DNA of 64,000 nt from Candidatus Dormiibacterota bacterium (GTDB lineage Bacteria > Chloroflexota > Dormibacteria > Aeolococcales > Bog-877): positions 1-64,000 of the forward strand of contig DAHVDN010000012.1 in NCBI GenBank assembly GCA_027313505.1. The letters are read 5' to 3'. The position numbers and the translations under genes are program-made. The notes under the pieces are model-generated. The model had not been told where the DNA came from and ran no database searches. It was given only the letters and a program-made list of their open reading frames with translations. This document shows, piece by piece, positions 1-64,000 of the stretch (its first letter is position 1; each line of letters begins with the position of its first letter).

Positions 1-765
1 GGGACGGTCACAGTGGGGGTGTCGCCACCCACGCCCGGACCCTGTGAGACTGCATTCAGAGGAACATGGCCAAGCTCAGAGCTGACCATTTCGGGTGAAA
101 TCCTGACCCCTTGGTTTCGGCGCGGGCCGCCAGGACGGCACCGGATTGGGGCCAGCTAGGTGTCGCCGGTACGGGGCGGGGCCGGCCCGGTCCCCGGGTC
201 ACGGGGGGTTGGTCTCCAGCTCGGACGCGATCGAACATAGTCTGAACCCGGTTCGCGAGCTCATTGAGCCGACGAGGTCAGCCTCAATTTGCCGTGCTCC
301 TGCCGATCATGCGCTCCGTTGTTTCTGCACCGGACCACGTCACGCCCAGGGTTGCACGAAAGTCCGGGAGTCTCTGTCCACTGGGGAATCCAGGAGCCGC
401 TGACGAGGGGTATTTGGGTGGTTCACGACTCGGCGGACGCCACCTGGGACCGCCCGAGTAAAGCCCAAACGACTGTTCTACTCCTCGTGACCCTAGGCGA
501 AAGGCACCTCATCTCGAGTTCGTTTTCAAGGATGCTCGTGGTGACCGAGAACGAATCGCTGGTTGCAAGCCCTGTAACTGAGGGCACACCTGAGGTCCGC
601 AGCCGACCCAATGCTGGGGTTGGTCGTGAACGCCGACGACACCGCCCAATTTTGTTGGCCAATGGCGAGCCCTTGGCTTTCCCTTCTTCGAGGGCCAGGC
701 GCTTACCGCCTCTGCTCCTGTTCGTGGGAGCACCCGCTGAACGTGAGCTCAGCCATCTGCTGGGA
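1..765. other. No gene recognised (left edge)
   Basis: This stretch precedes tRNA-Pro. Short open frames exist on both strands, but none has a ribosome site, a recognisable domain or a consistent reading frame. The long plus-strand frame that enters from 289 is only an in-frame extension of the phosphatase further right and would run through the tRNA gene. I see no rRNA, repeat array or insertion sequence here. Confidence 0.5.
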
Positions 766-843
766 TGGTCGGGAAGGGCGGATTCGAACCGCCGACCTCA
801 CGGTCCCGAACCGTGCACTCTAACCTGGCTGAGCTACTCCCCG
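766..843 (-). tRNA. tRNA-Pro (anticodon CGG)
   Basis: Read on the minus strand, the acceptor arm CGGGGAG pairs with CTTCCCG (one G-U). The anticodon stem CACGG/CCGTG encloses the loop TTCGGGA, giving anticodon CGG for the proline codon CCG. The T arm GGCGG-TTCGAAT-CCGCC is canonical. The discriminator base is A and the CCA end is encoded in the DNA (766-768). The fold and the loop closely match the tRNA-Pro(CGG) of other bacteria. Confidence 0.96.
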
Positions 844-900
844 AGACGGCCAAGTATAACCCGCATGGGAACGGCCCTTCTGCCTCGTACACTGACCTCA

Positions 901-1464
901 GTGTCTATCTACCTTGTGAGGCACGGTGCCACCACCTGGACCGAGGCCCGGCGCCACACTGGAAACACCGATGTCCCCCTGACGCGTGCCGGTGAGGTCG
1001 AGGCGCTGGGCCTGAGGGCAAAGTTGGGGGGAATCACATTCGCGAGGGTGGTCTGCAGCCCGCGTCAGCGTGCTCGAGCAACTGCTAAGCTGGCGGGGTT
1101 CGGTGAGCGGCTGGAGGTTGATCCATCACTCGCCGAATATGACTATGGCGACTTCGAGGGCCTCACCAGCGAGCAGATTGCTGAGCGTCATCCTGGATGG
1201 GAGCTGTGGAGGGATGGCTGTCCGGGCGGGGAGAGCCCTGACCAGGTTCTGGAACGGGCGAGCTTGCTTCTTCGCACACTGGACCTGCCATATCCGGGAA
1301 ACAGCCTGCTTTTTGGCCACGGACATATTCTGCGGGCGGTGGCGGCCGCCTATCTCGGGGTGCCAGTGACGTTCTGCCGGCACCTGATTCTCAAGGTGGC
1401 ATCCATATCGGTCCTCGACGAGGAGCATGGCCAACCGGCGATCGCCAGCTGGGACCTTGTCTGA
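901..1464 (+). CDS. Histidine phosphatase family protein (phosphoglycerate mutase-like)
   Basis: This is a small cytoplasmic phosphatase of the histidine phosphatase superfamily, about 188 aa. The phosphohistidine motif RHG lies at residues 7-9, followed by TGNTDVPLT, the SPRQRARATA segment and a Glu/Asp-rich YDYGDFEG stretch. The second catalytic histidine is in LFGHGHILR near residue 140. The substrate cannot be told; relatives act on phosphosugars, phosphoglycerate or alpha-ribazole phosphate. GTG 901 is preferred because the family begins just before the first strand (SIYLVRHG). An in-frame ATG at 865 is the alternative: it sits just after a TATAAC hexamer and could serve a leaderless transcript. 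The gene lies head-to-head with tRNA-Pro. Confidence 0.88.
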   Translation: MSIYLVRHGATTWTEARRHTGNTDVPLTRAGEVEALGLRAKLGGITFARVVCSPRQRARATAKLAGFGERLEVDPSLAEYDYGDFEGLTSEQIAERHPGWELWRDGCPGGESPDQVLERASLLLRTLDLPYPGNSLLFGHGHILRAVAAAYLGVPVTFCRHLILKVASISVLDEEHGQPAIASWDLV

Positions 1465-1473
1465 CTCCCGAAC

Positions 1474-2448
1474 TCAGGCGAGTCGAGGCTGCCGTACGAG
1501 CCTGTCCATCAGCACCGGGTGGTTGCCAAGCTCGCCGGCTGCCCGCGCCACCGCGAACTCGTAGACCGGAGAGACTCTAATGGCCCTGGGCAGCAACGCC
1601 TTGGTCGACCGCAGCCAGAGGCGCAGGGCTTGGTGGGCGGCCTGGTGAATCGGCGTCCACCGGATCCGGTAGTGCCGGCGCACCACCTCCGGAAGCAGCC
1701 CGGCGGTTATGAATCCAGTTAGCTCGGCCAGCCCTCTGGGTCCCTGGAGCCCAAGCCTCGGGACCAGGATGACGTCGGCAACCCGCCGTGAGCCAGCGCC
1801 CGGCAGGGCGACGCCAGCCTCAATCTGGGAGTCTATCCACCCCCTCATTGCCGCCACGCTGGTCCAACCCGAACCTTCCGGCAGTCCCATTATCTGGACC
1901 ACGGCATCCCACTCGCGGACGAATCGGTCTCGCTGCCTGTCACTGAGGCCGCCAATCATCTTGTCGTGAGTGTCCAACATCGCGTCCACCAATGAGGCGT
2001 GGACCCAGAGGATCAGATCTCTATCGTTCGCCTGATACGCACTTCCCGAGCCCCACGCGGCGGTCGAGTGCTCCTCCGGGAGGGTCCCCTGAACTCGCCG
2101 GTGCATGCGATTGACCTCGCGGGTGGCCGCCAGCGCCTCCTCACTAGTTCCGAAGACGACGCTGGTGACCCAGGCCACGGTGCGCTGGAAGCGCCCCACG
2201 GGGTCGGAGGTGAAGTCACTGTGGTCCAGTGCCCCCTGCGCGACCAGTGGGTGTGCCACCTGCATCAGCAGTGCCCGAGACGCTCCCAACAGGAGCATCG
2301 GCTCGCGCATCACCCGCCAGGTGACACTGCTGGGGCCGAAGAGGCCTGGGTCCAGCGATGTGTCCGATATAGGGAACGGTCCGGGAGGCGGCAGGCCGGC
2401 CGCCAGCATCCAGAGCATGTCAGAGCGTGATGGAACCTTGAACTGCAT
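1474..2448 (-). CDS. Oxygenase MpaB family protein (DUF2236)
   Basis: The 324-aa product resembles the MpaB/latex-clearing-protein family of putative heme b-dependent oxygenases. Characteristic features are the N-terminal VTWRVMREPMLLLGASRALL helix, the HPLVAQGALDHS segment with a candidate heme-ligand histidine, the FQRTVAWV region, and the WVHASLVDAML helix typical of DUF2236. The substrate is unknown; family members are annotated broadly and few are characterised. There is no signal peptide or clear transmembrane segment. It is convergent with the phosphatase, 10 bp away, and divergent from the nitrobindin-like gene, which leaves about 75 bp for both promoters. Confidence 0.82.
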   Translation of the reverse strand: MQFKVPSRSDMLWMLAAGLPPPGPFPISDTSLDPGLFGPSSVTWRVMREPMLLLGASRALLMQVAHPLVAQGALDHSDFTSDPVGRFQRTVAWVTSVVFGTSEEALAATREVNRMHRRVQGTLPEEHSTAAWGSGSAYQANDRDLILWVHASLVDAMLDTHDKMIGGLSDRQRDRFVREWDAVVQIMGLPEGSGWTSVAAMRGWIDSQIEAGVALPGAGSRRVADVILVPRLGLQGPRGLAELTGFITAGLLPEVVRRHYRIRWTPIHQAAHQALRLWLRSTKALLPRAIRVSPVYEFAVARAAGELGNHPVLMDRLVRQPRLA

Positions 2449-2559
2449 CTTTCCAGAGTATCCCGACGACGTGGGTTAGGACCGCCGGCGATCTCGGCGT
2501 CGACGGGTGGGATTCCCCCTTGGTTGACGGCCGCACTCTCTCCACTTATGGTCTCCCCA

Positions 2560-3054
2560 ATGCCCGACGACGCCATATCTTCACTTCTCGACCCATTCCG
2601 CTTCCTGCTCGGGCTCTGGTCGGGCTCGGGTGTGGGCATGTGGAACCCAAAGAGTCCTTTTCGATATCGTGAGGAGCTGCTTTTGGAGGCGGTCCCGGAG
2701 CGTGCTCTGGTTCACCTTCAGCAGCGGACCGTCGAGGCTGTGACCGGCAAGCTGAGCCACTCCGAGCAGGGGTTCTTGCGCCTCTTCCCGGCCGGTGAGG
2801 CCGAACTGGTGGTCGCCGTGCCTGCAGGATACACCGAGATCCATCAGGGCCGGGTCGAGGGAGCGCTACTGCGGCTCGACCTGATCAGCATCGCGGCTTC
2901 CCCAAGGTCGCGCCCTCTTGGGCGCACGGAGCGGCGTCTCGAGCTTCGAGCGGGCCAGCTTCACAACTCAGTCGGGATAGCGGTGGGGGGAGGCCCGGTG
3001 GTGGCACACGTGGCTTCAGCGTTGAACCGGGTTTCAGGTTCCGGCGCTCCGTGA
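2560..3054 (+). CDS. Nitrobindin-like heme-binding beta-barrel protein (DUF1794 type)
   Basis: The product (about 164 aa from ATG 2560; ATG 2524 and 2548 are in-frame alternatives) matches the nitrobindin/THAP4-like fold. The N-terminal LLGLWSGSGVG loop corresponds to the family GxWxGxG motif. FRYREEL and LHLQQRT-type strands follow, and a C-terminal histidine in VVAHVASALNRV is at the place of the heme-ligand His. Family members bind ferric heme in a ten-strand barrel and react with NO or peroxynitrite. The next gene, kynureninase, starts 7 bp downstream, so the two are probably co-transcribed. Confidence 0.8.
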   Translation: MPDDAISSLLDPFRFLLGLWSGSGVGMWNPKSPFRYREELLLEAVPERALVHLQQRTVEAVTGKLSHSEQGFLRLFPAGEAELVVAVPAGYTEIHQGRVEGALLRLDLISIAASPRSRPLGRTERRLELRAGQLHNSVGIAVGGGPVVAHVASALNRVSGSGAP

Positions 3055-3061
3055 CCGCCAG

Positions 3062-4357
3062 GTGACCGACCGAGAGCGCTGGGCCGAGGGTCGTCCGAGA
3101 TCCGAACCGGCGAGGGCTGAGGCGATGGCGCTGGACACGGTGGACCCGATCGCCTGGGCTCGTCCTCTCTTCCAAATCGACGACGACGCGCCGATCTACC
3201 TGGATGGGAATTCCCTAGGGATGCTGCCTCGGAGATCTTTGGAGCGGGTCACGGAGGTCGTCACCGAGGAATGGGGCAGGCGACTGGTACGGTCCTGGGG
3301 CTCATGGGTTGACCTTCCCACCGACGTCGGGGATCTGTTGGCAACCCACCTCCTGGGGGCCGCCCCGGGCCAGACGGTGGTCAGCGACGCGACCACCGTG
3401 AATCTGTACAAGCTGGCCAGCGCTGCCCTGGACGCCCGTCCTGGACGTTCGGTCGTCGTCTCTGACCGCGCCAATTTCCCAACTGACCGCTACCTGCTGC
3501 AGGGTCTGGCCCAGGCGCGTGGGATGGAGCTTCGCTTGGTCGACTTCCCGGATTTGGGGGGCCCCGATCCCAGCCTGTTGCGCCCACATCTGGGCACGGA
3601 AACGGCCCTGGTCAGCCTCTCCCACGTGGACTATCGATCCGGAGCGCTGGCGGACATGGGTGCCATCAATGAGCTCATCCACGCCTCGGGGGCGCTGAGC
3701 CTCTGGGACCTGTGCCACTCAGTGGGAGCTGTTCCCATCGAGCTGGATAGGACTGAGACCGATCTGGCCGCCGGTTGCACCTACAAGTACCTCAACGGAG
3801 GCCCCGGTTCCCCCGCGTTCCTCTACGTTCGCCAGGAGCTGCAAAGGTCCCTGCGCCAGCCGATCTGGGGCTGGTTCGGGCAGGCCGATCAGTTCGCCAT
3901 GGGGCAGGGATACAATCCGCTGCCCTCGATCGCGAGGTTTCAGACCGGTTCTCCATCGATCGTCGGGATAGCCCTGGTGGAGGCGGGGACCGGTTTGCTG
4001 GCCGAAATCGGGATTGAGGCGATTCGCGCCAAGAGCTTGGAGCTCACCTCCTTCCTGATCGACCTCTACGACAGTTGGCTGGCCCCGTTGGGCCTAGAGT
4101 TGGCGACCCCAAGGGATCCGGCGAGGCGGGGGTCCCAGGTCTGCCTTCGCCACCCCGATGCCTATCGAATCTGCCGGGTGTTGGTCAGTGAGGCAGCCGT
4201 CATAGCGGACTTTCGGGCACCAGACCGGCTCCGTTTCGGTTGCGCCGCGCCGACGACCAGGTTTGTGGATGTGTACGACGCGATGCTGCGCTTGCGAAAG
4301 GTAGTGCAGGGCGGCCAGTACATGAGCATCGACCCGGAACCGGAACAGGTCACCTGA
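3062..4357 (+). CDS. kynU: Kynureninase
   Basis: This PLP-dependent hydrolase cleaves L-kynurenine to anthranilate and alanine in tryptophan catabolism. The 431-aa protein has the fold-type I layout: YLDGNSLG near the N-terminus, the SHVDYRSGAL region, a WDLCHSVGA segment, and the PLP lysine in CTYKYLNGGPG (about K242). GWFGQ and a C-terminal ADFRAPDRLRFG block complete the match. No tryptophan dioxygenase or kynurenine formamidase is in the window, so the pathway is incomplete here. GTG 3062 lies 7 bp after the upstream gene; ATG 3125, just before the conserved region, is an alternative start. Confidence 0.92.
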   Translation: MTDRERWAEGRPRSEPARAEAMALDTVDPIAWARPLFQIDDDAPIYLDGNSLGMLPRRSLERVTEVVTEEWGRRLVRSWGSWVDLPTDVGDLLATHLLGAAPGQTVVSDATTVNLYKLASAALDARPGRSVVVSDRANFPTDRYLLQGLAQARGMELRLVDFPDLGGPDPSLLRPHLGTETALVSLSHVDYRSGALADMGAINELIHASGALSLWDLCHSVGAVPIELDRTETDLAAGCTYKYLNGGPGSPAFLYVRQELQRSLRQPIWGWFGQADQFAMGQGYNPLPSIARFQTGSPSIVGIALVEAGTGLLAEIGIEAIRAKSLELTSFLIDLYDSWLAPLGLELATPRDPARRGSQVCLRHPDAYRICRVLVSEAAVIADFRAPDRLRFGCAAPTTRFVDVYDAMLRLRKVVQGGQYMSIDPEPEQVT

Positions 4358-4363
4358 GACCCC

Positions 4364-6181
4364 TCAGTCGCCTTGGTGCAGCCCCAAAACCGATGCCAGA
4401 AAAGCGATGGTTTGCTCGGTGAGCCGGACATCTTGCTTCAGCACCATCACGCTGTGCCCAGCGGGGTAGTGATGAAACACGACATTCTTACCGAGTTCTC
4501 GCAACCGCTGCACGTAGACCTCGACTTGGTGATACGGACAGCGGCTGTCGTTTTCGCCAGCCTGGATCAGCAGGGGGGCTAGAACTCGATCCGCGTAGGT
4601 GATCGGTGACCGCTCCCGGTACAGAGCCGGTCGCTCAGACGGGTCACCTTTGAAAAGCGCTCGGTCCATCGCCTTGAGGGGCTGAGACTCCTCCTCAAAT
4701 GCCAGGACGTAGTCTGCAACCGGCACCCTAGCCACCCCGGCGGCGAACAGCTCCGGGTGAAGGCCAAGGCCAAGTAAGGTTATGTAGCCACCCCAAGAAG
4801 CTCCCATCAGAACCACTCGCGCGGGGTCGGCAAGGCCGCGGGCCACCAGATCCGCCACCCCATGGGCCACATCCTCAACCTCAGGAAAGCCAGGATCGCC
4901 GATGAGCTGGTCCATCTGGAAGCTTCCGTACCCAGTGCTACCGCGGTAGTTGGGGGCGGCCACCATGAGCCCCAGGTCCACCAGCGCCGCCATCGACGGC
5001 CTGTAGGAGTCGTCCACATGCGAATGTGGCCCGCCGTGGACCCAGATCACGGTTGGGTGCGGACCGGGGCCTGGGGGTCTGGCGATGAAGCCATGGAGCA
5101 TCTGCCCATCCGTTGTCGGGAATCGCCAATTGGTCAGCGCGGTCGCCCTGGGAGGGCGAGGACCAGGAAGCTTCACCACCTCTCGCTCGGCGGGAAGCTC
5201 TAGAGCCCTGGGCACCCGGGCGGCACTTCCGCACAGTGCCCAGACGTTTCCATCGGGTCTAAGCCGGGCCGCGCTCACAGTCCCGGACGGCGATTGAACT
5301 TTGGACACCTGCCCACCCTCTAGCTCCAGCATCCAAAGCCGATGCCGGCCGTCGAGCAGCTGGCGGAGGAGCAATGCCCTCCCATCCGCTGCCCAGTCCA
5401 TCGCTTCGAGCTCCCCGTGGAGGCCGGTGGCCAGCCGCTTGAACTCATCTCGCCTCGGCCACCAGAGAGCCGGCCGAAGGTGGCCCGACTGGTCCTCATT
5501 GACCGCAATGCAGGGGTCGCCCGGAGTGGGACGGAAGCCGGCGATCGATCCCAGGTGCCGTTGGCTGTTCGAGGGAAGCAGTCCAACCAGACTCCCGTCC
5601 TCCGCTCCCAGAACCCGAAGGTCGGGGTGGAGGGTGTCCCCCCGCTCTGAGCACGCCAACAGCGCGTAACGGTCGTCTCCGGAGAGCGCCAGAACGAACG
5701 CCTCTTCCTCGCGATGATAGATTCGGCGGGTTTTACGAGCTGCGCTGAGCGAGGTGGTGATGACCGTGAAACCGGCCTCATCGGCCAGCCCAACCAAGAT
5801 GAGTTGTCCCCCCCAGGCGAAGCCGGAAGCCCAGCCGGGTGCCGCCTCGGGCAGTAGCTGGCTGGACTTCCCGGTGGTGAAGGGGGCAGCCATCCACACG
5901 CCCCGCTCGTCCCCGGTTTCGTCCTCGAACCAGACGACCGTCTCGCCGTCCGGACTGATGTCGATGCTTCGGGTCCCAATCGCACCGGAGGTCACCTGCT
6001 GATGGGAGCGCCTCCCGAGCTCCACCTTCCAGCCCTGCCAGCTACCACCTCTGGAGGAGCTGTACACCAGCCGCTGTGGTCGCTCACGAGACCAGCGGGG
6101 CAGCTCCATCTGCGGTCGAAGGAAGCGCCCCGGCCATCGCCCTCTGCCCACCGCCCGAAACTCTTCGGGAGTCGATACCAT
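4364..6181 (-). CDS. S9 family prolyl oligopeptidase / acylaminoacyl peptidase-like serine peptidase
   Basis: The product has about 605 aa. The N-terminal half is rich in repeated beta-strand blades of a propeller. The C-terminal half is an alpha/beta-hydrolase with nucleophile motif GASWGGY (Ser near 462), Asp in GENDSRC (near 544) and His in AGHSV (near 575), the order expected of family S9. Such enzymes cleave short peptides in the cytoplasm. ATG 6181 is chosen because GGGAGG lies 11-12 nt upstream and the 50-residue upstream extension would overlap the FTR1 gene. FTR1 ends about 90 bp upstream on the same strand. Convergent with kynureninase, 6 bp apart. Confidence 0.9.
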   Translation of the reverse strand: MVSTPEEFRAVGRGRWPGRFLRPQMELPRWSRERPQRLVYSSSRGGSWQGWKVELGRRSHQQVTSGAIGTRSIDISPDGETVVWFEDETGDERGVWMAAPFTTGKSSQLLPEAAPGWASGFAWGGQLILVGLADEAGFTVITTSLSAARKTRRIYHREEEAFVLALSGDDRYALLACSERGDTLHPDLRVLGAEDGSLVGLLPSNSQRHLGSIAGFRPTPGDPCIAVNEDQSGHLRPALWWPRRDEFKRLATGLHGELEAMDWAADGRALLLRQLLDGRHRLWMLELEGGQVSKVQSPSGTVSAARLRPDGNVWALCGSAARVPRALELPAEREVVKLPGPRPPRATALTNWRFPTTDGQMLHGFIARPPGPGPHPTVIWVHGGPHSHVDDSYRPSMAALVDLGLMVAAPNYRGSTGYGSFQMDQLIGDPGFPEVEDVAHGVADLVARGLADPARVVLMGASWGGYITLLGLGLHPELFAAGVARVPVADYVLAFEEESQPLKAMDRALFKGDPSERPALYRERSPITYADRVLAPLLIQAGENDSRCPYHQVEVYVQRLRELGKNVVFHHYPAGHSVMVLKQDVRLTEQTIAFLASVLGLHQGD

Positions 6182-6269
6182 CAGCGAAAGTACCTCCCAT
6201 GTGTGCCGACGGCGACTCCCTCCAGCGGGCGGTCCCTTCAGAGATCTTAGAGCGGCGGGCCCGGTCGGA

Positions 6270-7133
6270 TCAGGAGGAGACCGCTGCCCTGCGCGTCCGG
6301 CTGGGACGCCCCGAGAGCCAGACGAATCCACCCACGGCCGCCATTATGTAGACGATGTAGGCCACCACTTGGAGGCCGGTGGGCCGAGCCGCGTAGCCCA
6401 AGAAGGTGTGGAGGATGTCACCGAGCGTCCCGGTTTCGCTGAGGACCAAAGAGGTGTTCCAAAGAGGATGGGTCAGCAGGGGCAGCCAGCCCAACTGCTG
6501 GAGATTCTCGATGGCATCCACCAGCAGCCCGGCCGCGAACAGCATCAGTAAGGTCCCCACAATTCGGAAGAACCGACCGAGATTCAGGCGGTGTCCCAGC
6601 CGGTAGATGGCCAAGGCGATGATCAGGGAAGCCAGCACCCCCAGCCCCGCACCTAGGGCGGCAGCCGGGACCGACGCGGCGAAGCTGGTACCGCCGGAGG
6701 AGGCGGCGAAAAAGATAGCCAGGGTGAAGACCACCGTCTCCAGCCCCTCCCGGCCCACCGCCTGAAAGGCCACCAGGCTAAGGCTCCAACGGGTCCTACT
6801 TCCCATCGCTGAGTCGGTTCTCGCCCTCAGCTCGGAAGAGAGGGATCGAGCGTGGGAGTGCATCCAGAAGGTCATGTAGGTGAGGACCCCACAAGCCAGC
6901 AGGAAGGTGGCCGTCTCGAAAATCGTCTGCACCCTCGAGCCCTCGTAGGTGTGGACGAGCAGAAATGCCGCTGCCCCACCACCGAAGGCCAGGAGCAGAG
7001 CAGCGCCGACCCCAAGGTAGACGTCACGGAAATGGTCGCGGTGACCGCTGCGGGACAGGTAAGCCAGTAGGATCGCCACGATCATGCTTGCCTCAACACC
7101 TTCGCGCAGGAAAATGACGAAGGTGGGGAGCAA
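6270..7133 (-). CDS. FTR1 family iron permease
   Basis: This 287-aa polytopic membrane protein has about seven hydrophobic helices. It carries both family-defining REXXE iron motifs: REGVE near residues 10-14 and REGLE in AVGREGLETVVF. FTR1/EfeU proteins import iron, often with an oxidase partner; no EfeO or EfeB gene is adjacent. The start is TTG 7133, supported by GAGGAGG about 8 nt upstream. The gene is divergent from a DtxR-family repressor, and the shared 107-bp region holds a TTAG-N6-CTAA inverted repeat, so iron-dependent control is likely though not shown. Confidence 0.92.
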   Translation of the reverse strand: MLPTFVIFLREGVEASMIVAILLAYLSRSGHRDHFRDVYLGVGAALLLAFGGGAAAFLLVHTYEGSRVQTIFETATFLLACGVLTYMTFWMHSHARSLSSELRARTDSAMGSRTRWSLSLVAFQAVGREGLETVVFTLAIFFAASSGGTSFAASVPAAALGAGLGVLASLIIALAIYRLGHRLNLGRFFRIVGTLLMLFAAGLLVDAIENLQQLGWLPLLTHPLWNTSLVLSETGTLGDILHTFLGYAARPTGLQVVAYIVYIMAAVGGFVWLSGRPSRTRRAAVSS

Positions 7134-7206
7134 CGTGCGATCCTCCTCGAGTGGGGTCGAGTCAATCTCGGCGGTGGCTGTCGTTTAGCCTCGACTCAGA
7201 CTGCGG

Positions 7207-7220
7207 TTAGTAGGGGCTAA
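7207..7220. promoter_or_regulatory. Candidate DtxR/IdeR-type operator
   Basis: TTAGTAGGGGCTAA is an inverted repeat with TTAG and CTAA arms and a 6-bp centre. It has the same length and ends as the DtxR/IdeR box core (TTAGGTTAGCCTAA). It lies between the divergent FTR1 and dtxR-like genes, 20 bp before the repressor start. A further TTAGCC at 7184-7189 is the inverted partner of GGCTAA at 7215-7220. The match is by eye. Confidence 0.5.
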
Positions 7221-7239
7221 GCCTATGGGAGCTAAATAA

Positions 7240-7962
7240 GTGTCGTCAAGTCGGAATACCGCTCACGATCTCTCCCCGGTCTCCTCGCGGTATCTGGAAG
7301 CGATCTACTACATGACCCATGAGGGCGAGTCCGTGAGACCCTCCAGGCTGGCTGAGTGGTTGGGGGTGAGCGCTCCTACGGTGACCGGGGTGGTTCAGCG
7401 GTTGCGCGACGAGGGCCTCCTTCACGTCCGAACGGATCGCAGCATCGCGTTGAGCGAGACCGGGGATGCCGAGGCTGGCGCGATAGTGCGCAGGCATCGC
7501 ATCGTGGAGTGCTGGCTGGCGGATGACATCGGGCTGGACTGGGCCGCCGCCGATCTCGAGGCCGGTAGGATCGCCCACTTTTTTTCCGACGACCTGGTTC
7601 TGCGGATCTTCGCTCGATTGGGCCGGCCCGGCACCTGCCCCCACGGCAACGAGATTCCAGGGGTCCAGTCCAGGAAGCGCCGACTGGTGAGCTTGGCGGA
7701 GCTCAGCCCGAATGTCGTAGCCCCGATAGCGCGCATATCCGAGGTGGCGGAGCATGAGGCTCCGCAGCTGCTCCGCCTTCTGGATCGGGAGGGGTTGCAT
7801 TTGGGAGAGCTGGTATCTGTAAAGCGGTCCCCGGGGGCGGACGCGGTGACGGTGATCAGGGGTAGCCGGCAGACGGCCTTGGGGATGGGCGCAGCACAGT
7901 CAGTGTGGGTCGACCTCAGTCACGCTCCTCGGGCGGCTCATACGGATCGTGCAGCTGTTTGA
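7240..7962 (+). CDS. DtxR/MntR-family metal-dependent transcriptional regulator
   Basis: The 240-aa protein has the DtxR layout: N-terminal winged helix (residues 15-75, recognition segment SAPTVTGVVQRL), dimerisation/metal domain (RRHRIVECWL to CPHGNEIP) and a C-terminal SH3/FeoA-like domain. By eye alignment to DtxR, ancillary ligands H79 and E83 are kept (H86, E90), but primary-site M10, C102 and E105 align with R17, G109 and A112; only H106 (H113) remains. Its metal response may therefore differ. GTG 7240 has GGGAGC about 8 nt upstream. It probably controls the divergent iron permease. The 3' end overlaps the next minus-strand gene by 47 bp. Confidence 0.87.
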   Translation: MSSSRNTAHDLSPVSSRYLEAIYYMTHEGESVRPSRLAEWLGVSAPTVTGVVQRLRDEGLLHVRTDRSIALSETGDAEAGAIVRRHRIVECWLADDIGLDWAAADLEAGRIAHFFSDDLVLRIFARLGRPGTCPHGNEIPGVQSRKRRLVSLAELSPNVVAPIARISEVAEHEAPQLLRLLDREGLHLGELVSVKRSPGADAVTVIRGSRQTALGMGAAQSVWVDLSHAPRAAHTDRAAV

Positions 7963-8239
7963 GAAAGGCGTCGTACTCCTTTTCGGAGAGCCACTCCGCG
8001 CTCCTCAACTCACCACTGCTCAACCAGCCTAAGCTCATCGCGGCAGCCCCTCCCAAAAGCACGAAGGCGGCCAGGTTTGGGAGCGAGAAGGTTCTGGTGA
8101 GCAAGGGGACCACAACCAATGTCACCGCCACCACGCCATAGACCAGCCAGACCACCTTCTCGGTCCTGGTGAACCGCGGCACCGGTGGGATCGCAGTCGG
8201 CGGTGACTGCTCTGGCTCCCGGTCCCCCTCCATCATCAC
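7916..8239 (-). CDS. Small two-helix membrane protein, function unknown
   Basis: This 107-aa product starts with a proline-rich polar segment, then has two hydrophobic helices (about residues 29-48 and 55-73). It ends with an acidic, charged tail containing WLSEKEYDAFLKQLHDPYEPPEERD-like features. I do not recognise a family. The orientation of the tail cannot be fixed from sequence. The start may be GTG 8239 or the following ATGs. Its 3' end overlaps the end of the DtxR-family gene on the other strand by 47 bp, so one of the two C-termini is under double constraint. Moderately likely to be a real gene. Confidence 0.6.
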   Translation of the reverse strand: MMMEGDREPEQSPPTAIPPVPRFTRTEKVVWLVYGVVAVTLVVVPLLTRTFSLPNLAAFVLLGGAAAMSLGWLSSGELRSAEWLSEKEYDAFLKQLHDPYEPPEERD

Positions 8240-8347
8240 TGGCGCATCCTATCTGGCCAGGCCTTCTAAGCGTCGTCGGCCGACGATCCGGAGGTGCGGC
8301 CCATTCAGGCTTCAGCCCCGCCCGATTCTTGAATTGCCATGTGGAAA

Positions 8348-8376
8348 TTGACATATTGATAGTTCGACGCTATAAA
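8348..8376 (+). promoter_or_regulatory. Sigma-70-type promoter of the SHOCT-like/DUF2089 operon
   Basis: The -35 hexamer TTGACA (8348-8353) is consensus. It is separated by exactly 17 bp from TATAAA (8371-8376), one base from consensus. The segment is AT-rich against the local background. Transcription should begin near 8383, which is also an in-frame ATG, so the message may be leaderless. Confidence 0.85.
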
Positions 8377-8382
8377 TTGTGC

Positions 8383-9159
8383 ATGATAAAGGAAGACATG
8401 ATGCGCGAATTGCTCCGCCGGGTGGCCGCTGGAGAGATCAGCCCGGAGGAGGCGACAGAGCGTATAGCGGCTCTCCAGAGGACCGCGGTGGCCGACGACG
8501 AGGCTCCGGTCAGGCGGGTCAAGGTGACCGGGCTGATCCATCCCACCAAGATCGTGGGGGACGACCAGGTTCGCGATGTGACGGTGCAGGGTCCTCATCG
8601 GGCGGCACGTGAGGGCGACTCGATGGTGGTCCGGGGCATGCCACTCGGCGAAGAGGGAGGGTGGTTCTCCTTTCGCTGGCCGGAGAAGCTTCCCTTTGGG
8701 AGTGGATCCGCGGAGAATCCGCTTCGACCGGTGCTCATCCGCATGAACCCGAAACTGCCCCTGGAGGTGGAGATGGCGGCCGGCCTGCTCACCGTGGAAG
8801 GGATCAAAGGGCCGATCAAGGCTGACATCCAGGCCGGGAGTGCCAGGGTAGAGGGGTTTTCCGAAGCGATCGACCTCAACGTGACATGGGGGACTGTGTC
8901 GGTGCGGGGTCTGCTGAATCAGGGCGCGTCCAGGATTCGCTGTGAGGCAGGGACTGTCAAGGTGCGCCTGGAGCGGGGCTCGAGCGTGCGCGTGGTGGCC
9001 CGAAGTACCCTCGGCAAGATATCTCTCCCCGGAGATGGCGCGGGCCTCGCCGAAGGTTGGACCATGGGAGGCGACCTGCGCGAGGCGACGATTGGTGAAG
9101 GGGCGGGGCACTTGGAGATTGATGCGACCACCGGGGCGGTTTGGGTGGAGGAGGTTTGA
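8383..9159 (+). CDS. SHOCT-like / DUF4097-like protein of unknown function
   Basis: This product has about 258 aa. Residues 1-30 form a short amphipathic helix pair (RELLRRVAAGEISPEEATERI), the pattern of SHOCT-like oligomerisation segments. The rest is predicted beta-rich with repeating strand patterns (VEMAAGLLTVEGIKG, ADIQAGSARVEGF, VRCEAGTVKVRL), as in DUF4097 right-handed beta proteins. There is no signal peptide or transmembrane helix. ATG 8383 coincides with the predicted transcription start; ATG 8398 or 8401 with AAGGA upstream are the alternatives. Its stop overlaps the TTG start of the downstream DUF2089 gene, so the two are translationally coupled and probably act together, perhaps as a regulator and its partner. 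Confidence 0.78.
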   Translation: MIKEDMMRELLRRVAAGEISPEEATERIAALQRTAVADDEAPVRRVKVTGLIHPTKIVGDDQVRDVTVQGPHRAAREGDSMVVRGMPLGEEGGWFSFRWPEKLPFGSGSAENPLRPVLIRMNPKLPLEVEMAAGLLTVEGIKGPIKADIQAGSARVEGFSEAIDLNVTWGTVSVRGLLNQGASRIRCEAGTVKVRLERGSSVRVVARSTLGKISLPGDGAGLAEGWTMGGDLREATIGEGAGHLEIDATTGAVWVEEV

Positions 9160-9530
9160 GCGACCACAGGCCACCACGCAGCTGCCCAGTATGTGGTGAG
9201 ACCCTTCATCTGACCAGGCTCAGCTGCCAGGGTTGTGGCACAGAGCTCACCGGTGACTTTGAGAACTGTGAGTTCTGTTCGCTGCGCAAGGACGAGCTGG
9301 AGGTGCTGAAGATCTTCCTCTCCTCTCGGGGGAACATGAAGGCTTTGGAACGTCAGCTGGGGGTCAGCTATCCAACTGCGCGAGCACGCTTGGATACTGT
9401 GCTGTCCCACCTCGGGATGGAAGCGACAGGAGCTCAACCGGTCGAGAACCCTCTCGAGCTACTGCGGGCGCTGGCCAGGGGCGAACTGGACCTCGGCGAA
9501 GCCGCGGAGCGCCTGACACATCTCGGATAG
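9156..9530 (+). CDS. DUF2089 family protein (zinc ribbon plus HTH-like)
   Basis: This 124-aa protein begins with zinc-ribbon cysteines (CPVC, CQGC, then CEFC). A helix-turn-helix-like stretch follows (LEVLKIFLSSRGNMKALERQLGVSYPTARARLDTVL), matching DUF2089. The C-terminal LLRALARGELDLGEAAERL resembles the SHOCT-like segment at the N-terminus of its upstream partner. TTG 9156 overlaps the upstream stop by 3 nt and has GGAG-GAGG just before it; TTG 9141 is an in-frame alternative. DUF2089 proteins are widely predicted to bind DNA but are poorly characterised, so a regulatory role is inference. Confidence 0.83.
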   Translation: MSDHRPPRSCPVCGETLHLTRLSCQGCGTELTGDFENCEFCSLRKDELEVLKIFLSSRGNMKALERQLGVSYPTARARLDTVLSHLGMEATGAQPVENPLELLRALARGELDLGEAAERLTHLG

Positions 9531-9545
9531 GCCGGTTCGTGGCAC

Positions 9546-10295
9546 TCAGCGGAAGCCGTAGAGCCCTTCGTGAAAATCGCCGGTGGTGGACCAGCGCTGG
9601 ATGACCCGGTCGACGACCTCGTCGTCGACCACCTCGACTCCGAGTTGGCGGGCGTTGCCCTCGACCGCCTCCAGAACCTGTCCCTTGACGAAGTCTGGGA
9701 CCTGGTCGAAGCGGCTCCTGGCCGAATCTGTCCATTCCAGCTCCGGGCCCCCGCGAGCCTGGATCCGGTGGGAGACTTCGCCCCACATCTGGTACTTGAT
9801 CTCCATGATCTCCGGGGTTATGGTGGTGCCGAGATCCTTTTTGTGGGCGGTCCACTCCACCCGCCACCGAGTCAGCTCCCGGCAGAACTCGGGGACCTCA
9901 GCCAGACGTGCCTCCGCCTCGGCGGTCCAGGTGAAGGTCGGTAGGTTCCCGCGGTCGCTGAGGGGGTGGCCATACCCGAGCTTCTTACCCAGGCTCTCTA
10001 TGAACTCGCTGCGGATCTCGGGCATTCCCTTGAGGGCAGCCCGCTGCTCCGCCACCTTCTCCGCCATCTCCCGGGCTCGCTCAGGTCCCAGGTGGCTGCG
10101 TTCGGCTCCCTGTTGGGCACGCCGCATGGCCTCCACATGAGCGTCTAGGTTCCAACTAGGAGCCGAGGGGTCGTGGGGGACGGGGCAGACTCCACTTTCC
10201 ACCGAGTCCCGGTCTTGGTTGGGTGAAGGACTGGTGCCTACCCCGGGGAATGGGCACCCTGGGGCGTCTTCAATTTCCACTGAAGGTCTCCTCAT
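9546..10295 (-). CDS. Protein with tandem PCP_red (protochlorophyllide reductase 57 kDa C-terminal-like) domains
   Basis: The product has about 249 aa. Residues 121-175 (TWTAEAEARLAEVPEFCREL...) and 186-235 (EWTDSARSRFDQVPDFVKGQ...) each show the PCP_red pattern: W-T-x-x-A-x-x-R-L/F-x-x-V-P-x-F, then a helix and a short helical repeat. This domain is best known at the C-terminus of light-independent protochlorophyllide reductase subunit B, but it also occurs in non-phototrophs with unknown role. The N-terminus has two cysteine spots (GCPFPG, GVCPVPHD) followed by a basic helical region. No photosynthesis gene is in the window. ATG 10295 is chosen; a GTG at 10319 is possible. The 5' end overlaps the upstream MarR-family gene. 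Confidence 0.7.
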   Translation of the reverse strand: MRRPSVEIEDAPGCPFPGVGTSPSPNQDRDSVESGVCPVPHDPSAPSWNLDAHVEAMRRAQQGAERSHLGPERAREMAEKVAEQRAALKGMPEIRSEFIESLGKKLGYGHPLSDRGNLPTFTWTAEAEARLAEVPEFCRELTRWRVEWTAHKKDLGTTITPEIMEIKYQMWGEVSHRIQARGGPELEWTDSARSRFDQVPDFVKGQVLEAVEGNARQLGVEVVDDEVVDRVIQRWSTTGDFHEGLYGFR

Positions 10296-10839
10296 CCGCG
10301 CCCGGAATTTCCATGTCACAGCTCTGGCAGCTGTTGGGTCCGACGCCTGAGTTGGCCGCGGTGATCCGCTCCAGCGCCTCGCGAAGGGTTGTCATCTGCT
10401 CGGATTCTAGGACATCTCCGAAGTGGAGCTGGACCGAGCGCAGGTGGTCACAGGCGGCAGCCGTCAACCGCTGTCGGCCAAGCTCCGTCAGCACCGCGAA
10501 GCTGCCCCTGGCGTCACTGGGACAGACCTCGCGCCGGACCAACCCCGAGGCCTCCAGCCGCTCCACGAGCCGGGTCAGTCCGCTCCGGCTGAGCAGCACC
10601 CGGTCTGCCAGTTGAGCCATCCGGAGGCGCCCCTCGCCCGACGAACTCAGCTGGGCCAGGACGTCGTACTCAGCCAAGGGCAGGCGTTGGGCAGCTACCA
10701 ACTCTCGCTCCAAGGCCCTGGTGAGGACGGTGTGTGCCTTCAGAAAGGCCTGCCAAGCGGCCATCGTCTCCGGGCTCAGCCCATTTTCGTTCGCGGTGCG
10801 GTCTACCGGAGGTGCTTGCACAAGCAAATAACCTTCCAT
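10270..10839 (-). CDS. MarR-family transcriptional regulator
   Basis: This 189-aa winged-helix repressor has a typical MarR core: LPLAEYDVLAQLSSSGEGRLRMAQLADRVLLSRSGLTRLVERL, then the wing (GLVRREVCPSDARGSFAVLTELG) and long C-terminal dimerisation helices. It contains a C-terminal NSCQSC motif that could be redox-sensitive or bind metal. It is divergent from the YceI gene. Two TTGC-N4-GCAA palindromes lie in and just inside its 5' end, consistent with autoregulation and control of yceI. ATG 10839 is chosen; ATG 10872 in frame is an alternative. Its last 26 nt overlap the PCP_red gene. Confidence 0.87.
   Translation of the reverse strand: MEGYLLVQAPPVDRTANENGLSPETMAAWQAFLKAHTVLTRALERELVAAQRLPLAEYDVLAQLSSSGEGRLRMAQLADRVLLSRSGLTRLVERLEASGLVRREVCPSDARGSFAVLTELGRQRLTAAACDHLRSVQLHFGDVLESEQMTTLREALERITAANSGVGPNSCQSCDMEIPGADEETFSGN
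10816..10827. promoter_or_regulatory. Candidate MarR operator 1 (TTGC-N4-GCAA)
   Basis: TTGCACAAGCAA is an 8-fixed-base palindrome (TTGC-N4-GCAA). It lies inside the first codons of the MarR-family gene, 34 bp from an identical-consensus copy. Confidence 0.5.
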
Positions 10840-10849
10840 TACGATATGA

Positions 10850-10861
10850 TTGCGTAAGCAA
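10850..10861. promoter_or_regulatory. Candidate MarR operator 2 (TTGC-N4-GCAA)
   Basis: TTGCGTAAGCAA, extended to ATTGC-GTAA-GCAAT, sits in the marR/yceI intergenic region. It overlaps a TATGAT hexamer (10845-10850) that could be the -10 element for yceI. Confidence 0.6.
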
Positions 10862-10909
10862 TTATGACGCATTCAGGCGTCGCTAGGGATCGCTAAGGAG
10901 GAAGTTGTC

Positions 10910-11434
10910 TTGAGTTGGACACTGGACCCGTATCACACGTCGATTGAGTTCTCGGTACGGCACATGATGGTCAGCACCGTCAGGGGTCACTTCACCGAGT
11001 TCAGCGCAGAGTTGGAGATCGAGCCGGAGGATCTGACGCGCAGCTCCGCGAAGGCCACCATCAAGGCGGCCAGCATCGACACCCGGGTCGGGCCTCGCAA
11101 CGATCATCTCCGATCTGGTGACTTCTTCGAAGCTGAGAAGTATCCCGAGCTCACCTACCAGAGCCGGCGGATCGAGGCTCTCGGTGGCGACCGTTATCGG
11201 GTTGAGGGGGACCTCACCATCAAGGATGTGACCAAGCCGGTGGTGCTCGACGTCAGCTTCCTCGGGATCACCAAGAGCCCCCAAGGAGCCACAGTGGCAG
11301 GGTTCGAAGCCACGGGCAAGCTCAATCGGTCCGACTTCGGTCTGACCTACAATGCCGCGCTTGAGGCAGGTGGGGTCGTGATTGGTGATGAGATCAAGAT
11401 CACCATCGACGCCGAGGCCAACCTGGCAGCCTGA
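10910..11434 (+). CDS. YceI family protein
   Basis: The 174-aa product is a complete YceI-type lipocalin-like barrel. Signatures are WTLDPYHTSIEFSVRHM at the N-terminus, the NDHLRSGDFFEAEKYPELTY motif, GDLTIKDVTKPVVLDV, and the terminal beta strands ending in IGDEIKITIDAEA. YceI proteins bind polyisoprenoid or other amphiphilic ligands; many are periplasmic, but this one has no signal peptide and appears cytoplasmic. TTG 10910 follows an AAGGAGG site by about 9 nt. It is divergent from a MarR-family regulator, a recurrent pairing, with operator-like repeats between them. Confidence 0.94.
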   Translation: MSWTLDPYHTSIEFSVRHMMVSTVRGHFTEFSAELEIEPEDLTRSSAKATIKAASIDTRVGPRNDHLRSGDFFEAEKYPELTYQSRRIEALGGDRYRVEGDLTIKDVTKPVVLDVSFLGITKSPQGATVAGFEATGKLNRSDFGLTYNAALEAGGVVIGDEIKITIDAEANLAA

Positions 11435-11443
11435 GAGATGGCA

Positions 11444-11481
11444 GGGGTGGTCGCCGCCGTGTTGCGGCGACCACCCCCTTT
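11444..11481. terminator. Strong convergent terminator
   Basis: A 14-bp perfect stem GGGGTGGTCGCCGC / GCGGCGACCACCCC (11444-11457 and 11464-11477) closes a 6-nt loop and is followed by CTTT. It lies between the converging yceI and peptide deformylase genes and can act for yceI; the run of T is short. Confidence 0.8.
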
Positions 11482-11975
11482 CAGGAGACCTCCTCCTCGT
11501 CCTCCGGAACAATTTCGAAGACAGCTCCCGGGGCCAGGCGCTCTCGGCAAAGCATCCCCTGCAGATGGTCGGACTCGTGCTGCACGATCCGCGCCAGCCA
11601 CCCTTGATAGTTCTTGACCATGCCTCGGCCCTGAGGGTTGCGGTAGCGCACGGTCACCTGTTCAAAACGTCGCACAATCCCGGCCATTCCGGGCAGTGAG
11701 AGACAGCCTTCGGTGGCATCCACCTCGCCCTCGCCCGACAGCAGCTCCGGATTACACATGGCAAACTTACGGTCCTCGTATACGATCACCGCGAGCTGCA
11801 GGTTGAGTCCCACCTGGGGCGCGGCGAGTCCAACGCCGCTCCATTCCTCGCAGCGGATGTACATCTCGTCGACCAGGCGGCGCAGAGCTCCGTCGAATAT
11901 GCGCACGGGGCGGGCGCGCTGATGCAGGACCGAAGCGGGGTCGGTCACCAATTGCAGTGGAGGGGGTGGCTTCAC
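11481..11975 (-). CDS. def: Peptide deformylase
   Basis: This metalloenzyme removes the formyl group from nascent N-terminal formyl-methionine. The 164-aa protein carries the three PDF motifs in order: GVGLAAPQVG (motif 1), EGCLSLPG (motif 2, metal-ligand Cys) and QHESDHLQG (motif 3, HExxH variant HESDH). The length is normal. It is the last gene of a minus-strand run behind an SRPBCC gene and a lipoate-ligase-like gene, 23 bp after the latter. The start is GTG 11975 with only a weak AGAAG upstream. No methionyl-tRNA formyltransferase is nearby. Confidence 0.95.
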   Translation of the reverse strand: MKPPPPLQLVTDPASVLHQRARPVRIFDGALRRLVDEMYIRCEEWSGVGLAAPQVGLNLQLAVIVYEDRKFAMCNPELLSGEGEVDATEGCLSLPGMAGIVRRFEQVTVRYRNPQGRGMVKNYQGWLARIVQHESDHLQGMLCRERLAPGAVFEIVPEDEEEVS

Positions 11976-11998
11976 CTTCTCATCATCTCAGGATCCGG

Positions 11999-12679
11999 CT
12001 ACGTTCGGCCCGCGATCAGCATCAGGGCGGCACCCCAATCGAGGCTCGATCGACCGATCACCTCATTGAGCCACGACAGCCTCTCCTCTCTCACCTCCAG
12101 CCCCAAGGCCCTGTGGCAGCCGTCCAGCGCCGCCAACTCACCCTCCCCCGGCCGACGGACCCCGATTATGAGGCGCGCGAGCCCGACCTCCCTAGTCAGT
12201 TTGAAGCCGACCCCGGCCAGCTTGCGGCCTTCGACCGACAGGTCGCTGAAACCAGGGCACCACGCTCCCTCGACGCGCCCGCTCTCAACTCGCGCTCCAA
12301 ATCGGGCGATTCCTCTTTGGAGCAGTCCCTGGGCCACCTTCAACATGAGGTCAAGCGGCCGCGCGCTCGGAGTTGGAAGCCGAGTCACCAGCAGCACTCC
12401 GAGCCAGCAGGGCCCGACTGGGCCAACGGTACCCCCGATGGGGCTCAACCTGACCTGCCCGACGCAGGGAACTCCGCGGATGGCGTCCTCCAAGCCGGGC
12501 TTCCGCCAGATGCTAGAGCCAAGGGTCACGCCGCGGGAGCTCGTAACCGGGATGGCCACCGTGTCCCCTTGGTGCTGCGGGGCCAGCAGCAACGCGCCCT
12601 CCTCCCCCAGGGAGGGGTCATCCTCAGATCGGGGCTCTACAAACCGCGTCCGCCCCCCGAGTTCCACCCCCCCGGTCAA
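11999..12679 (-). CDS. Lipoate-protein ligase-like (BPL/LPL domain) protein
   Basis: The 226-aa product resembles lipoate ligase-like proteins of actinobacteria. There is a central strand pair before VLLVTRLPTPSARPLDLMLKV, and a late VEGAWCPGFSDLSVEGRKLAG block that matches the family pattern CPGxxDxxVxGRKxxG, including the catalytic-type Lys. The usual N-terminal RRxGGG motif is replaced by SPIGGTVGPVG, so activity or substrate may differ. The start is TTG 12679 with AAGGA 8 nt upstream, embedded in the end of the previous gene. Long open frames on the opposite strand are GC-driven shadows. The role in lipoylation is inferred. Confidence 0.6.
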   Translation of the reverse strand: MTGGVELGGRTRFVEPRSEDDPSLGEEGALLLAPQHQGDTVAIPVTSSRGVTLGSSIWRKPGLEDAIRGVPCVGQVRLSPIGGTVGPVGPCWLGVLLVTRLPTPSARPLDLMLKVAQGLLQRGIARFGARVESGRVEGAWCPGFSDLSVEGRKLAGVGFKLTREVGLARLIIGVRRPGEGELAALDGCHRALGLEVREERLSWLNEVIGRSSLDWGAALMLIAGRT

Positions 12680-12683
12680 AAGC

Positions 12684-13193
12684 TCAATCCTTCAGCGGAC
12701 CGCTGGCATCAACTTCCTCGATCCTCTGCTGTGCGGCCGCCCTGCGCACTTGGGGAGCGAGCTGTTGGGCCAGAGCATGCAGTGAGCGGTGAGCCTGGAC
12801 CTCCAGGATCCCGCTGACTCCGAACCTCGCGGCCAGGTAGCCCAGTGGTCCTCCCGGGAGCTGGTAGCTGAGCTGCTGAGTGACCTCGGTCGAGCTGGGT
12901 CCCACCGCTCGGCACCTGATTCGGAGCTGCGCCGAGGCCCCCATGGCGTGCCCCCAGCTGCTGACTAGGGTGGGGCGCTCGCACTCTCCGATGACCCACT
13001 CGCTGTCGGCCAGCTTGCCCCCGGCCACCAATCGAATTTGGAGCCGATCTCCCTGCTTCAGCGGAGGATTCAGCGACCCGGCGACCTCCCTGACTCCGAA
13101 CATCCAGCGGGGCGCGTTCCGAACATCGGCGATGAAGTCCCAAGCATCCTCCGGGGTCACCGGAATCAGGATCTGGTGATGGACCTCAGGCAC
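12684..13193 (-). CDS. SRPBCC family protein (polyketide cyclase/START-like)
   Basis: The 169-aa product shows the SRPBCC pattern: HHQILIPVTPEDAWDFIADVRNAPRWMFGVREV at the N-terminus, beta strands through the middle, and a long C-terminal helix starting near SGILEVQAHRSLHALAQQLAP. Such helix-grip proteins bind hydrophobic ligands; no ligand can be named. It is the first gene of the minus-strand run with the lipoate-ligase-like and def genes (4 bp before the former). It is divergent from the FMN split-barrel gene, with about 50 bp between starts. Confidence 0.83.
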   Translation of the reverse strand: MPEVHHQILIPVTPEDAWDFIADVRNAPRWMFGVREVAGSLNPPLKQGDRLQIRLVAGGKLADSEWVIGECERPTLVSSWGHAMGASAQLRIRCRAVGPSSTEVTQQLSYQLPGGPLGYLAARFGVSGILEVQAHRSLHALAQQLAPQVRRAAAQQRIEEVDASGPLKD

Positions 13194-13244
13194 GGGCGGC
13201 TCCGAAGCTGTTCATGTGGCCAGTCGAGGATATCCCGTACGGTT

Positions 13245-14723
13245 ATGTGCATGCCCGCAGCCAACCTCGCTGACTTCCCCGAGCTCCAGGGGCTAGACCA
13301 CTTTCTGCAGTGGGACTTGGTCACCGTGAACCCCTGGGGAGTCCCCTCGATCGCGGCTGTGGGAGCCAGGGTCAAAGTCGCTCAGAACGCCATCTGGACA
13401 TCGACCACGGTGGGCTACGCCGCCAAGGTGCGCAACCTTCGACTCAACCCGCGAGTCACCATGCTGCGCTCGCTGGGCGATCTCCGGTCGATCGCACTGC
13501 GCGGCGAGGCGACGGTTGAAGAGGGCGGGGGCACCGAGAACCTGGCCCGCCTCTTTGAGCTCATGGACGGCCCCGAGGGAGTAAGGCCCTTCTTCGCCGA
13601 GACCACCACCAACCCTGCCTGGCGACGGCTGTATCGGGAATACTGGAGGCGAATCCTGATCAGGGTCCGGATCGTGGAGGTGGAGATAACGGATGAGACG
13701 GGCATCCGTAGGACCAAGGTCGGAAGCTGGGACTCCGCCAGACGATCTGGAAGGCCAGGCAAAGAGCGCAAAGCTCCCGCTCGCCGGCTCCAGCCTGGAA
13801 CGCTGGAGGCCCGCGGGCGCCAGATGCTCAAAGACGGGCTGCCCACCGTCCTAGCCGTCCGGGAAGACCAGCGACGAGCGCCGTTGGCCGTCCCCGTCGA
13901 GGCCCAAGTGGATCGTCGAGGCAGGTTATTGGTACGAGCTCCCGCTCTGCCGGCTGGGGAGTTCGGGAGGAGCTCTGTGGCGGTGCGCATCATCGACGAC
14001 TCATTCGAGTTGGCTCGCATGGTCGCCTGGGTCGGCACCCTCTCTCCCGGCAGTGGCTGGCGGGAGTTTCGGCCCCGCTCGGTCTACGGGTTCACCAAGC
14101 CGCCGGGTTGGCTGCCAGATGTCGCCGCCGGCCTGGCGGCTACGGTCATGAGCATGCGGGCTGGTTCCGCCAGGCTCGTCACTACACCCTCAATTGAGGT
14201 TGCTTCGCGAAGCTCACTGACTGTGCCTTCTAAGCCGCTGGTCCTGACCGATCACGCCTGGAAGGCGCTGAACGCGCTGTTCAGCAGCTGCAATGCGACT
14301 GCCCCCTTCTACGCGGCCATGGCCGCGGTCGCTCCCCAACCCCGGGCCCGCTCCCTCCTTTCGTACTTGCATCATCGTGCGGAGCTGGAGCGCGACTGGG
14401 CCCATTCCCTCCTCATCCGCGGTCGCCGACGGATATCCGCACTAGAGCTGACCCGCGGAGTGGTGCGGATGCGCCCTCGAAGCCTGGATCCTCTGGGCGA
14501 GGCGCTGCGCCAGGATCTCCTCCTGGAGCGCTTCCGGGAGGTTCTGCGGACGGACCTTCCAGCACCACTGCGGGCCGCGGTAACTCGGGAATTGCCTCGC
14601 CAGTGGTCCGCCACAGCGTCAAGAACCGCTGGAAGGTCGGGCTTGGCCGCGGTCTCGGCGATCGCCACCTCCGCTTCGGCTGCGGCCGACCGGCTCGACG
14701 GCCCGCGTCGGTCCTCGACATGA
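13245..14723 (+). CDS. Pyridoxamine 5'-phosphate oxidase-like FMN-binding split-barrel protein with extra C-terminal domain
   Basis: The product has about 492 aa. Residues 10-150 look like a PPOX-class split barrel (WGVPSIAAVGARVKVAQNAIWTSTTVGYAAKVRNLRLNPRVTML). A second barrel-like stretch follows at about 200-290 (LPTVLAVREDQRRAPLAVPVEAQVDRRGRLLV). A helical C-terminal region (HAWKALNALFSSCNATAPFYAAMAAV onward) is not familiar to me. This is much longer than a typical 130-200 aa PPOX protein, so it may be a duplicated barrel with an added helical domain. ATG 13245 or 13251; neither has a good ribosome site, so a leaderless transcript is possible. Its stop overlaps the CPBP protease start (ATGA). 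Confidence 0.68.
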   Translation: MCMPAANLADFPELQGLDHFLQWDLVTVNPWGVPSIAAVGARVKVAQNAIWTSTTVGYAAKVRNLRLNPRVTMLRSLGDLRSIALRGEATVEEGGGTENLARLFELMDGPEGVRPFFAETTTNPAWRRLYREYWRRILIRVRIVEVEITDETGIRRTKVGSWDSARRSGRPGKERKAPARRLQPGTLEARGRQMLKDGLPTVLAVREDQRRAPLAVPVEAQVDRRGRLLVRAPALPAGEFGRSSVAVRIIDDSFELARMVAWVGTLSPGSGWREFRPRSVYGFTKPPGWLPDVAAGLAATVMSMRAGSARLVTTPSIEVASRSSLTVPSKPLVLTDHAWKALNALFSSCNATAPFYAAMAAVAPQPRARSLLSYLHHRAELERDWAHSLLIRGRRRISALELTRGVVRMRPRSLDPLGEALRQDLLLERFREVLRTDLPAPLRAAVTRELPRQWSATASRTAGRSGLAAVSAIATSASAAADRLDGPRRSST

Positions 14724-15367
14724 CAGTCACGCGCACCAGACCCGCCATTCTCTTCCTGGGAGTTCTGGGACAGGCTCTGGCGCTACGCGCCGGCTTCAAA
14801 CGCCCCAGTCGATTCTGGCCGCTGATGACCCTTGGCCTTGTCGGGTCCTGCCTGCTGTTGGGTCCCAGGCGTGAAGAACCCTCTCGACAGGTTGGCTGGC
14901 GGTGGATTGCCGCCGGCATTGCCGCAGGGGTCGGGGCTTTCGGGCTCACCACCCAGGTCGCAAGCCTGGCGAAGAAGACCAGCTTCGGTGGCCGATGGCT
15001 CACGCGAGTTGGCGCCAGCACTGGTGCCGTCAGGCGTCCGATTGCTGCGGGTCTGATAGTGCCATGCGCGGTCGCCGAGGAGCTCTTCTGGCGCGAGGGG
15101 GTGCTCTCCCGGGCGGGCGATCCTCAATCGGGGAAGGCGCTGTGGCGGGCGACCCTGCTATATGGGGCTGTCCAGGGGGCTTCCCTAAATCCACTTCCGG
15201 TGGGCGGCGGGTTGTTGCTTGGTGCGCTGACTGGGTTCTTGCGACAGCGGTCCCGCTCCCTGGTCCCCGCGATCGCGGCCCACCTGATCTACTCGGAACT
15301 GACCCTGGCCGCCCCTGGTCTGCCATTTGGCGGATCGTCTCGGGATGACCCCCTAACACAGCCGTAA
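14720..15367 (+). CDS. CPBP family intramembrane metalloprotease (CAAX protease-like)
   Basis: The 215-aa integral membrane protein has about six hydrophobic helices. It contains the CPBP/ABI motif 1 EELFWRE (EExxxR type) and a motif-2-like segment in SLNPLPVGGGLLLGALTGFL. A third conserved histidine-bearing helix, AIAAHLIYSE, follows. Family members are membrane proteases related to type II CAAX endopeptidases, acting on unknown targets in most bacteria. ATG 14720 overlaps the stop of the upstream split-barrel gene by 4 nt, indicating translational coupling. Confidence 0.85.
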   Translation: MTVTRTRPAILFLGVLGQALALRAGFKRPSRFWPLMTLGLVGSCLLLGPRREEPSRQVGWRWIAAGIAAGVGAFGLTTQVASLAKKTSFGGRWLTRVGASTGAVRRPIAAGLIVPCAVAEELFWREGVLSRAGDPQSGKALWRATLLYGAVQGASLNPLPVGGGLLLGALTGFLRQRSRSLVPAIAAHLIYSELTLAAPGLPFGGSSRDDPLTQP

Positions 15368-15412
15368 CCCGATCGTCGCCGCCTGCCGTTCGAATGATGG
15401 CAAGATCGGACC

Positions 15413-17422
15413 GTGGTCAGCGCGATGCCCAATTTTGGGGAGGAGGATTCCTCAGAGCTCTTCTGGCTGCCATCCGTCAGCCAGACCCCTCACCTGCCGC
15501 CCCCGCCTGAGGAGGCGGTCGTGGGCGCCCTGGCGGCGCTCAGGGACCTCCTTGGTCCCCACGCCCTCAGAGTCACGGCCGAGCCGCTGCGCCGGCTGCG
15601 CGACCGCGCGGTTCTCGGATATCAGCTGCGCTGGCGGCTTCCCCGCCTCGACGCCCTTCCATCCCCTGACGATTTCTGGAGAGCGGCCGCAGAGGCTGAC
15701 CTTCTGGAGCCGCTCGACGACGCGTTGCTCCTCGCCCAGCTGGCGGTCGCTCAGAATGTGCGGCCGGGCGCGGTGTTCATAAACCTGGTGGGTTTCAGAC
15801 GCCGCCGCCCGGGGATTGCGGGCCTGCTCGCGAGAGAGGTTCGGCGGGCGGACATCCCCGCATCCCGGGTTGTTTGGCAGCTCAACGGGGGAGAGGAGAT
15901 CACGGACGCACCCCCGATCGCCGACCTGGCCTTTGACCTGCGGCTGAAGGGGTTCAAGGTGGCCCTTCTGGGCATTGGCGAGAGCCGCACACGAATGTCG
16001 ACGGTAGCAGCGGTGGTGCCGGAGATCCTGCACATCGACGCCAGCCTGGTCTCGGGAGTCGCTAACAACCCCGGATTGTCCGCGACTGTCAGCGGGCTTG
16101 CCGAGTTCGCTCGTCGAGCGGGCAACCGGCTGGCGGCCGGCGGCATCGCCACCCGAGAGGAGCTCGACTTCCTGCAGCAGCTGGGAGTCGAATACGGCAT
16201 GGGGTCGCTGTTTGGGCTGCCCCAGGTAGCCGAGGGTCCTGAGGCCGTGGAACTGCTCCGTCCGCGAATCCTTCTCGACCTGGACGCGGAGGGGAGTGCC
16301 TCGCCGGGGCTGAGCATCAATGACCCCAAGACCGCTGAGGTCGGAGGGACCCATCTGCCCGTGGCGGGGCGGGGCCACGCGCCTTGGGATGTCACCGAAG
16401 AGCTGGGCCATGCCGCCAGGTCGCTTCAGGGAGAGCATGACCCCGATGTCATTCTGGAACTGGTCGCTGACCATCTGGCCCGGATGGTGCCTTACGACGG
16501 CCTCACCATCTACCAGGCCGACTGGGACGCGCTCCGGTTCCGGCCGCTGCTGGCCCGGTGCACGACGGAGGAAAGCTACGTGGAGGGTGTGATGGGGCAC
16601 ACCTTCGCGATCGGGACCGGGCTGACCGGCTGGGCTTTCGACCTCGGCACTCCGCAGATGGTCAACGACGCCGATTCTCACCCGGCCGCGGGGCATCTGC
16701 CGGGGACCGCGGTGGACGACGAGTCCATGCTTCTCATCCCGCTCGTGGCGGGCGACCACCGTCTCGGAATCATGAACCTGGCGCGGTTCCGGACCGACGC
16801 ATTCACCACGTCGGAGTTGACCACGGCCACCCTGCTCGCCCACATGACCGCGGCCGCCTGGCGCAATGCTCAGCTCTATGCGGAGCAGCTGCAACACGCC
16901 ATCACCGACCCCCTGACCGGCCTTCTCAACACCAGGTGGTTGAGGGATTCCGCGCGCCGAGAGCTAGCGCTGGCCGAGCGGCAGCAGCGGGACCTGGTGC
17001 TGCTCATGATCGACTTGGACAAATTCAAGTTGGTGAACGACAGCTGCGGTCACGGAGCCGGAGACGCCGTCCTGAGGGCGGTGGGGAGTTCACTCCAGGA
17101 GGCGGTGCGTGCGGAGGACGCCGCCATCCGGTACGGAGGAGAGGAGTTCGTAGTCCTCCTCCATGATGCCGGCCCCACTGGGGCGGTCCGAGTCTGGAGG
17201 GAGTTGCGCAGCCGTCTGGCGCAGATTCCGCTTCCCCCCGAATGCAGTCTGGCGAGGGTCACGGCATCGGCGGGAATGGCCCGCTACCCAGACCATGGGC
17301 GGACGATAAGCCAGCTTCTGGGAGCTGCTGACGCGGCCATGTACTCCGTCAAGCGTCGCGGCGGTAACCGGCTCGCGGCGGCCGTAACCGCGAGTCTTAG
17401 AGCGGCTGATCCAGGCAGCTGA
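15413..17422 (+). CDS. Degenerate EAL / GAF / GGDEF protein, probable diguanylate cyclase
   Basis: This soluble 669-aa signalling protein has an EAL-like domain (about 55-280), a GAF domain (about 330-490) and a GGDEF domain (about 505-660). The GGDEF domain is intact: RYGGEEF active site and RAED five residues upstream, a canonical RxxD inhibitory I-site. The EAL-like domain has lost the catalytic Glu (GYQLRWR in place of GYEALxR) and other metal ligands, so it is likely a binding or regulatory module. The protein should make cyclic di-GMP in response to a small-molecule signal at the GAF domain. GTG 15413 or ATG 15425. Its 3' end overlaps the convergent MarR gene by 26 bp. Confidence 0.88.
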   Translation: MVSAMPNFGEEDSSELFWLPSVSQTPHLPPPPEEAVVGALAALRDLLGPHALRVTAEPLRRLRDRAVLGYQLRWRLPRLDALPSPDDFWRAAAEADLLEPLDDALLLAQLAVAQNVRPGAVFINLVGFRRRRPGIAGLLAREVRRADIPASRVVWQLNGGEEITDAPPIADLAFDLRLKGFKVALLGIGESRTRMSTVAAVVPEILHIDASLVSGVANNPGLSATVSGLAEFARRAGNRLAAGGIATREELDFLQQLGVEYGMGSLFGLPQVAEGPEAVELLRPRILLDLDAEGSASPGLSINDPKTAEVGGTHLPVAGRGHAPWDVTEELGHAARSLQGEHDPDVILELVADHLARMVPYDGLTIYQADWDALRFRPLLARCTTEESYVEGVMGHTFAIGTGLTGWAFDLGTPQMVNDADSHPAAGHLPGTAVDDESMLLIPLVAGDHRLGIMNLARFRTDAFTTSELTTATLLAHMTAAAWRNAQLYAEQLQHAITDPLTGLLNTRWLRDSARRELALAERQQRDLVLLMIDLDKFKLVNDSCGHGAGDAVLRAVGSSLQEAVRAEDAAIRYGGEEFVVLLHDAGPTGAVRVWRELRSRLAQIPLPPECSLARVTASAGMARYPDHGRTISQLLGAADAAMYSVKRRGGNRLAAAVTASLRAADPGS

Positions 17423-17885
17423 TGGTGCGTTGCACGGCGCCCATCACCTGCAGCGTCGCCTGAAGCTCCGCATCGGTGAACTTGGAGAGCACCCGCTCGG
17501 CCGCATCCCTCCGAAATCCGGCCGCCTCCTCCGCATCCGCGGCTCCCTTGGGAGTGAGGACCACGTGAACCTGGCGTCGGTCCTCGCCGGCCCTCTGCCG
17601 CTCCACCAAACCGTGCTCCTCCAGTCGGTCCATCAGGGAGCTCACAGAGGGCATGCTGACCGCGAGGATCTCCGCAAGCTGACCGATCGTCACGGGCCCG
17701 AACTCACGAAGGAGCATCAGCACGTGCATCTGGCCGGCGGAGGTGTCCTTGCGGGCAAATCGCGCTGCCGGCCCCTTCCTCCAATGTTGGGCCGCCACCT
17801 GGTCCAGGGCGTCGAGTGCCAACCGCAGAAGCTGTTGGTGAGAGGCTGCTGGTTCGGTCGCGATTTGCGGCACCGAGGCGCTCAT
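17397..17885 (-). CDS. MarR-family transcriptional regulator
   Basis: This 162-aa winged-helix regulator shows SAGQMHVLMLLREFGPVTIGQLAEILAVSMPSVSSLMDRLEEHGLVERQRAGEDRRQVHVVLTPKG-like organisation, a canonical MarR DNA-binding core. It is followed by C-terminal dimerisation helices. It overlaps the upstream MFS efflux gene by 4 nt (ATGA), so it is co-transcribed and probably represses that pump's promoter. The ligand is unknown. It is convergent with, and overlaps by 26 bp, the GGDEF gene. Confidence 0.92.
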   Translation of the reverse strand: MSASVPQIATEPAASHQQLLRLALDALDQVAAQHWRKGPAARFARKDTSAGQMHVLMLLREFGPVTIGQLAEILAVSMPSVSSLMDRLEEHGLVERQRAGEDRRQVHVVLTPKGAADAEEAAGFRRDAAERVLSKFTDAELQATLQVMGAVQRTISCLDQPL

Positions 17886-19540
17886 GGAGCCGCCACCAGC
17901 TGCGGCTCGGCTGACTCGTCCTCAACAGCTGCGGTCTGGTCGGCAACGTTGCCCAAGGAGGTACGCAGCGGGACCTCCTTCATGTAGATGACGGCCACGA
18001 TGGCCAATCCGGCGGCGACGAACCCAAGCCAGAAGCTTGCCCCGATGGCTTGGGCCAAGCTCTGGTGGATTGCATAGACGATAGTCGGGATGAAGTGCTG
18101 CAGCGGGCCCGGGAGCAGGTGGGTCAGCTGGGCTCCGAGATTTCCCACTCCGGTCAGACTCGACTCTCCGCCGCTTGCGAAGTGCGAAGTCAGCCCCTTG
18201 GGCACGCCGGCTCGCGCGAGGTTCTTGGGGAGCTGGCTGGTGAAGGTCGAGGCGAGGTAGGTCCCCGCCACCGCAAGTCCAATCGAACCGCCAACCTGGC
18301 GGAAGAAGGTGAGGTTGCTGGTGGCGACTCCGATGTAGCGCTGGGGGACCGCATTTTGGACGACGACCGTGTACCCGGACATGGATGGCCCGATCCCTAC
18401 TCCCATGACGAACATCCAGCCCCATAGCGACCAATCGCCGACGGTGGCGGTCAGCCGAGTCATCAACAGCATGCCGAGGGTCGCGACGACCATGGACACC
18501 AGCAGCAGCATCTTGTACCTGCCGGTGCGACTGATGATCAGGCCTGCCACCACGCTGGTGCCCATCAGCCCGAGGAGAAGCGGCCAAAGCATGTAGCCAG
18601 AGGCGGTGGCGCTGATGTCACGCACCGCCTGGAAATACCTGGGCAGGAAGATCACCCCGATGAAGAAGGCGAAGGAGAGCAAGAACATCGCGACCTGGGA
18701 GGCCGCGTAGGTTCTAACCCGGAATAGGTCCAAGGGCACGATCGGCTCCGCCACGCGGCTCTCGATGAAAACGAAGACCGCTCCCAGCACCGCGGAGAGA
18801 GCCAGCAAGCCCCCAACCCGCCAGTCGAGCCACCCAATAGTCTGTCCGGAGGTGGTGGTCAGACCCTTCTCGGTCAGGCCGATGAGGAGCGGGATCACGG
18901 CGGCGGTGAAGACCAGTGTTCCAAGGTAGTCGATCGAAGGGCGCGGACCATCCGCCCGATGGTTGGGAAGGATCCAAGAGATGACGACCAGGGCCACGAT
19001 CCCAATGGGCAGGTTGACGTAGAAGACCCAGTGCCAGCTGATGTTGTCGGTGATGAAGCCCCCAAGGAACGGTCCCACCAGGAAGGCCAGTCCGAAGACC
19101 GCACCGAAAAAACCCTGGTACTTGCCCCGCTCACGAGGGGTGAACAGGTCGCCGATCACCGCCAGCGAGATCGGGAACAAAGCGCCGGCTCCGAGCCCCT
19201 GCAGCCCCCTGAAGAAGATGAGCTCCGCCATGCTCTGGGAGAGACCAGAGAGTGCCGAGCCCACCAAAAACAGGGAGATCCCAATGATCAACATCAGCTT
19301 GCGGCCGAAGATATCGGAGAGCTTGCCGTAGATCGGAATCGTCACCGTGCTGGTGAGGAGGTAGGAGGTCACCACCCATACGTAGAGGCTGTTGCCTCCC
19401 AGGTCCGTGACTATCGTTGGCAGCGCCGTGCCGACGACGGTCTGGTCGAGGGCGCTGAGGAAGAGACCGAGCATCACCGCGCTGACGATTGCCAGCTTCG
19501 CGCGCTGGGATAGCTGAATAGATGGTTGCGCTGAGATCAT
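17882..19540 (-). CDS. MFS drug efflux transporter, DHA2 (14-TMS, EmrB/QacA-like) family
   Basis: This 552-aa polytopic protein has about 14 membrane helices. Motif C/D1-type FLSALDQTVVGTALPTIVTDL is at the N-terminus, GKLSDIFGRKLM (motif A) in the first cytoplasmic loop, and a large extracytoplasmic loop before the last helices. These features define the DHA2 multidrug:proton antiporters. ATG 19540 is preferred because GGGAGG lies about 12 nt upstream; an in-frame GTG/ATG extension to 19591 lacks support. The downstream MarR gene is coupled by ATGA. A promoter with flanking inverted repeats lies at 19595-19629. Confidence 0.92.
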   Translation of the reverse strand: MISAQPSIQLSQRAKLAIVSAVMLGLFLSALDQTVVGTALPTIVTDLGGNSLYVWVVTSYLLTSTVTIPIYGKLSDIFGRKLMLIIGISLFLVGSALSGLSQSMAELIFFRGLQGLGAGALFPISLAVIGDLFTPRERGKYQGFFGAVFGLAFLVGPFLGGFITDNISWHWVFYVNLPIGIVALVVISWILPNHRADGPRPSIDYLGTLVFTAAVIPLLIGLTEKGLTTTSGQTIGWLDWRVGGLLALSAVLGAVFVFIESRVAEPIVPLDLFRVRTYAASQVAMFLLSFAFFIGVIFLPRYFQAVRDISATASGYMLWPLLLGLMGTSVVAGLIISRTGRYKMLLLVSMVVATLGMLLMTRLTATVGDWSLWGWMFVMGVGIGPSMSGYTVVVQNAVPQRYIGVATSNLTFFRQVGGSIGLAVAGTYLASTFTSQLPKNLARAGVPKGLTSHFASGGESSLTGVGNLGAQLTHLLPGPLQHFIPTIVYAIHQSLAQAIGASFWLGFVAAGLAIVAVIYMKEVPLRTSLGNVADQTAAVEDESAEPQLVAAP

Positions 19541-19594
19541 CTCCGCCCGTTTCCTCCCTGATTCGTCCCTTGGGACCTTGCCCGACCCCAAAAG

Positions 19595-19629
19595 CTTAGA
19601 GCAATCGAAACTATTATGTCAAATCTAAG
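19595..19629 (-). promoter_or_regulatory. Promoter and candidate operator of the MFS-marR operon
   Basis: On the minus strand a consensus TTGACA (19622-19617) is followed after 16 bp by TCTAAG (19600-19595), a 4/6 match to TATAAT. The arms CTTAGA (19595-19600) and TCTAAG (19624-19629) form an inverted repeat flanking both hexamers, a plausible binding place for the co-encoded MarR protein. Confidence 0.5.
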
Positions 19630-19642
19630 TATAAGGCGGAGC

Positions 19643-21763
19643 CTAAGCGGTTCTGCGGAAGGCGGCCGCCGGCTGGGGGTGAGCGAACAGGTATCCCTGT
19701 CCGAGGGGTACTCCGAGTTCCACCAGTCGGGCGCGTTCCGCTTCGGTCTCGACCCCCTCCGCGATCAGGGTGCAGTCGCCGCGCTCAGCGAAGTGCTGGA
19801 TTCCTGCAACCATCGCCTCCCGGACGGCGTCCCCGGACATGCCCCGTACCAGGGAGATGTCCAGCTTTACGAAGTCGGGCCGGAGCTCCAGAATGTGCCG
19901 GAGACTGGCATATCCGGCTCCGGCGTCATCCACGGCCAACCGGGTGTTGGGTCCCATGTGACGGACTGCCTGGCGCACCTGCTCGTAGTCCTCGATCAGG
20001 CGGTGCTCGGTGATCTCCACCACCACCTCGTATCGCCGTTGTCGCAGAGTGCGGGAGATCTGAGCCTGGGCGCCCACTAGAACCTGGGGCGAGAGGTTTA
20101 ACGAGAGGAATTGATTGGGCTCCAAAAGCTGGCCCCCCGCTCGCAGCGAGCGCTTCAGAGTTGCCAGCTCGAGCTGCTCCAGAAGATCGTGTTCGGCGGC
20201 GATGGCGAACGCCCGGTCCGGGGTGAGGTCTCCCGAAAATCGCGTGAGTGCCTCGTAGCCGACCACCCGCCTCGAGCGGATCTCAACAATCGGTTGGAAG
20301 ACGGGGTGAAAGCTGCCCTCCTCGAGCGCTCTGAGGACCACCTCCGCCCCTCCATCGACGCTGGTTGGCGACGCCAGCAACGGTCCAAGGCTGGTGGCGG
20401 CCGCGATGGCGAAGTCAGCAAGGGACGGCAGCATCGCGATCAGGTGCTGGGAGGCGGTATCCGGATCCGGATCTTCTGTGGCGGTTATCAGGAGTCCGAG
20501 AAGGCGGTTACCCTGCCTGATCGGCGCGTATGCGAAGGCGTGCAGACCGCAGAGTGAACAGGCCGTCCAGTAGTCTCGGATGTCGGGGTCATCGGTCCGT
20601 CGCGCAGCTTCGGCGCAGCGCTCGATCCACGGTCCTGATAGGGCACGCGCCCGCAGGGCGCGGGTTCGCTCGTCGGGCAGTCCACGATAGTTGACCCCGG
20701 GATAACCAAGGGGGGGGTGGGGGTAGCTGGCAACCGGGATCGCCGGACCCGAACCGGCCAGTGAGACGATCTGAGCGATCGCGGTTCCGCGCAGTCGAAC
20801 CAGTTCTCGACAGATGCGCTGAGCGCCCTCGTTCCCTGTTTCCCTCGGGTCCACGAAGGTCGCGACCTCCCGGATCACCCGTCGCTCTGAGAGCTCCATC
20901 ATGAGCAGTTGATGATCTCCCGAGTGTAGGCGGGCGGCCAGCGCGACCATGGTGATCAGCAGGCCCAACCCGGTCTCGAGCCACCCCAGTCGGCTGCCCA
21001 GCGAAGGCCCAGAGCCACCCACCAGGGCCAGCAATAGACCGAGGTTTGCAGCCCCAGCTCCTGAGAGAACCCAGCGCTCGATGGGTCGGAGCGCACCCCA
21101 CCTGGTCCAGGTCAGGCTGATCAGCACTCCGCCGAAAATCAGCGTCACCCATCCCAGCGTGGCTCCGCCGCCCGCGAGCTTGGACAGCTGCTCCGGCGCC
21201 ACTCCACTACCTGCGATCCCGCTACCGACGACCGCCCCCGCCAGAAGCATGGCGGCGAAGATGCTCACAACTCCCGCATAGGAGAGGTGGGTCCATCGCC
21301 CCTGGCTGGAGACCCGCCTCCATACCTCCCCGGGAGTCGCCAAGGAGAGGGTGACACCCAGGGCAAAAACCACGTGCCACAGGAGTCGACCGGAGACATC
21401 GCCCGCCGTGGTCTGCAGGATCTGCAGCCGGCCCCCCTCGGCAGCCCAGATGATACCTGCCGCCATCAACGCGAGAAAGGTTCCCGAGAGCCCCAGGAGC
21501 CTGAGGTTGGTCCCACTCAGCATCTGCTCCTCGAACAGCAGCAGGGCGATGAGGCCGCAGCCAGTGGCCGCTGCGCTGAGGTAGATGACCCGCCCCCCGG
21601 TGGCTCCCGAAGAGCTCAATCGGGCCAGGGGCAACATCGCGAGCACCAGCAGCGCCGTGGCGAGCGCCGCGCGCGCGGCGGGGTCCTTAGGTAGCCGCAA
21701 TCGAGGGAGCCGACGGCTCTGACTCCATTCGACCGGCGCGGCCCGCGACGTCACGCCGGACAC
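19643..21763 (-). CDS. Membrane-anchored GAF/EAL cyclic di-GMP phosphodiesterase
   Basis: The 706-aa protein has about eight N-terminal membrane helices (residues 30-280), a GAF-like middle region (about 300-450, with YWTACSLCGLHAFAYAPI) and a C-terminal EAL domain (465-700). Catalytic motifs are intact: GYEALTR, SLNLSP, EITEHRLIEDY, DDAGAGYASL, KLDISLVRG and AEGVETEAE. It should hydrolyse cyclic di-GMP, opposing the GGDEF protein encoded 2.2 kb away. The GAF-like region carries a CSLC motif that may sense redox or bind metal. Nothing between it and the J-domain gene (104 bp) looks coding. Confidence 0.9.
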   Translation of the reverse strand: MSGVTSRAAPVEWSQSRRLPRLRLPKDPAARAALATALLVLAMLPLARLSSSGATGGRVIYLSAAATGCGLIALLLFEEQMLSGTNLRLLGLSGTFLALMAAGIIWAAEGGRLQILQTTAGDVSGRLLWHVVFALGVTLSLATPGEVWRRVSSQGRWTHLSYAGVVSIFAAMLLAGAVVGSGIAGSGVAPEQLSKLAGGGATLGWVTLIFGGVLISLTWTRWGALRPIERWVLSGAGAANLGLLLALVGGSGPSLGSRLGWLETGLGLLITMVALAARLHSGDHQLLMMELSERRVIREVATFVDPRETGNEGAQRICRELVRLRGTAIAQIVSLAGSGPAIPVASYPHPPLGYPGVNYRGLPDERTRALRARALSGPWIERCAEAARRTDDPDIRDYWTACSLCGLHAFAYAPIRQGNRLLGLLITATEDPDPDTASQHLIAMLPSLADFAIAAATSLGPLLASPTSVDGGAEVVLRALEEGSFHPVFQPIVEIRSRRVVGYEALTRFSGDLTPDRAFAIAAEHDLLEQLELATLKRSLRAGGQLLEPNQFLSLNLSPQVLVGAQAQISRTLRQRRYEVVVEITEHRLIEDYEQVRQAVRHMGPNTRLAVDDAGAGYASLRHILELRPDFVKLDISLVRGMSGDAVREAMVAGIQHFAERGDCTLIAEGVETEAERARLVELGVPLGQGYLFAHPQPAAAFRRTA

Positions 21764-21867
21764 TTCAACCTCTCACCTCGCTTTGGAGCGTATGCTTCCG
21801 GCTCCGGGATCCTGTGACGAATCGAAGTAGCTTTGGTCACAGTAGGGGGCGATCGTCAGCCTACCGG

Positions 21868-23262
21868 TCAGCTGACCCCAGGTGAGAGCTCCATTCCAAG
21901 GACGCTGTGTGTCACCTCTCTCACAACCGACCTCACCCGCTCAGTGACTTCGACGGCCGCCTCTTCTCGGAGCCGAAGGCGGATTGATGGACCCTGCACG
22001 GCGACGAGCGCGGCGGTATCCGGCAGGCGAGCCAGGAGCTGGCCGAGGATGTGCGTCGTGAGCCGGGCTCCGGCATCGCTGAGACTCTGGTCGCGACCGC
22101 TCAAGGATGTTGGGTCGCCCCAGGGAAGTGGGTCCGGGAATCGCCGACGGTCGTTCAGCCATTCCCACGCCGTACGGAAGCTCTTGAGTCCCCCCAGACT
22201 CTCAGGTATCGCTTCCGGTCGATCCAGGGCCGAGCCCCAGGCCGGCTCGTGATGGTCTGGCCGGGGCCTCCTGGACCCGAGTGCCCTGAGCGATATCACC
22301 GGTTCTCCAGCCCTCTTCACAGGAAGGGGCTGCCCTCCCTCTCCAACCGCCGCGAGAGCTTCCCGCAGTTCTCCATCGCCGCTCCAGTAGGCTACGAGTG
22401 CCAGGGTCGGGGGAGGCAGGGAGATGTCGATCAGCGCCTGCATCTTGCGGTCCTGAGATTCCAACCTGTTGACGGGTCTCGGCTCGGCGCACGCCAAGAG
22501 ACCCGCCGGATGGGGCAGGTTCAGCTCATACCCGGCCATTGACAACTTGCCCATCAGGAGTAGGTCGGACCGATAGGGCAGTTCCCGGCGACGGGCGGGC
22601 TGGGCCGACGCCCAGTGTCCCATCGCTCTGCCCAGCTGAAGGAGCTTCCACCGGCCATCGTCATCGGGGGCGTCGCGACCGGGGTCGCGCTCCTCCGCCG
22701 GCTCGACCAGGCCAACCATGGTGGTGAGGCGATGCCGTTCCACGAAGGTCAGCCCCCTAAGGGCTTCGCGCACGTCGCGATGCGGGGGCAGGTCGCCTAT
22801 GAGCAGCGGCGGGGCCGCACCATCTTCAACCATTCGTGAGTACCCGGCCAGGGAGAGGTCCCAACCCCCGCCCGGGACTGCGATGTGGAGGTCGCCCGGT
22901 CCTGCTCGAAGTAGAACCGCTGCCCTCGGCCCCCACGGCCAGGCCGGGACCCGAGTCGGCCTCGCGGGGCTTGTCGGACGCCCCTCCGGTCGCTCGTAGG
23001 TGGAACGGTCGTAAGCGGCTCGTAGCTCGGGGGTCGCCACCAACGCCCAGGCGGTCTGGAGCTGGCTGAAGAGCGCTGTGGCACGGGCCGGATCGAGTCG
23101 CTGGCTACCGCTCCGATGGACCTGGACGTCCGGATGAAGCTCTCGGGCCCGCGCCCTGTACCGCCGCCTCAGCTCCTGCCAGCTGGCGGTTCGCTCCGCT
23201 CCCAACAGCTGGTAAACATCTACCGGCCGGGACGAGGCCCTCATCGGCACGATGGGATCCAT
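21868..23262 (-). CDS. J-domain (DnaJ-like) protein with unknown C-terminal region
   Basis: The 464-aa product starts with a J domain (about residues 12-80): VYQLLGAERTASWQELRRRYRARARELHPD, with the essential HPD loop, and a final helix ending in LRAAYDR. It should stimulate an Hsp70 (DnaK). There is no G/F region, zinc finger or DnaJ C-terminal domain. The remaining 380 residues, including a GDLHIAVPGGGWDLSL segment and several Arg/Pro-rich linkers, are unfamiliar. ATG 23262 is chosen, 28 bp after ccdA ends and with GAGGGG upstream; longer in-frame starts would overlap ccdA. Confidence 0.78.
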   Translation of the reverse strand: MDPIVPMRASSRPVDVYQLLGAERTASWQELRRRYRARARELHPDVQVHRSGSQRLDPARATALFSQLQTAWALVATPELRAAYDRSTYERPEGRPTSPARPTRVPAWPWGPRAAVLLRAGPGDLHIAVPGGGWDLSLAGYSRMVEDGAAPPLLIGDLPPHRDVREALRGLTFVERHRLTTMVGLVEPAEERDPGRDAPDDDGRWKLLQLGRAMGHWASAQPARRRELPYRSDLLLMGKLSMAGYELNLPHPAGLLACAEPRPVNRLESQDRKMQALIDISLPPPTLALVAYWSGDGELREALAAVGEGGQPLPVKRAGEPVISLRALGSRRPRPDHHEPAWGSALDRPEAIPESLGGLKSFRTAWEWLNDRRRFPDPLPWGDPTSLSGRDQSLSDAGARLTTHILGQLLARLPDTAALVAVQGPSIRLRLREEAAVEVTERVRSVVREVTHSVLGMELSPGVS

Positions 23263-23290
23263 CTGATCGAGCCACCCCTCGCTTGCCTGG

Positions 23291-24046
23291 TCACAGGTCG
23301 AACGGGTCCTGGAAGAAACCGGGCATGTGGGCGGAGAGCCAGTCGTTGAAGATGGTGAAGTGGTTGAAGGCAACCAGAACCCCCATCAGCAGAACCACCG
23401 CACCTCCAATGGTGGAGATCAACTGCTGATGTGCGCCCAGCGCCCTGAGCAGCGGTCGAATCCGGTCCAGCAAGAGGGCTGCCAAAAGAAACGGGAGCCC
23501 TAGCCCGATGCAGTAGGCGGTCATCAGGTAGAGCCCCTGCCCGGTGGTTCCCGAGTTCAACCCTGAGGTGAGCACCGCGCCCAGGACCGGCCCGATGCAG
23601 GGTGACCAGCCTGCCGCAAGGCCAAGGCCAAGGAGGAAGCCAGCACCGAATCCTTTGTGCCGGCGGTTCACCGGGAGCACTCTCAGCTCCCGTGAGAGCC
23701 AGCCGATATGGATGAGGCCCATAAGGTTGAGACCGAGCAGTATGACCATGACCCCCAGGACCGGCGTGACCACTGTCCTCCACGGCGAAAGGAGGCGGTC
23801 CAGCGCATAGAAGAAGGCGATGCTGAATACCGCAAGGCCGACAACGAAACCCACCGATCCGCGGATGACCCGCCACCGCGGGCCGGCGCGCAAAGACCGT
23901 CCGCCAGGGGAATTCACCCCAGGCTGAGCTGCCTCGTGGCCCAGAAAGGCGAGGTAGGCAGGGACCAGCGGGAGGACGCAGGGGGAGAGGAAGGAAGCAG
24001 CTCCAGCCGCGGCGGCCAGGGGGAGGGTGACATCGCTCAGCTGCAC
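23291..24046 (-). CDS. ccdA: Cytochrome c biogenesis protein CcdA
   Basis: This membrane thiol-disulfide carrier moves electrons from cytoplasmic thioredoxin to extracytoplasmic proteins for cytochrome c maturation. The 251-aa product has about six helices. The paired cysteines are in SFLSPCVLPLVPAY (helix 1) and GWSPCIGPVLGA (helix 4). GTG 24046 is chosen because AAGGG lies about 9 nt upstream and the family starts right before helix 1; ATG 24097 and TTG 24121 are longer alternatives. No ResA, ResB or heme lyase gene adjoins it. It lies behind metG on the same strand. Confidence 0.92.
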   Translation of the reverse strand: MQLSDVTLPLAAAAGAASFLSPCVLPLVPAYLAFLGHEAAQPGVNSPGGRSLRAGPRWRVIRGSVGFVVGLAVFSIAFFYALDRLLSPWRTVVTPVLGVMVILLGLNLMGLIHIGWLSRELRVLPVNRRHKGFGAGFLLGLGLAAGWSPCIGPVLGAVLTSGLNSGTTGQGLYLMTAYCIGLGLPFLLAALLLDRIRPLLRALGAHQQLISTIGGAVVLLMGVLVAFNHFTIFNDWLSAHMPGFFQDPFDL

Positions 24047-24130
24047 GGTTTCCGACCCTTCGGGCGGTCGCCATCGCGACCGCGACCTGATTCGCATTGC
24101 TTGGGCAAAGCTGGGAACCAAAGGGCGTGC

Positions 24131-25954
24131 TCAGGCGTCGCCGCCGGCAGCCCCTAGCAGTGCCATCCTCTGCAGCTCCTGATCGGCCAGCGCCGGGTCC
24201 AACTTTCGGAAGAGGGCCCGAGGCGCGGTGAGAGGTTGGCCCGGCTCAAGCCGGGTCGGGACCCAGGATCCGACCGCCCTAGTCCAATCGGTTACCAGCA
24301 CCCGATGGGGGTCGCCATCCCCCAGATCGACCTCCTCCAGCACCGGTAGGGGAGCCAGCAGCCCCTCCTGGCCGAGCATTTCGTGGAGGGCTTGGGAAGA
24401 GAAAGGGAGGAACGGGGTGAACAGCACCTTGAGGTCGGAAATGCACTGCAGTGCTATGAACAGAACGGTTCCTGCGCGCTCACGATCCACCTTCACGAGC
24501 CGCCAGGGCTCCATCTCACCCAGGTACTGATTGACCTTGGCGGCCAGTGCCATCACTTCAGCCAGAGCGCTCTTGAAGTGGGCCGTGCCCAAAAGGTCGC
24601 CCACGTGGTCGAAACCGGACTCGACCGACTGCAGCAGCCCGGCGTCGGCAACTCCAATCTGACCAGGGGTGGGGACAGCTCTGAAGTGCCTGGCGGCGAG
24701 GGTCAGAGTGCGCTGGACCAGGTTGCCCCAGGTCGCCACCAGCTCGTCGTTGTTGCGGCGGATGAATTCCGCCCAGGTGAAGTCGGTGTCCTGAGTCTCC
24801 GGGCCACCGGCTGTCAGGTAGTACCTGAGGGGGTCTGGGTCGTAGCGTAGGAGGAAGTCACGGACCTCGATCACCACTCCGCGGCTACTCGAGAACTTCT
24901 GCCCCTCCTGAGTCAGGAATTCGCTGCTGACCACGTTCTCCGGCAAGACCAGGTGGGGTGCGCCCTCGCCGCCCCCCAGTTCGCCCCCACCTCCGTACCC
25001 CATCAGGATGCTGGGCCAGATCACCGAGTGGAAGACGATGTTGTCCTTGCCCATGAAGTAGAAGTGGCGGGACTCGGGGTCCTGCCACCAATCTCGCCAC
25101 GCCTCTGGTTGCCCACGGAGCCGAGCCCATTCGATGCTCGCGGATAGATAACCGATGACGGCGTCAAACCACACGTAGATGCGTTTGTCGTCCCGCTCTT
25201 CGAACTCGGGAACAGGTACGTGAATTCCCCAGTCTATGTCTCGGGTCACGGCCCTCGGGCGCAGCTCGCCAAGGAGGTTGGAGGAGAAGGCGAGGACATT
25301 GCTGCGCCAGTCACTCTTCTGTTCGAGCCAGTCAGACAGCGCGCTGGCAAAAGCGGGTAGGTCCAGGAAGAAGTGCTCCGACTCGCGGAAGACCGGCGGT
25401 GCTCCGTCGATCTTCGATCGGGGATCGATAAGGTCCTGGGGGTCCAGCATCCGGCCGCAGTTGTCGCACTGGTCGCCGCGGGCCGAAGTGTAGCCGCAAT
25501 GTGGGCAGGTGCCCTCTATGTAGCGGTCCGGCAGGGTTCGCCCAGTCTTTTCGGAGAATGCCCCGAGCTGAGTCCTACGAATGAGGAAGCCCTTCTCATA
25601 GAGGGTGCGGAAGAGGTCCTGAACAACCAACTGGTGGTTTTTGGTGGTGGTTCTGGTGAACAGGTCGTAGCTCAGCCCGAGCCTTCGCAGGTCCTCCGTG
25701 ATCACCTGGCTGTAGCGGTCGGCGATCTCGCGCGGACCGATCCCCTCGCGGTCGGCCGCCACCAGAATCGGGGTTCCGTGCTCATCGGTCCCGCTCACCA
25801 TGAGGACCTTGGCCCCACGCAGGCGCTGGAATCGTGCGAAGACGTCGGAAGGCACGCCGAAGCCCGCGACGTGTCCGATGTGGCGAGGCCCGCTGGCGTA
25901 CGGCCAGGCCACGGCGACCAGGATGTGTTCGGAGGACGGTTGCTTTGAACTCAA
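24131..25954 (-). CDS. metG: Methionyl-tRNA synthetase
   Basis: This class I synthetase charges tRNA-Met. The 607-aa product has the HIGH motif in [10 protein letters not shown], a zinc knuckle with CPHC and CDNC (four cysteines), and the KMSKS counterpart FSSSRG in [15 protein letters not shown]. The anticodon-binding helical domain follows; there is no C-terminal tRBD. TTG 25954 is chosen because the Rossmann fold starts at [12 protein letters not shown] a few residues later, and the in-frame extension to 26191 crosses the divergent glycosyltransferase gene. The promoter region is shared with that gene within about 50 bp. Confidence 0.95.
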
Positions 25955-26006
25955 GACCCGAACGATGGTAGTCGGTGTGGTCACCCGAAGGTGGAACAAT
26001 GCCCAG

Positions 26007-27080
26007 GTGCCTTTGAGACCGCGGGTGCTGCTGGTGATCGCGGACAGCTCGCGCACGGGTGGCCCCGAGCACGTTTTGACATTGGCCCGAGAGATCCAGA
26101 GATCCGGCTGGCAGGCTGCTGTGGTCTGCCCTGAGGGCGATCTGCGGGACCGATGCCGCGAGGCGGGGCTGGACAGCTGGCCGGTGTCCATGAGCGGCCG
26201 GTCTCTGGTCGCCGCCCCGGTCCGCCTGCGGCAGCTTATCCGTCGATACCACGCGGATGTGATCCACAGTCACGGACTCAGGGCTGGAGGGGTCGTGCGC
26301 CGTTCGCGGATCGCTTCCCCTTGGGTGCAGACCCATCATCTGGATGGATGGTTCACGACCGGGAGACCTCGCTTCGCGCTCCACCGCCACGAGATGAAAG
26401 CGCAGGTAGCCAGGGCCAACCTCCAGATCGCCGTCTCTCAGTCGGTGGCCGATTTTCTCAGCGGAGAGGCCGGAGTCAGGAAGGCGCTGATTCGTGTCGT
26501 CCCCAACGGGATAGAACCTCTGGAGCGACATCGCCTTTTTCGGGGTGGGACGACCGTCGTGGGGGTGCTGGCCAGTTTGGTGTCGAGCAAAGGTGTCGAT
26601 CTGGCGGTCATGGCCCTGGCCACCCCTCAAGGCCGGGGCTTGAAGCTGCTGGTGGGTGGAACCGGGCCCGAGCTCGCCAACCTGGTGGACCTGGCCGAGC
26701 GTTTGGGGGTGGCTGGTCGGACCAGTTTTCTGGGCCGAGTCACCGACCGGCAGGATTTCTTCGATCGCTGCGACGTGGTCTGGGTGCCGAGCCGAGCGGA
26801 GCCCTTCGGGCTGGTCGCCTGCGAGGCTATGAGCGCCGGGGTACCAGTTGTGGCCAGCAGGGTGGGGGGTCTGCCAGAAATCCTCGATGCCCCTTCGGCT
26901 GGTGCCTTGGTCGCTCCCGCAAACCCCGCAGCTCTGGCCAGCGTTACGGTCGCCCTGTTGAGTGATGGGGAGCGCTACTCCAGGCTATCGGCCGCCGGGG
27001 CTGAACGGGTCAGGCAGCGCTTCACGGCGGCCCGAATGGCGGCCTTGACTCGGGGGGTGTATCGAGAGTTACTCGACTGA
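26007..27080 (+). CDS. Glycosyltransferase family 4 protein
   Basis: The 357-aa protein has the GT-B fold. The N-terminal domain starts [26 protein letters not shown], typical of GT4, with [11 protein letters not shown] later. The C-terminal domain carries the nucleotide-sugar motif: [29 protein letters not shown], including the EX7E pair (E and E eight apart). Acceptor and sugar are unknown; related enzymes build lipoglycans or exopolysaccharide. GTG 26007 is the first good start, and the in-frame frame upstream overlaps metG. Divergent from metG. Confidence 0.9.
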
Positions 27081-27097
27081 CCGACACCCGGACGGCG

Positions 27098-27703
27098 CTA
27101 CTTTTTGGAGGCCTGGTAGTAGGGGTTGGCACCCTGGGCGTGGTCGGTGGTGTCCACGACGTCGTGAAGCTCGGCAAACCGCTCCAGGATGGTTGTTCGA
27201 ACCCCCTGTGAGAGGGTTACCTCGGCCAGTCCGCACCCCTGGCATCCGCCACCCATCTGGACATAGGCGACTCCGTCGGCGATGTCCAGGAGACCGATGT
27301 ACCCACCGTGCGCTGCGACAGCGGGATTGATCTCCTGGTCCAGCAGCTCTTGAACTGCCTGAGCCAGGGGGTCGGCATCGGGGTTGTAGCTGGTCTCCAG
27401 CGACAGTGCTCCAGAGACGACATCGGCGTCGACCGTGGCGCCGATCACGTGACGGGAGATCACCTTGGGGGCCACGAATGAGATGTCCTCCGACCCGCGA
27501 ACCAGGATCTCGTCATCCTTCAGGTCACCACTCTCAACAAGGGCGAAGGTGAAGCTGAGCCGCTCACCGACCAGACCTGCCGGAGTCACCGAGATCCAAC
27601 CCTCGGGATGTCCCTGACGTTGGCGGAACGCGCGTATCCTCTCCGCTCCGCGCTCGGTGAGGTTGAGCTCAGGGACCGCTGGCAGCGTGGTGTCCATGAG
27701 CAT
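27098..27703 (-). CDS. Nfu-type iron-sulfur cluster carrier (NifU C-terminal domain)
   Basis: The 201-aa protein combines an N-terminal HesB/IscA-like domain without its cysteines (AERIRAFRQRQ to YNPDADPLAQAV) and a C-terminal NifU domain (INPAVAAHGGYIGLLDIADGVAYVQMGGGCQGCGLAEVTL) with the CxxC that binds a 4Fe-4S cluster. This is the NfuA architecture, delivering clusters to target enzymes. Starts at ATG 27703 or 27697. The divergent ATP-grasp gene begins at 27715, leaving at most 17 bp between start codons, so each promoter must lie inside the other gene or the transcripts are leaderless. Confidence 0.9.
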   Translation of the reverse strand: MLMDTTLPAVPELNLTERGAERIRAFRQRQGHPEGWISVTPAGLVGERLSFTFALVESGDLKDDEILVRGSEDISFVAPKVISRHVIGATVDADVVSGALSLETSYNPDADPLAQAVQELLDQEINPAVAAHGGYIGLLDIADGVAYVQMGGGCQGCGLAEVTLSQGVRTTILERFAELHDVVDTTDHAQGANPYYQASKK

Positions 27704-27714
27704 AGTCTGACGGC

Positions 27715-28962
27715 ATGGCTCGTCGAGTGTTGTTCGTGCTCCCAACTGGCACCTACCGGGCAGGTGCATTCCTCAGCGCCGCCGCGAAGCTGCAGTTGGA
27801 GGTGGTGGTGGCCACCGAGGAGCCGTCGACTTTGGGCTGGAAGCACCCGGAGTCGGAGGTGGTCGTAGACCTCGATCGCCCCGACAATGTGGCCGAGGCC
27901 GTGGCTCACCTCAACCAGGGGGAGCGGCTTGAGGCGGTGGTGGCGGTGGACGAGGCCTCGGTCCTGGTGGCCGCTCACCTAGGGGAAGCACTCGGCCTCC
28001 GGGGAAACTCGGTAGCGGCAGCTCGGGCCACCCGTGACAAGGCTCTGTTGCGGTCCAGGCTGCTCCGAGCTGGGGTCCCTCAGCCGGAGTGGGCGCTATG
28101 GGAAGGGGAGACACCCCCTCCTTGGCGCACCTTCCCGGCGGTGTTGAAGCCTTTGGACCAGGCCGCTAGCCGCGGAGTCATCCGTATCGATCGACCATCT
28201 GACCTTCCCTCTGCCGCCCGGCGCATCCGAAAACTCTTGTCAAAAGATCCACGATGCCCGCCAAGCAATGGCCTCCACCAGTACCCACTTCTCCTGGAGG
28301 CCTTCGTTCCCGGTCCCGAGGTCGCCGCGGAGGCTTTGGTTCGCAACGGCGAAATAATCCCCCTGGCAATCTATGACAAGCCGGAACCGCTCGACGGGCC
28401 GTACTTCGAAGAGACCATCTACACGGTGCCGACCGCACTTGCACCCGAGGCCGCTGACCAGGTGTGGGGCACCCTTCAGGCGGCGATAACGGCGATTGGC
28501 CTGATGTGCGGTCCGGTGCACGCCGAACTGCGGCTCGGGGCCGCGATTCCGCGAGTCATAGATCTGGCATCTCGCGCCATCGGCGGCCACTGCTCGGCGG
28601 TGCTCCACTTTGCCGCCGGCCTTTCGCTTGAGGAACTCATCCTGCGCAACGCGGTTGGAGATGCACTTCCGGACACCTCCCTGGTGAAGGGGGGGTTCGG
28701 GGTGATGATGCTCCCCGTGCCCCGAACCGGTTGGCTGAGGGGTGTTGTCGGTCGGGATGAGGTGCTGTCGCTTCCAGGAGTCGAGGGGCTGGAGATCGCC
28801 GTTCCGGTAGGCGGATGGGTCGCCTCCCCGCCGGAGGGAAACAGGTATCTCGGATTCCTGTTTGCCAAAGGGAAGGATGGTGGCGACGCCGCGGGGCTCC
28901 TGAAGCAGGCCGAGGCGAAGCTGACGTTTGTCATCGACGAGGAGGCACCGGGGGACGGCTGA
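27715..28962 (+). CDS. ATP-grasp domain-containing protein (carboxylate-amine ligase-like)
   Basis: The 415-aa protein has the ATP-grasp organisation: an N-terminal Rossmann-like domain (LFVLPTGTYRAGAFLSAAAKL), a central nucleotide-binding domain (TRDKALLRSRLLRAGVPQPEW, VLKPLDQAASRGV), and catalytic acidic residues in EAFVPGPEVAAEALVRNGEI and GPVHAELRLG. A DxxR-like ending in VIDLASRAIGG follows. Such ligases join carboxylates to amines or thiols through acyl phosphates; homologues make dipeptides, lysine-linked carriers or natural products. No substrate can be named. The stop codon lies inside a G-rich hairpin. Confidence 0.87.
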   Translation: MARRVLFVLPTGTYRAGAFLSAAAKLQLEVVVATEEPSTLGWKHPESEVVVDLDRPDNVAEAVAHLNQGERLEAVVAVDEASVLVAAHLGEALGLRGNSVAAARATRDKALLRSRLLRAGVPQPEWALWEGETPPPWRTFPAVLKPLDQAASRGVIRIDRPSDLPSAARRIRKLLSKDPRCPPSNGLHQYPLLLEAFVPGPEVAAEALVRNGEIIPLAIYDKPEPLDGPYFEETIYTVPTALAPEAADQVWGTLQAAITAIGLMCGPVHAELRLGAAIPRVIDLASRAIGGHCSAVLHFAAGLSLEELILRNAVGDALPDTSLVKGGFGVMMLPVPRTGWLRGVVGRDEVLSLPGVEGLEIAVPVGGWVASPPEGNRYLGFLFAKGKDGGDAAGLLKQAEAKLTFVIDEEAPGDG

Positions 28963-28975
28963 GGGGCCGTCCCCC
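28950..28975 (+). terminator. G/C hairpin at the end of the ATP-grasp gene
   Basis: GGGGGACGG (28950-28958) and CCGTCCCCC (28967-28975) form a 9-bp stem around an 8-nt loop that contains the stop codon. There is no U-run, so it may be a weak terminator or an mRNA-stabilising hairpin between convergent genes. Confidence 0.5.
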
Positions 28976-28981
28976 AGGGGC

Positions 28982-30280
28982 TCACTTCGCCAGGTGGCGC
29001 ATCTCCGACCCCCCATACAGCTGGCGCGGGCGTCCTATCCGTTGCTCGGGGTCTAGGAGACCCTCCTCCCAGTGGGCGAGCCATCCTGGAGTGCGGCCTA
29101 TGGCGAACAGGACCGGGAACATCTCAACTGGGATGCCCATGGCCAGGTAGATGATGCCTGAGTAGAAGTCTACATTCGGGTAGAGCTTATGGCTGATGAA
29201 GTAATCGTCCGCCAGAGCGATCCGCTCCACTTCCAGGGCGATGTCCAGCAAAGGGCTCCTCCCTGTCACCTCGAAGACCTGCTCTGCGACCTTCTTGATG
29301 AGCAGGGCCCTGGGGTCGAAGTTCTTGTAAACTCGATGGCCGAAGCCCATAAGCCGGAACTCGCCAGCCTTCACCCGGCGGATGTAGTCCGGGATGTTGT
29401 CCACGGTGCCGATGGCCTGGAGCATCCTTAGGACCTGCTCGTTGGCACCTCCGTGAAGGGGCCCATAAAGGGCAGCGCAGGCGGCGGACAGCGCCGCGTA
29501 GGGGTCGGCCTCAGAGCTGCCCACCATTCGCATGGTGCTGGTTGAGCAGTTCTGCTCGTGGTCGGCGTGCAGCACCAAGAGCACGTTGAGGGCATGCTCC
29601 AGGATCGGGTTGGGTTGGTACTTGAGCTCGGTGGCCCGCCACATCATGTTGAGGAAGTTGCCGGCATAGGAGAGGTCGTCATCCGGATATGCGTAATACA
29701 GCCCCATCGCATGTCGGTAAGCGAAGGCTGCCAGGGTGGGCATCTTGGCAATCAGTCGGACGATCTGGCGATGCCGAATCTCGGGATCCCGGATCTGCTT
29801 CGACTCGGGGTAGAAGGTGGAGAGCGCGCCAACAGCGGAGACCAGCATCCCCATCGGGTGGGCATCATGGTGAAACCCGTCGATGAAGTGCTTGATGCTC
29901 TCGTGGATGAAGGTGTGGTTGGTGATCTCGTCGGTCCAAACCCGGAGCCGGTCGCCATCAGGGAGCTCTCCGTTCAGCAGGAGGTAGGCGATCTCAAGAA
30001 AGCTGCGGCTATCGGCCAGCTCCTCTATGGGGTAGCCCCGGTACCTCAGAATCCCCTTGTCACCATCGATGTAGGTGATGGTGCTCCGGCAGCTGGCGGT
30101 GTTTTGGAAGGCAGGGTCATAGCCCATGAGGCCAAAGTCGTCGTCAGAGGTTTTGATCTGCCGGAGATCCAGGGTCCGGATGGCTCCGTCGACTATCGGC
30201 AACTCATAGCTCTTTCCGGTCCGTGAGTCGGTGACCTGCAGAGTTCCCTCTGATCCATCGGCAGCCGATCCTTCCGCCAT
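28982..30280 (-). CDS. gltA: Citrate synthase
   Basis: This enzyme condenses oxaloacetate with acetyl-CoA in the TCA cycle. The 432-aa protein belongs to the longer, hexameric-type group. Active-site motifs are GPLHGGANE (His), GFGHRVYKNFDPRA (second His) and NVDFYSG (Asp). The N-terminal beta-rich segment (LQVTDSRTGKSYELPI) is typical of this type, which is often NADH-sensitive in gram-negatives. ATG 30280 is preferred: GGAGG lies 6 nt upstream of it but directly abuts the other ATG at 30286. Confidence 0.96.
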   Translation of the reverse strand: MAEGSAADGSEGTLQVTDSRTGKSYELPIVDGAIRTLDLRQIKTSDDDFGLMGYDPAFQNTASCRSTITYIDGDKGILRYRGYPIEELADSRSFLEIAYLLLNGELPDGDRLRVWTDEITNHTFIHESIKHFIDGFHHDAHPMGMLVSAVGALSTFYPESKQIRDPEIRHRQIVRLIAKMPTLAAFAYRHAMGLYYAYPDDDLSYAGNFLNMMWRATELKYQPNPILEHALNVLLVLHADHEQNCSTSTMRMVGSSEADPYAALSAACAALYGPLHGGANEQVLRMLQAIGTVDNIPDYIRRVKAGEFRLMGFGHRVYKNFDPRALLIKKVAEQVFEVTGRSPLLDIALEVERIALADDYFISHKLYPNVDFYSGIIYLAMGIPVEMFPVLFAIGRTPGWLAHWEEGLLDPEQRIGRPRQLYGGSEMRHLAK

Positions 30281-30286
30281 CTCCAT

Positions 30287-30690
30287 CCTCCTACTCAGCA
30301 GGGCCGGAGCCCTGGTTCAAATCGCCTTCACTTGATCCCGAGCCAACTGCCCGGCTGTTTTCCCAGCCCCCATCTTCCCGCTTCGAGATATCTCCTTGCG
30401 ACTTCGGTAGTTATGGCCGGCGCGCCGGCGAAGAATACGACCAGCCCCAAAGGTGCGCCGGATAGAGGGGGGCCCCCATCCCTGGCGATCCCTGCGCCCT
30501 CAAACCACCTCACGACCGCCTATCCGCGGAGATCCTCGGTGGGCGGAACCCAAAGGCGGCCCACTCGGAGGTTTTGGAGGCCGTGATGGGTTGGGAACTG
30601 GGGGTTTAGCCGGGTACCGGCCGCCAGTGGTCCAGGGCACAAAGTCACCTTGTCCCCTCACCGAACTCTGCCTTGGCACCGGGCTCGGCA
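30287..30690. other. Intergenic region, no gene seen
   Basis: About 400 bp lie between the starts of the divergent citrate synthase and ArdC-like genes. Short frames on both strands have no ribosome sites or recognisable content. The promoters of both genes must be here, but I cannot identify clear hexamers. Immediately after it, inside the uncertain N-terminus of the next gene, CCTGGTCCGG occurs twice in tandem (30729-30748). Confidence 0.5.
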
Positions 30691-31617
30691 ATGCGCCTAA
30701 AGGGGTCGATCCAGCACCGGGTGGAGCGCCTGGTCCGGCCTGGTCCGGCCCGCCCAGCGGACAGATCCGGTGTGACAGGGACCAGTTCTCAGGAGGTAAG
30801 TTCGGCGAGACCGATAGACTTAGGCCGGGAGGAGATCCTGGCCCAGCTCACCGAAGGAGTTCGAGCTCTCGCCGAGTCGGATCGTTGGATGAACTGGCTG
30901 AGGATCTGCCGGCGCTTTAGGCGCTACAGCTTTCACAACCAAATCCTCATTCTCACCCAGCGGCCCACGGCGACCAGGGTGGCCGGTTACCGAACCTGGC
31001 AGGGGCTCGGTCGGCAGGTACGCCGCGGCGAACGGGGATTGGCTATCTTGGCCCCCTGTCACCCACCGGTTCACCTCGAGGAGGCAACCGACGAGTTGCT
31101 GCCAAGCCCTGTGACCTTTTTCCGGGTCGTCAGAGTTTTCGATCTGGAACAGACAGACGGCCCACCACTTCCCTCTCCGGTGGCGGACCTGGACGACGGC
31201 GGGCGCCATCCCGAGCTGGACATGCTCCTCACGAGAGCCGTCGAGTTCGGATTCTCCGTGGAATTCTGGGAGCTCAAGGGCGATCTCCATGGGGACTGCA
31301 GTCACGCCCTGCGCCGGATCCGTCTTGACCGAAGAATGGCTGCAGCGCAGATGACCAAGACGCTCTGCCACGAACTGGCGCACGCGCTGCTGCATGGGGT
31401 GGCGTACGAGACCGGCCGGGCGCTCGCGGAACTGGAGGCCGAGAGTGTGGCCTACCTCGTCTGCCACGACCTTGGGATCGACAGCGCCGCCTACAGTTTC
31501 GGGTATCTGGCCAGCTGGGCCGGTGGAGGACCAGAGGCGGAACGAGCAATCATCGCCTCGGGTGGGAGAATTTCCATGGCAGCCACCAAGATCCTGGGGG
31601 AGGTGGAACTGGCGTAG
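30691..31617 (+). CDS. ArdC-like protein: ssDNA-binding N-domain plus zinc metallopeptidase
   Basis: The 308-aa product matches the ArdC antirestriction-like layout. The N-domain (about residues 45-130: LAESDRWMNWLRICRRFRRYSFHNQILILTQ then VAGYRTWQGLGRQVRRGERGLAILAP) is followed by a peptidase domain with LCHELAHALLH (HExxH) and a downstream Glu (LEAESVAYLVC). In plasmids ArdC protects incoming DNA from restriction; chromosomal copies are often linked to mobile DNA, but none is adjacent here. The N-terminus is uncertain: ATG 30691, ATG 30673 and GTG 30772 are all possible, and the first 40 residues look non-conserved. Confidence 0.8.
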   Translation: MRLKGSIQHRVERLVRPGPARPADRSGVTGTSSQEVSSARPIDLGREEILAQLTEGVRALAESDRWMNWLRICRRFRRYSFHNQILILTQRPTATRVAGYRTWQGLGRQVRRGERGLAILAPCHPPVHLEEATDELLPSPVTFFRVVRVFDLEQTDGPPLPSPVADLDDGGRHPELDMLLTRAVEFGFSVEFWELKGDLHGDCSHALRRIRLDRRMAAAQMTKTLCHELAHALLHGVAYETGRALAELEAESVAYLVCHDLGIDSAAYSFGYLASWAGGGPEAERAIIASGGRISMAATKILGEVELA

Positions 31618-31671
31618 GCCGGAGCGGCAGGGTACATCCGAACCGATCGACGACGGGTCAGCGCTTTATGG

Positions 31672-33420
31672 TTGGCACACCAATTCATGAGTGCCAGTCC
31701 AGATGAGTCAGCGGGAGCAGCGAGCAACCGGACCGCGTTGAGCGCTCACGCCCAACAGCCTGCGCTGGTCGAGGCCGGGATATTGCTGGCCTCGGAGCTG
31801 GCGCTGCCAAACGTTCTAAGGCGCTTGGTCGAGCTGGCAACGGAGTTCACGGGAGCGCGGTATGGAGCTCTGGGAGTGCTGGCCGGGGACGGGACGATCG
31901 GGGAGTTCATCACAGTCGGTCTGTCCGAGACAGAGCGGCAGGCGATCGGTGCACCGCCCCGCGGTCTCGGTGTTCTCGGCCTCCTGGTCCAGCGTCCCGA
32001 GCCGCTGCGTTTGGAGCGCATCCAGGACCACTCCAGATCGGTTGGTTTTCCTCCCCACCATCCCCTGATGTCCAGCTTCCTCGGAGCTCCGGTGCGAGCA
32101 CGGGGTCGGGTCTTCGGCAACTTGTACCTGACCGAGAAGGCAGGTGGTGTGCCCTTCGACGCCGGCGACGAGCAGCTGCTCGTAACCCTCGCGGGGCAGG
32201 CGGGAGTCGCCATCGCTAACTCTGAGAGCTTTGAGGAGCTGCGTCAGCGGGAGCGGTGGCTCCAGGCCCTGCAGGCGATAACCTCCGCAATGCTCTCGGG
32301 AGGGTCCATCGACGCTTTGCACTCCGCCATAGTCAGGGTGGCTCGCGAGATGACGGACTCTGTGATGAGCGCTGTAATACGGCCGCGAGACGAGGATCCC
32401 AGCAGGCTTTGGGTCACTGCGGTCGACGGTCGGGGGGCCCACCGGCTCGAGCACCTGGAGCTTCCGACCAAGGGCACAGCCTCCCACGCCGTGATGCGCA
32501 GCGGCCGGCCTCGGCTGGTGGAGACCGGTAGTGCGCAGGCCGCCTGGTTCGCCCGGGCGGGGGTTGAGGTAGGGCCGATGATGGTGGTGCCACTGAGCGT
32601 TCGGCAGCGGGCGGAGGGGACGATCATCATCGCCCGGGCACCGGGGGCCAGCCCCTTCCAGCAGGAGGATCTGAGCCTCCTTGACAGTTTTGCCAGCCAG
32701 GCTGCGCTGGCGATCGACTACCTGCAGATCCAGGAGCAACTCCAGCACCTTGCGGTCCTCCAGGAGCGTCAGCGAATCGCCCGGGATATTCACGATGACC
32801 CGGTGCAGGCGGTCATCTATCTGGCACGTCGGCTGGAGTTTCTGGCGGCGGCTCCGGATTTGACCGGGCCGGCGGCCCGTCAGCTGGATCAGGTTCGAAG
32901 CCTGGCGGTGGCAGTGGCTGACGGGCTACGTCAGTTGACCGAGGGGCTGAGGTCCGAAACCCTGGAGCAGCATGGGCTGGGCCCAGCGCTGACCGAGTTG
33001 GGACAGCGCTTTCAGGAGCGCTCCGGGGTCAAGGTCGAGGTTCGCACCACCGGGGAGGTCACAAGGTGGCCGGCGGCGCTGGAACGAGGATGGCTGCGCA
33101 TAGCCCAGGAGGCGATTTCGAATGTGGAGCGACACGCTGGCGCGGGCCTGGTCGTGATTCGGGTGGATCAGCGCGGAGAGCTCCTGAGGCTGGCCATTCG
33201 AGATGATGGGGTAGGGTTTCGCGCAAAGAATAGCCGGGCTCCCAACGAGGGGCTCGGTATGCTCGGAATGCGGGAGCGGGCGCAGCTGCTTGGGGGGTCC
33301 TTCTGGGTCCGTTCACGCCCGGGCCGCGGCGCTCTGGTGTTGGTCCGGGTGGTCCGTCAAGCCAGCGGCAGCGCCGGCTCGGGGGAGCTGCAGCGTTTGT
33401 CGACGGGGGCAAACACCTAG
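31672..33420 (+). CDS. GAF-domain sensor histidine kinase (DevS/NarX-like, HisKA_3)
   Basis: The 582-aa soluble kinase has two GAF domains (about 35-190 and 205-355), a HisKA_3 dimerisation helix with phospho-accepting His in IARDIHDDPVQ, and a HATPase_c domain with N box QEAISNVERHA, G1 DDGVGF and GLGMLGMRERA. This is the arrangement of DevS/DosT-type kinases, whose GAF domains bind heme in mycobacteria; heme ligands cannot be assigned here by eye. The next gene is a NarL-type response regulator 63 bp downstream, its likely partner. Confidence 0.92.
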   Translation: MAHQFMSASPDESAGAASNRTALSAHAQQPALVEAGILLASELALPNVLRRLVELATEFTGARYGALGVLAGDGTIGEFITVGLSETERQAIGAPPRGLGVLGLLVQRPEPLRLERIQDHSRSVGFPPHHPLMSSFLGAPVRARGRVFGNLYLTEKAGGVPFDAGDEQLLVTLAGQAGVAIANSESFEELRQRERWLQALQAITSAMLSGGSIDALHSAIVRVAREMTDSVMSAVIRPRDEDPSRLWVTAVDGRGAHRLEHLELPTKGTASHAVMRSGRPRLVETGSAQAAWFARAGVEVGPMMVVPLSVRQRAEGTIIIARAPGASPFQQEDLSLLDSFASQAALAIDYLQIQEQLQHLAVLQERQRIARDIHDDPVQAVIYLARRLEFLAAAPDLTGPAARQLDQVRSLAVAVADGLRQLTEGLRSETLEQHGLGPALTELGQRFQERSGVKVEVRTTGEVTRWPAALERGWLRIAQEAISNVERHAGAGLVVIRVDQRGELLRLAIRDDGVGFRAKNSRAPNEGLGMLGMRERAQLLGGSFWVRSRPGRGALVLVRVVRQASGSAGSGELQRLSTGANT

Positions 33421-33483
33421 ACCGCGCCGGGGTTTCCGACCGAGTGGCGCTCTCGGTTTCCGGTTAGGGTTTGAAGGAGAGAT

Positions 33484-34140
33484 ATGTCTGATCAGATCAC
33501 CATCGTCATAGCCGAGGATCACACCCTGGTTCGTGAGGGGACGCGGGAGATCCTGGCTCGGGAAGCGGATCTCCTCGTGGTAGGGGAAGCCGCCCGCGGG
33601 GACGAGGCGGTCATCTTGGTGCGGCAGCTCCTGCCCATGGTGCTGCTCATGGACATGCGCATGCCGGGACTGACAGGAATCGAGGTGACCCGACAGCTCA
33701 TGGTCGACCTCCCAGATCTCAAAATACTCATCCTCAGCGCTCACGAGGACGAGGATTATGTGCGTGAGGCGCTGGCGTCAGGGGCCTCTGGTTACCTCCT
33801 CAAAACCGCTCCCGGGCGAGAACTGGTGGAGGGGGTCAGGGCCGTGGCTGCCGGCTCGACCGTCCTCTCTCCCACCCTGAGCCGCAAGCTTGCCCAGTCC
33901 CGAATGGATCCCAGCAGAGCCACTGATCGGCTCAGTTCCCGAGAGTTCGCGGTCCTGCGGCTAATCGCCCAAGGTAGGGCGAACAAGGAGATCGCGGTCG
34001 AGCTCGGCATCAGCCTGCGCACCGTGGAGGGCCATCTTCACAACATCTTTGAGAAGCTTCGCGTGACATCCCGGACCGAGGCCGTGGTGCACGCCGTGAA
34101 CCATGGCCTCCTCTCAATTGGTGAGCCGGGGGAGCGGTGA
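33484..34140 (+). CDS. NarL/FixJ-type response regulator
   Basis: The 218-aa protein has a receiver domain (IVIAEDHTLVREG, phospho-Asp in VLLMDMRMPGLTG, conserved Thr/Ser region LILSAHED and Lys in YLLKTA). A LuxR-type HTH follows (LSSREFAVLRLIAQGRANKEIAVELGISLRTVEGHLHNIFEKL). It follows a GAF histidine kinase and overlaps a second kinase by 4 nt (GTGA). ATG 33484 follows GAAGGAGAG. Targets are not visible; the neighbouring DoxX and universal stress genes are reasonable candidates. Confidence 0.95.
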   Translation: MSDQITIVIAEDHTLVREGTREILAREADLLVVGEAARGDEAVILVRQLLPMVLLMDMRMPGLTGIEVTRQLMVDLPDLKILILSAHEDEDYVREALASGASGYLLKTAPGRELVEGVRAVAAGSTVLSPTLSRKLAQSRMDPSRATDRLSSREFAVLRLIAQGRANKEIAVELGISLRTVEGHLHNIFEKLRVTSRTEAVVHAVNHGLLSIGEPGER

Positions 34141-34862
34141 TCCCCATGCCGCCGCCGGAGGCCACCGACTGTGGCAAAGGAGGGAGGCGGGATCGCTACG
34201 CGGTCCGGCTGCTCAGGGCGCAGGAGCGGGACCGGAAGTGGCTGGCGGACAGGATCCACGAGGACCCGCTCCAGATGCTCAGCCACATCACTCGCCTTCT
34301 GGATCGTGCCACCAACGCTTCTCTTACCGCCGCTGACCTCAACGACGTCGCCAGGGAGGCCGCCCGTTTGACCGCCACTGTCAGCGATCATCTGCAGGCG
34401 CTGGCGCGTGACCTCAGGCCATCGGTACTTGATGACTTCGGGCTCGCTCCTGCACTTCGCGCGCTGGCCGCGGACCTCACCCTGCGCAGCGGCGTCGCAG
34501 TCAGGTTCACGGTACATGGAGACCAGGGCCGAGCCGACTCCGACATCGAAGCCACCTGCTACCGAATTGCCCAGGAGGCGCTGCAAAATGTGGAGCGGCA
34601 CGCTGAGGCGGGCCAGGTCGACGTTCGGCTCACCGTCAGCGTCACCACGGTCAGGATGGTCGTCGCCGACGACGGAGTCGGCTTCTCCCCACGTGGAAGA
34701 CATGATGTGGGTGCGGGCTTCGGCTTGGAGGACATGGAACAGCGCGCGCTGGCCCTGGGGGGCAGCGTCAGAGTTCGCAGCCTGCGCCCTTCCGGCACTG
34801 TGCTGCGCCTTTCTCTGCCGCGCCAGATCACCGTTGGGGCAATTCCTCTCTACGGGGAATGA
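34137..34862 (+). CDS. Sensor-less histidine kinase (HisKA_3/HATPase)
   Basis: The 241-aa protein is essentially only the catalytic core: ADRIHEDPLQML (phospho-His helix), RDLRPSVLDDFGLAPALRAL, N box QEALQNVERHA, DDGVGF and GFGLEDMEQRA. It has no GAF, PAS or membrane segment. GTG 34137 overlaps the response regulator stop. It may be a second kinase or phosphatase for that regulator, or may form heterodimers with the upstream GAF kinase. Confidence 0.87.
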   Translation: MIPMPPPEATDCGKGGRRDRYAVRLLRAQERDRKWLADRIHEDPLQMLSHITRLLDRATNASLTAADLNDVAREAARLTATVSDHLQALARDLRPSVLDDFGLAPALRALAADLTLRSGVAVRFTVHGDQGRADSDIEATCYRIAQEALQNVERHAEAGQVDVRLTVSVTTVRMVVADDGVGFSPRGRHDVGAGFGLEDMEQRALALGGSVRVRSLRPSGTVLRLSLPRQITVGAIPLYGE

Positions 34863-35012
34863 GCGGCGGGCAGTACTGGCCAGTTGTGCAGGTGAAAACG
34901 CTGCTCGGAACACCGGGCTTTCCCGCTTAAGCCGGGTTCGGTTTTGGGTCAAGCTCAGAGCTGAACTAGGGCCCCAAGGGCCGTCGGCAGGCGGGACCGG
35001 ATTCCCGCAGAG

Positions 35013-35633
35013 GTGCAAGCGGTGGTCGCAAAGATCGGTGCTGAGGAGGGCAACGGCAGCGCACGGGTGACTCAGATCCCGGAACCACGGTTCGCCCGAT
35101 TCTTGCTCGCAGACACAAGATTGGCGTGGTTGTGGCTGCTGGTCCGCCTGTATGTCGGTTACCAGTGGATCACGGCGGCGATGGACAAGATTGGTACTCC
35201 CGCCTGGACCGGCAACGCGGCCGGTGCGGGGCTGAAGGGATTCGCCCTCGGCGCCATCGGAGAGACCAAGGGTGCCCACGCCCAGGTCTTGGGCTGGTAC
35301 GCGAGCTTTCTCAAGGACGTGATCGTCCCCAACGCTGCGGTGTTCGGGTATGTGGTCACCATCGGGGAGATGGCCGCGGGTGTCGCCATAATCCTCGGGG
35401 TCTTCACAGGGATCGCGGCCTTCGGTGGCGCCTTCATGAACATGAACTACATGTTGGCCGGAGCGATCACCATCAACCCCCTGATGTTCGTGCTGGAGCT
35501 GTTTCTGATCCTCGCATGGAGAGTGGCCGGCTACTGGGGGCTGGACGGGCTGCTGCTGCCGTTCCTGGGAACCCCGTGGCAGAGAGGGCGTGCCTTCCGG
35601 CCCGCAGCTCAGCGCTCAACCTCTGCCGCGTGA
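35013..35633 (+). CDS. DoxX family membrane protein
   Basis: The 206-aa protein has four membrane helices: LAWLWLLVRLYVGYQWITAAMDKI, NAAVFGYVVTIGEMAAGVAIILGVFTGIAAFGGAFMNMNYML and a C-terminal FVLELFLILAWRVAGY. This matches DoxX/DoxD-type proteins with the GYQW and GEMxxG signatures. DoxD is a subunit of archaeal thiosulfate:quinone oxidoreductase; most bacterial DoxX proteins are of unknown role. GTG 35013 or GTG 35022 are possible starts. It lies downstream of the kinase-regulator set. Confidence 0.86.
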   Translation: MQAVVAKIGAEEGNGSARVTQIPEPRFARFLLADTRLAWLWLLVRLYVGYQWITAAMDKIGTPAWTGNAAGAGLKGFALGAIGETKGAHAQVLGWYASFLKDVIVPNAAVFGYVVTIGEMAAGVAIILGVFTGIAAFGGAFMNMNYMLAGAITINPLMFVLELFLILAWRVAGYWGLDGLLLPFLGTPWQRGRAFRPAAQRSTSAA

Positions 35634-35817
35634 GGATGGCCCCGACGGCCTCTGGCGGCGACCCGCCAGGGGTCGTCCTGTCTGGCCCACCGAAGGCCGG
35701 CCGGCGCTGGGGGGAAGCCGAAGCTGACTCTGGCGACGGGCCAAGGTCGGCTGGCGCATACGATAGTTGAAGAATTCAGCGGCAGCTGACCTAGGTCCGC
35801 ATGCTGGGAGGTGCCAA

Positions 35818-36285
35818 GTGGAATCGGATTCAGAATCTCGTGAAGGTGTTGCCACAATCGTGGTTGGTGTGGATGGCTCGGATGGTGGCCTACGAGCTTT
35901 GGAGTGGGCCATCCAGGAGGCGACGTTTCGGAAGATGCGCGTGCGGGCGATCGGCATTGTGCAGATCCACCTGGTAGCTCTGAGCGTACCCGGATATCCC
36001 TACGCCGACGAGCGTTACATCAATGACTTGGTCGAATCGGTGAGGAAGATGGTCGCCGATCAGGTGGATGCCGCCAACCCTGACCGTGCTGTGGAGGTCA
36101 CCGTGGATGCCGTGATGGGAGCTCCTGCGGAGGTCTTGGTCGAGGCATCCAAGGGAGCTGAGATGCTGGTGGTTGGATCACGTGGCCGCGGCGGTTTCAC
36201 CGGCCTGCTTCTGGGCTCGGTCTCCCAGCAGTGTGTCAGCCATGCCCAGGGGCCAGTGGCTGTGATCCGGCAGCGCAAGAGCTGA
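35818..36285 (+). CDS. Universal stress protein (UspA family)
   Basis: The 155-aa UspA-fold protein has the Rossmann-like start TIVVGVDGSDGGLRALEWAI and the ATP-binding motif GSRGRGGFTGLLLGSVSQQCVSHAQGPVAVI (G-2x-G-9x-G-S/T type), so it probably binds ATP. GTG 35818 is chosen because GGGAGG lies 6 nt upstream, while the longer frame from 35767 has no ribosome site. In mycobacteria such proteins belong to the DevR dormancy regulon; here the DevS-like kinase set lies 1.7 kb upstream, which is suggestive only. Confidence 0.94.
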   Translation: MESDSESREGVATIVVGVDGSDGGLRALEWAIQEATFRKMRVRAIGIVQIHLVALSVPGYPYADERYINDLVESVRKMVADQVDAANPDRAVEVTVDAVMGAPAEVLVEASKGAEMLVVGSRGRGGFTGLLLGSVSQQCVSHAQGPVAVIRQRKS

Positions 36286-36522
36286 GTCCCAACAAGGAAT
36301 CACGCCCAAGGGGATCCGGTCTAGACCGCGACTCTACCCTCTGAACGCCGCTGTTCCAACGGCTTTCCGGCCTCGGCGAACTACGACCCGTGAGCTGGGC
36401 GCCCGAGCGGGGGCCGCGTCCCGGTAGGATGCGATGGACCTACGGTGGATGCGGCGATGGGAAGGGCCGGCCGATCGCGATGGCCGGGTTGTTGCAGACG
36501 GCGAGAGCGGGAGGTGCGGAAC

Positions 36523-37134
36523 ATGTCGGTCGAAGCGCCTATAGGAATGGGGGTAGCCAGCGACCGCGGCGGCACGGCCGCGCCGCCAAGCATCTCAATA
36601 GTTCCCCTTCGCGGTTTGCCCATCGTGGGTGTCGCCCTGGCCCTGCTGGTGGGTGCCATCGCAGGCAACTGGCTCTGGGCTCTGGACTTCTTTCATGTCG
36701 TGGCAGGCGGCCTCTGGACCGGCATAGACCTGTTCGTTGGCTTGGTGATCGGCCCCATTCTGGGTCGACTATCGATTGCAGCCCGCATGGAGTTCTCCGC
36801 TCGCTTCATGCCCAAGATGGTCTTGATCATGCCCACGCTGGTCACACTCACCCTGGGTTCAGGGTTCCAGCTTGCCAGACATCTGGGGAATCTAAGCCCG
36901 GCCTACACCTATCACGGCTGGCTTGTGGCCTCCTTTGTGGTGGTCGGGGTGATGGCCGTGATCGCGCTCGGAGTGCTCGAGCCGGCCAACATTGCCGTCC
37001 TGTTCGAACTCAAGAGCCCTCACCCCAGGGGAGATGTGATTGGGCGCCTGATGAAGCGATTTGTCTACACCGCGGCCATCACCGGCCTGATGCAGGTCGC
37101 AACGCTGGTGATCATGAGTCGGTTGGCCAGCTGA
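36523..37134 (+). CDS. Integral membrane protein, possible CopD/DUF2269-like
   Basis: The 203-aa protein has about four to five hydrophobic helices. Helix 2 (WLWALDFFHVVAGGLWTGIDLFVGLVIGPIL) has an HVxxGxLWxG pattern seen in CopD-like and cytochrome-like membrane proteins with His on a helix, and PTLVTLTLGSGFQLARHLG follows. I cannot name a family with confidence. ATG 36523 follows GGGAGG by 8 nt. Its stop TGA overlaps the start of the next membrane gene (TGATG), so the two are coupled and may form a complex. Confidence 0.75.
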   Translation: MSVEAPIGMGVASDRGGTAAPPSISIVPLRGLPIVGVALALLVGAIAGNWLWALDFFHVVAGGLWTGIDLFVGLVIGPILGRLSIAARMEFSARFMPKMVLIMPTLVTLTLGSGFQLARHLGNLSPAYTYHGWLVASFVVVGVMAVIALGVLEPANIAVLFELKSPHPRGDVIGRLMKRFVYTAAITGLMQVATLVIMSRLAS

Positions 37135-37553
37135 TGGCGCAGCTCCACTTGGAAACCGGCGGTGCCGAGCGCTTGCCTCCGGTGGCGGCGCTGGCGGTGG
37201 GTTCACTGACCCTCATAGTGGTCGGTGGGATCTACCTGGCTGCCCACATCCCGGGGCCGGTGTCACTCGCTCCCGCAATCGCCTTGCTGGTTGCGGCTTG
37301 CCTGCTCATGGCTTTCAACGGCTTCCTGCTGTCTCAGCTGCGCGACTTTGGCTGGGTCCGGTTCCGCCAGGTGGGGAAGTGGGCGCTTCTCGCCTACGGC
37401 CTCAGCGCGGGCATGCTGGAGTACGTATTCATCTACGACCGCGTGCCCGGACCGGAGCTTCTGGTGCTGACCCTGATGTTGCTGGTTTACGCCGTCGACA
37501 TCCCTCTTATCCTCGCCTTTTCAGTGGCTCGCTACTACCAACCCAAGCGCTAG
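37134..37553 (+). CDS. Small four-helix membrane protein, function unknown
   Basis: This 139-aa product has four hydrophobic segments (about residues 17-38, 43-66, 81-98 and 108-133). It has no motif I recognise. ATG 37134 overlaps the upstream membrane protein's stop by one nucleotide. The tight coupling suggests it works with that protein. Confidence 0.75.
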   Translation: MAQLHLETGGAERLPPVAALAVGSLTLIVVGGIYLAAHIPGPVSLAPAIALLVAACLLMAFNGFLLSQLRDFGWVRFRQVGKWALLAYGLSAGMLEYVFIYDRVPGPELLVLTLMLLVYAVDIPLILAFSVARYYQPKR

Positions 37554-37658
37554 GTTTGGGCTCACGGCTCACCTCAGCGGCCGGCACCACCCGGCGCTGC
37601 GGAAATCCCGATGCGTAAAGGTGCTCCCTGGGGGCCGGTTGGCGCGCGGCGCCCCTTG

Positions 37659-38915
37659 ATGAGCGGGAAAGCCGGACCCGTGAAGACCGAGGGGTCCTAC
37701 TCCTCGATTTCCGGTCCGACGGTGATCTTGCTGGCCGCGGCCTGCGGGTTGGCGGTTGCGAATCTGTATTACGCCCAGCCTTTACTGCACATTCTGGCGG
37801 CCGACTTCGGAAGTAGCCCAGCTGCGGTCACCACCGTGGTCACCGTCACCCAGGTGGGCTACGCGGCCGGGCTGCTGCTCCTGGTGCCGCTCGGGGATCT
37901 TCTGAACCGTCGGAGATTGGTGGGGTTGGTCCTTGTCCTGGACGGGCTCGCGCTGGCCGGCGCTGGGCTGAGCGGAAACCTCATGGCCTTCGAAGTCTGT
38001 TCGCTGGTGGTTGGATGCACATCGGTGGTGGCTCAGGTGCTGGTGCCCTTTGCTGCCGATCTCGCCTCGGATGAGCGTCGCGGGCAGGTCGTTGGGACGG
38101 TCATGACCGGGCTTTTGCTGGGCATCCTGCTGGGCCGAACGGTCTCCGGTCTGCTGGCGGCGTGGGCGGGCTGGAGGAGCGTCTACTGGGCAGCCAGTGT
38201 GACCATGGTGGTTTTGGCGGTGACGCTGGGACGCCTGCTCCCCCGGGTCCGGCCGGTGACCTCGATGAACTATTCGCAGCTCCTGCGGTCGACCGCTCGG
38301 CTGGCCATGGACGAGCCGGTGCTCAGGCAGCGAGCCGTGTTGGGCGGCCTTGCCTTCGCAGCGTTCAGCGCTGCCTGGACCACTCTCGCCTTCCTGCTGT
38401 CAGGCCCGCCTTATCACTTCCACATCGCGGTCATAGGCCTCTTCGGCCTGGTCGGTGCGGCCGGTGCCGTCTGCGCCAGCTTCGCCGGTAGGTTGGCGGA
38501 TCGGGGATGGGCTCGGCCGGCGTCGATCGGGTTCGCCCTGGTGGTCGCGCTGGCTTTTGCCCTCATGATCCTGGGCCGGACAGCGCTCATCCCATTGCTC
38601 GCAGGGGTCGTGGCCCTGGATATCGGGGTCCAGGGGCTGGGGATAACCAACCAGAGCCTGATTTACGGACTTCGAGACGGTGCCCGCAGCCGGCTCAACA
38701 GCGTTTACATGACCACCTATTTCGTGGGGGGATCGCTGGGGTCGGCCGGGGCTGGACTCATTTACACCGCATCGGGCTGGGTCGGGGTGTGCGTCTTCGG
38801 ACTGGCCCTTGCGTCCTCCCTGGTGGCTGTCTCCAGCCTGGATCCCAAGGGGAGGCCGCTCGACCGCGATGGATCCGTGGCCGCGGCGGGCCGGAGGCGG
38901 ACACAGTCCAGCTAG
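37659..38915 (+). CDS. MFS transporter
   Basis: The 418-aa protein has about 12 hydrophobic helices. The N-terminal half has NLYYAQPLLHILAADF and the cytoplasmic loop GDLLNRRRLVGLVLV (motif A); FAADLASDERRGQVVGTVMTGLLLGILLGRTVSG is motif C-like. This matches the drug:H+ antiporter-1-like families of the YybF/YcaD type. ATG 37659 is chosen; the longer frame from 37611 is GC-rich and unlikely. The substrate is unknown. Convergent with the thiolase gene, 5 bp away. Confidence 0.87.
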   Translation: MSGKAGPVKTEGSYSSISGPTVILLAAACGLAVANLYYAQPLLHILAADFGSSPAAVTTVVTVTQVGYAAGLLLLVPLGDLLNRRRLVGLVLVLDGLALAGAGLSGNLMAFEVCSLVVGCTSVVAQVLVPFAADLASDERRGQVVGTVMTGLLLGILLGRTVSGLLAAWAGWRSVYWAASVTMVVLAVTLGRLLPRVRPVTSMNYSQLLRSTARLAMDEPVLRQRAVLGGLAFAAFSAAWTTLAFLLSGPPYHFHIAVIGLFGLVGAAGAVCASFAGRLADRGWARPASIGFALVVALAFALMILGRTALIPLLAGVVALDIGVQGLGITNQSLIYGLRDGARSRLNSVYMTTYFVGGSLGSAGAGLIYTASGWVGVCVFGLALASSLVAVSSLDPKGRPLDRDGSVAAAGRRRTQSS

Positions 38916-38919
38916 GCGT

Positions 38920-40083
38920 TCAGGCGAGACGCTCCAAAATCATCGCCATCCCCATACCTCCTCCGACGCACATGGTCTCCAACCCCATCGTCTTGTCGGC
39001 TGTTTTGAGGCCGTTGAGGAGGGTGCAGGTGATCCTGGCTCCGGTCATGCCGAACGGGTGTCCCAGCGCTATCGACCCCCCGAACACGTTGAGCTTGTCC
39101 CCCATGGGGTCAAGCCCGATGCCTCGCGCGGAAGGGATCACCTGGGCGGCGAAGGCCTCGTTTATCTCAACCAGGTCGATGTCCTGGATCCTCATCCCGG
39201 CACGCCGGAGGACTTGCGCGGTGGCCGGGATCGGCCCGAGCCCCATGTATTCCGGCTCCAGCGCGGCCACCGCGGTCGCCACAACCCTCGCCAGCGGTTG
39301 GATTCCCAGCTCCTGGGCCCTATCCAACGACATGACCACGACCGCTGCCGCCCCGTCGTTTAGCGGGCACGCATTGCCCGCCGTCACCGTACCCCCCTCT
39401 TTGAAGACGGGCTTCAAGGTGGAGAGCACCTCAACTGTGGTGTTGGGTCTTGGTCCGTCGTCGCGGTCCATGACCGACCCACCTGACAGGGGCACTGGGA
39501 TGATCTCGCGAGCGAAGAAGCCGTCATCCTGAGACCGCACTGCGAGGTTCTGGCTCCTGGCCGCAAACGCATCCATCTCCTCCCGGGTGATGCCCTCGCG
39601 CTCGGCGACATTCTCCGCGGTGAGCCCCATGGGCAGGTAGAGGTCGGGGAATCCCTCAGTGTTGTCCGGCAAGAGGCGGGGGTTGCGGGCGTCGGGCGGG
39701 TCGGAGGTGCCGTGGCCGTAGCGACTAACCGTCTCCACCCCCATGGAGACGAAGACATCACCCTCCCCTGCCCTGATGGCGTGCGCCGCCATTCTGGTGG
39801 TCTGGAGGGATGAGCTGCAATACCGGGTGATGGTGGTGCCTGGGGCGTTCACCCCGGACAGGATGCTGATCGCTCGTCCGAGGTTGAAGCCAGACTCACC
39901 TCCCGGAAGCCCGCAGCCGCAGATGACGTCCTCAATGTCAGAGGGATCTAGCTGGGGGAGCTTGGCCAACACCTGCTTCAGCACGTGGGCACCCAGATCG
40001 TCCGGACGCCAGTCAACCAGGGACCCCTTTCCCGCCCTTCCAATCGGAGTTCTTCCGGCCGCCACTATCACCGCTTCGGACAT
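38920..40083 (-). CDS. Acetyl-CoA C-acyltransferase (thiolase)
   Basis: This 387-aa enzyme performs the thiolytic cleavage of 3-ketoacyl-CoA. Catalytic residues are Cys in TRYCSSSLQT, His and Asn/Glu in INEAFAAQ, GHPFGMTGAR, and the second Cys in CVGGGMGMA. It belongs to the FadA-type group by the SLQTTR and GAAAVVVMS features. It stands at the left end of the acyl-CoA cluster, on the opposite strand. It is divergent from the LLM oxidoreductase, with about 118 bp between starts. Confidence 0.95.
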   Translation of the reverse strand: MSEAVIVAAGRTPIGRAGKGSLVDWRPDDLGAHVLKQVLAKLPQLDPSDIEDVICGCGLPGGESGFNLGRAISILSGVNAPGTTITRYCSSSLQTTRMAAHAIRAGEGDVFVSMGVETVSRYGHGTSDPPDARNPRLLPDNTEGFPDLYLPMGLTAENVAEREGITREEMDAFAARSQNLAVRSQDDGFFAREIIPVPLSGGSVMDRDDGPRPNTTVEVLSTLKPVFKEGGTVTAGNACPLNDGAAAVVVMSLDRAQELGIQPLARVVATAVAALEPEYMGLGPIPATAQVLRRAGMRIQDIDLVEINEAFAAQVIPSARGIGLDPMGDKLNVFGGSIALGHPFGMTGARITCTLLNGLKTADKTMGLETMCVGGGMGMAMILERLA

Positions 40084-40201
40084 CGAACCACCTCCTAGCG
40101 CACTCGACCACCAACTGTCGCCGGCGCCGTCCCTTTATCCCAGAACAACTATGGCGCATCCCGCAACGGCCGCGCCCTGAAGAGGATTAACCTGGGCTTC
40201 C

Positions 40202-41257
40202 GTGGACATCCATGAGGATCCCGCAGGCGACCCCCCGATCCGCCTCGGGCTCTCCCTGGGCTACTGGGGGTCGGGTCCGCCGGAGGGTACAGCCGAGCTG
40301 GTCGGGGAGGCCGAGCGACTCGGCTTCGACTCTGTTTGGACCGCTGAGGCCTACGGCTCGGACAGCCTGACACCTCTTGCCTGGTGGGGTAGGGGAACCG
40401 AGAGGTTGCGCCTCGGCACCGCCGTCGCTCAGATGCACGCCCGCGCCCCGGCCGCCACTGCCATGGCGGCAGCGACCATGGACCATCTGAGCGGTGGCCG
40501 CTTCATATTGGGACTCGGCGCCTCGGGGCCCCAGGTGGTTGAGGGTTGGTATGGCACCTCGTTCGCTCCACAGCTGGGCGGGACCCGGGAATACGTAGCG
40601 ATAGTGCGCCAGATCCTTCGCCGCGAAGGGCCCCTGGTCCATGCCGGGACGCGGTACCAGCTGCCCCTGCCCGGCGGTGCGGGCAAGCCCCTCCAGCTCA
40701 CAGTTCACCCCAAGCGACAGCAGTTGCCGATCTGGCTTGCCGCAGAGGGCCCCCGGAACATCGCCCTGGCTGCCGAGATCGCTGATGGCTGGTTGGCCGG
40801 GTTTCATGCGCCTTCACGCAGCGATTGGCAAAGGCAGGCACTTGAGGACGGCTTCAGGAGGCGACGGGAGACTGGACGCCCCCCTTCGTTCGAGATAGCA
40901 GCCAATCTGCCCCTGGTTATCGACGACGACATTGAAGCGGCCGCCGATCGGCTCCGGCCGCTGATCGCCCTTTACGTCGGCGGAATGGGCAGCAAGCGCC
41001 ACAACTTTCACTTCGACCTCTTCTGTCGAATGGGCTTTGAGGAGCAGGCACTCCACATCCAGGACCTCTACCTCGCCGGCAATCCCCGCTCAGCCGCCGG
41101 GGTGGTGCCGGTAGAGATGGTGGAGGCGGTCGCCCTGATCGGTCCCCCGGCCAAGGTGCAGGAGGAGGTCGCGCTGTGGCGTCACGGCTTGCCCACCCTT
41201 CTCCTGGTGGACGGCCCGGTCAGGCGGCTCCGGCAGGCTGCGGAGCTCTTTCTCTGA
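40202..41257 (+). CDS. LLM-class flavin/F420-dependent oxidoreductase
   Basis: The 351-aa TIM-barrel protein belongs to the bacterial luciferase-like superfamily: RLGLSLGYWGS at strand 1, AERLGFDSVWTAEAYGSDSLTPLAWWG, LRLGTAVAQMHARAPAATAMAAATMDHLSGGRFILGLGASGPQVVEGWYG. These features fit the F420-dependent group common in actinobacteria. Within this cluster it may oxidise or reduce a catabolic intermediate. The start is GTG 40202, with AAGAGGA rather far upstream. Confidence 0.88.
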   Translation: MDIHEDPAGDPPIRLGLSLGYWGSGPPEGTAELVGEAERLGFDSVWTAEAYGSDSLTPLAWWGRGTERLRLGTAVAQMHARAPAATAMAAATMDHLSGGRFILGLGASGPQVVEGWYGTSFAPQLGGTREYVAIVRQILRREGPLVHAGTRYQLPLPGGAGKPLQLTVHPKRQQLPIWLAAEGPRNIALAAEIADGWLAGFHAPSRSDWQRQALEDGFRRRRETGRPPSFEIAANLPLVIDDDIEAAADRLRPLIALYVGGMGSKRHNFHFDLFCRMGFEEQALHIQDLYLAGNPRSAAGVVPVEMVEAVALIGPPAKVQEEVALWRHGLPTLLLVDGPVRRLRQAAELFL

Positions 41258-41451
41258 CCTCACCGCTCCAGTTGCACTCCCGGCGGGGGAGAGCCCACCA
41301 TCCCCAGGGCTGGGGGGGGAGCACAGCCATCGTCGCCGATTGCTGTGGGACGGCACATTGCGGTCGAGCCCAAGACTGAGGAAGATTGGTGGAAGCGGGC
41401 CTGTGGGCCCGCGCCGTTCCGGGCCGCCGTCGGCTCGGCTCAAGGAGTGAA

Positions 41452-41925
41452 GTGACTGAATCACCGGATTCTCTGGAAGCTCTCCGAGCGGGCGTCGGAC
41501 AGTCGCTTGGGGTCAGTCCCTGGCACCTGATTACCCAGGCGCAGGTTGACCTCTTCGCCGAGGCGACCGGCGATCACCAATGGATACACGTCGACCCCTC
41601 AAGGGCCAGCTCCGGGCCATTCGGCGGCACCATCGCCCATGGGTATCTCACTCTTTCGATGCTGCCGATGCTGCTCCAGGAGCTGGTGAGAGTCCCGGGG
41701 GTCGCCCTGGCAGTCAACTACGGGGTGAACCGGGTCCGCTTCACCTCGCCGGTGCCCGTTGGGGCCAGGGTTCGTGCAGCGGCTCTGGTGAAGGAGGCGA
41801 CAGAGATCGACGGCGGGTTACAACTGGTGCTGTCGGTGACAGTTGAGATTGAGGGTCGGGATAAGCCGGCCTGTGTGGCTGAGACGGTCACCCGTCTGTA
41901 CCGTCCCAGGCCAGGTGAGGAGTAG
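41452..41925 (+). CDS. MaoC family (R)-hydratase/dehydratase
   Basis: This 157-aa hot-dog-fold protein has the hydratase-2 motif ATGDHQWIHVDPSRA (Asp and His of the catalytic dyad) and AHGYLTLSMLPMLLQEL. MaoC-type hydratases convert enoyl-CoA to (R)-3-hydroxyacyl-CoA, and the adjacent SDR dehydrogenases can then oxidise it. GTG 41452 follows AAGGAG by 4 nt; the longer frame from 41386 is less likely. The stop is 5 bp before the next SDR start. Confidence 0.93.
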   Translation: MTESPDSLEALRAGVGQSLGVSPWHLITQAQVDLFAEATGDHQWIHVDPSRASSGPFGGTIAHGYLTLSMLPMLLQELVRVPGVALAVNYGVNRVRFTSPVPVGARVRAAALVKEATEIDGGLQLVLSVTVEIEGRDKPACVAETVTRLYRPRPGEE

Positions 41926-41930
41926 AGATC

Positions 41931-42683
41931 ATGAGATTTGACAACCGGGTGGCGCTGGTGACCGGTGCGGGTCGGGGCATCGGCTCGGCGACCGCGCAAC
42001 GGCTGGCCAACGAAGGGGCGGCGGTCGCGGTAGCCGACATCGATCTGGAGGTGGCGGAGGAGACCGCTGACGCGATCCGCGTCAGCGGTGGTTCGGCGAT
42101 CGCCATGGCCTGCGATGTGAGTCGGCGATCCGACGTTGCCGCAATGGTGGAGCGCACCGTCTCCGAGTTGGGCCGCCTGGACATCCTGGTGACCTGCGCC
42201 GGGTTGATACGCGACAACCTGGTCCACAAGATGACCGAGGACGATTGGGACCTCGTTATCGACACTCACCTCAAGGGCAGTTTCCTCTGCGCCCAATCCG
42301 CCCAGGCGGTGATGGTGGCTCAGAAGTCGGGCCGGATCATCTTGATTTCTTCCACCTCCGCCTTGGGAAACCGGGGCCAGGCGAACTACTCGGCGGCAAA
42401 AATGGGCATTCAAGGGCTGGCCAGGACGCTGGCGCTGGAGCTCGGCCGCTACCAGATAACGTGCAACGTGGTTGCTCCCGGATTCATCGAGACCCGTATG
42501 ACCGAGGCGACGGCCGCGCGGATGGGGGTCAGCTTCGAGCAGCTCGCAGAAGGGTTCGCCGCCACTAACCCCATCCCGCGCACCGGAAAGCCGGACGACG
42601 TGGCGGGGGCGATCGCATTTCTTGCCAGCGACGACGCCAGCTACGTGACCGGTCAGGTCCTCTATGTGAGGGGTGCTCCCTAG
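41931..42683 (+). CDS. SDR family oxidoreductase (FabG-like)
   Basis: This 250-aa classical SDR has the Rossmann motif TGAGRGIG, catalytic Ser in ISSTSA and YSAAK, and a NADP-type acidic start (ADIDLE, which may favour NAD). Its role is probably oxidation or reduction of a 3-hydroxy/3-keto acyl-CoA in the flanking catabolic cluster. The C-terminal VTGQVLYVRGAP lacks the usual DGG, a small oddity. It starts 5 bp after maoC. Confidence 0.92.
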   Translation: MRFDNRVALVTGAGRGIGSATAQRLANEGAAVAVADIDLEVAEETADAIRVSGGSAIAMACDVSRRSDVAAMVERTVSELGRLDILVTCAGLIRDNLVHKMTEDDWDLVIDTHLKGSFLCAQSAQAVMVAQKSGRIILISSTSALGNRGQANYSAAKMGIQGLARTLALELGRYQITCNVVAPGFIETRMTEATAARMGVSFEQLAEGFAATNPIPRTGKPDDVAGAIAFLASDDASYVTGQVLYVRGAP

Positions 42684-42689
42684 CCGCTG

Positions 42690-43472
42690 ATGACGCCCGC
42701 CACCGGTGTCGAGCTGAAGGACCGAGTCGCCCTGGTGACCGGTGCCACCCGGGGGATTGGCTACGAGACCGCTCGCGCCCTCATCTCCCAGGGGTGTCGG
42801 GTGGCGATCTCAGCCCGCCGGGAGGCCGAGCTGGCGGAGGCGGCAGCTTCGCTGGGCGAGCTGGGCCGGCAAGCAGTTTTGCCGGTGCGGGCCCACGCCG
42901 GGGTGCTGGAGGATTCGGTGCGGCTGGTGGGGGAGGTGATGGAGGTCTATGGGCGGCTGGACATCCTGATCAATAATGCCGCTGCCAATCCCCATTTCGG
43001 GATGACCCTGGATGTCGAGCCGGGAGCCTGGGACAAGACTTTTGAGGTCAACCTTCGCGGACCACTCTTTCTCATCCGCGAGGCGCATCGGGTCTGGATG
43101 GGGGAACACGGCGGAGCCATAGTCAACGTGTCGAGTGTTGGCGGCGCCTCTCCGACGCCGGGGCTCGGGGTGTACGACATCACCAAGGCAGCTCTGAACA
43201 TGCTGACCAAGCAGCTGGCGATGGAGCTGGGTCAGGATCGGATAAGGGTGAACGCCGTCGCCCCGGGCGTGGTTCGTACAGCGTTCGCAGCACCCCTGGT
43301 CTCCAATCCTGCCATTCAACAAGCTACCGTCGAGCGCAATCCCCTTGGTAGATTCGCCGAGCCTCACGAGGTGGCAGAGGTGATCCTCTTCCTGGTTTCC
43401 GATCGAGCTTCGTATATCAACGGCGCCGTCATAGCCGTGGACGGCGGTCTGAGCTCCGGTCCCGGGCTCTGA
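42690..43472 (+). CDS. SDR family oxidoreductase
   Basis: This 260-aa classical SDR has TGATRGIG, Asn in INNAAANPH, Ser in VNVSSVGG and YDITK catalytic residues, with the terminal VDGG of FabG-like enzymes. It lies 7 bp after the first SDR. It probably oxidises a second hydroxyl or acts on a later intermediate. The two SDRs share only the common fold by eye, so this is not a recent duplication. Confidence 0.93.
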   Translation: MTPATGVELKDRVALVTGATRGIGYETARALISQGCRVAISARREAELAEAAASLGELGRQAVLPVRAHAGVLEDSVRLVGEVMEVYGRLDILINNAAANPHFGMTLDVEPGAWDKTFEVNLRGPLFLIREAHRVWMGEHGGAIVNVSSVGGASPTPGLGVYDITKAALNMLTKQLAMELGQDRIRVNAVAPGVVRTAFAAPLVSNPAIQQATVERNPLGRFAEPHEVAEVILFLVSDRASYINGAVIAVDGGLSSGPGL

Positions 43473-43544
43473 TGCCCCTGGGTCTGGGGACTCCAGGATT
43501 GGCCACCGCACAATGAATGAGGACTGAGTTTGTGGTCGCGACCA

Positions 43545-43573
43545 TTGCAGAATTCGCCATGGCCATCAATAAT
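43545..43573 (+). promoter_or_regulatory. Candidate promoter for the acyl-CoA dehydrogenase/ligase genes
   Basis: TTGCAG (43545-43550) and AATAAT (43568-43573) are 17 bp apart, each one to three bases from the sigma-70 consensus. The ribosome site and TTG start of the first dehydrogenase follow 70 bp downstream. Weak prediction. Confidence 0.35.
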
Positions 43574-43645
43574 CCGGAGCGCAAAGGAACCAGCTGGCCG
43601 AATGTTTATGCCAGCAGCCGAACAGGGGTTCACGGGAGGTGAAGG

Positions 43646-44785
43646 TTGGAGCTCAGGGACACCGCTGAGGAGTCGGCGTTTCGGGGAGCGCTGCGCGCTT
43701 GGATCGTAGCCACCCTCCCTCCGGAGCTGACCGGACTCGGAACTCGCCACGAGAGCCTGGAGCTCTTGCGCGAGTGGAGCCGCGCTCTGGCTGCGGCGGG
43801 TTATGCAGGCCTCACCTGGCCAAAGGAGTACGGCGGCGGTGGTGGGAAACACTCAGAGGAGGCGATAGTCCTTGAAGAGTTGGCCAGAGCCGACGCCCCT
43901 CAGCACGTCGGAGCGATCGGGCTGGGGATGGCTGGCCCAACCATCATGGTGCACGGCACAGATGAGCAAAAGAGCCAACACCTGCCCCGAATACTCGATG
44001 CCCGAGAGATCTGGTGCCAGGGTTTCTCGGAGCCGGGCGCCGGCTCTGACCTGGCGTCGTTGAGGACCCGGTCGGAGTTGCGCGGTGACACCTTCCTGGT
44101 TAACGGCCAGAAGGTGTGGTCCTCCTACGCTCACATCGCCGACTGGTGCATCCTAGTCACCCTCAGCGATCCGGATGCCCCGAGGTACCAAGGGCTGACC
44201 TACCTTCTGGTCGATATGCACTCGAAGGGGGTGGAGGTTCGGCCCCTTCGACAAATCACCGGTGACGCCGATTTCAACGAGATCTTCTTCACCGATGTCG
44301 AGGTCCCGGCCAGCAACGTTTTGGGGGCGGTGGGGAACGGCTGGCAGGTGGCGATGACCACCCTCCTGCACGAGAGGGCCACCCTCGGCTTCGCCCTCAC
44401 CGGCTTCTTGGACGGACACGTCCAGCGGCTGCTGCGGCTTGCGGCCGCCGAGCCGCAGCAGTCGGAGTCGTGGCTTGAGGAGATTGCCGCGGAGTGGGCG
44501 CAGCTTCAGGCGCTGAAGCTGACCGCATACCGCTCGCTGGGTCAGCTTGATCTGACCGGTATGCCGGGCCCGGAGGGTTCCGTAATTAAGCTGGCCTGGT
44601 CGGAGTCGAACCAGCGCGTTACCAAGCTTGCCCGTCAGCTGCTGGGACCGGAAGCGGTTCTCGACGACGGCTTCTGGCAGTATCAGCAGCTTCGCAGCCG
44701 AGCCAACACCATCGAGGCTGGAACCTCCGAGATTCTGCGCAACATCATTGCCGAGCGGGTGTTGAACCTGCCGAGGTCACGCTGA
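43646..44785 (+). CDS. Acyl-CoA dehydrogenase (catalytic-type subunit)
   Basis: This 379-aa flavoprotein introduces a 2,3-double bond in acyl-CoA. It has the three-domain ACAD order: N-terminal helical domain, central beta domain (GFSEPGAGSDLASL, WSSYAHIADW) and C-terminal helical domain ending TIEAGTSEILRNIIAERVL, where the Glu matches the catalytic base of the medium-chain enzyme. TTG 43646 follows GGGAGGTGAAGG. Its stop overlaps the start of a second ACAD by one nucleotide, so the pair may form a mixed tetramer. Confidence 0.93.
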   Translation: MELRDTAEESAFRGALRAWIVATLPPELTGLGTRHESLELLREWSRALAAAGYAGLTWPKEYGGGGGKHSEEAIVLEELARADAPQHVGAIGLGMAGPTIMVHGTDEQKSQHLPRILDAREIWCQGFSEPGAGSDLASLRTRSELRGDTFLVNGQKVWSSYAHIADWCILVTLSDPDAPRYQGLTYLLVDMHSKGVEVRPLRQITGDADFNEIFFTDVEVPASNVLGAVGNGWQVAMTTLLHERATLGFALTGFLDGHVQRLLRLAAAEPQQSESWLEEIAAEWAQLQALKLTAYRSLGQLDLTGMPGPEGSVIKLAWSESNQRVTKLARQLLGPEAVLDDGFWQYQQLRSRANTIEAGTSEILRNIIAERVLNLPRSR

Positions 44786-45840
44786 TGGACTTCACCTTTA
44801 CCCGGGAGCAACGGGAATTTCAGCAGCAGGCTCGCTCCTTCCTAGAGCACCGCTTTCCGCCGCAGGTGGTCGCTTCCCTGGCCGACTCCCAAGAGGGTTG
44901 GGACGTGGACTCATGGGAGGCGATTGCCAATCTCGGGTGGCTCGGAGTTTCCGTGCCGGAGAGTGAGGGTGGTGCCGGACTAACCTTCCTCGAGGAGGCG
45001 ATCCTTCTCGAGGAGTTCGGGCGTTGCCTGTACCCCGGCCCATTCATGTCCTCGATTGGGCTGGCGCGTCCGGCGATTCCGGCTGATCGGCTGGGGGGGT
45101 TGGCGGCGGGGCGCTCCCGCTGGTCCGTGGCCATGGCAGCCGGTTCGGAGCTGGTCCCTGACCTCGCCGCTGTGGATGCAGTGGTGGTCGAGCGGGAGCG
45201 GGAGCTATGGGTGGTCCCGGCATCGGCAGGGTTGGAGCGGTCAATCGATTCCACCCGCCCGATGGGGAGGCTCAGCGAAGTAGAGGGTGCGGAGCGCCTC
45301 GCGAGTGGAGAAGAGGCAGCCGAGCTTTCTGCCCAGCTGCGGATTCGCAAGGATGCGGCTCTGGCCGTGGAAGCCGTGGGAGTGGCCCAGCAGGTCCTCG
45401 AATGGGGCATCGAGCACGCGCGGACCAGAGAGCAGTTCGGCAGGCCGATAGGCTCCTACCAGGCGGTCTCCCATCCCCTAGTGGACAGCTTCGTGGAGCT
45501 TGAGTTGGCGCGCTCTTTGAGCTACTGGGCGGCCTGGTGCATCAGCGCGGGGCATGGCCAGTCCGAGGCCGCGGCGCGTGCCGCCTACGCCTCTGCGGTG
45601 GAAGCGACGGTTGGCACCTGTGAGCGAGTCATCCAGGTGCATGGCGGGATGGGCTTCACCTGGGCTAGTCCATTTCACAGGTATTACAAGCGGGCTCTTT
45701 GGATCGAGTATTTTGGGGGATCCCCGGCGATGCATCGAAGGGATTTGGCCCGAACTTTGATGACTGATGCCGGCGCTCAGAGCCCGGACCGCGGGCGGCA
45801 GGCCACCACCGCTAAAGGAGGTTCGCGTCCATGGGCATGA
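44785..45840 (+). CDS. Acyl-CoA dehydrogenase (non-catalytic-type partner)
   Basis: The 351-aa protein is a shorter ACAD with a normal N-terminal domain (TREQREFQQQARSFLEHRF) and C-terminal FAD segment TREQFGRPIGSYQAVSHPLVD and QVHGGMGFTWASPFH. The EAGTSE motif with the catalytic Glu is absent; this region instead ends in a partner-type sequence. In heteromeric actinobacterial ACADs one subunit carries the catalytic Glu and its partner contributes FAD contacts, so a complex with the upstream gene is likely. Overlaps the ligase start by 10 bp. Confidence 0.9.
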   Translation: MDFTFTREQREFQQQARSFLEHRFPPQVVASLADSQEGWDVDSWEAIANLGWLGVSVPESEGGAGLTFLEEAILLEEFGRCLYPGPFMSSIGLARPAIPADRLGGLAAGRSRWSVAMAAGSELVPDLAAVDAVVVERERELWVVPASAGLERSIDSTRPMGRLSEVEGAERLASGEEAAELSAQLRIRKDAALAVEAVGVAQQVLEWGIEHARTREQFGRPIGSYQAVSHPLVDSFVELELARSLSYWAAWCISAGHGQSEAAARAAYASAVEATVGTCERVIQVHGGMGFTWASPFHRYYKRALWIEYFGGSPAMHRRDLARTLMTDAGAQSPDRGRQATTAKGGSRPWA

Positions 45841-47453
45841 TGAAGGTCTCGCTCAATAGCTGGTTGATGTTCGACCACGCCGAACGGTACTTCCCAGATA
45901 CCGAGATCGTGACCCAGGTTGGTCCTGGGCTTCGCCACCGGTACACCTACCGGGAGTTCAGCCACCGAACGCAGCAGCTGATGCACGCGCTGGACTATCT
46001 GGGGCTTGATCAAGGGACTCATCTGGCGACCCTCGCCTGGAATGGCTATCGACATCTGGAGTGCTACTTCGCGATACCGTGCACGGGCAGGGTCCTCCAC
46101 ACCCTCAACCCCAGGCTCCCCACACCGGACTTGGAATTCATCATCACCGAGGCCGACGACCAGGTGATCTTTGTCGACGAGAGTCTCCTGCCGGTCCTGG
46201 AGAGGGTCGGGAATTCCCTGGCCGGGGTCAGGCAGATCGTGGTCTTCGCCGAAGGAGTCCCGGAGAGCTCGCTACCGAATTTGGTCAGCTATGAGCAGTT
46301 GCTCTCGGGCCATCCCACCAGGTATCCGCGCCGGGAGATTGAGGAGGAGACCGTCCTGGGAATCTGCTACACCTCGGGGACCACCGGCCGGCCCAAGGGG
46401 GTCGAGTACACCCACCGCTCGACCTACCTTCACGCGCTGACAACCACCTCGGGGGCAGCGACCGGGCTGGGCCCACAGGATGCCGGCCTGGCGGTCGTGC
46501 CGATGTTCCATGTGAATGCGTGGGGGGCTCCTTTCGCCTCCACCATGGTCGGCGCCAAGCAGGTGTTCACCGGACCATTCATGGACCCCTCCAGCATTGT
46601 CAGCCTGATGGTCGATGAAGAGGTCACGATAGCTTTGGGGGTACCCACGATTTGGGCTGGCGTCGCCGAGGAGCTGACTCGTCAGCAGGTCAAGCTGCCC
46701 CATCTCCGCTTCGTCATGGCGGGTGGAAGCCAGCCCCCGATGGCCCTCATAGAGCGCTATGAGAAGGAGTTCGGGATCACCCTTGTCCAGGGGTGGGGGA
46801 TGACCGAGACCTCCCCGGTGGCCGCTCTGGCGTGGCCCAAGGAGAGGATGCGGGCCTGGGACGCCGATCGGGTGAGAGCGGAGGTTCGCATCAAGGCGGG
46901 TTTGCCGCTGCCGGGGATCGACGTCAAGATCGTCGGCGAAAACGATGAGGAGCTCCCATCTGATGGAAGCTCGGTCGGCGAGCTTCTGGTCAGAGGCCCC
47001 TGGGTAATCGACTCCTACCGGGGCGGGGCGACTCCGGAGCGCTTCACCGATGACGGCTGGTTCAGGACCGGAGATGTGGCATCGATGTCTCCCGAGGGTT
47101 ACTTTGTGATCGTTGACAGGACCAAGGACCTCATCAAGTCCGGGGGGGAGTGGATCTCGTCGGTCGACATGGAGGGCGACATCATGGCGATGTCCGGGGT
47201 GCTCGAAGCAGCCGTAGTCGCCATTCCGGATGAGAAGTGGCAGGAACGGCCGCTGGCGGCAGTAGTCCCGCGGCCCGGAGCGGAGATCTCCTTGGACCAG
47301 GTCCGCAGCCACCTTCTGGAGAGGGGCTGGGAGAAGTGGCAACTCCCGGACCGGCTGGAGCTCCTGGATTCGGTCCCCAAGACCGGTGTCGGCAAGTTTG
47401 ATAAGAAGGTGCTTCGCTCGCGGTACGGAGCTTCCAGTCCGCCACCCGCCTAG
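45831..47453 (+). CDS. Long/medium-chain acyl-CoA ligase (AMP-binding)
   Basis: The 540-aa enzyme activates carboxylic acids to CoA thioesters. Motifs in order are YTSGTTGRPKGVEYTHRS (P-loop-like), GWGMTETSP, DGWFRTGDVASMSPEGYFVIVDRTKDLIKSGGEWIS and PKTGVGKFDKKVLR with the catalytic Lys. It resembles medium/long-chain ligases of the AlkK type. ATG 45831 follows AAAGGAGG by 10 nt. It should feed the catabolic cluster upstream on the same strand. The substrate is not determined. Confidence 0.94.
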   Translation: MGMMKVSLNSWLMFDHAERYFPDTEIVTQVGPGLRHRYTYREFSHRTQQLMHALDYLGLDQGTHLATLAWNGYRHLECYFAIPCTGRVLHTLNPRLPTPDLEFIITEADDQVIFVDESLLPVLERVGNSLAGVRQIVVFAEGVPESSLPNLVSYEQLLSGHPTRYPRREIEEETVLGICYTSGTTGRPKGVEYTHRSTYLHALTTTSGAATGLGPQDAGLAVVPMFHVNAWGAPFASTMVGAKQVFTGPFMDPSSIVSLMVDEEVTIALGVPTIWAGVAEELTRQQVKLPHLRFVMAGGSQPPMALIERYEKEFGITLVQGWGMTETSPVAALAWPKERMRAWDADRVRAEVRIKAGLPLPGIDVKIVGENDEELPSDGSSVGELLVRGPWVIDSYRGGATPERFTDDGWFRTGDVASMSPEGYFVIVDRTKDLIKSGGEWISSVDMEGDIMAMSGVLEAAVVAIPDEKWQERPLAAVVPRPGAEISLDQVRSHLLERGWEKWQLPDRLELLDSVPKTGVGKFDKKVLRSRYGASSPPPA

Positions 47454-47587
47454 GCGTCGCCACCCTGTGGTCGTGCGGCAGCCACTCTTGGTACTTAGGA
47501 TTGCGTTGGGCCGATAGGGGCCCAACCGGTGTCGGCTGGCCGCTGTGCATCCGCTCAAGCCAGAAGCCCAGTCGAAGGAGAGATGGC

Positions 47588-48811
47588 TTGGAAGTCACCG
47601 AGCCCGTGGAGGGACCGCTGCGCCGGCCAACAGCTCAGTCACTGCGTCTCCTGGCCGCCCTGGCCACAGCCCTCTCCTACCGGATAGAGGAGATCACAGA
47701 CCGCACCGTGGAGGCGATCTGCGAGCGGGAGGAGGGCTATCGGGAGGGCCGCCTGGTGCCGATGGAGGAGCTCAGGCGCTCCGTTCGTGACAGCCTGGCA
47801 GAGTACCTTGGGGTTCTTACCCGTCTCCCCGGGGGGGAGGAGCCGTCCCGAGACCAGGCATGGGCTGTCGGGCGCAGCCGGGCCGAGCTCGGAGTTCCGC
47901 TGGAAAGTGTCCTGCGGGCCTATCGTCTCGGCGGCAGCGTGATTTGGGATGAACTCTTGGATGAAGCTCGCCGGAGACCGGAACGGCCCACCGATGATCT
48001 CATGGAGGCTGCGGCCCTGGTTTGGCAGATGACCGACGAGCTTTCGGCAGCGGTGGGCGTTGCCTACAGGCACTCCGAGGCCGGGCTCATCAGCAGGGAT
48101 CGCAACCGACGCGACGGCCTCCTGCAGGGGCTGCTGAACGGTGTCGCCACTGAACGCGACCTGGTCTTCGCTGCCGAAACTCTCGGCCTGCCGGAGCTTG
48201 GCCCCTACCTGGTCGCGGTGGTCGAGCCGCCGCCAGGTGGCGACCAGGTCACCCGTCAGCTGGCGGTTTTCAACATCCCCTCGGCCTGGCTGACGCAGGG
48301 GGACCGCCAGATTGGCTTGCTTTCGTCCACCCACGGCGGAAGCGACCTGGTGCAACGTTGTCTCAGCAGGGTCGTGCCGATCAGGGCTGGAATGAGTCCG
48401 GAGGTTGGCTCTCTGGCAGACGTCGGAGGCGCCTACAGGCAAGCAGAGCTGGCCCTGCGGTCAATTCCGGCTCACCGCCATGCCGTGGTGACCCTCGACG
48501 AGCGGCTTTCGGCAGCGCTCCTGGTTTCGTCCCCAGATTTGGCACGCCGCCTGGCGGACAGAGTCCTGGGCAGGCTGCTGGAGATCGACCGCGGAGAACG
48601 CAGGACACTGTTGAGGACTCTGCGGCTGTTTCTGGCCGGCGACGGTTCGGTGGTTCAGGTGGCGCTGCAGGTGCCCTGTCATCGGAACACAGTGCTCAAC
48701 CGTCTCAACCGGATCCACGAGCTTACCGGCTTCGACCCCACAACTCCGTCCGGGGTCACCGACCTGACAATGGCGCTGGAGGCCGCCGAGCTACTCTCAC
48801 TTTTCGGCTGA
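47588..48811 (+). CDS. PucR-family (CdaR-like) transcriptional regulator
   Basis: The 407-aa protein has an N-terminal helical sensory region (LATALSYRIEEITDRTVEAICEREEGYREG, then a regulator-type VGRSRAELGVPLESVLRAYRLGG), and a PucR C-terminal helix-turn-helix (VALQVPCHRNTVLNRLNRIHELTGFDPTTPSGVTDLTMALEAAELL). Such regulators often activate adjacent catabolic genes, so the acyl-CoA cluster is the probable target. TTG 47588 follows GAAGGAG by about 8 nt; the longer frame from 47501 has no ribosome site. Confidence 0.9.
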   Translation: MEVTEPVEGPLRRPTAQSLRLLAALATALSYRIEEITDRTVEAICEREEGYREGRLVPMEELRRSVRDSLAEYLGVLTRLPGGEEPSRDQAWAVGRSRAELGVPLESVLRAYRLGGSVIWDELLDEARRRPERPTDDLMEAAALVWQMTDELSAAVGVAYRHSEAGLISRDRNRRDGLLQGLLNGVATERDLVFAAETLGLPELGPYLVAVVEPPPGGDQVTRQLAVFNIPSAWLTQGDRQIGLLSSTHGGSDLVQRCLSRVVPIRAGMSPEVGSLADVGGAYRQAELALRSIPAHRHAVVTLDERLSAALLVSSPDLARRLADRVLGRLLEIDRGERRTLLRTLRLFLAGDGSVVQVALQVPCHRNTVLNRLNRIHELTGFDPTTPSGVTDLTMALEAAELLSLFG

Positions 48812-48871
48812 ACTGAAGCCAGGACCGAGCCGGATGGGTGGTGGTGGTTGCCCCGCCACTGAAAAGCTGGG

Positions 48872-50170
48872 CTACGGTCTGGCCGATCCCCTACCCTGAG
48901 GTCTGCCGGCAGGATGCCCCCAGGGTCGCTGGGATCGGCCCGCCGGGACGGGTCGGGCTCCTTGATGCCGCACCGGACGGTCCGGTCTCAGCCCCTGTCG
49001 TTGCCCTCGGCTTCCATGGTCGAGAGAGCCTGCCACGAAGTGCATGTCTCCGGTGGTCAGCAGCCGCGAAGCGTCCACGAACTGGAGCTCCGGCGCTCCC
49101 GACCGGCGGAGCTTGCGCCACTTCTCACCGTCGTCCTCGCAGAGGAAGGTAAGGGCTCTGCCCTTGGCGCCGTTTCGTGCGGTTCGCCCCACTCGGTGGG
49201 TGAGCCATTGGGCGGTGTCCGGTAGCTCGTAGTTCACCACCAGGGTCACGTCTCGCACATCGATGCCCCTGGCGGCGACGTTGGTGGCCACCAGGACCTG
49301 TGACTCCCGGCGCCGGAAGGAGGCGATGGCGCGATCTCGCGCCGCCTGAGACAGGTTCCCCTGCAACTCTGCGGTAGCGTGGCCCAGGACAGTCAGGTCG
49401 TGGGCCAGCTTCCGGGCGCCGTGCTTGGTGCGATGGAAGACGATCGTAGACGCAGACTGCTTGAGCAGCTGGCTCAGAAAGTCCACCTTCTGCGCTCTCG
49501 GAACCGATACCAGGCCGTGCTCGAGGTCAGATTCCTCATTAGGAGCCACCGCGATCCGTTCCGGGTCCACCAGGTGCTTGCGGGCCATCTTGGCGACCCA
49601 CTCCGGCATGGTCGCGGATGCCAGCACCGTTTGCCGCTTGGCGCTGCTGATCCGCTGGTTGGTGCGATCGGTAAGGCTCTCGACGTCCTTGGCGAAGCCC
49701 GCGTCCAGCATCTCGTCGGCTTCGTCGAGAACCAGGTATTCGATGGCGCCGAGCCTGGCGGCTCCCCTTTGGGCCATGTCCACCAGCCGTCCGGGACAGC
49801 CAATGATCACGTCGGCTGTCCGTAGCTGGTTGGTCTGACCACCATAGCCGACCCCGCCGTAGACCAAGGCCACTCTGAGCCTCGGATCCAGCTGGTTGAG
49901 CACCGCCCCGATCTGGGTTGCGAGTTCGCGGGTCGGGGTGATGATCAAAGCGCGCGGGGCGCCGGTACCGTGCCCTCCCAACTTCTCCGATAGGGGAATG
50001 AGGAATGCCAGCGTCTTTCCCGAGCCGGTCGGGGATTGGATGACGCAGTCCCGGCCAGCGATCAGGATGGGTAAGGCACCCTCCTGCACCGGGGTCGGCG
50101 TATTGAGGCGCTGTCGCGCCAGATTCTCAAGGGTGCGCGCACGCACACCCAACTCAGCAAATGTTGTCAA
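48872..50170 (-). CDS. DEAD-box RNA helicase
   Basis: The 432-aa protein carries all core helicase motifs: Q motif region (TPTPVQEGALP), SPTGSGKT (I), PTRELA (Ia), VLDEADEML (II, DEAD), SATMPEW (III), VATNVAARGIDV (V) and HRVGRTARNGAKG (VI). The C-terminal 45 residues are Arg/Gly/Pro-rich and probably form an RNA-binding tail, or are low-complexity from GC bias. TTG 50170 follows GGGGA; TTG 50197 is an alternative. It may unwind structured RNA in cold or ribosome assembly. Convergent with the PucR gene. Confidence 0.93.
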   Translation of the reverse strand: MTTFAELGVRARTLENLARQRLNTPTPVQEGALPILIAGRDCVIQSPTGSGKTLAFLIPLSEKLGGHGTGAPRALIITPTRELATQIGAVLNQLDPRLRVALVYGGVGYGGQTNQLRTADVIIGCPGRLVDMAQRGAARLGAIEYLVLDEADEMLDAGFAKDVESLTDRTNQRISSAKRQTVLASATMPEWVAKMARKHLVDPERIAVAPNEESDLEHGLVSVPRAQKVDFLSQLLKQSASTIVFHRTKHGARKLAHDLTVLGHATAELQGNLSQAARDRAIASFRRRESQVLVATNVAARGIDVRDVTLVVNYELPDTAQWLTHRVGRTARNGAKGRALTFLCEDDGEKWRKLRRSGAPELQFVDASRLLTTGDMHFVAGSLDHGSRGQRQGLRPDRPVRHQGARPVPAGRSQRPWGHPAGRPQGRGSARP

Positions 50171-50365
50171 CTTGGTGTCCCCGGGCAAACAGCCCAAAAT
50201 CGCCCTCGCCGGCTTCGAAATTCATGCTTCTCGAGGACGCCGCCGAATCAGCGGGGCGAGGTATCACCAAGAGGCTGTAGCAGCCTTATTGCAACTACGG
50301 GAACCAGAATAGCATCTAAGGGGGAAGGACGTTGCCGGGTGCGGTGGGCAGCTGCCCTCCATGGG

Positions 50366-51247
50366 TCACCATGCCCGGACCTCTGCAGAAGTAGCCCCAC
50401 GCGCGACAGTGGACAGGCGCATTGCGACGGCCAGCCCGATGAGCTCCAAGCTTAGAGCGGCAGCTCCGCGTAAACCTACAGCCTCACCATGGCCTATCAG
50501 AAGGCCCGGACTGAAGAGTTCAGCCTTGGCGAAGGGGAGGCCCACTACGACGTTGTAGGCGTAAAAGAAGATCAATGCGGCATTGGTCACAATCGCGGCC
50601 TGGAGATACCCTTGACGAGGGCGAGCGATCATGAGCACAGCGAGGCTCGCTTGAATAATGCCGAAGGCCGCGGTACCTAGACCGAGAAGCAAAGTCTGGC
50701 CGAGGTGCTCTCCGATGATCGCGAAGTGAATCCAGGCCGCGCTGCCGAGACTGCCGGCCAGCGCCAGGCGAGGCCAGGTCCCCGCTGGCAGACGTGAAGC
50801 TCCAGGCTTGAGGGTTAGCATGCCAGCAGCGAGCAGCAATCCGCCGGTCGCGGCCACGAAGGATCCGGGGCCAACCTGAGGCATTGCCAGAGGCCGCAGG
50901 ACCCCCGGCGCCATGGAAAAGTGCACTATGCGCCAAGCGTCGAACAGCCCCACCGTAGTGACGACGAGCGCGAGGAACAGGGCTAGGCGACGCAGAGGCG
51001 CTGGTCGTCCGGTCCTGAGGAAGAGGGCAATCAGAAGTAGTGCCGCAGTCCCGATACCTAACAGGTAGAAGCCATCGGCGCCCATGCCGTTGACGCTCGA
51101 TAGCCCGTTGAACAACGTCACCCAAGGGAGTAGCACCCCGGCCACCGTGGTGATCGCGCCTAGCACGACGGCAAAGAGTCCCAAGGCATCTCTTGGGGCT
51201 GTCGGTGACGCTGTGCATCCGTTGACGCTTGAGTTGAGTTCGACCAT
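50366..51247 (-). CDS. Polytopic membrane protein, function unknown
   Basis: The 293-aa product has about eight hydrophobic helices (first near residue 22 after a polar N-terminus). It has no recognised signature. ATG 51247 follows GGAGGG by 8 nt, which decides it over ATG 51262 and 51280. It lies downstream of a secreted-protein gene on the same strand, separated from it by a strong hairpin (51298-51326), so the two may share partial read-through. Confidence 0.8.
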   Translation of the reverse strand: MVELNSSVNGCTASPTAPRDALGLFAVVLGAITTVAGVLLPWVTLFNGLSSVNGMGADGFYLLGIGTAALLLIALFLRTGRPAPLRRLALFLALVVTTVGLFDAWRIVHFSMAPGVLRPLAMPQVGPGSFVAATGGLLLAAGMLTLKPGASRLPAGTWPRLALAGSLGSAAWIHFAIIGEHLGQTLLLGLGTAAFGIIQASLAVLMIARPRQGYLQAAIVTNAALIFFYAYNVVVGLPFAKAELFSPGLLIGHGEAVGLRGAAALSLELIGLAVAMRLSTVARGATSAEVRAW

Positions 51248-51297
51248 TCGTGAGCCCTCCATGCCAAATTTCAGCAACACACCGCACAGGAACCCGG

Positions 51298-51326
51298 TGA
51301 GGCGGCCGTTCGAGACGGCCGCCTCA
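51298..51326 (-). terminator. Hairpin after the secreted-protein gene
   Basis: The arms TGAGGCGGCCGT (51298-51309) and ACGGCCGCCTCA (51315-51326) pair perfectly over 12 bp with a 5-nt loop. There is no long U-run on the minus strand. It follows the stop at 51344 and likely terminates or attenuates transcription before the next gene at 51247. Confidence 0.65.
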
Positions 51327-51343
51327 TTGGTCCCTAGCGGAAG

Positions 51344-51994
51344 TCAGTGCCCGACCACGTTGAAGAAGAGGAAGAGGTTCGACTGGATCGAAGCGGAGAC
51401 GGTACCTGCCGACTGCATTGCGTGCAAGGTGACCAAGCTCGCCCCACCGGTCAGCTGAGCCCACGCCTGCTCATTGGGCACCGCGACTACTTCAATCTTC
51501 CACCATCCACCACCAGTACCGTCGAGAATGTGACTGTGGGCTGGCAGGGAAATGTCCCCGTATCCAGCCCCGAAGACGGGGGACAGGTCGAGGGTGGTCG
51601 GGTGGTTCACGCAGAAGCCCACGGTGTCGCACTGGGGCGTCGGGCTGGGGTTGCTGAACAGAGGAACGATGACGTAGAGGACCTGCATGTTAGCTATGCT
51701 CTGCCCGTTAGGTCCCTGGGTTGCGGCGACTCCAACCTCGCAACCGCTGCTCGATGCCGCAATGTAGCTCCCGCTCTGTCCGCAGAAGAAGTCGCGCGGG
51801 TACTGTATTTGAACGGTGGTCCCATTGACATAGGCTGCCGTTGTCGCCTGGGACACCGGCACCGTTGTCGAGGGGCCACCGCCGGCGGCGAGGGCTGTAC
51901 CGCCGACGAATAGAGCCGACAGTCCGAAGGTTGCGATTGCGAGCGCCGCTCCCAGCACTCTTGGTCTCTGCTGGAACGCCTGGTAGATGCGCAT
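51344..51994 (-). CDS. Secreted protein of unknown function
   Basis: The 216-aa product has a clear signal peptide: basic MRIYQAFQQRPR, then a hydrophobic core, with probable cleavage near ALA-AGGGPS (residues 35-38). The mature part is Ser/Thr/Gly/Pro-rich with four cysteines (FCGQS, SGCEV, PQCDT, FCVNH) that could form two disulfides. No family recognised. ATG 51994 follows GGAGGG by about 10 nt. Composition suggests an extracellular or envelope-attached protein. Confidence 0.82.
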   Translation of the reverse strand: MRIYQAFQQRPRVLGAALAIATFGLSALFVGGTALAAGGGPSTTVPVSQATTAAYVNGTTVQIQYPRDFFCGQSGSYIAASSSGCEVGVAATQGPNGQSIANMQVLYVIVPLFSNPSPTPQCDTVGFCVNHPTTLDLSPVFGAGYGDISLPAHSHILDGTGGGWWKIEVVAVPNEQAWAQLTGGASLVTLHAMQSAGTVSASIQSNLFLFFNVVGH

Positions 51995-52502
51995 GGGCTT
52001 TTGGCCCTCCCTGGTATGTCGGTGCGGCCCCGCGCTCTGGCACCGACCTTTTGAGCTCCCATTTGGGGCGTGGTACTTGGAATACGAGCGGACTCCCTCG
52101 TCGGATCACTGGAGTCCGGGCCGTCACGTACCCGTTGGCATTTATGAGCGCCGGTCGCTGGGCCGGGTTCCGGCCCTTACCGACCCTTACCGACCTTGGG
52201 CGACGGCGATTGCCTGAGCCCCCGAGCCCGCACGGCGGGCATCCCGATCGGGGAGTACAGGCAGCCGAGGCGCCTTAGTCCTCTGTCCTAGACGCCCACT
52301 GAATGAGGCCGGCCTGAATGAGTTCTTGTTGCCCGGGAAACCACCAAGACCCAACTCCCGGTGGCACCACCCCGTCTTGCAAGTCGTCGTCCGGGTGAGC
52401 TGCTTCCACTAGGGGATGCGGCCGTCCGGTCCAGCATCGCGCGCACCTCGGCCCGCCTGGAAGAGGGCTCCGAGTAAGTTGGGCTCGCTGCTCGGAGCCG
52501 CT
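51995..52502. other. Intergenic region, no gene seen
   Basis: About 500 bp upstream of the secreted-protein gene and downstream of leuD. Short frames lack ribosome sites and recognisable domains. A tandem direct repeat CCCTTACCGA occurs twice at 52174-52193. The promoter of the secreted-protein gene must lie here; no convincing hexamers were found. No terminator for the leu operon is obvious. Confidence 0.5.
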
Positions 52503-53138
52503 TCAGCGAACCTCAGGTGTGGGACCAAATGAAGAGGTCACTGGGAATAGGGGAGACCGACGCTGTTCGTGGGCAGTTATATCCGCTGATCTCTTCATGG
52601 CGGTCGCGATCGGGTCTAGACCATCTAGCAGGCACTCCCGCCAGAACTCCTCGATCTCAAAACCCGCGATCCTTCCGCTTTCATCGCGCACCTCAGCAGC
52701 CTGCAGGTCGATGGTGAGTTCGTAGCCATCCCCTTGGCGGGTCCGGTCTCCGAGGCGGCTCACCACGGACGCCGGGAGGGTGACCGGCAGGAGGCCGTTT
52801 TGGTAGGCGTTGGTGGCAAATATGTCAGCGAACGATGGAGCGATTACCGCCCTGAACCCATAGCCCAGCAGCGCCCAGGCGGCATGTTCGCGGGATGAGC
52901 CGCAGCCGAAATTCTGCCCGGTGATGAGGATGCTCGCCTCCCTGTAGGCGCTGGCGTTGAGCTCGAAGTCGCCCCGGGGCGCCCCGGCTTCGTCGTAGCG
53001 CCAGGCGAAGAAGCAGGAGTCTCCGTAGCCGTCCCGCTCGGTGCGCTTCAGGAACTGCTTGGGGATGATCTGGTCGGTGTCGACATCGTCCCGGCTGAGC
53101 GTGGCGCAGAGGCCGTGGTGGAGTTTGAATGCTTCCAA
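52503..53138 (-). CDS. leuD: 3-isopropylmalate dehydratase, small subunit
   Basis: The 211-aa product is the swivelling subunit of isopropylmalate isomerase. It shows DDVDTDQIIPKQFLKR, the NFGCGSSREHAAWALLGYGFRAVIAPSFADIFATNAYQNGLLP block that closes the active site over LeuC's 4Fe-4S cluster, and the final FEIEEFWRECLLDGLDPI. The C-terminus carries an additional 25 residues beyond the core. TTG 53138 follows GGAGA and lies 13 bp after leuC. It is the last gene of the operon. Confidence 0.96.
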   Translation of the reverse strand: MEAFKLHHGLCATLSRDDVDTDQIIPKQFLKRTERDGYGDSCFFAWRYDEAGAPRGDFELNASAYREASILITGQNFGCGSSREHAAWALLGYGFRAVIAPSFADIFATNAYQNGLLPVTLPASVVSRLGDRTRQGDGYELTIDLQAAEVRDESGRIAGFEIEEFWRECLLDGLDPIATAMKRSADITAHEQRRSPLFPVTSSFGPTPEVR

Positions 53139-53151
53139 GGGGGTCTCCGAA

Positions 53152-54606
53152 TCAGCTTGCTGTGGCGGAGGCGAGCTGCCTCACGTCGACAAAGTGGCCG
53201 TGCAGCGCAGCCGCCGCGGCCATCGCTGGACTCACCAGGTGGGTCCGCCCTCCCGCGCCTTGTCGGCCCTCGAAGTTGCGGTTGGAGGTGGATGCGCAAC
53301 GCTCTCCAGGAAGGAGGATGTCCGGGTTCATGCCCAGGCACATGGAGCACCCTGCCTCCAGCCACTCGAATCCGGCGTCCCGGAACACTCGATCCAGCCC
53401 CTCAGCCTCCGCCGCCCGCTTGACGGCCCCCGACCCCGGCACCACCATCGCGCGCACCCCGGAGTGGACCCGGTTGCCGGCGGCGATGGCGGCCGCCGCC
53501 CGAAGGTCCTCCAATCTACTGTTGGTACAGGAGCCGATGAACACCCGATCGATGCTTATGTCCTCGATCGCGGTCCCCTCTGACAGCCCCATGTAATCCA
53601 GAGCCCGCGCGGTTGCGTCCCTCGTGGGTTGATCAGGACATTCGTCGAGGTGGGGGACCCTGCCGGTGATCGCCGCTACCATGGCGGGGTTGGTTCCCCA
53701 GGTCACGAACGGTGCCAGCTCCGCTGCTTGAATAGACTCTCTACGATCGAAGGTGGCCCCGGGATCAGTGGCGAAGCCGAGCCAGCGCTCCGCGGCCCTG
53801 TCGAACTCAGGGCCCGTCGGCACCGCTGGCCGGCCCTCCAAATACCGAACCGTTGTCTCATCAGGGGAGATCATCCCTGCCCGGGCCCCTGCTTCGATCG
53901 TCATGTTGCACAAGGTCATTCGTCCTTCCATGGAGAGATTCCTGACCACGCTCCCCGTGTACTCCACGATTGACCCTCGTCCGCCTGCCACGCCCAGCCG
54001 GCCGATCACACCCAGCGCCACATCCTTGGCAGTGACCCCCTTGGGCAGTTCTCCGTCGATGGCGACCTCCATGGTGGGAGAGGGGGCCTGCCATAGGCAC
54101 TGGGTGGCCAGAACTTGCTCCACCTCAGAGGTTCCGATACCGAAGGCCAGCGCCCCGAACGCGCCATGGGTTGCGGTGTGAGAGTCCCCACAGACGACCG
54201 TCATCCCAGGCTGGGTCAGCCCCAGTTCCGGACCGATCACATGGACTATCCCCTGGCGGGCATGGTGGAGGTCGAAGAGCGGGACTCCGGCGGCCGCACA
54301 GTTCTCGCTGAGCTGGCGCAGCTGCTCGAGACCGATGGGATCCGGTGTCGGCCTGCTTCGTTCCCAGGTGGGTACCAGGTGGTCCATGACCGCCATGGTC
54401 AGGTCCGGCCTGCGGACCTGACGACCGGTGGCGCGCAACCCGGCGAAGGCCTGAGGCGAGGTGACCTCGTGCACCAGGTGTAGGTCCACGTACAAGAGGA
54501 TTCGCTCCGATGGATTGCCGCTGACTAGGTGAGAGTTCCAGATCTTCTGATACGCGGTGCGGGGAGCCTCACCTGCCGCCGCTGATGACGTCGTTTGAAA
54601 CGCGAT
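53152..54606 (-). CDS. leuC: 3-isopropylmalate dehydratase, large subunit (apparent ATC start)
   Basis: The aconitase-family subunit holds the 4Fe-4S cluster through Cys in IGSCTNSR and GCSMCLGMN. The core [44 protein letters not shown] and [33 protein letters not shown] matches LeuC throughout. No ATG, GTG or TTG lies in frame between GTG 54675, which is deep inside cimA, and the conserved N-terminal [18 protein letters not shown] sits 8 nt before an in-frame ATC at 54604-54606, 17 nt after the cimA stop. ATC is therefore the likely start codon; the alternative is a longer protein from GTG 54675 without a ribosome site. Confidence 0.93.
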
Positions 54607-54621
54607 GGCCTCGTCCTCCTT
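54604..54621 (-). promoter_or_regulatory. Ribosome binding site in front of the leuC ATC start
   Basis: On the minus strand AAGGAGG (about 54621-54615) is followed by 8 nt (ACGAGGCC) and the in-frame codon ATC (54606-54604). The Shine-Dalgarno element lies just after the cimA stop. A conventional gene junction is present except that the start codon differs from ATG in the third base. Confidence 0.65.
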
Positions 54622-54623
54622 GC

Positions 54624-56255
54624 TCAGGCGCTTGTGGAAAGCTGATTCGGTGCCGCGGCATGGCGGGTCGCCCACTCGTAGCTGTCGACCAGTGCCATCG
54701 CCGATGCCCGCAGGATGTTGCTGGAGCAGCCGACGGTAGTCCACGTGCGATCCCCGTCACTGGAGTCGATTCCCACCCGAACCGTGGCGGCTGTGCCTCG
54801 GTCCCCATCGATCACCCGGACCCTGTAGTCCACGAGGCTCACCTCAGAGAGAAAGGGGAAGTGCGGGACCAGGGCACGACGAATGGCGCCGTCCAGAGCC
54901 TCCACCGGGCCAGTTCCCTCGGCGGCGGTGTGCACCAGCACTCCCGTAACCCTCACCTTGACGCTGGCCTGGACCCCCGTCACCGTCTCTGGAGCGTCAC
55001 CAAGCTGCTCGTGGGCGACCACCAGCGTCTCACACAGTTCGAAGGGGGGGACATCCTCAGGCAGGCTTCGAGCGACCAGGAGCTCGAACGAGGCGTCCGC
55101 GTCCTCGAACGCCCAACCGGCGACCTCCAGCCTCTTGAGCTGTTCGACCACCGCTTGCCCCGCATCTCGGTCGAGCTGGTCCAGCCCTAGGTCTTTGAGC
55201 TTGGCCGCAATGTTGCTCCGCCCACTCTGGTCGGAAACCACCGTCCGCATCCGGTTCCCAACCACCTCCGGTTCAATGTGCTGGTATGCCCTCGAGTCCC
55301 GGGAGACTCCCTGGGCGTGAAGTCCGGCCTTATGCAGGAAGGCGGCAGATCCCAGGTACGGTCGCTGGGGATCCGGTGGCCGATTCAGCAGCGAGTCGAA
55401 CAGTTGAGACACGGACACCAGGTCACCAAGCTGCTCGGGAGTGAGCACGTCCATACCCATCTTGAGTTGCAGGTTCGCCGCCACTATGAGCAGATCGGCA
55501 TTGCCGCATCGTTCTCCGGTGCCGTTCAGGGTTCCCTGGACCATCCGCGCGCCGGCGCGGACCGCTGCCAGTGAAGCCGCAGTGGCTGTGCCGGTGTCGT
55601 TATGGCAGTGGATTCCGACGCAATCACCCACCAACTCCCGAACCATGGCGGTGGCGCGCGCTATCTCCTCAGGCAGCCGCCCACCGTTGGTGTCACAAAG
55701 GACGATCCATTCCGCGCCGGCCCTTCGAGCGGTCTCCAACACCTTCAGCGAGTATTCCGGGTCGGCGGCGTGACCATCGAAAAAGTGCTCGGCGTCGAAG
55801 ACCACCTCGCGGCCCTCTCCCGCCGAGGCCTCGATTGAGTCAGCCACCATCCGAAGATTCTCCAAAGCGGTGGTTCTGAGGACGGTCTCAACCTGCCACC
55901 TGGAGGTCTTGCCGACCAGCGTTACCACCGGAGTTCCCGCCTCCAGGGTGGCCGTCAAAACCGGGTCGTCGCGAGCGTCCGAATTAGCACGGCAGGTGGC
56001 GCCAAAGGCCGCCAGCCGCGAGTGCTTCAGGGGACGGAGCTGCAGCGCCTCGAAGACCCCGGTGTCTCGGGGGTTCGCTCCCGGCCACCCGGCCTCAATG
56101 TAAGGGATACCCAGCAGGTCGACCCGACGGGCTATGCGCAGCTTCTGCTCAATGCTGAGCTGCATACCAAACCCCTGCATCCCGTCACGCAGGGTGGTGT
56201 CGTAGAGCACGACGCCGTCCCCGTTAGCCTTCCTGGAGGCAGGGGATGCGCTCAT
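54624..56255 (-). CDS. cimA: Citramalate synthase
   Basis: This enzyme condenses pyruvate and acetyl-CoA to (R)-citramalate, opening a threonine-independent route to 2-oxobutyrate and isoleucine. The 543-aa protein begins [18 protein letters not shown], carries the DmpG/HMGL-type [11 protein letters not shown] and [15 protein letters not shown] motifs, and has a C-terminal LeuA_dimer-like regulatory domain (about residues 400-530). Citramalate-synthase type is judged from [10 protein letters not shown] and the neighbour leu genes; a homologous isopropylmalate synthase is separately present. It overlaps leuB by 4 nt (ATGA). Confidence 0.94.
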
Positions 56256-57337
56256 GCCGTCACCAGGGTGGAGAGCTTCTCGATGACCGCTGAGGTCACC
56301 TCTCCGGTGCCGGCGGACCCTCCCATGTCGGGGGTGAGCGGTCCGTCAGCGATCACCGCCCCGACTGCTCCCTCCACCGCCGCCGCGAGATCTTCGCGGA
56401 GCAGGGTAAGGCGCAGCAACATGGCAATTGTCGAGATCGCACCCAAAGGGTTGGCAATGCCTTGGCCCGCGATGTCGGGAGCCGATCCATGCACCGGCTC
56501 ATAGAGCCAGGGGCCGGCCCCGCCCCCGCTGGCGGACGGGAGCACGCCCAAAGTTCCGACCAGGGCCGCTGCCTCGTCGGTCAAAATGTCCCCCATCAGG
56601 TTCTCAGTGACGACCACATCAAACTGACGAGGTTCGAGCAGCAGCCGCAGCGCGAAGCTGTCGACCAGGCAGTGGTCAAGTTTCACATCGGTGTACTCGC
56701 GTCCCACTTCCGTCAGCACCTCTCGCCAGAGGCCGGAGGTGGCCAGGACGTTCGCCTTATCGACCGAGCTCAGGTGATGTCCCCTCTGCCGCGCCAACCT
56801 GAATGCCACATGGGCCACCCGTTGGATCTCCGCCTCTCCGTACTCGATGGTATCCACCCCTCGTCGGTTGGGCGCCATTCCACCCACCCCGCGGGGTCGA
56901 CCGAAGTACGCTCCCCCGGTCAGCTCCCTGACAAATAGGATGTCGGTATCTCGGAGCCGTTCATCGCGGAGCGGACTGTGGCGCTCGCCACCACGCCAGA
57001 CCTTCACCGGCCGCAGGTTGGCGAATACCCCAAGGGCGCTTCGGAGACGCAGCAGCCCAGCCTCGGGGCGCACTTCGGAAAGGTCCCAGCGCGGCCCTCC
57101 CACAGCTCCCAAGAGCACGGCGTCAGCCGTCATGGCAGCATCCAAACTCGACCGGGGCAGGGGGTCCCCCTCGATATCCAGAGCCAGACCGCCGATGGGG
57201 TGCTCGGCAACTTCCAGCCCAACCGGGGACTGTCGGAGCACCGCAGTCAGGACCAGAAGTGCTGCGGAGGTTACCTCCGGACCCACGCCATCTCCCGGCA
57301 GAGTGACCAACCTCAAGGTTTCGGTGGTAGTGGTCAA
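56252..57337 (-). CDS. leuB: 3-isopropylmalate dehydrogenase
   Basis: This NAD-dependent oxidative decarboxylase acts in leucine synthesis, and also on citramalate-derived intermediates in the citramalate pathway. The 361-aa protein begins with LPGDGVGPEVTSAAL, has the substrate-binding region RSALGVFANLRPVKVW and FVRELTGGAYFGRPRG, and the metal-binding ENLMGDILTDEAAALVGTLGVLPSAS. The NAD specificity stretch is standard. TTG 57337 overlaps leuA's TGA stop. The gene sits in the middle of the tightly packed operon. Confidence 0.96.
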   Translation of the reverse strand: MTTTTETLRLVTLPGDGVGPEVTSAALLVLTAVLRQSPVGLEVAEHPIGGLALDIEGDPLPRSSLDAAMTADAVLLGAVGGPRWDLSEVRPEAGLLRLRSALGVFANLRPVKVWRGGERHSPLRDERLRDTDILFVRELTGGAYFGRPRGVGGMAPNRRGVDTIEYGEAEIQRVAHVAFRLARQRGHHLSSVDKANVLATSGLWREVLTEVGREYTDVKLDHCLVDSFALRLLLEPRQFDVVVTENLMGDILTDEAAALVGTLGVLPSASGGGAGPWLYEPVHGSAPDIAGQGIANPLGAISTIAMLLRLTLLREDLAAAVEGAVGAVIADGPLTPDMGGSAGTGEVTSAVIEKLSTLVTA

Positions 57338-58575
57338 GTTGAGACCGAACCAAGCGGTGGCTGATGAACGGTGAGCTCACCGACTATTTGCAGGAGCGCT
57401 TCGTCCTCGACCTCCTTGGATGAGTCCGCTACCTCCAGGAACTTTTGCCACAGCGCCTGCATCTGCTCATCGGGGATCCGGATTCCGATGCGATCCAGTC
57501 GATGCACCAGGGCATGGCGCCCCGACCGCGCTGTCAGGACGATCTGCGATTCGCCGGCTCCGACATCCTCTGCCGACATGATTTCGTAGGTGGAGCGTTC
57601 GCGGAGGACTCCGTGCTGATGCACGCCAGAGGCGTGGGCGAAGGCATTGGTGCCCACCACCGGCTTGTTCGGAGGAACCACCATCCCGGTGCGGGACGAC
57701 ACCAGCCGGCTGGTAGGACCGAGCTCGGTGGCGCGGAGGTTGTCCCTCAGCCTCAGGGTCGGACGGCGGACCCTGAGGGCCATCACCACCTCCTCGATGG
57801 CGGCGTTGCCGGCCCGTTCTCCGATCCCGTTTATGCAGCCCTCCACCCGCCGTGCGCCGGCGGCGATTCCCGCCAAGGAGTTGGCGGTCGCCAGCCCCAG
57901 GTCATCGTGACAGTGGACGCTGACCAGGACCCTGTCCATTCCTGGAACCTCCCGGCGGACCGTTGCCACCAGCTCTGCCATCTCCGCGGGAAGACAGTAG
58001 CCGGTGGTGTCGGGCAGGTTGATCACGGAAGCGCCTGCCCGTACCGCCACATCGACCACGGAACAGAGGTATTCGAGGTCCGCGCGTCCGGCATCCTCAG
58101 GGGAGAACTGAACTACTGGACAGAGCTCTCTGGCGTAGGCAACCGCCTCCGCCGTACGGGCGAGCACGGTGGCGCGGTCGAGACCCAGCTTCTTGACTAT
58201 GTGGACATCGGACACCCCGATGAAGACATGGATCAGTGGTTTCTGAGCTTCGCGGACCGCTTCAAAAACTGAGTCGATATCGCCTCTGCGGGCACGTGCC
58301 AGACCGGTCACCGCCGGGCCTTCCACCTCTCTGGCTATCTGCCGAACCGCCTCGAAATCACCCGGTGACGAGGCGGGGAAACCCGCTTCGATGACGTCGA
58401 CCCCGAGCCGGGCAAGCTGGTGGGCAATCTCCAACTTGTCCGAGGGATGAAGGGTGGCTCCCGGTGACTGTTCCCCGTCCCGCAGGGTGGTGTCAAAGAA
58501 CTCCACCAGCTCTGAACGGGACTCTACGACCGATTCCTGTCCGCCGGATGGGGCGCCCCCGCCGGTGGCGGTCAT
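57334..58575 (-). CDS. leuA: 2-isopropylmalate synthase, short form lacking the regulatory domain
   Basis: The first committed enzyme of leucine synthesis. The 413-aa protein has [17 protein letters not shown], the [16 protein letters not shown] metal site, [19 protein letters not shown] and the later [20 protein letters not shown]. It ends shortly after the second accessory helix, about 100 residues before the C-terminal LeuA_dimer domain that gives leucine feedback in typical 500-plus-aa enzymes. It may be leucine-insensitive, or it may be a different R-citrate-type synthase such as homocitrate synthase; the neighbours favour LeuA. ATGA overlap with ilvC. Confidence 0.93.
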
Positions 58576-59660
58576 GACGCAACCTCGGATACCTGGCGCT
58601 CGGGATCCTGCTCGACGGTTGGCCTGGTAGAGTCCGCTCTCTCGGCCTCGGGCACGGCCGCCACCGGGCGAATCCAGGACATCTGCGCCCGCAGCCGCTG
58701 GCCCACCTCCTCGATGGGATGCGCCCTGGCGCTGGCGCGCTGCTCCAGGAATTCACCCCTGCCAGATCGGTTCTCGTCGATCCAGTTCTCAGCAAAGCTG
58801 CCATCCTGAATGCGGCTCAGGATCCCTCTCATCTGCTCCCTGACGTGCTCGTCGACGACCACCGGCCCGCTGGTGTAGTCACCGTACTCAGCGGTGTCGC
58901 TGACGCTGTACCTCATGAGCGACAGCCCCCCTTGATAGATGAGGTCGACGATGAGCTTCAGCTCATGGAGGCACTCGAAATAGGCAACCTCGGGCTGATA
59001 GCCGGCCTCTGTAAGCGTTTCAAAAGCCGCGGTGATCAGGGCGGTGACTCCGCCGCACAGGACCGCCTGCTCGCCGAACAGGTCGGTCTCGGTCTCCTCT
59101 CGGAAGGTCGTCTCCAGGACGCCCGCTTTGGTGCTTCCGAGTCCGCTGGCATAGGCCAGGGCCCGCTCTCGAGCGTGACCGGTGGCATCCTGATGGATCG
59201 CGAGCAGCGCTGGGCACCCAATCTCTTCCTTGAAGCAGCTGCGCACCATGTGCCCGGGGGCCTTGGGCGCAACCATTGCCACATCGCACCCCCTGGGAGG
59301 CACGACGGTGCCGAAGTGGATGGAGAAGCCGTGCGCGAAGAGCAGCAGACAACCGGGCTTGAGCGCCTCGGTGAGGCCGGAGGCGAAGAGGGCTGCCTGG
59401 TCGTGATCGGGAATGAGCACCATCACAACGTCTGCGTCCCGGACGGCGTCGAGGGGATCTAGGACCGCGAAGCCATCGGCCACCGCCTGGGCACGACTTC
59501 CGCTGCCCGGTCTCAATCCCACCTTCACCGCGTACCCGCTATCGCGGAGGTTCTGGGCGTGGGCGTGGCCCTGGCTGCCGTAGCCGAGGATGGTGACCTT
59601 GGCCCCGGCCAGCGCTGCCGGGTCCGCGTCGGAGTCGTAGTACATTTTCATTTCGGTCAT
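58572..59660 (-). CDS. ilvC: Ketol-acid reductoisomerase (class I)
   Basis: This enzyme isomerises and reduces acetolactate or acetohydroxybutyrate to the dihydroxy acids of valine and isoleucine synthesis. The 362-aa protein carries the NADPH motif [15 protein letters not shown] and KARI motifs [23 protein letters not shown] and [20 protein letters not shown] (metal-ligand Glu). It has the class I length with an extra C-terminal tail. ATG 59660 overlaps the ilvN stop (ATGA), so GTG 59666 is less likely. Confidence 0.96.
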
Positions 59661-60256
59661 CTCCACTCTTGGGGGCTATTGCGGTTCTGGTCCGCGGACA
59701 AGGGGTCGCCGGACCCGAGCCCGATCGGTCGGCTGACCATCCAGTCGACCAGCGGAAGTTGACGAAGGCGCTCCAGGGCGGCCTCCACCACCTGCGGGGT
59801 TCCCGAAAGGGCTGCCAAAAGTGACCTCTCGTCGCGGCGCACCACCTCCGCCCCGCAGCTCCCGAGGAGGTCTATGGCCGACTGGCCCACCTCGTCCGCC
59901 CGGATCTCGACCAGGGCGGTCACCCACTCCAAGGGGTGTGAGCCGGTGAGATCCTCGACACTGACAACGTCGATGAGCTTGGCCAGCTGCTTGACCACCT
60001 GATCCGCCGGTTGCGACCCGTGCTCCACCTGCAACCAGAGCGAGAGGGTACCGGGATCCGAGTTCTGGCCGACGGCGCAGCTTAGCAGGCGCAATCCTCG
60101 TCGTCCCAGGCAGTTGGTCACCCGCTGAAGCACACCGGATCGGTCCTCGACCCGGACCCTCACCAGGCGCATGAAGGGGTCGCGGAGCGCCCGCCTCAGC
60201 TCGCGGTTGTCGGAGCGATCAGAGGTCGACCCGGGATCCGGCGAAGTTGGTGTCAT
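59657..60256 (-). CDS. ilvN: Acetolactate synthase small (regulatory) subunit
   Basis: The 199-aa protein has an N-terminal ACT domain ([35 protein letters not shown]) and a C-terminal domain ([31 protein letters not shown]...). IlvN normally activates IlvB and confers valine feedback. Longer N-terminal extension than usual. ATG 60256 overlaps the ilvB stop, so translation is coupled. It provides the usual partner for the large subunit. Confidence 0.92.
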
Positions 60257-61980
60257 GGGCACTCCACGAAGTCGGCCAGACCCTTTCCGAAGGGCACAAT
60301 TGGATAGATGTTGGCTTCGGGGTCGATGCGGCAGTCGACCAGTGCGGGCCCGGGATATTCGATGGCCTCTATAAGAGCCACCTCAACCTCCGCGAGCGTT
60401 CTGGCCACTCGACCGAAGCATCCGAAGGCGCGGGCCAGCAGTTCGAAATCTGGGATCACGGTGTGGTCAACCTGGGAGCGCACTCCGCCGTAGAAGTCGT
60501 CCTGAAACTGCCGCACCATCCCCAGTTGGCCGTTGTTGAGGATGACCACCTTGACCGGCAGCTCCGCCTCGATCGCGGTGGCCATCTCCTGGAAGGTCAT
60601 CACAAACCCACCCTCGCCGCATATGGCGAAGATCCGCTGGTCAGGGCGGGCGGCCTGGGCGCCAAGAGCCGCAGGAAGGGCGAAGCCCATCGTTCCAGCA
60701 CCCCCAGAGTTGAGGAAGAGCCCCGGGGCATCCCCGGTCCAGGAGGTGGCCGCCCACATCTGGTTCAGCCCGACGTCAGCCACGACCACGTCCTCGGGCC
60801 GGCGGTGGCGGTAGCAGGCCTCCAAGACCTCCTGAGGCTGCAGCTGACCGTTGCTCGGGTAGCGGAGCGGGTGGCGTTGCCGCCAGCCGTCGACCGCGGC
60901 GGTCCAGGGGGGTCTGGCCTTCTGTGTCACCTGCTCAAGCAGGGACTCCATCACCTCGCGTGCGTCCCCAGCGATCTGGCAGTCGGCCGCAACCGTCTTG
61001 CCGAGCTCTGCGGGATCGATGTTGACGTGCACGATGTGTTCCGCCATTGGTGCGAACAGGTCCATCCGGCATGTCACACGGTCGTCCGCCCTCATCCCCA
61101 CCATGAGGAGGCAGTCGCATTCGCTGACGGCCTTGTTGCAGTAGCCAGTCCCCATGAACCCGACCAGGCCAACTGACAGGGGATGGGTGGTGGGGAACAC
61201 CCCAGTCCCGAGGAGGGTGGTCCCCACTGGGGCGTCACAGGCCGTGGCCAGCTGGATCAGTGCCGTCTCAGCTCCGGCGATCGCCACGCCCCGGCCGGCG
61301 AGGATCATCGGACGCTCCGCTCGGGACAGGAAGCCCGCTGCCTGGGTCAAGAGCGCTCGGTCCGGAGATTCCGGAGCCCGGTGGGGGCGAAGGCGAGCGA
61401 TCTTGGACTCCGACCCTTCAACGATCTGCTGCTGCACGTCCTTGGGGATGTCGATCAAAACGGCGCCGGGGCGGCCGGTTCGGGCGACGTGGAAGGCCTC
61501 CCGGACAACGGCTGGCAGATCCCGAGCGTCATGAACCTGGTAGCTGTGCTTGGTCACTGAGAGGGTGGAGCCGATCACGTCCGACTCCTGAAACGCATCG
61601 GTGCCGATCGTGGCCGTGGCCACCTGTCCGGTGATCGCGACAACTGGAACCGAGTCGAAGTGGGCGGTGGCAAGCCCGGTGATCAGGTTGAGGGCGCCGG
61701 GTCCGGAGGTGGCGAGACACACTCCGACCCGACCTGAGGTGCGCGCATAGCCATCCGCCATGTGAGCTGCCCCCTGTTCGTGGCGCACCAGGACGTGGCG
61801 AATTGGAGACTTCGGAAGGTGCTGGTAGATCGGCAGGTTTGCTCCCCCTGGCAGGCCAAAGATCACCTCCACGCCTTCACGCGCCAGCGATTCGAGCAGG
61901 ACCTCAGCCCCGCAAAGCTGGGCGGCTGCCGGCTGCTCCTCTTGGTCGTCGTAGGGGAGGTCGGCCAGGGATGCACTCAT
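60253..61980 (-). CDS. ilvB: Acetolactate synthase large subunit
   Basis: This TPP- and FAD-dependent enzyme condenses two pyruvates, or pyruvate and 2-oxobutyrate. The 575-aa product has the catalytic Glu region VRHEQGAAHMADGYAR, the DIPKDVQQ domain junction, the FAD-binding middle domain and the C-terminal TPP motif. The Mg/TPP motif reads CGEGGFVMTFQEMATA...LNN, so GDG has become GEG, a conservative change that may still bind Mg. It lies 10 bp after the small ORF at 61991 and is overlapped by ilvN. Confidence 0.95.
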   Translation of the reverse strand: MSASLADLPYDDQEEQPAAAQLCGAEVLLESLAREGVEVIFGLPGGANLPIYQHLPKSPIRHVLVRHEQGAAHMADGYARTSGRVGVCLATSGPGALNLITGLATAHFDSVPVVAITGQVATATIGTDAFQESDVIGSTLSVTKHSYQVHDARDLPAVVREAFHVARTGRPGAVLIDIPKDVQQQIVEGSESKIARLRPHRAPESPDRALLTQAAGFLSRAERPMILAGRGVAIAGAETALIQLATACDAPVGTTLLGTGVFPTTHPLSVGLVGFMGTGYCNKAVSECDCLLMVGMRADDRVTCRMDLFAPMAEHIVHVNIDPAELGKTVAADCQIAGDAREVMESLLEQVTQKARPPWTAAVDGWRQRHPLRYPSNGQLQPQEVLEACYRHRRPEDVVVADVGLNQMWAATSWTGDAPGLFLNSGGAGTMGFALPAALGAQAARPDQRIFAICGEGGFVMTFQEMATAIEAELPVKVVILNNGQLGMVRQFQDDFYGGVRSQVDHTVIPDFELLARAFGCFGRVARTLAEVEVALIEAIEYPGPALVDCRIDPEANIYPIVPFGKGLADFVECP

Positions 61981-61990
61981 GGTCTATCCG

Positions 61991-62185
61991 TCAGTCCGCG
62001 CCGTACGCGCGGCCAATCGCTGAGGTGATGGCGGCATCTGCTGCGATCTGGCGGATCGGTCGGGGCGCAGCCGACGCCGTGTGCTGGCGCACCCAGTTCC
62101 GGGCAGCCTCATCCAGCTCGATGTCGGTCGGATAGCGTCCGGATCCACTGACTTCGATCGAGTCGGGTCTCATCGAGTCGGACAT
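61991..62185 (-). CDS. 64-aa protein between the ilvB attenuator and ilvB
   Basis: The 64-residue product (MSDSMRPDSIEVSGSGRYPT...) is followed by ilvB after 10 bp. ATG 62185 has AGGAGA with 7 nt spacing, so translation is likely. The sequence predicts a short helix (LDEAARNWVRQHT), no signal peptide, no cysteine and no branched-chain codon run, so it is not the attenuator peptide. I do not recognise the family. It may be a small subunit, chaperone or translational coupler for IlvB. Confidence 0.7.
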   Translation of the reverse strand: MSDSMRPDSIEVSGSGRYPTDIELDEAARNWVRQHTASAAPRPIRQIAADAAITSAIGRAYGAD

Positions 62186-62250
62186 CTCAGGTCTCCTGTT
62201 GCTTCTGGCGGTTCAGATGTTGGCGGATGCGACGGTTGGGTTACGGGTAC

Positions 62251-62283
62251 AAAAAAAGCCCCCCGGGTTAACCCGGGGGGCTT
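62251..62283 (-). terminator. Intrinsic terminator of the ilv-leu attenuator
   Basis: On the minus strand AAGCCCCCCGGG (62283-62272) and CCCGGGGGGCTT (62267-62256) form a perfect 12-bp stem around TTAA, followed by a run of U to 62251 (TTTTTTT at 62257-62251). It lies 69 bp upstream of the 64-aa ORF and is in the untranslated leader, so it is an attenuator terminator rather than an operon end. Confidence 0.95.
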
Positions 62284-62367
62284 GCAGCTTCGTCAACGCG
62301 CAGACGTTAGCTGACCAGCCCACCTGTAATTAGGACTACTACAACCAGTTGGCTGTCGGCGGTCAGC
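62275..62367 (-). promoter_or_regulatory. Competing attenuator stems (1:2, 2:3, 3:4)
   Basis: Segment 1, GCTGACC (62367-62361), pairs perfectly with segment 2, GGTCAGC (62316-62310). A longer segment 2, GGTGGGCTGGTCAGC (62324-62310), can instead pair with segment 3, GCTGCAAGCCCCCC (62288-62275), with one or two mismatches and a bulge. That would prevent segment 3 from forming the 3:4 terminator. Segment 1 lies within the leader peptide's reading frame before its Val run, and segment 2 at its end, as in classical ribosome-mediated attenuators. Confidence 0.75.
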
Positions 62368-62390
62368 AGGACACGAGTCAGCAAGTTCAA
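62307..62390 (-). CDS. ilvB leader peptide (branched-chain amino acid attenuator)
   Basis: This 27-codon frame starts at TTG 62390, a few bases after the predicted transcription start, and ends with TAA at 62307. It reads LNLLTRVLL..., then QLVVVVLITGG LVS. It contains 4 consecutive Val codons, 7 or 8 Leu codons counting the start and one Ile codon. This composition is diagnostic of a leader peptide that lets the ribosome stall when charged branched-chain tRNAs are scarce. Absence of a ribosome site implies leaderless initiation. Segments 1 and 2 of the attenuator lie inside it. Confidence 0.85.
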   Translation of the reverse strand: MNLLTRVLLTADSQLVVVVLITGGLVS

Positions 62391-62401
62391 GATGGGTCGT
62401 A

Positions 62402-62430
62402 TTTATACCAGCCCCGCCAAGCTCTGTCAA
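62402..62430 (-). promoter_or_regulatory. Promoter of the ilv-leu operon
   Basis: On the minus strand TTGACA (62430-62425) is followed after 17 bp by TATAAA (62407-62402), preceded by TGG (extended -10 type TGnTATAAA). Transcription should start at about 62395. The leader peptide TTG is only 5 bp further, so the message is nearly leaderless. Confidence 0.9.
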
Positions 62431-62509
62431 GTTGAGTCGCCCCTGGGTAGTGGGTCAGGCTGAGCGGGGAGAGCGGCAGGGACTCCTACCTCGACATCCA
62501 ACCCAACGA

Positions 62510-63031
62510 TTAGCCCATGTTTGTCGGGTCGCTGTCGATCGGCGATCCCGTCTCCAGCAGCGTTTTAAGGCTGCTGAGGATCCAACTCCAACCGCCACCC
62601 GCGCCCTGGTCCGCCATCCCGCCTGACATCAAGACTGCCAGGGTCGGCGCATTTTCGAACTCGTGAATGACCGTCAGCTTGGTGACGCCGCCCCTGCCTT
62701 CCGAGATCTCGTAGGTAAGACGGGTAAACCCTTCCGCTGCCATCGCTTCGTCCATCACCATCCGAAAAGTCTGGACCAGCCTCCGGGGTGGGTCGGCGTC
62801 GAGCACTGCGCCGTCAACGCCTATCTCCGGTGCTCCTGCCTGCCGCATTGCCGCGCTGGTCAGTCCTCGGTAAGCACCACCGGGATGTAGGTCGTAGTCG
62901 GCCTTGCCACCGTATCCGTATTGCTCGGTCCACTCAGGCTTGGTGATGGCATCCCAAATGGCCTCCGGTGTGGCTTTGATGTACACGCTGTAGACCTGAG
63001 TGATCGCCGACGCGCTGCTTGTCGAGTTCAT
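62510..63031 (-). CDS. SRPBCC / AHSA1-type protein
   Basis: The 173-aa protein matches activator-of-Hsp90 ATPase homologue-1-like (AHSA1/SRPBCC) domains: VYSVYIKATPEAIWDAITKPEWTEQYGYGG, then LVQTFRMV and the terminal helix GGWSWILSSLKTLLETG. These proteins bind hydrophobic ligands and frequently occur next to an ArsR-type repressor, as here. ATG 63031 overlaps the ArsR gene's stop by 4 nt, and AGGAGA precedes it. The ligand is unknown. Confidence 0.88.
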   Translation of the reverse strand: MNSTSSASAITQVYSVYIKATPEAIWDAITKPEWTEQYGYGGKADYDLHPGGAYRGLTSAAMRQAGAPEIGVDGAVLDADPPRRLVQTFRMVMDEAMAAEGFTRLTYEISEGRGGVTKLTVIHEFENAPTLAVLMSGGMADQGAGGGWSWILSSLKTLLETGSPIDSDPTNMG

Positions 63032-63348
63032 CCTGTCTCCTCTAGGTCGTGCTTGAGATTCGCTAACGCCGATGCCTGGCGCTCTGTGTACTTGTCGATC
63101 CATCGGTCGTGGATAAGCCGGATTGGTACCGGGTTGAGGAAGTGCAAGGTCCGGCGCCCCGACCGCCGCCTGACCACGAGCCCGGCTTCCTCCAAAACAC
63201 GCACGTGCTTCATGACGCCGAATCGAGTCATGGCAAGCTCGGACTCGAGCTCACGGAGACTGCGCCCGTCGCGCGCAAAAAGCTGGTCCAGCAAGCCGCG
63301 CCGGGTGGGGTCGGCAAGCGCCTTGAACACGTCATCGTCGGCAGCCAC
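63028..63348 (-). CDS. ArsR-family winged-helix transcriptional regulator
   Basis: The 106-aa protein shows VFKALADPTRRGLLDQLFARDGRSLRELESELAMTRFGVMKHVRVLEEAGLVVRRRSGRRTLHFLNPVPI, a standard ArsR/SmtB HTH without the metal-binding ELCVCD motif. It therefore probably responds to an organic ligand, perhaps with its coupled SRPBCC partner. The start is GTG 63348. A TATTAT -10 overlapping a 15-bp palindrome ends only 7 nt from the GTG, so the transcript is likely leaderless and autoregulated. Confidence 0.92.
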   Translation of the reverse strand: MAADDDVFKALADPTRRGLLDQLFARDGRSLRELESELAMTRFGVMKHVRVLEEAGLVVRRRSGRRTLHFLNPVPIRLIHDRWIDKYTERQASALANLKHDLEETG

Positions 63349-63357
63349 GGGGCAGAT

Positions 63358-63372
63358 AATAGGTGACCTATT
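63358..63372. promoter_or_regulatory. ArsR operator palindrome
   Basis: AATAGGTGACCTATT is a perfect 7-bp inverted repeat around a single G. It overlaps the TATTAT -10 element of the arsR-like gene, so the repressor would block its own promoter. A second GGGTA-ACTG-TACCC inverted repeat lies right beside it, at about 63374-63387. Confidence 0.7.
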
Positions 63373-63417
63373 GGGGTAACTGTACCCTCCGTGTATAAAC
63401 TGTGATATGCTGCTCTA

Positions 63418-64000
63418 ATGCCGAAGGTAGACCGCAAGAATCCGACCAGGGCCGCATCGTCCGAGTCCCGGTACTCACTAATGGAGTTCTCCCGCGAGTT
63501 CCCCGACGATGACGCCTGCCTCAATTACCTCTGGCGCACCCGTTACTCGAAAGACGGAGAGCATGCCGAGTGCTCCAAGTGCGAGGCCGTCCGGTCCTTT
63601 AGGCGCTACGAGACTTCCCAGCGCCGCCAGTCGTGGACTTGCACCGCTTGCGGACACCACCTTCACCCGACCGCTGGGACGATCTTCGCAGGGTCGGCGA
63701 CCTCGCTCCACCTCTGGTTCTACGCGATGTTCCTGATGACAAGCACCCGCTGCGGTATCTCCGCTAAGCAGCTGGAGCGCGAGCTTGGAGTCACCTACAA
63801 GTGTGCGTGGCGCATCTTCCATCTCATTCGGAACGACCTCATGGCCCAGACGACTGAGCCTCTGACCGGCAAGGTTGAGATGGACGAGACCTACGTCGGC
63901 GGGAAGCCCCGGCAGTCGGACGTTGCCCAGTGGGGGACCGAGGCCAACTCCACCGAGCGCCGTCAGGCGACCCAGCGGTGGTCCAATGAGACCAAGACTG
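63418..64000 (+). CDS. IS1595-family transposase, truncated by the window edge
   Basis: The first 194 residues are present, read in one frame to the last base. A zinc ribbon (C52, C55, C75, C78: CSKC and CTAC) is followed by the GTIFAGSATSLHLWFYAMFLM segment and the start of the catalytic domain, VEMDETYVGGK, with the first Asp of the DDE triad at about D156. These are marks of ISXO2/IS1595-type transposases. ATG 63418 is the start. The rest of the element, the right inverted repeat and target duplication lie outside. A left terminal repeat could not be fixed. Confidence 0.9.
   Translation, partial: MPKVDRKNPTRAASSESRYSLMEFSREFPDDDACLNYLWRTRYSKDGEHAECSKCEAVRSFRRYETSQRRQSWTCTACGHHLHPTAGTIFAGSATSLHLWFYAMFLMTSTRCGISAKQLERELGVTYKCAWRIFHLIRNDLMAQTTEPLTGKVEMDETYVGGKPRQSDVAQWGTEANSTERRQATQRWSNETKT

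Follow-up and report, generated by a model that had tools for sequence, protein, structure and literature searches.

A predicted branched-chain amino acid attenuator with a (nearly) leaderless leader peptide ahead of an ilv-leu operon in Dormibacteria (Chloroflexota)

The region ahead of an ilv-leu operon, on the minus strand of a 64,000-nucleotide stretch (the window) of a Dormibacteria draft genome (3.18 Mb; no 16S found in the draft), carries a promoter, a short open reading frame (ORF) with sensor codons and three alternative stems, which are conserved in relatives along with the order of the downstream genes. On sequence and comparative evidence this leader is very likely a ribosome-mediated transcription attenuator for branched-chain amino acids (BCAA), and the operon is probably expressed only when a ribosome stalls on the Val/Leu/Ile-rich leader peptide. 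It is well supported that this is ilvB attenuation of a known kind in a further bacterial class; leaderless translation and multivalent leaders of the types already known account for most of the features that had seemed unusual.

Results

A near-perfect sigma-70 promoter, a 27-codon leader peptide containing QLVVVVLI, two mutually exclusive stems (1:2 and 2:3) and a 12-bp terminator with seven U residues had been claimed in a first-pass annotation of this DNA, and all four were found (Table 1).

Table 1. Features of the leader and its operon (positions in the window)
Feature	Position	Strand	Details
sigma-70-type promoter TTGACA-17-TATAAA	62402..62430	-	-35 TTGACA 62430-62425, 17-nt spacer, -10 TATAAA 62407-62402
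Leader ORF LNLLTRVLLTADSQLVVVVLITGGLVS	62307..62390	-	TTG at 62390, 27 codons, TAA 62309-62307; start 11 nt past -10
Sensor codons CAA CTG GTT GTA GTA GTC CTA ATT (QLVVVVLI)	62328..62351	-	codon conservation in family
Stem 1:2 (protector / pause hairpin)	62310..62367	-	inner hairpin 62356-62341; -25.8 kcal/mol
Stem 2:3 (antiterminator), last leader codons with terminator 5' arm	62275..62324	-	-24.6 kcal/mol, z -2.7
GGUGGGCU, start of segment 2	62324-62317	-	CCCCCC at 62280-62275 in terminator 5' arm
Stem 3:4, intrinsic terminator and U-run	62251..62283	-	hairpin 62283-62256, 12 bp, 4-nt loop; T run 62257-62251
64-aa ORF, no assigned function	61991..62185	-	AGGAG ahead of ATG; between leader and ilvB
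ilvB, acetolactate synthase large subunit	60253..61980	-	TIGR00118 above cutoff
ilvN, acetolactate synthase small subunit	59657..60262	-	TIGR00119 above cutoff
ilvC, ketol-acid reductoisomerase	58572..59666	-	TIGR00465 above cutoff
leuA, 2-isopropylmalate synthase without LeuA allosteric domain	57334..58575	-	NF002086 above cutoff; PF08502 absent
leuB, 3-isopropylmalate dehydrogenase	56252..57337	-	TIGR00169 above cutoff
cimA, citramalate synthase	54624..56255	-	TIGR00977 above cutoff
leuC (mechanical ORF)	53152..54744	-	TIGR00170 above cutoff
leuD, 3-isopropylmalate dehydratase small subunit	52503..53138	-	TIGR00171 above cutoff

Ahead of ilvB, 14/14 family members with usable sequence (the window included; a fifteenth lies on a split contig) had the same leader parts, ordered and spaced alike. 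The promoter was found in every one of these, with a TTGAC box, a spacer of 17 nt (18 in one) and a TATA-like -10, and the leader start codon (TTG, n=12; GTG, n=2) was located 9-11 nt past the -10 hexamer throughout. With an RNA start predicted about 7 nt after the -10, the untranslated 5' RNA would be only 2-5 nt long, so translation would have to be (nearly) leaderless, which would account for the absence of a ribosome site at the TTG. A point against this reading is that UUG is a weak start codon on leaderless mRNA. The TTG without a ribosome site had been listed as an oddity; it is indeed present, but a leaderless transcript is predicted for the relatives too and is known from C. glutamicum ilvBNC (PMC11857589). 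A consensus promoter pattern gave no match in 52300-62600, and this pattern was also blind to the leader's own promoter because the -10 of the latter ends in A.

A 27-codon frame is possible in all 14 family leaders (in one, L011, an in-frame TTG further upstream would give 30 codons), and in the window the stop codon TAA lies 52 nt ahead of the terminator U-run. The ORF, which is rich in codons for the products of the pathway, has a family core of CTA-GTA-CTC-CTA-ATT, with GTA and ATT kept in 14/14 members and CTA in 10/14 at each of two positions; one relative (L008) has a poor sensor core, LALVRPIAGG. The kept codons are rare in the operon, where GTA accounts for 3.8% of Val, CTA for 3.5% of Leu and ATT for 13% of Ile, and they fall in mostly unpaired columns, as predicted for sensing via tRNA charging. 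With all three frames counted, 25 of 5000 leader shuffles contained a run of 7 of 8 Val/Leu/Ile codons with a stop after it. That one leader should sense three amino acids had been considered unusual; codons for all three are present, but joint sensing of Val, Leu and Ile is classical for ilv leaders, and multi-amino-acid leaders are known.

The whole leader was predicted to fold at -62.6 kcal/mol (z -4.0), with none of 200 shuffles as low, and the terminator hairpin alone at -27.5 kcal/mol (z -3.7). This intrinsic terminator, between the leader ORF and the first gene, was the strongest terminator-like site in 52300-62600, the one other pattern of this type there being weak and within cimA. 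Segment 2 (from 62324) overlaps the last six leader codons and has either segment 1 or the terminator 5' arm as its partner, each of the two stems excluding the other; the antiterminator hence occupies the terminator 5' arm and overlaps the ORF.

Conservation of the Val run and compensatory pairs in relatives had been proposed as support for attenuation, and both were observed: the core of the peptide is kept, codons included, in the 14 family members, and changes on both sides were found in both alternative stems. In stem 1:2, 6 of 20 pairs had changed on both sides, 85.7% of cells were paired (compared to 28-54% when slid) and 19 cells had changed on both sides compared to 8.6 in shuffles (0/500 reached this value), while the number of covarying pairs was not unusual in the shuffle control (208/500). 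Five pairs of stem 2:3 had changes on both sides, the covariation score being matched in 8/500 shuffles; compensatory changes are fewer here than in 1:2, since the G-C block of this stem is almost invariant. In 14/14 members the leader tail paired better with the terminator arm than shuffled tails did (z -2.3 to -6.6), while stem 2:3 of the window itself has one mismatch and, with a few extra flanking bases, a z of -1.4, which is not extreme.

With the ribosome masked on the core codons and the terminator 3' arm not yet made, the antiterminator reached -24.9 kcal/mol, compared to -4.8 with the ribosome at the stop codon. Wherever the ribosome was placed in the window, the full terminator exceeded the antiterminator in stability, so the choice would have to be kinetic and fall while the RNA is being transcribed, as it does in classical attenuators. 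In the mechanism that we propose, RNA polymerase would initiate a few nucleotides before the TTG and the (nearly) leaderless RNA would be loaded with a ribosome at its 5' end. When Val, Leu and Ile tRNAs are charged the ribosome would reach the stop and cover segment 2, allowing 3:4 to form and transcription to terminate. When charging is low it would stop short of segment 2, at the Leu-Val-Val-Val-Val-Leu-Ile codons immediately before it, and segment 2 would remain free to pair with the terminator 5' arm before the 3' arm exists, and polymerase would read on into smORF-ilvBNC-leuAB-cimA-leuCD. If the leader is not translated, stem 1:2 would sequester segment 2, making termination the default.

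The transcription unit had been described as an eight-gene ilv-leu operon. The protein families confirmed ilvBNC-leuAB-cimA-leuCD, but the unit comprises nine genes, as a conserved 64-aa ORF sits between the leader and ilvB. This ORF had no match in Pfam, NCBIfam or PDB; a relative of ~62 aa occupies the same place in 14/18 family genomes (source included), and in most members of a related order-level family (f2) a different small ORF with a Shine-Dalgarno sequence is found there. Adjacent genes overlap by a few bases from ilvB through cimA; the leuC family match begins at residue 61, so the real start of leuC is probably near 54570. Control of cimA and leuCD by the leader had also been noted as unusual, and these genes do belong to the same long unit, but the gene order is conserved in the family up to contig ends. 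This was established by a tblastn survey in which leuA of one genome (G003) and cimA of another (G007) were missed and leuC coordinates indicate position only. The order in f2 is ilvBNC-leuA-leuCD-leuB-cimA.

IlvB proteins of the source class form a separate branch; those of same-phylum genomes mostly had named Dehalococcoidia and Anaerolineae as their nearest matches, which points to the phylum Chloroflexota. Leader ORFs rich in BCAA codons and lacking a Shine-Dalgarno sequence (for example MTYAAVLVLLLGLLLIRGGASRLQAGSVRR and MARPAGLLVLLLGLLGLIGIRTGARAN) also precede ilvB in two further families of the class, in 14/17 and 30/31 usable genes, and are almost always accompanied by a terminator. 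No comparable leader was found before ilvB in six genomes outside the class; the same test identified a BCAA-rich ORF in one of the six, with a Shine-Dalgarno sequence and without a terminator. A stricter automatic finder (6-of-8 BCAA and terminator) returned 28/31, 13/18, 8/14 and 0/6, and scored nothing in reverse complements or in three shuffles per upstream region; the 6-of-8 filter loses 6/14 family members, mostly ones with a core of the ALVLLI type.

A covariance model of the leader (R1) identified five further loci in the family: L197, L198, L199, L200 and L201 (around 1421-1780). Four of these are followed by an N-terminal part of gltB, the gene for the large subunit of glutamate synthase, as is L198 judging by its downstream ORF, and a search for gltB itself gave a sixth such leader (L227). 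Each of the six has a TTGAC box, a start codon 7-10 nt past the expected -10, an ORF of 25-28 codons ending GG-x-V-T/S and an antiterminator formed from the ORF tail and the terminator arm; their peptides contain neither a BCAA run nor an evident shared sensor. When R1 was run over 201 genomes of the phylum, those hits outside the family that were examined (E 1e-8 to 1e-5) were ordinary gene ends with terminators, so weak R1 hits alone prove nothing, and the gltB leaders were retained only because they have the promoter, the distance to the start, the tail motif and the gene context in common. The source genome yielded no gltB match and no convincing second leader copy with R1. Tentatively, and at somewhat less than even weight, the leader may be a copy of a modular leaderless attenuator; within the family, the tail, antiterminator and terminator of this module would have been duplicated to gltB, with the sensor codons replaced there so as to read a non-BCAA signal.

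Discussion

The six gltB leaders bear on another account of the switch, in which readthrough would report not BCAA supply but general translation or access to the start site, since segment 2 could be freed by any slow ribosome. That they share the tail, antiterminator and terminator in the absence of a BCAA run speaks for this account; before ilvB, however, Val/Leu/Ile codons, the rare ones among them, are kept codon-for-codon in the family, and BCAA runs persist throughout the class, leaving it improbable. It is less probable still that a constitutive promoter and a partial terminator simply yield a short RNA with an untranslated or incidental ORF. Such an arrangement could be read from the missing Shine-Dalgarno sequence, the TTG start and the very strong terminator, but conservation of the 27-codon frame, the start position, the codons and the alternative pairing in relatives speaks against it.

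We also considered that the leader might be a ligand riboswitch, a T-box or a protein-bound element (a ppGpp riboswitch or LEU element, for instance), as ppGpp riboswitches are possible at ilvB genes elsewhere (PMC10272879). No Rfam family reached its gathering score on the leader or on the loci of ten relatives, however, and we regard this explanation as very improbable. Rfam leader families (His_leader, Phe_leader and others) likewise fell short of their gathering cut-offs on the leader, and permissive thresholds assigned no family to it, the weak sub-threshold matches lying mainly on the terminator hairpin.

BCAA attenuation, the favoured reading, has well-known precedents. In enterobacterial ilvGMEDA and leuABCD, stalling at Val/Leu/Ile codons picks the antiterminator over the terminator, and several amino acids per leader are possible; the differences are that those leaders start from a Shine-Dalgarno sequence and that in the window one leader precedes both ilv and leu genes. 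The C. glutamicum ilvBNC leader and the ilvB-II motif (PMC11857589, PMC10272879) are similar in having a leaderless BCAA-rich ORF, anti-antiterminator, antiterminator and terminator before ilvB, and in C. glutamicum, where the leader mRNA is leaderless, mutations were used to test both the terminator and the antiterminator (PMC11857589). That leader belongs to another phylum and has another sequence, with an ATG-initiated 15-residue peptide (MTIIRLVVVTARRLP) and a three-gene operon, in contrast to the 27 codons and TTG of the window. M. tuberculosis ilvB1NC (PMC13236596) is also alike, with a short uORF whose regulatory codons (LVVI) include GUA and an antiterminator that is blocked when a ribosome sits on the stop codon, but differs in its 166-nt leader, three-gene operon and sequence. 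GUA has been named as a regulatory codon in both the M. tuberculosis (PMC13236596) and C. glutamicum (PMC11857589) leaders. By analogy the leader of the window appears to match the C. glutamicum, ilvB-II and M. tuberculosis leaders in logic, while the sequences differ. Candidate actinobacterial ilvB leaders (PMC1262725) similarly combine a short Ile/Val/Leu-rich ORF with a terminator before ilvB; for that of S. coelicolor, codon changes were without effect and the mechanism was left open (PMC1262725).

A limited and incomplete search of the literature on attenuators and leader peptides in Chloroflexi did not find this system described. The attenuation logic of ilvB, tested by others in Corynebacterium and Mycobacterium, would extend to a class of uncultured Chloroflexota, which offers many natural variants for comparing stems, start codon and sensor codons. 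Clear predictions as to which tRNAs are sensed come from the rare, almost invariant GUA/CUA/AUU codons, and clear predictions on ribosome loading without a ribosome site from the leaderless UUG/GUG/AUG starts.

Two further observations concern the surroundings of the leader and the operon itself. Upstream of the promoter, on the same strand, an ArsR-type regulator (NF033788) and a ~197-aa ORF with no NCBIfam match (62510-63348) end ~80 nt ahead of it. Judging by its domain content, LeuA of the window may have lost leucine feedback; PF08502 was also absent from LeuA of two other family members and of the one f4 genome examined, but is retained in two LeuA proteins of f2.
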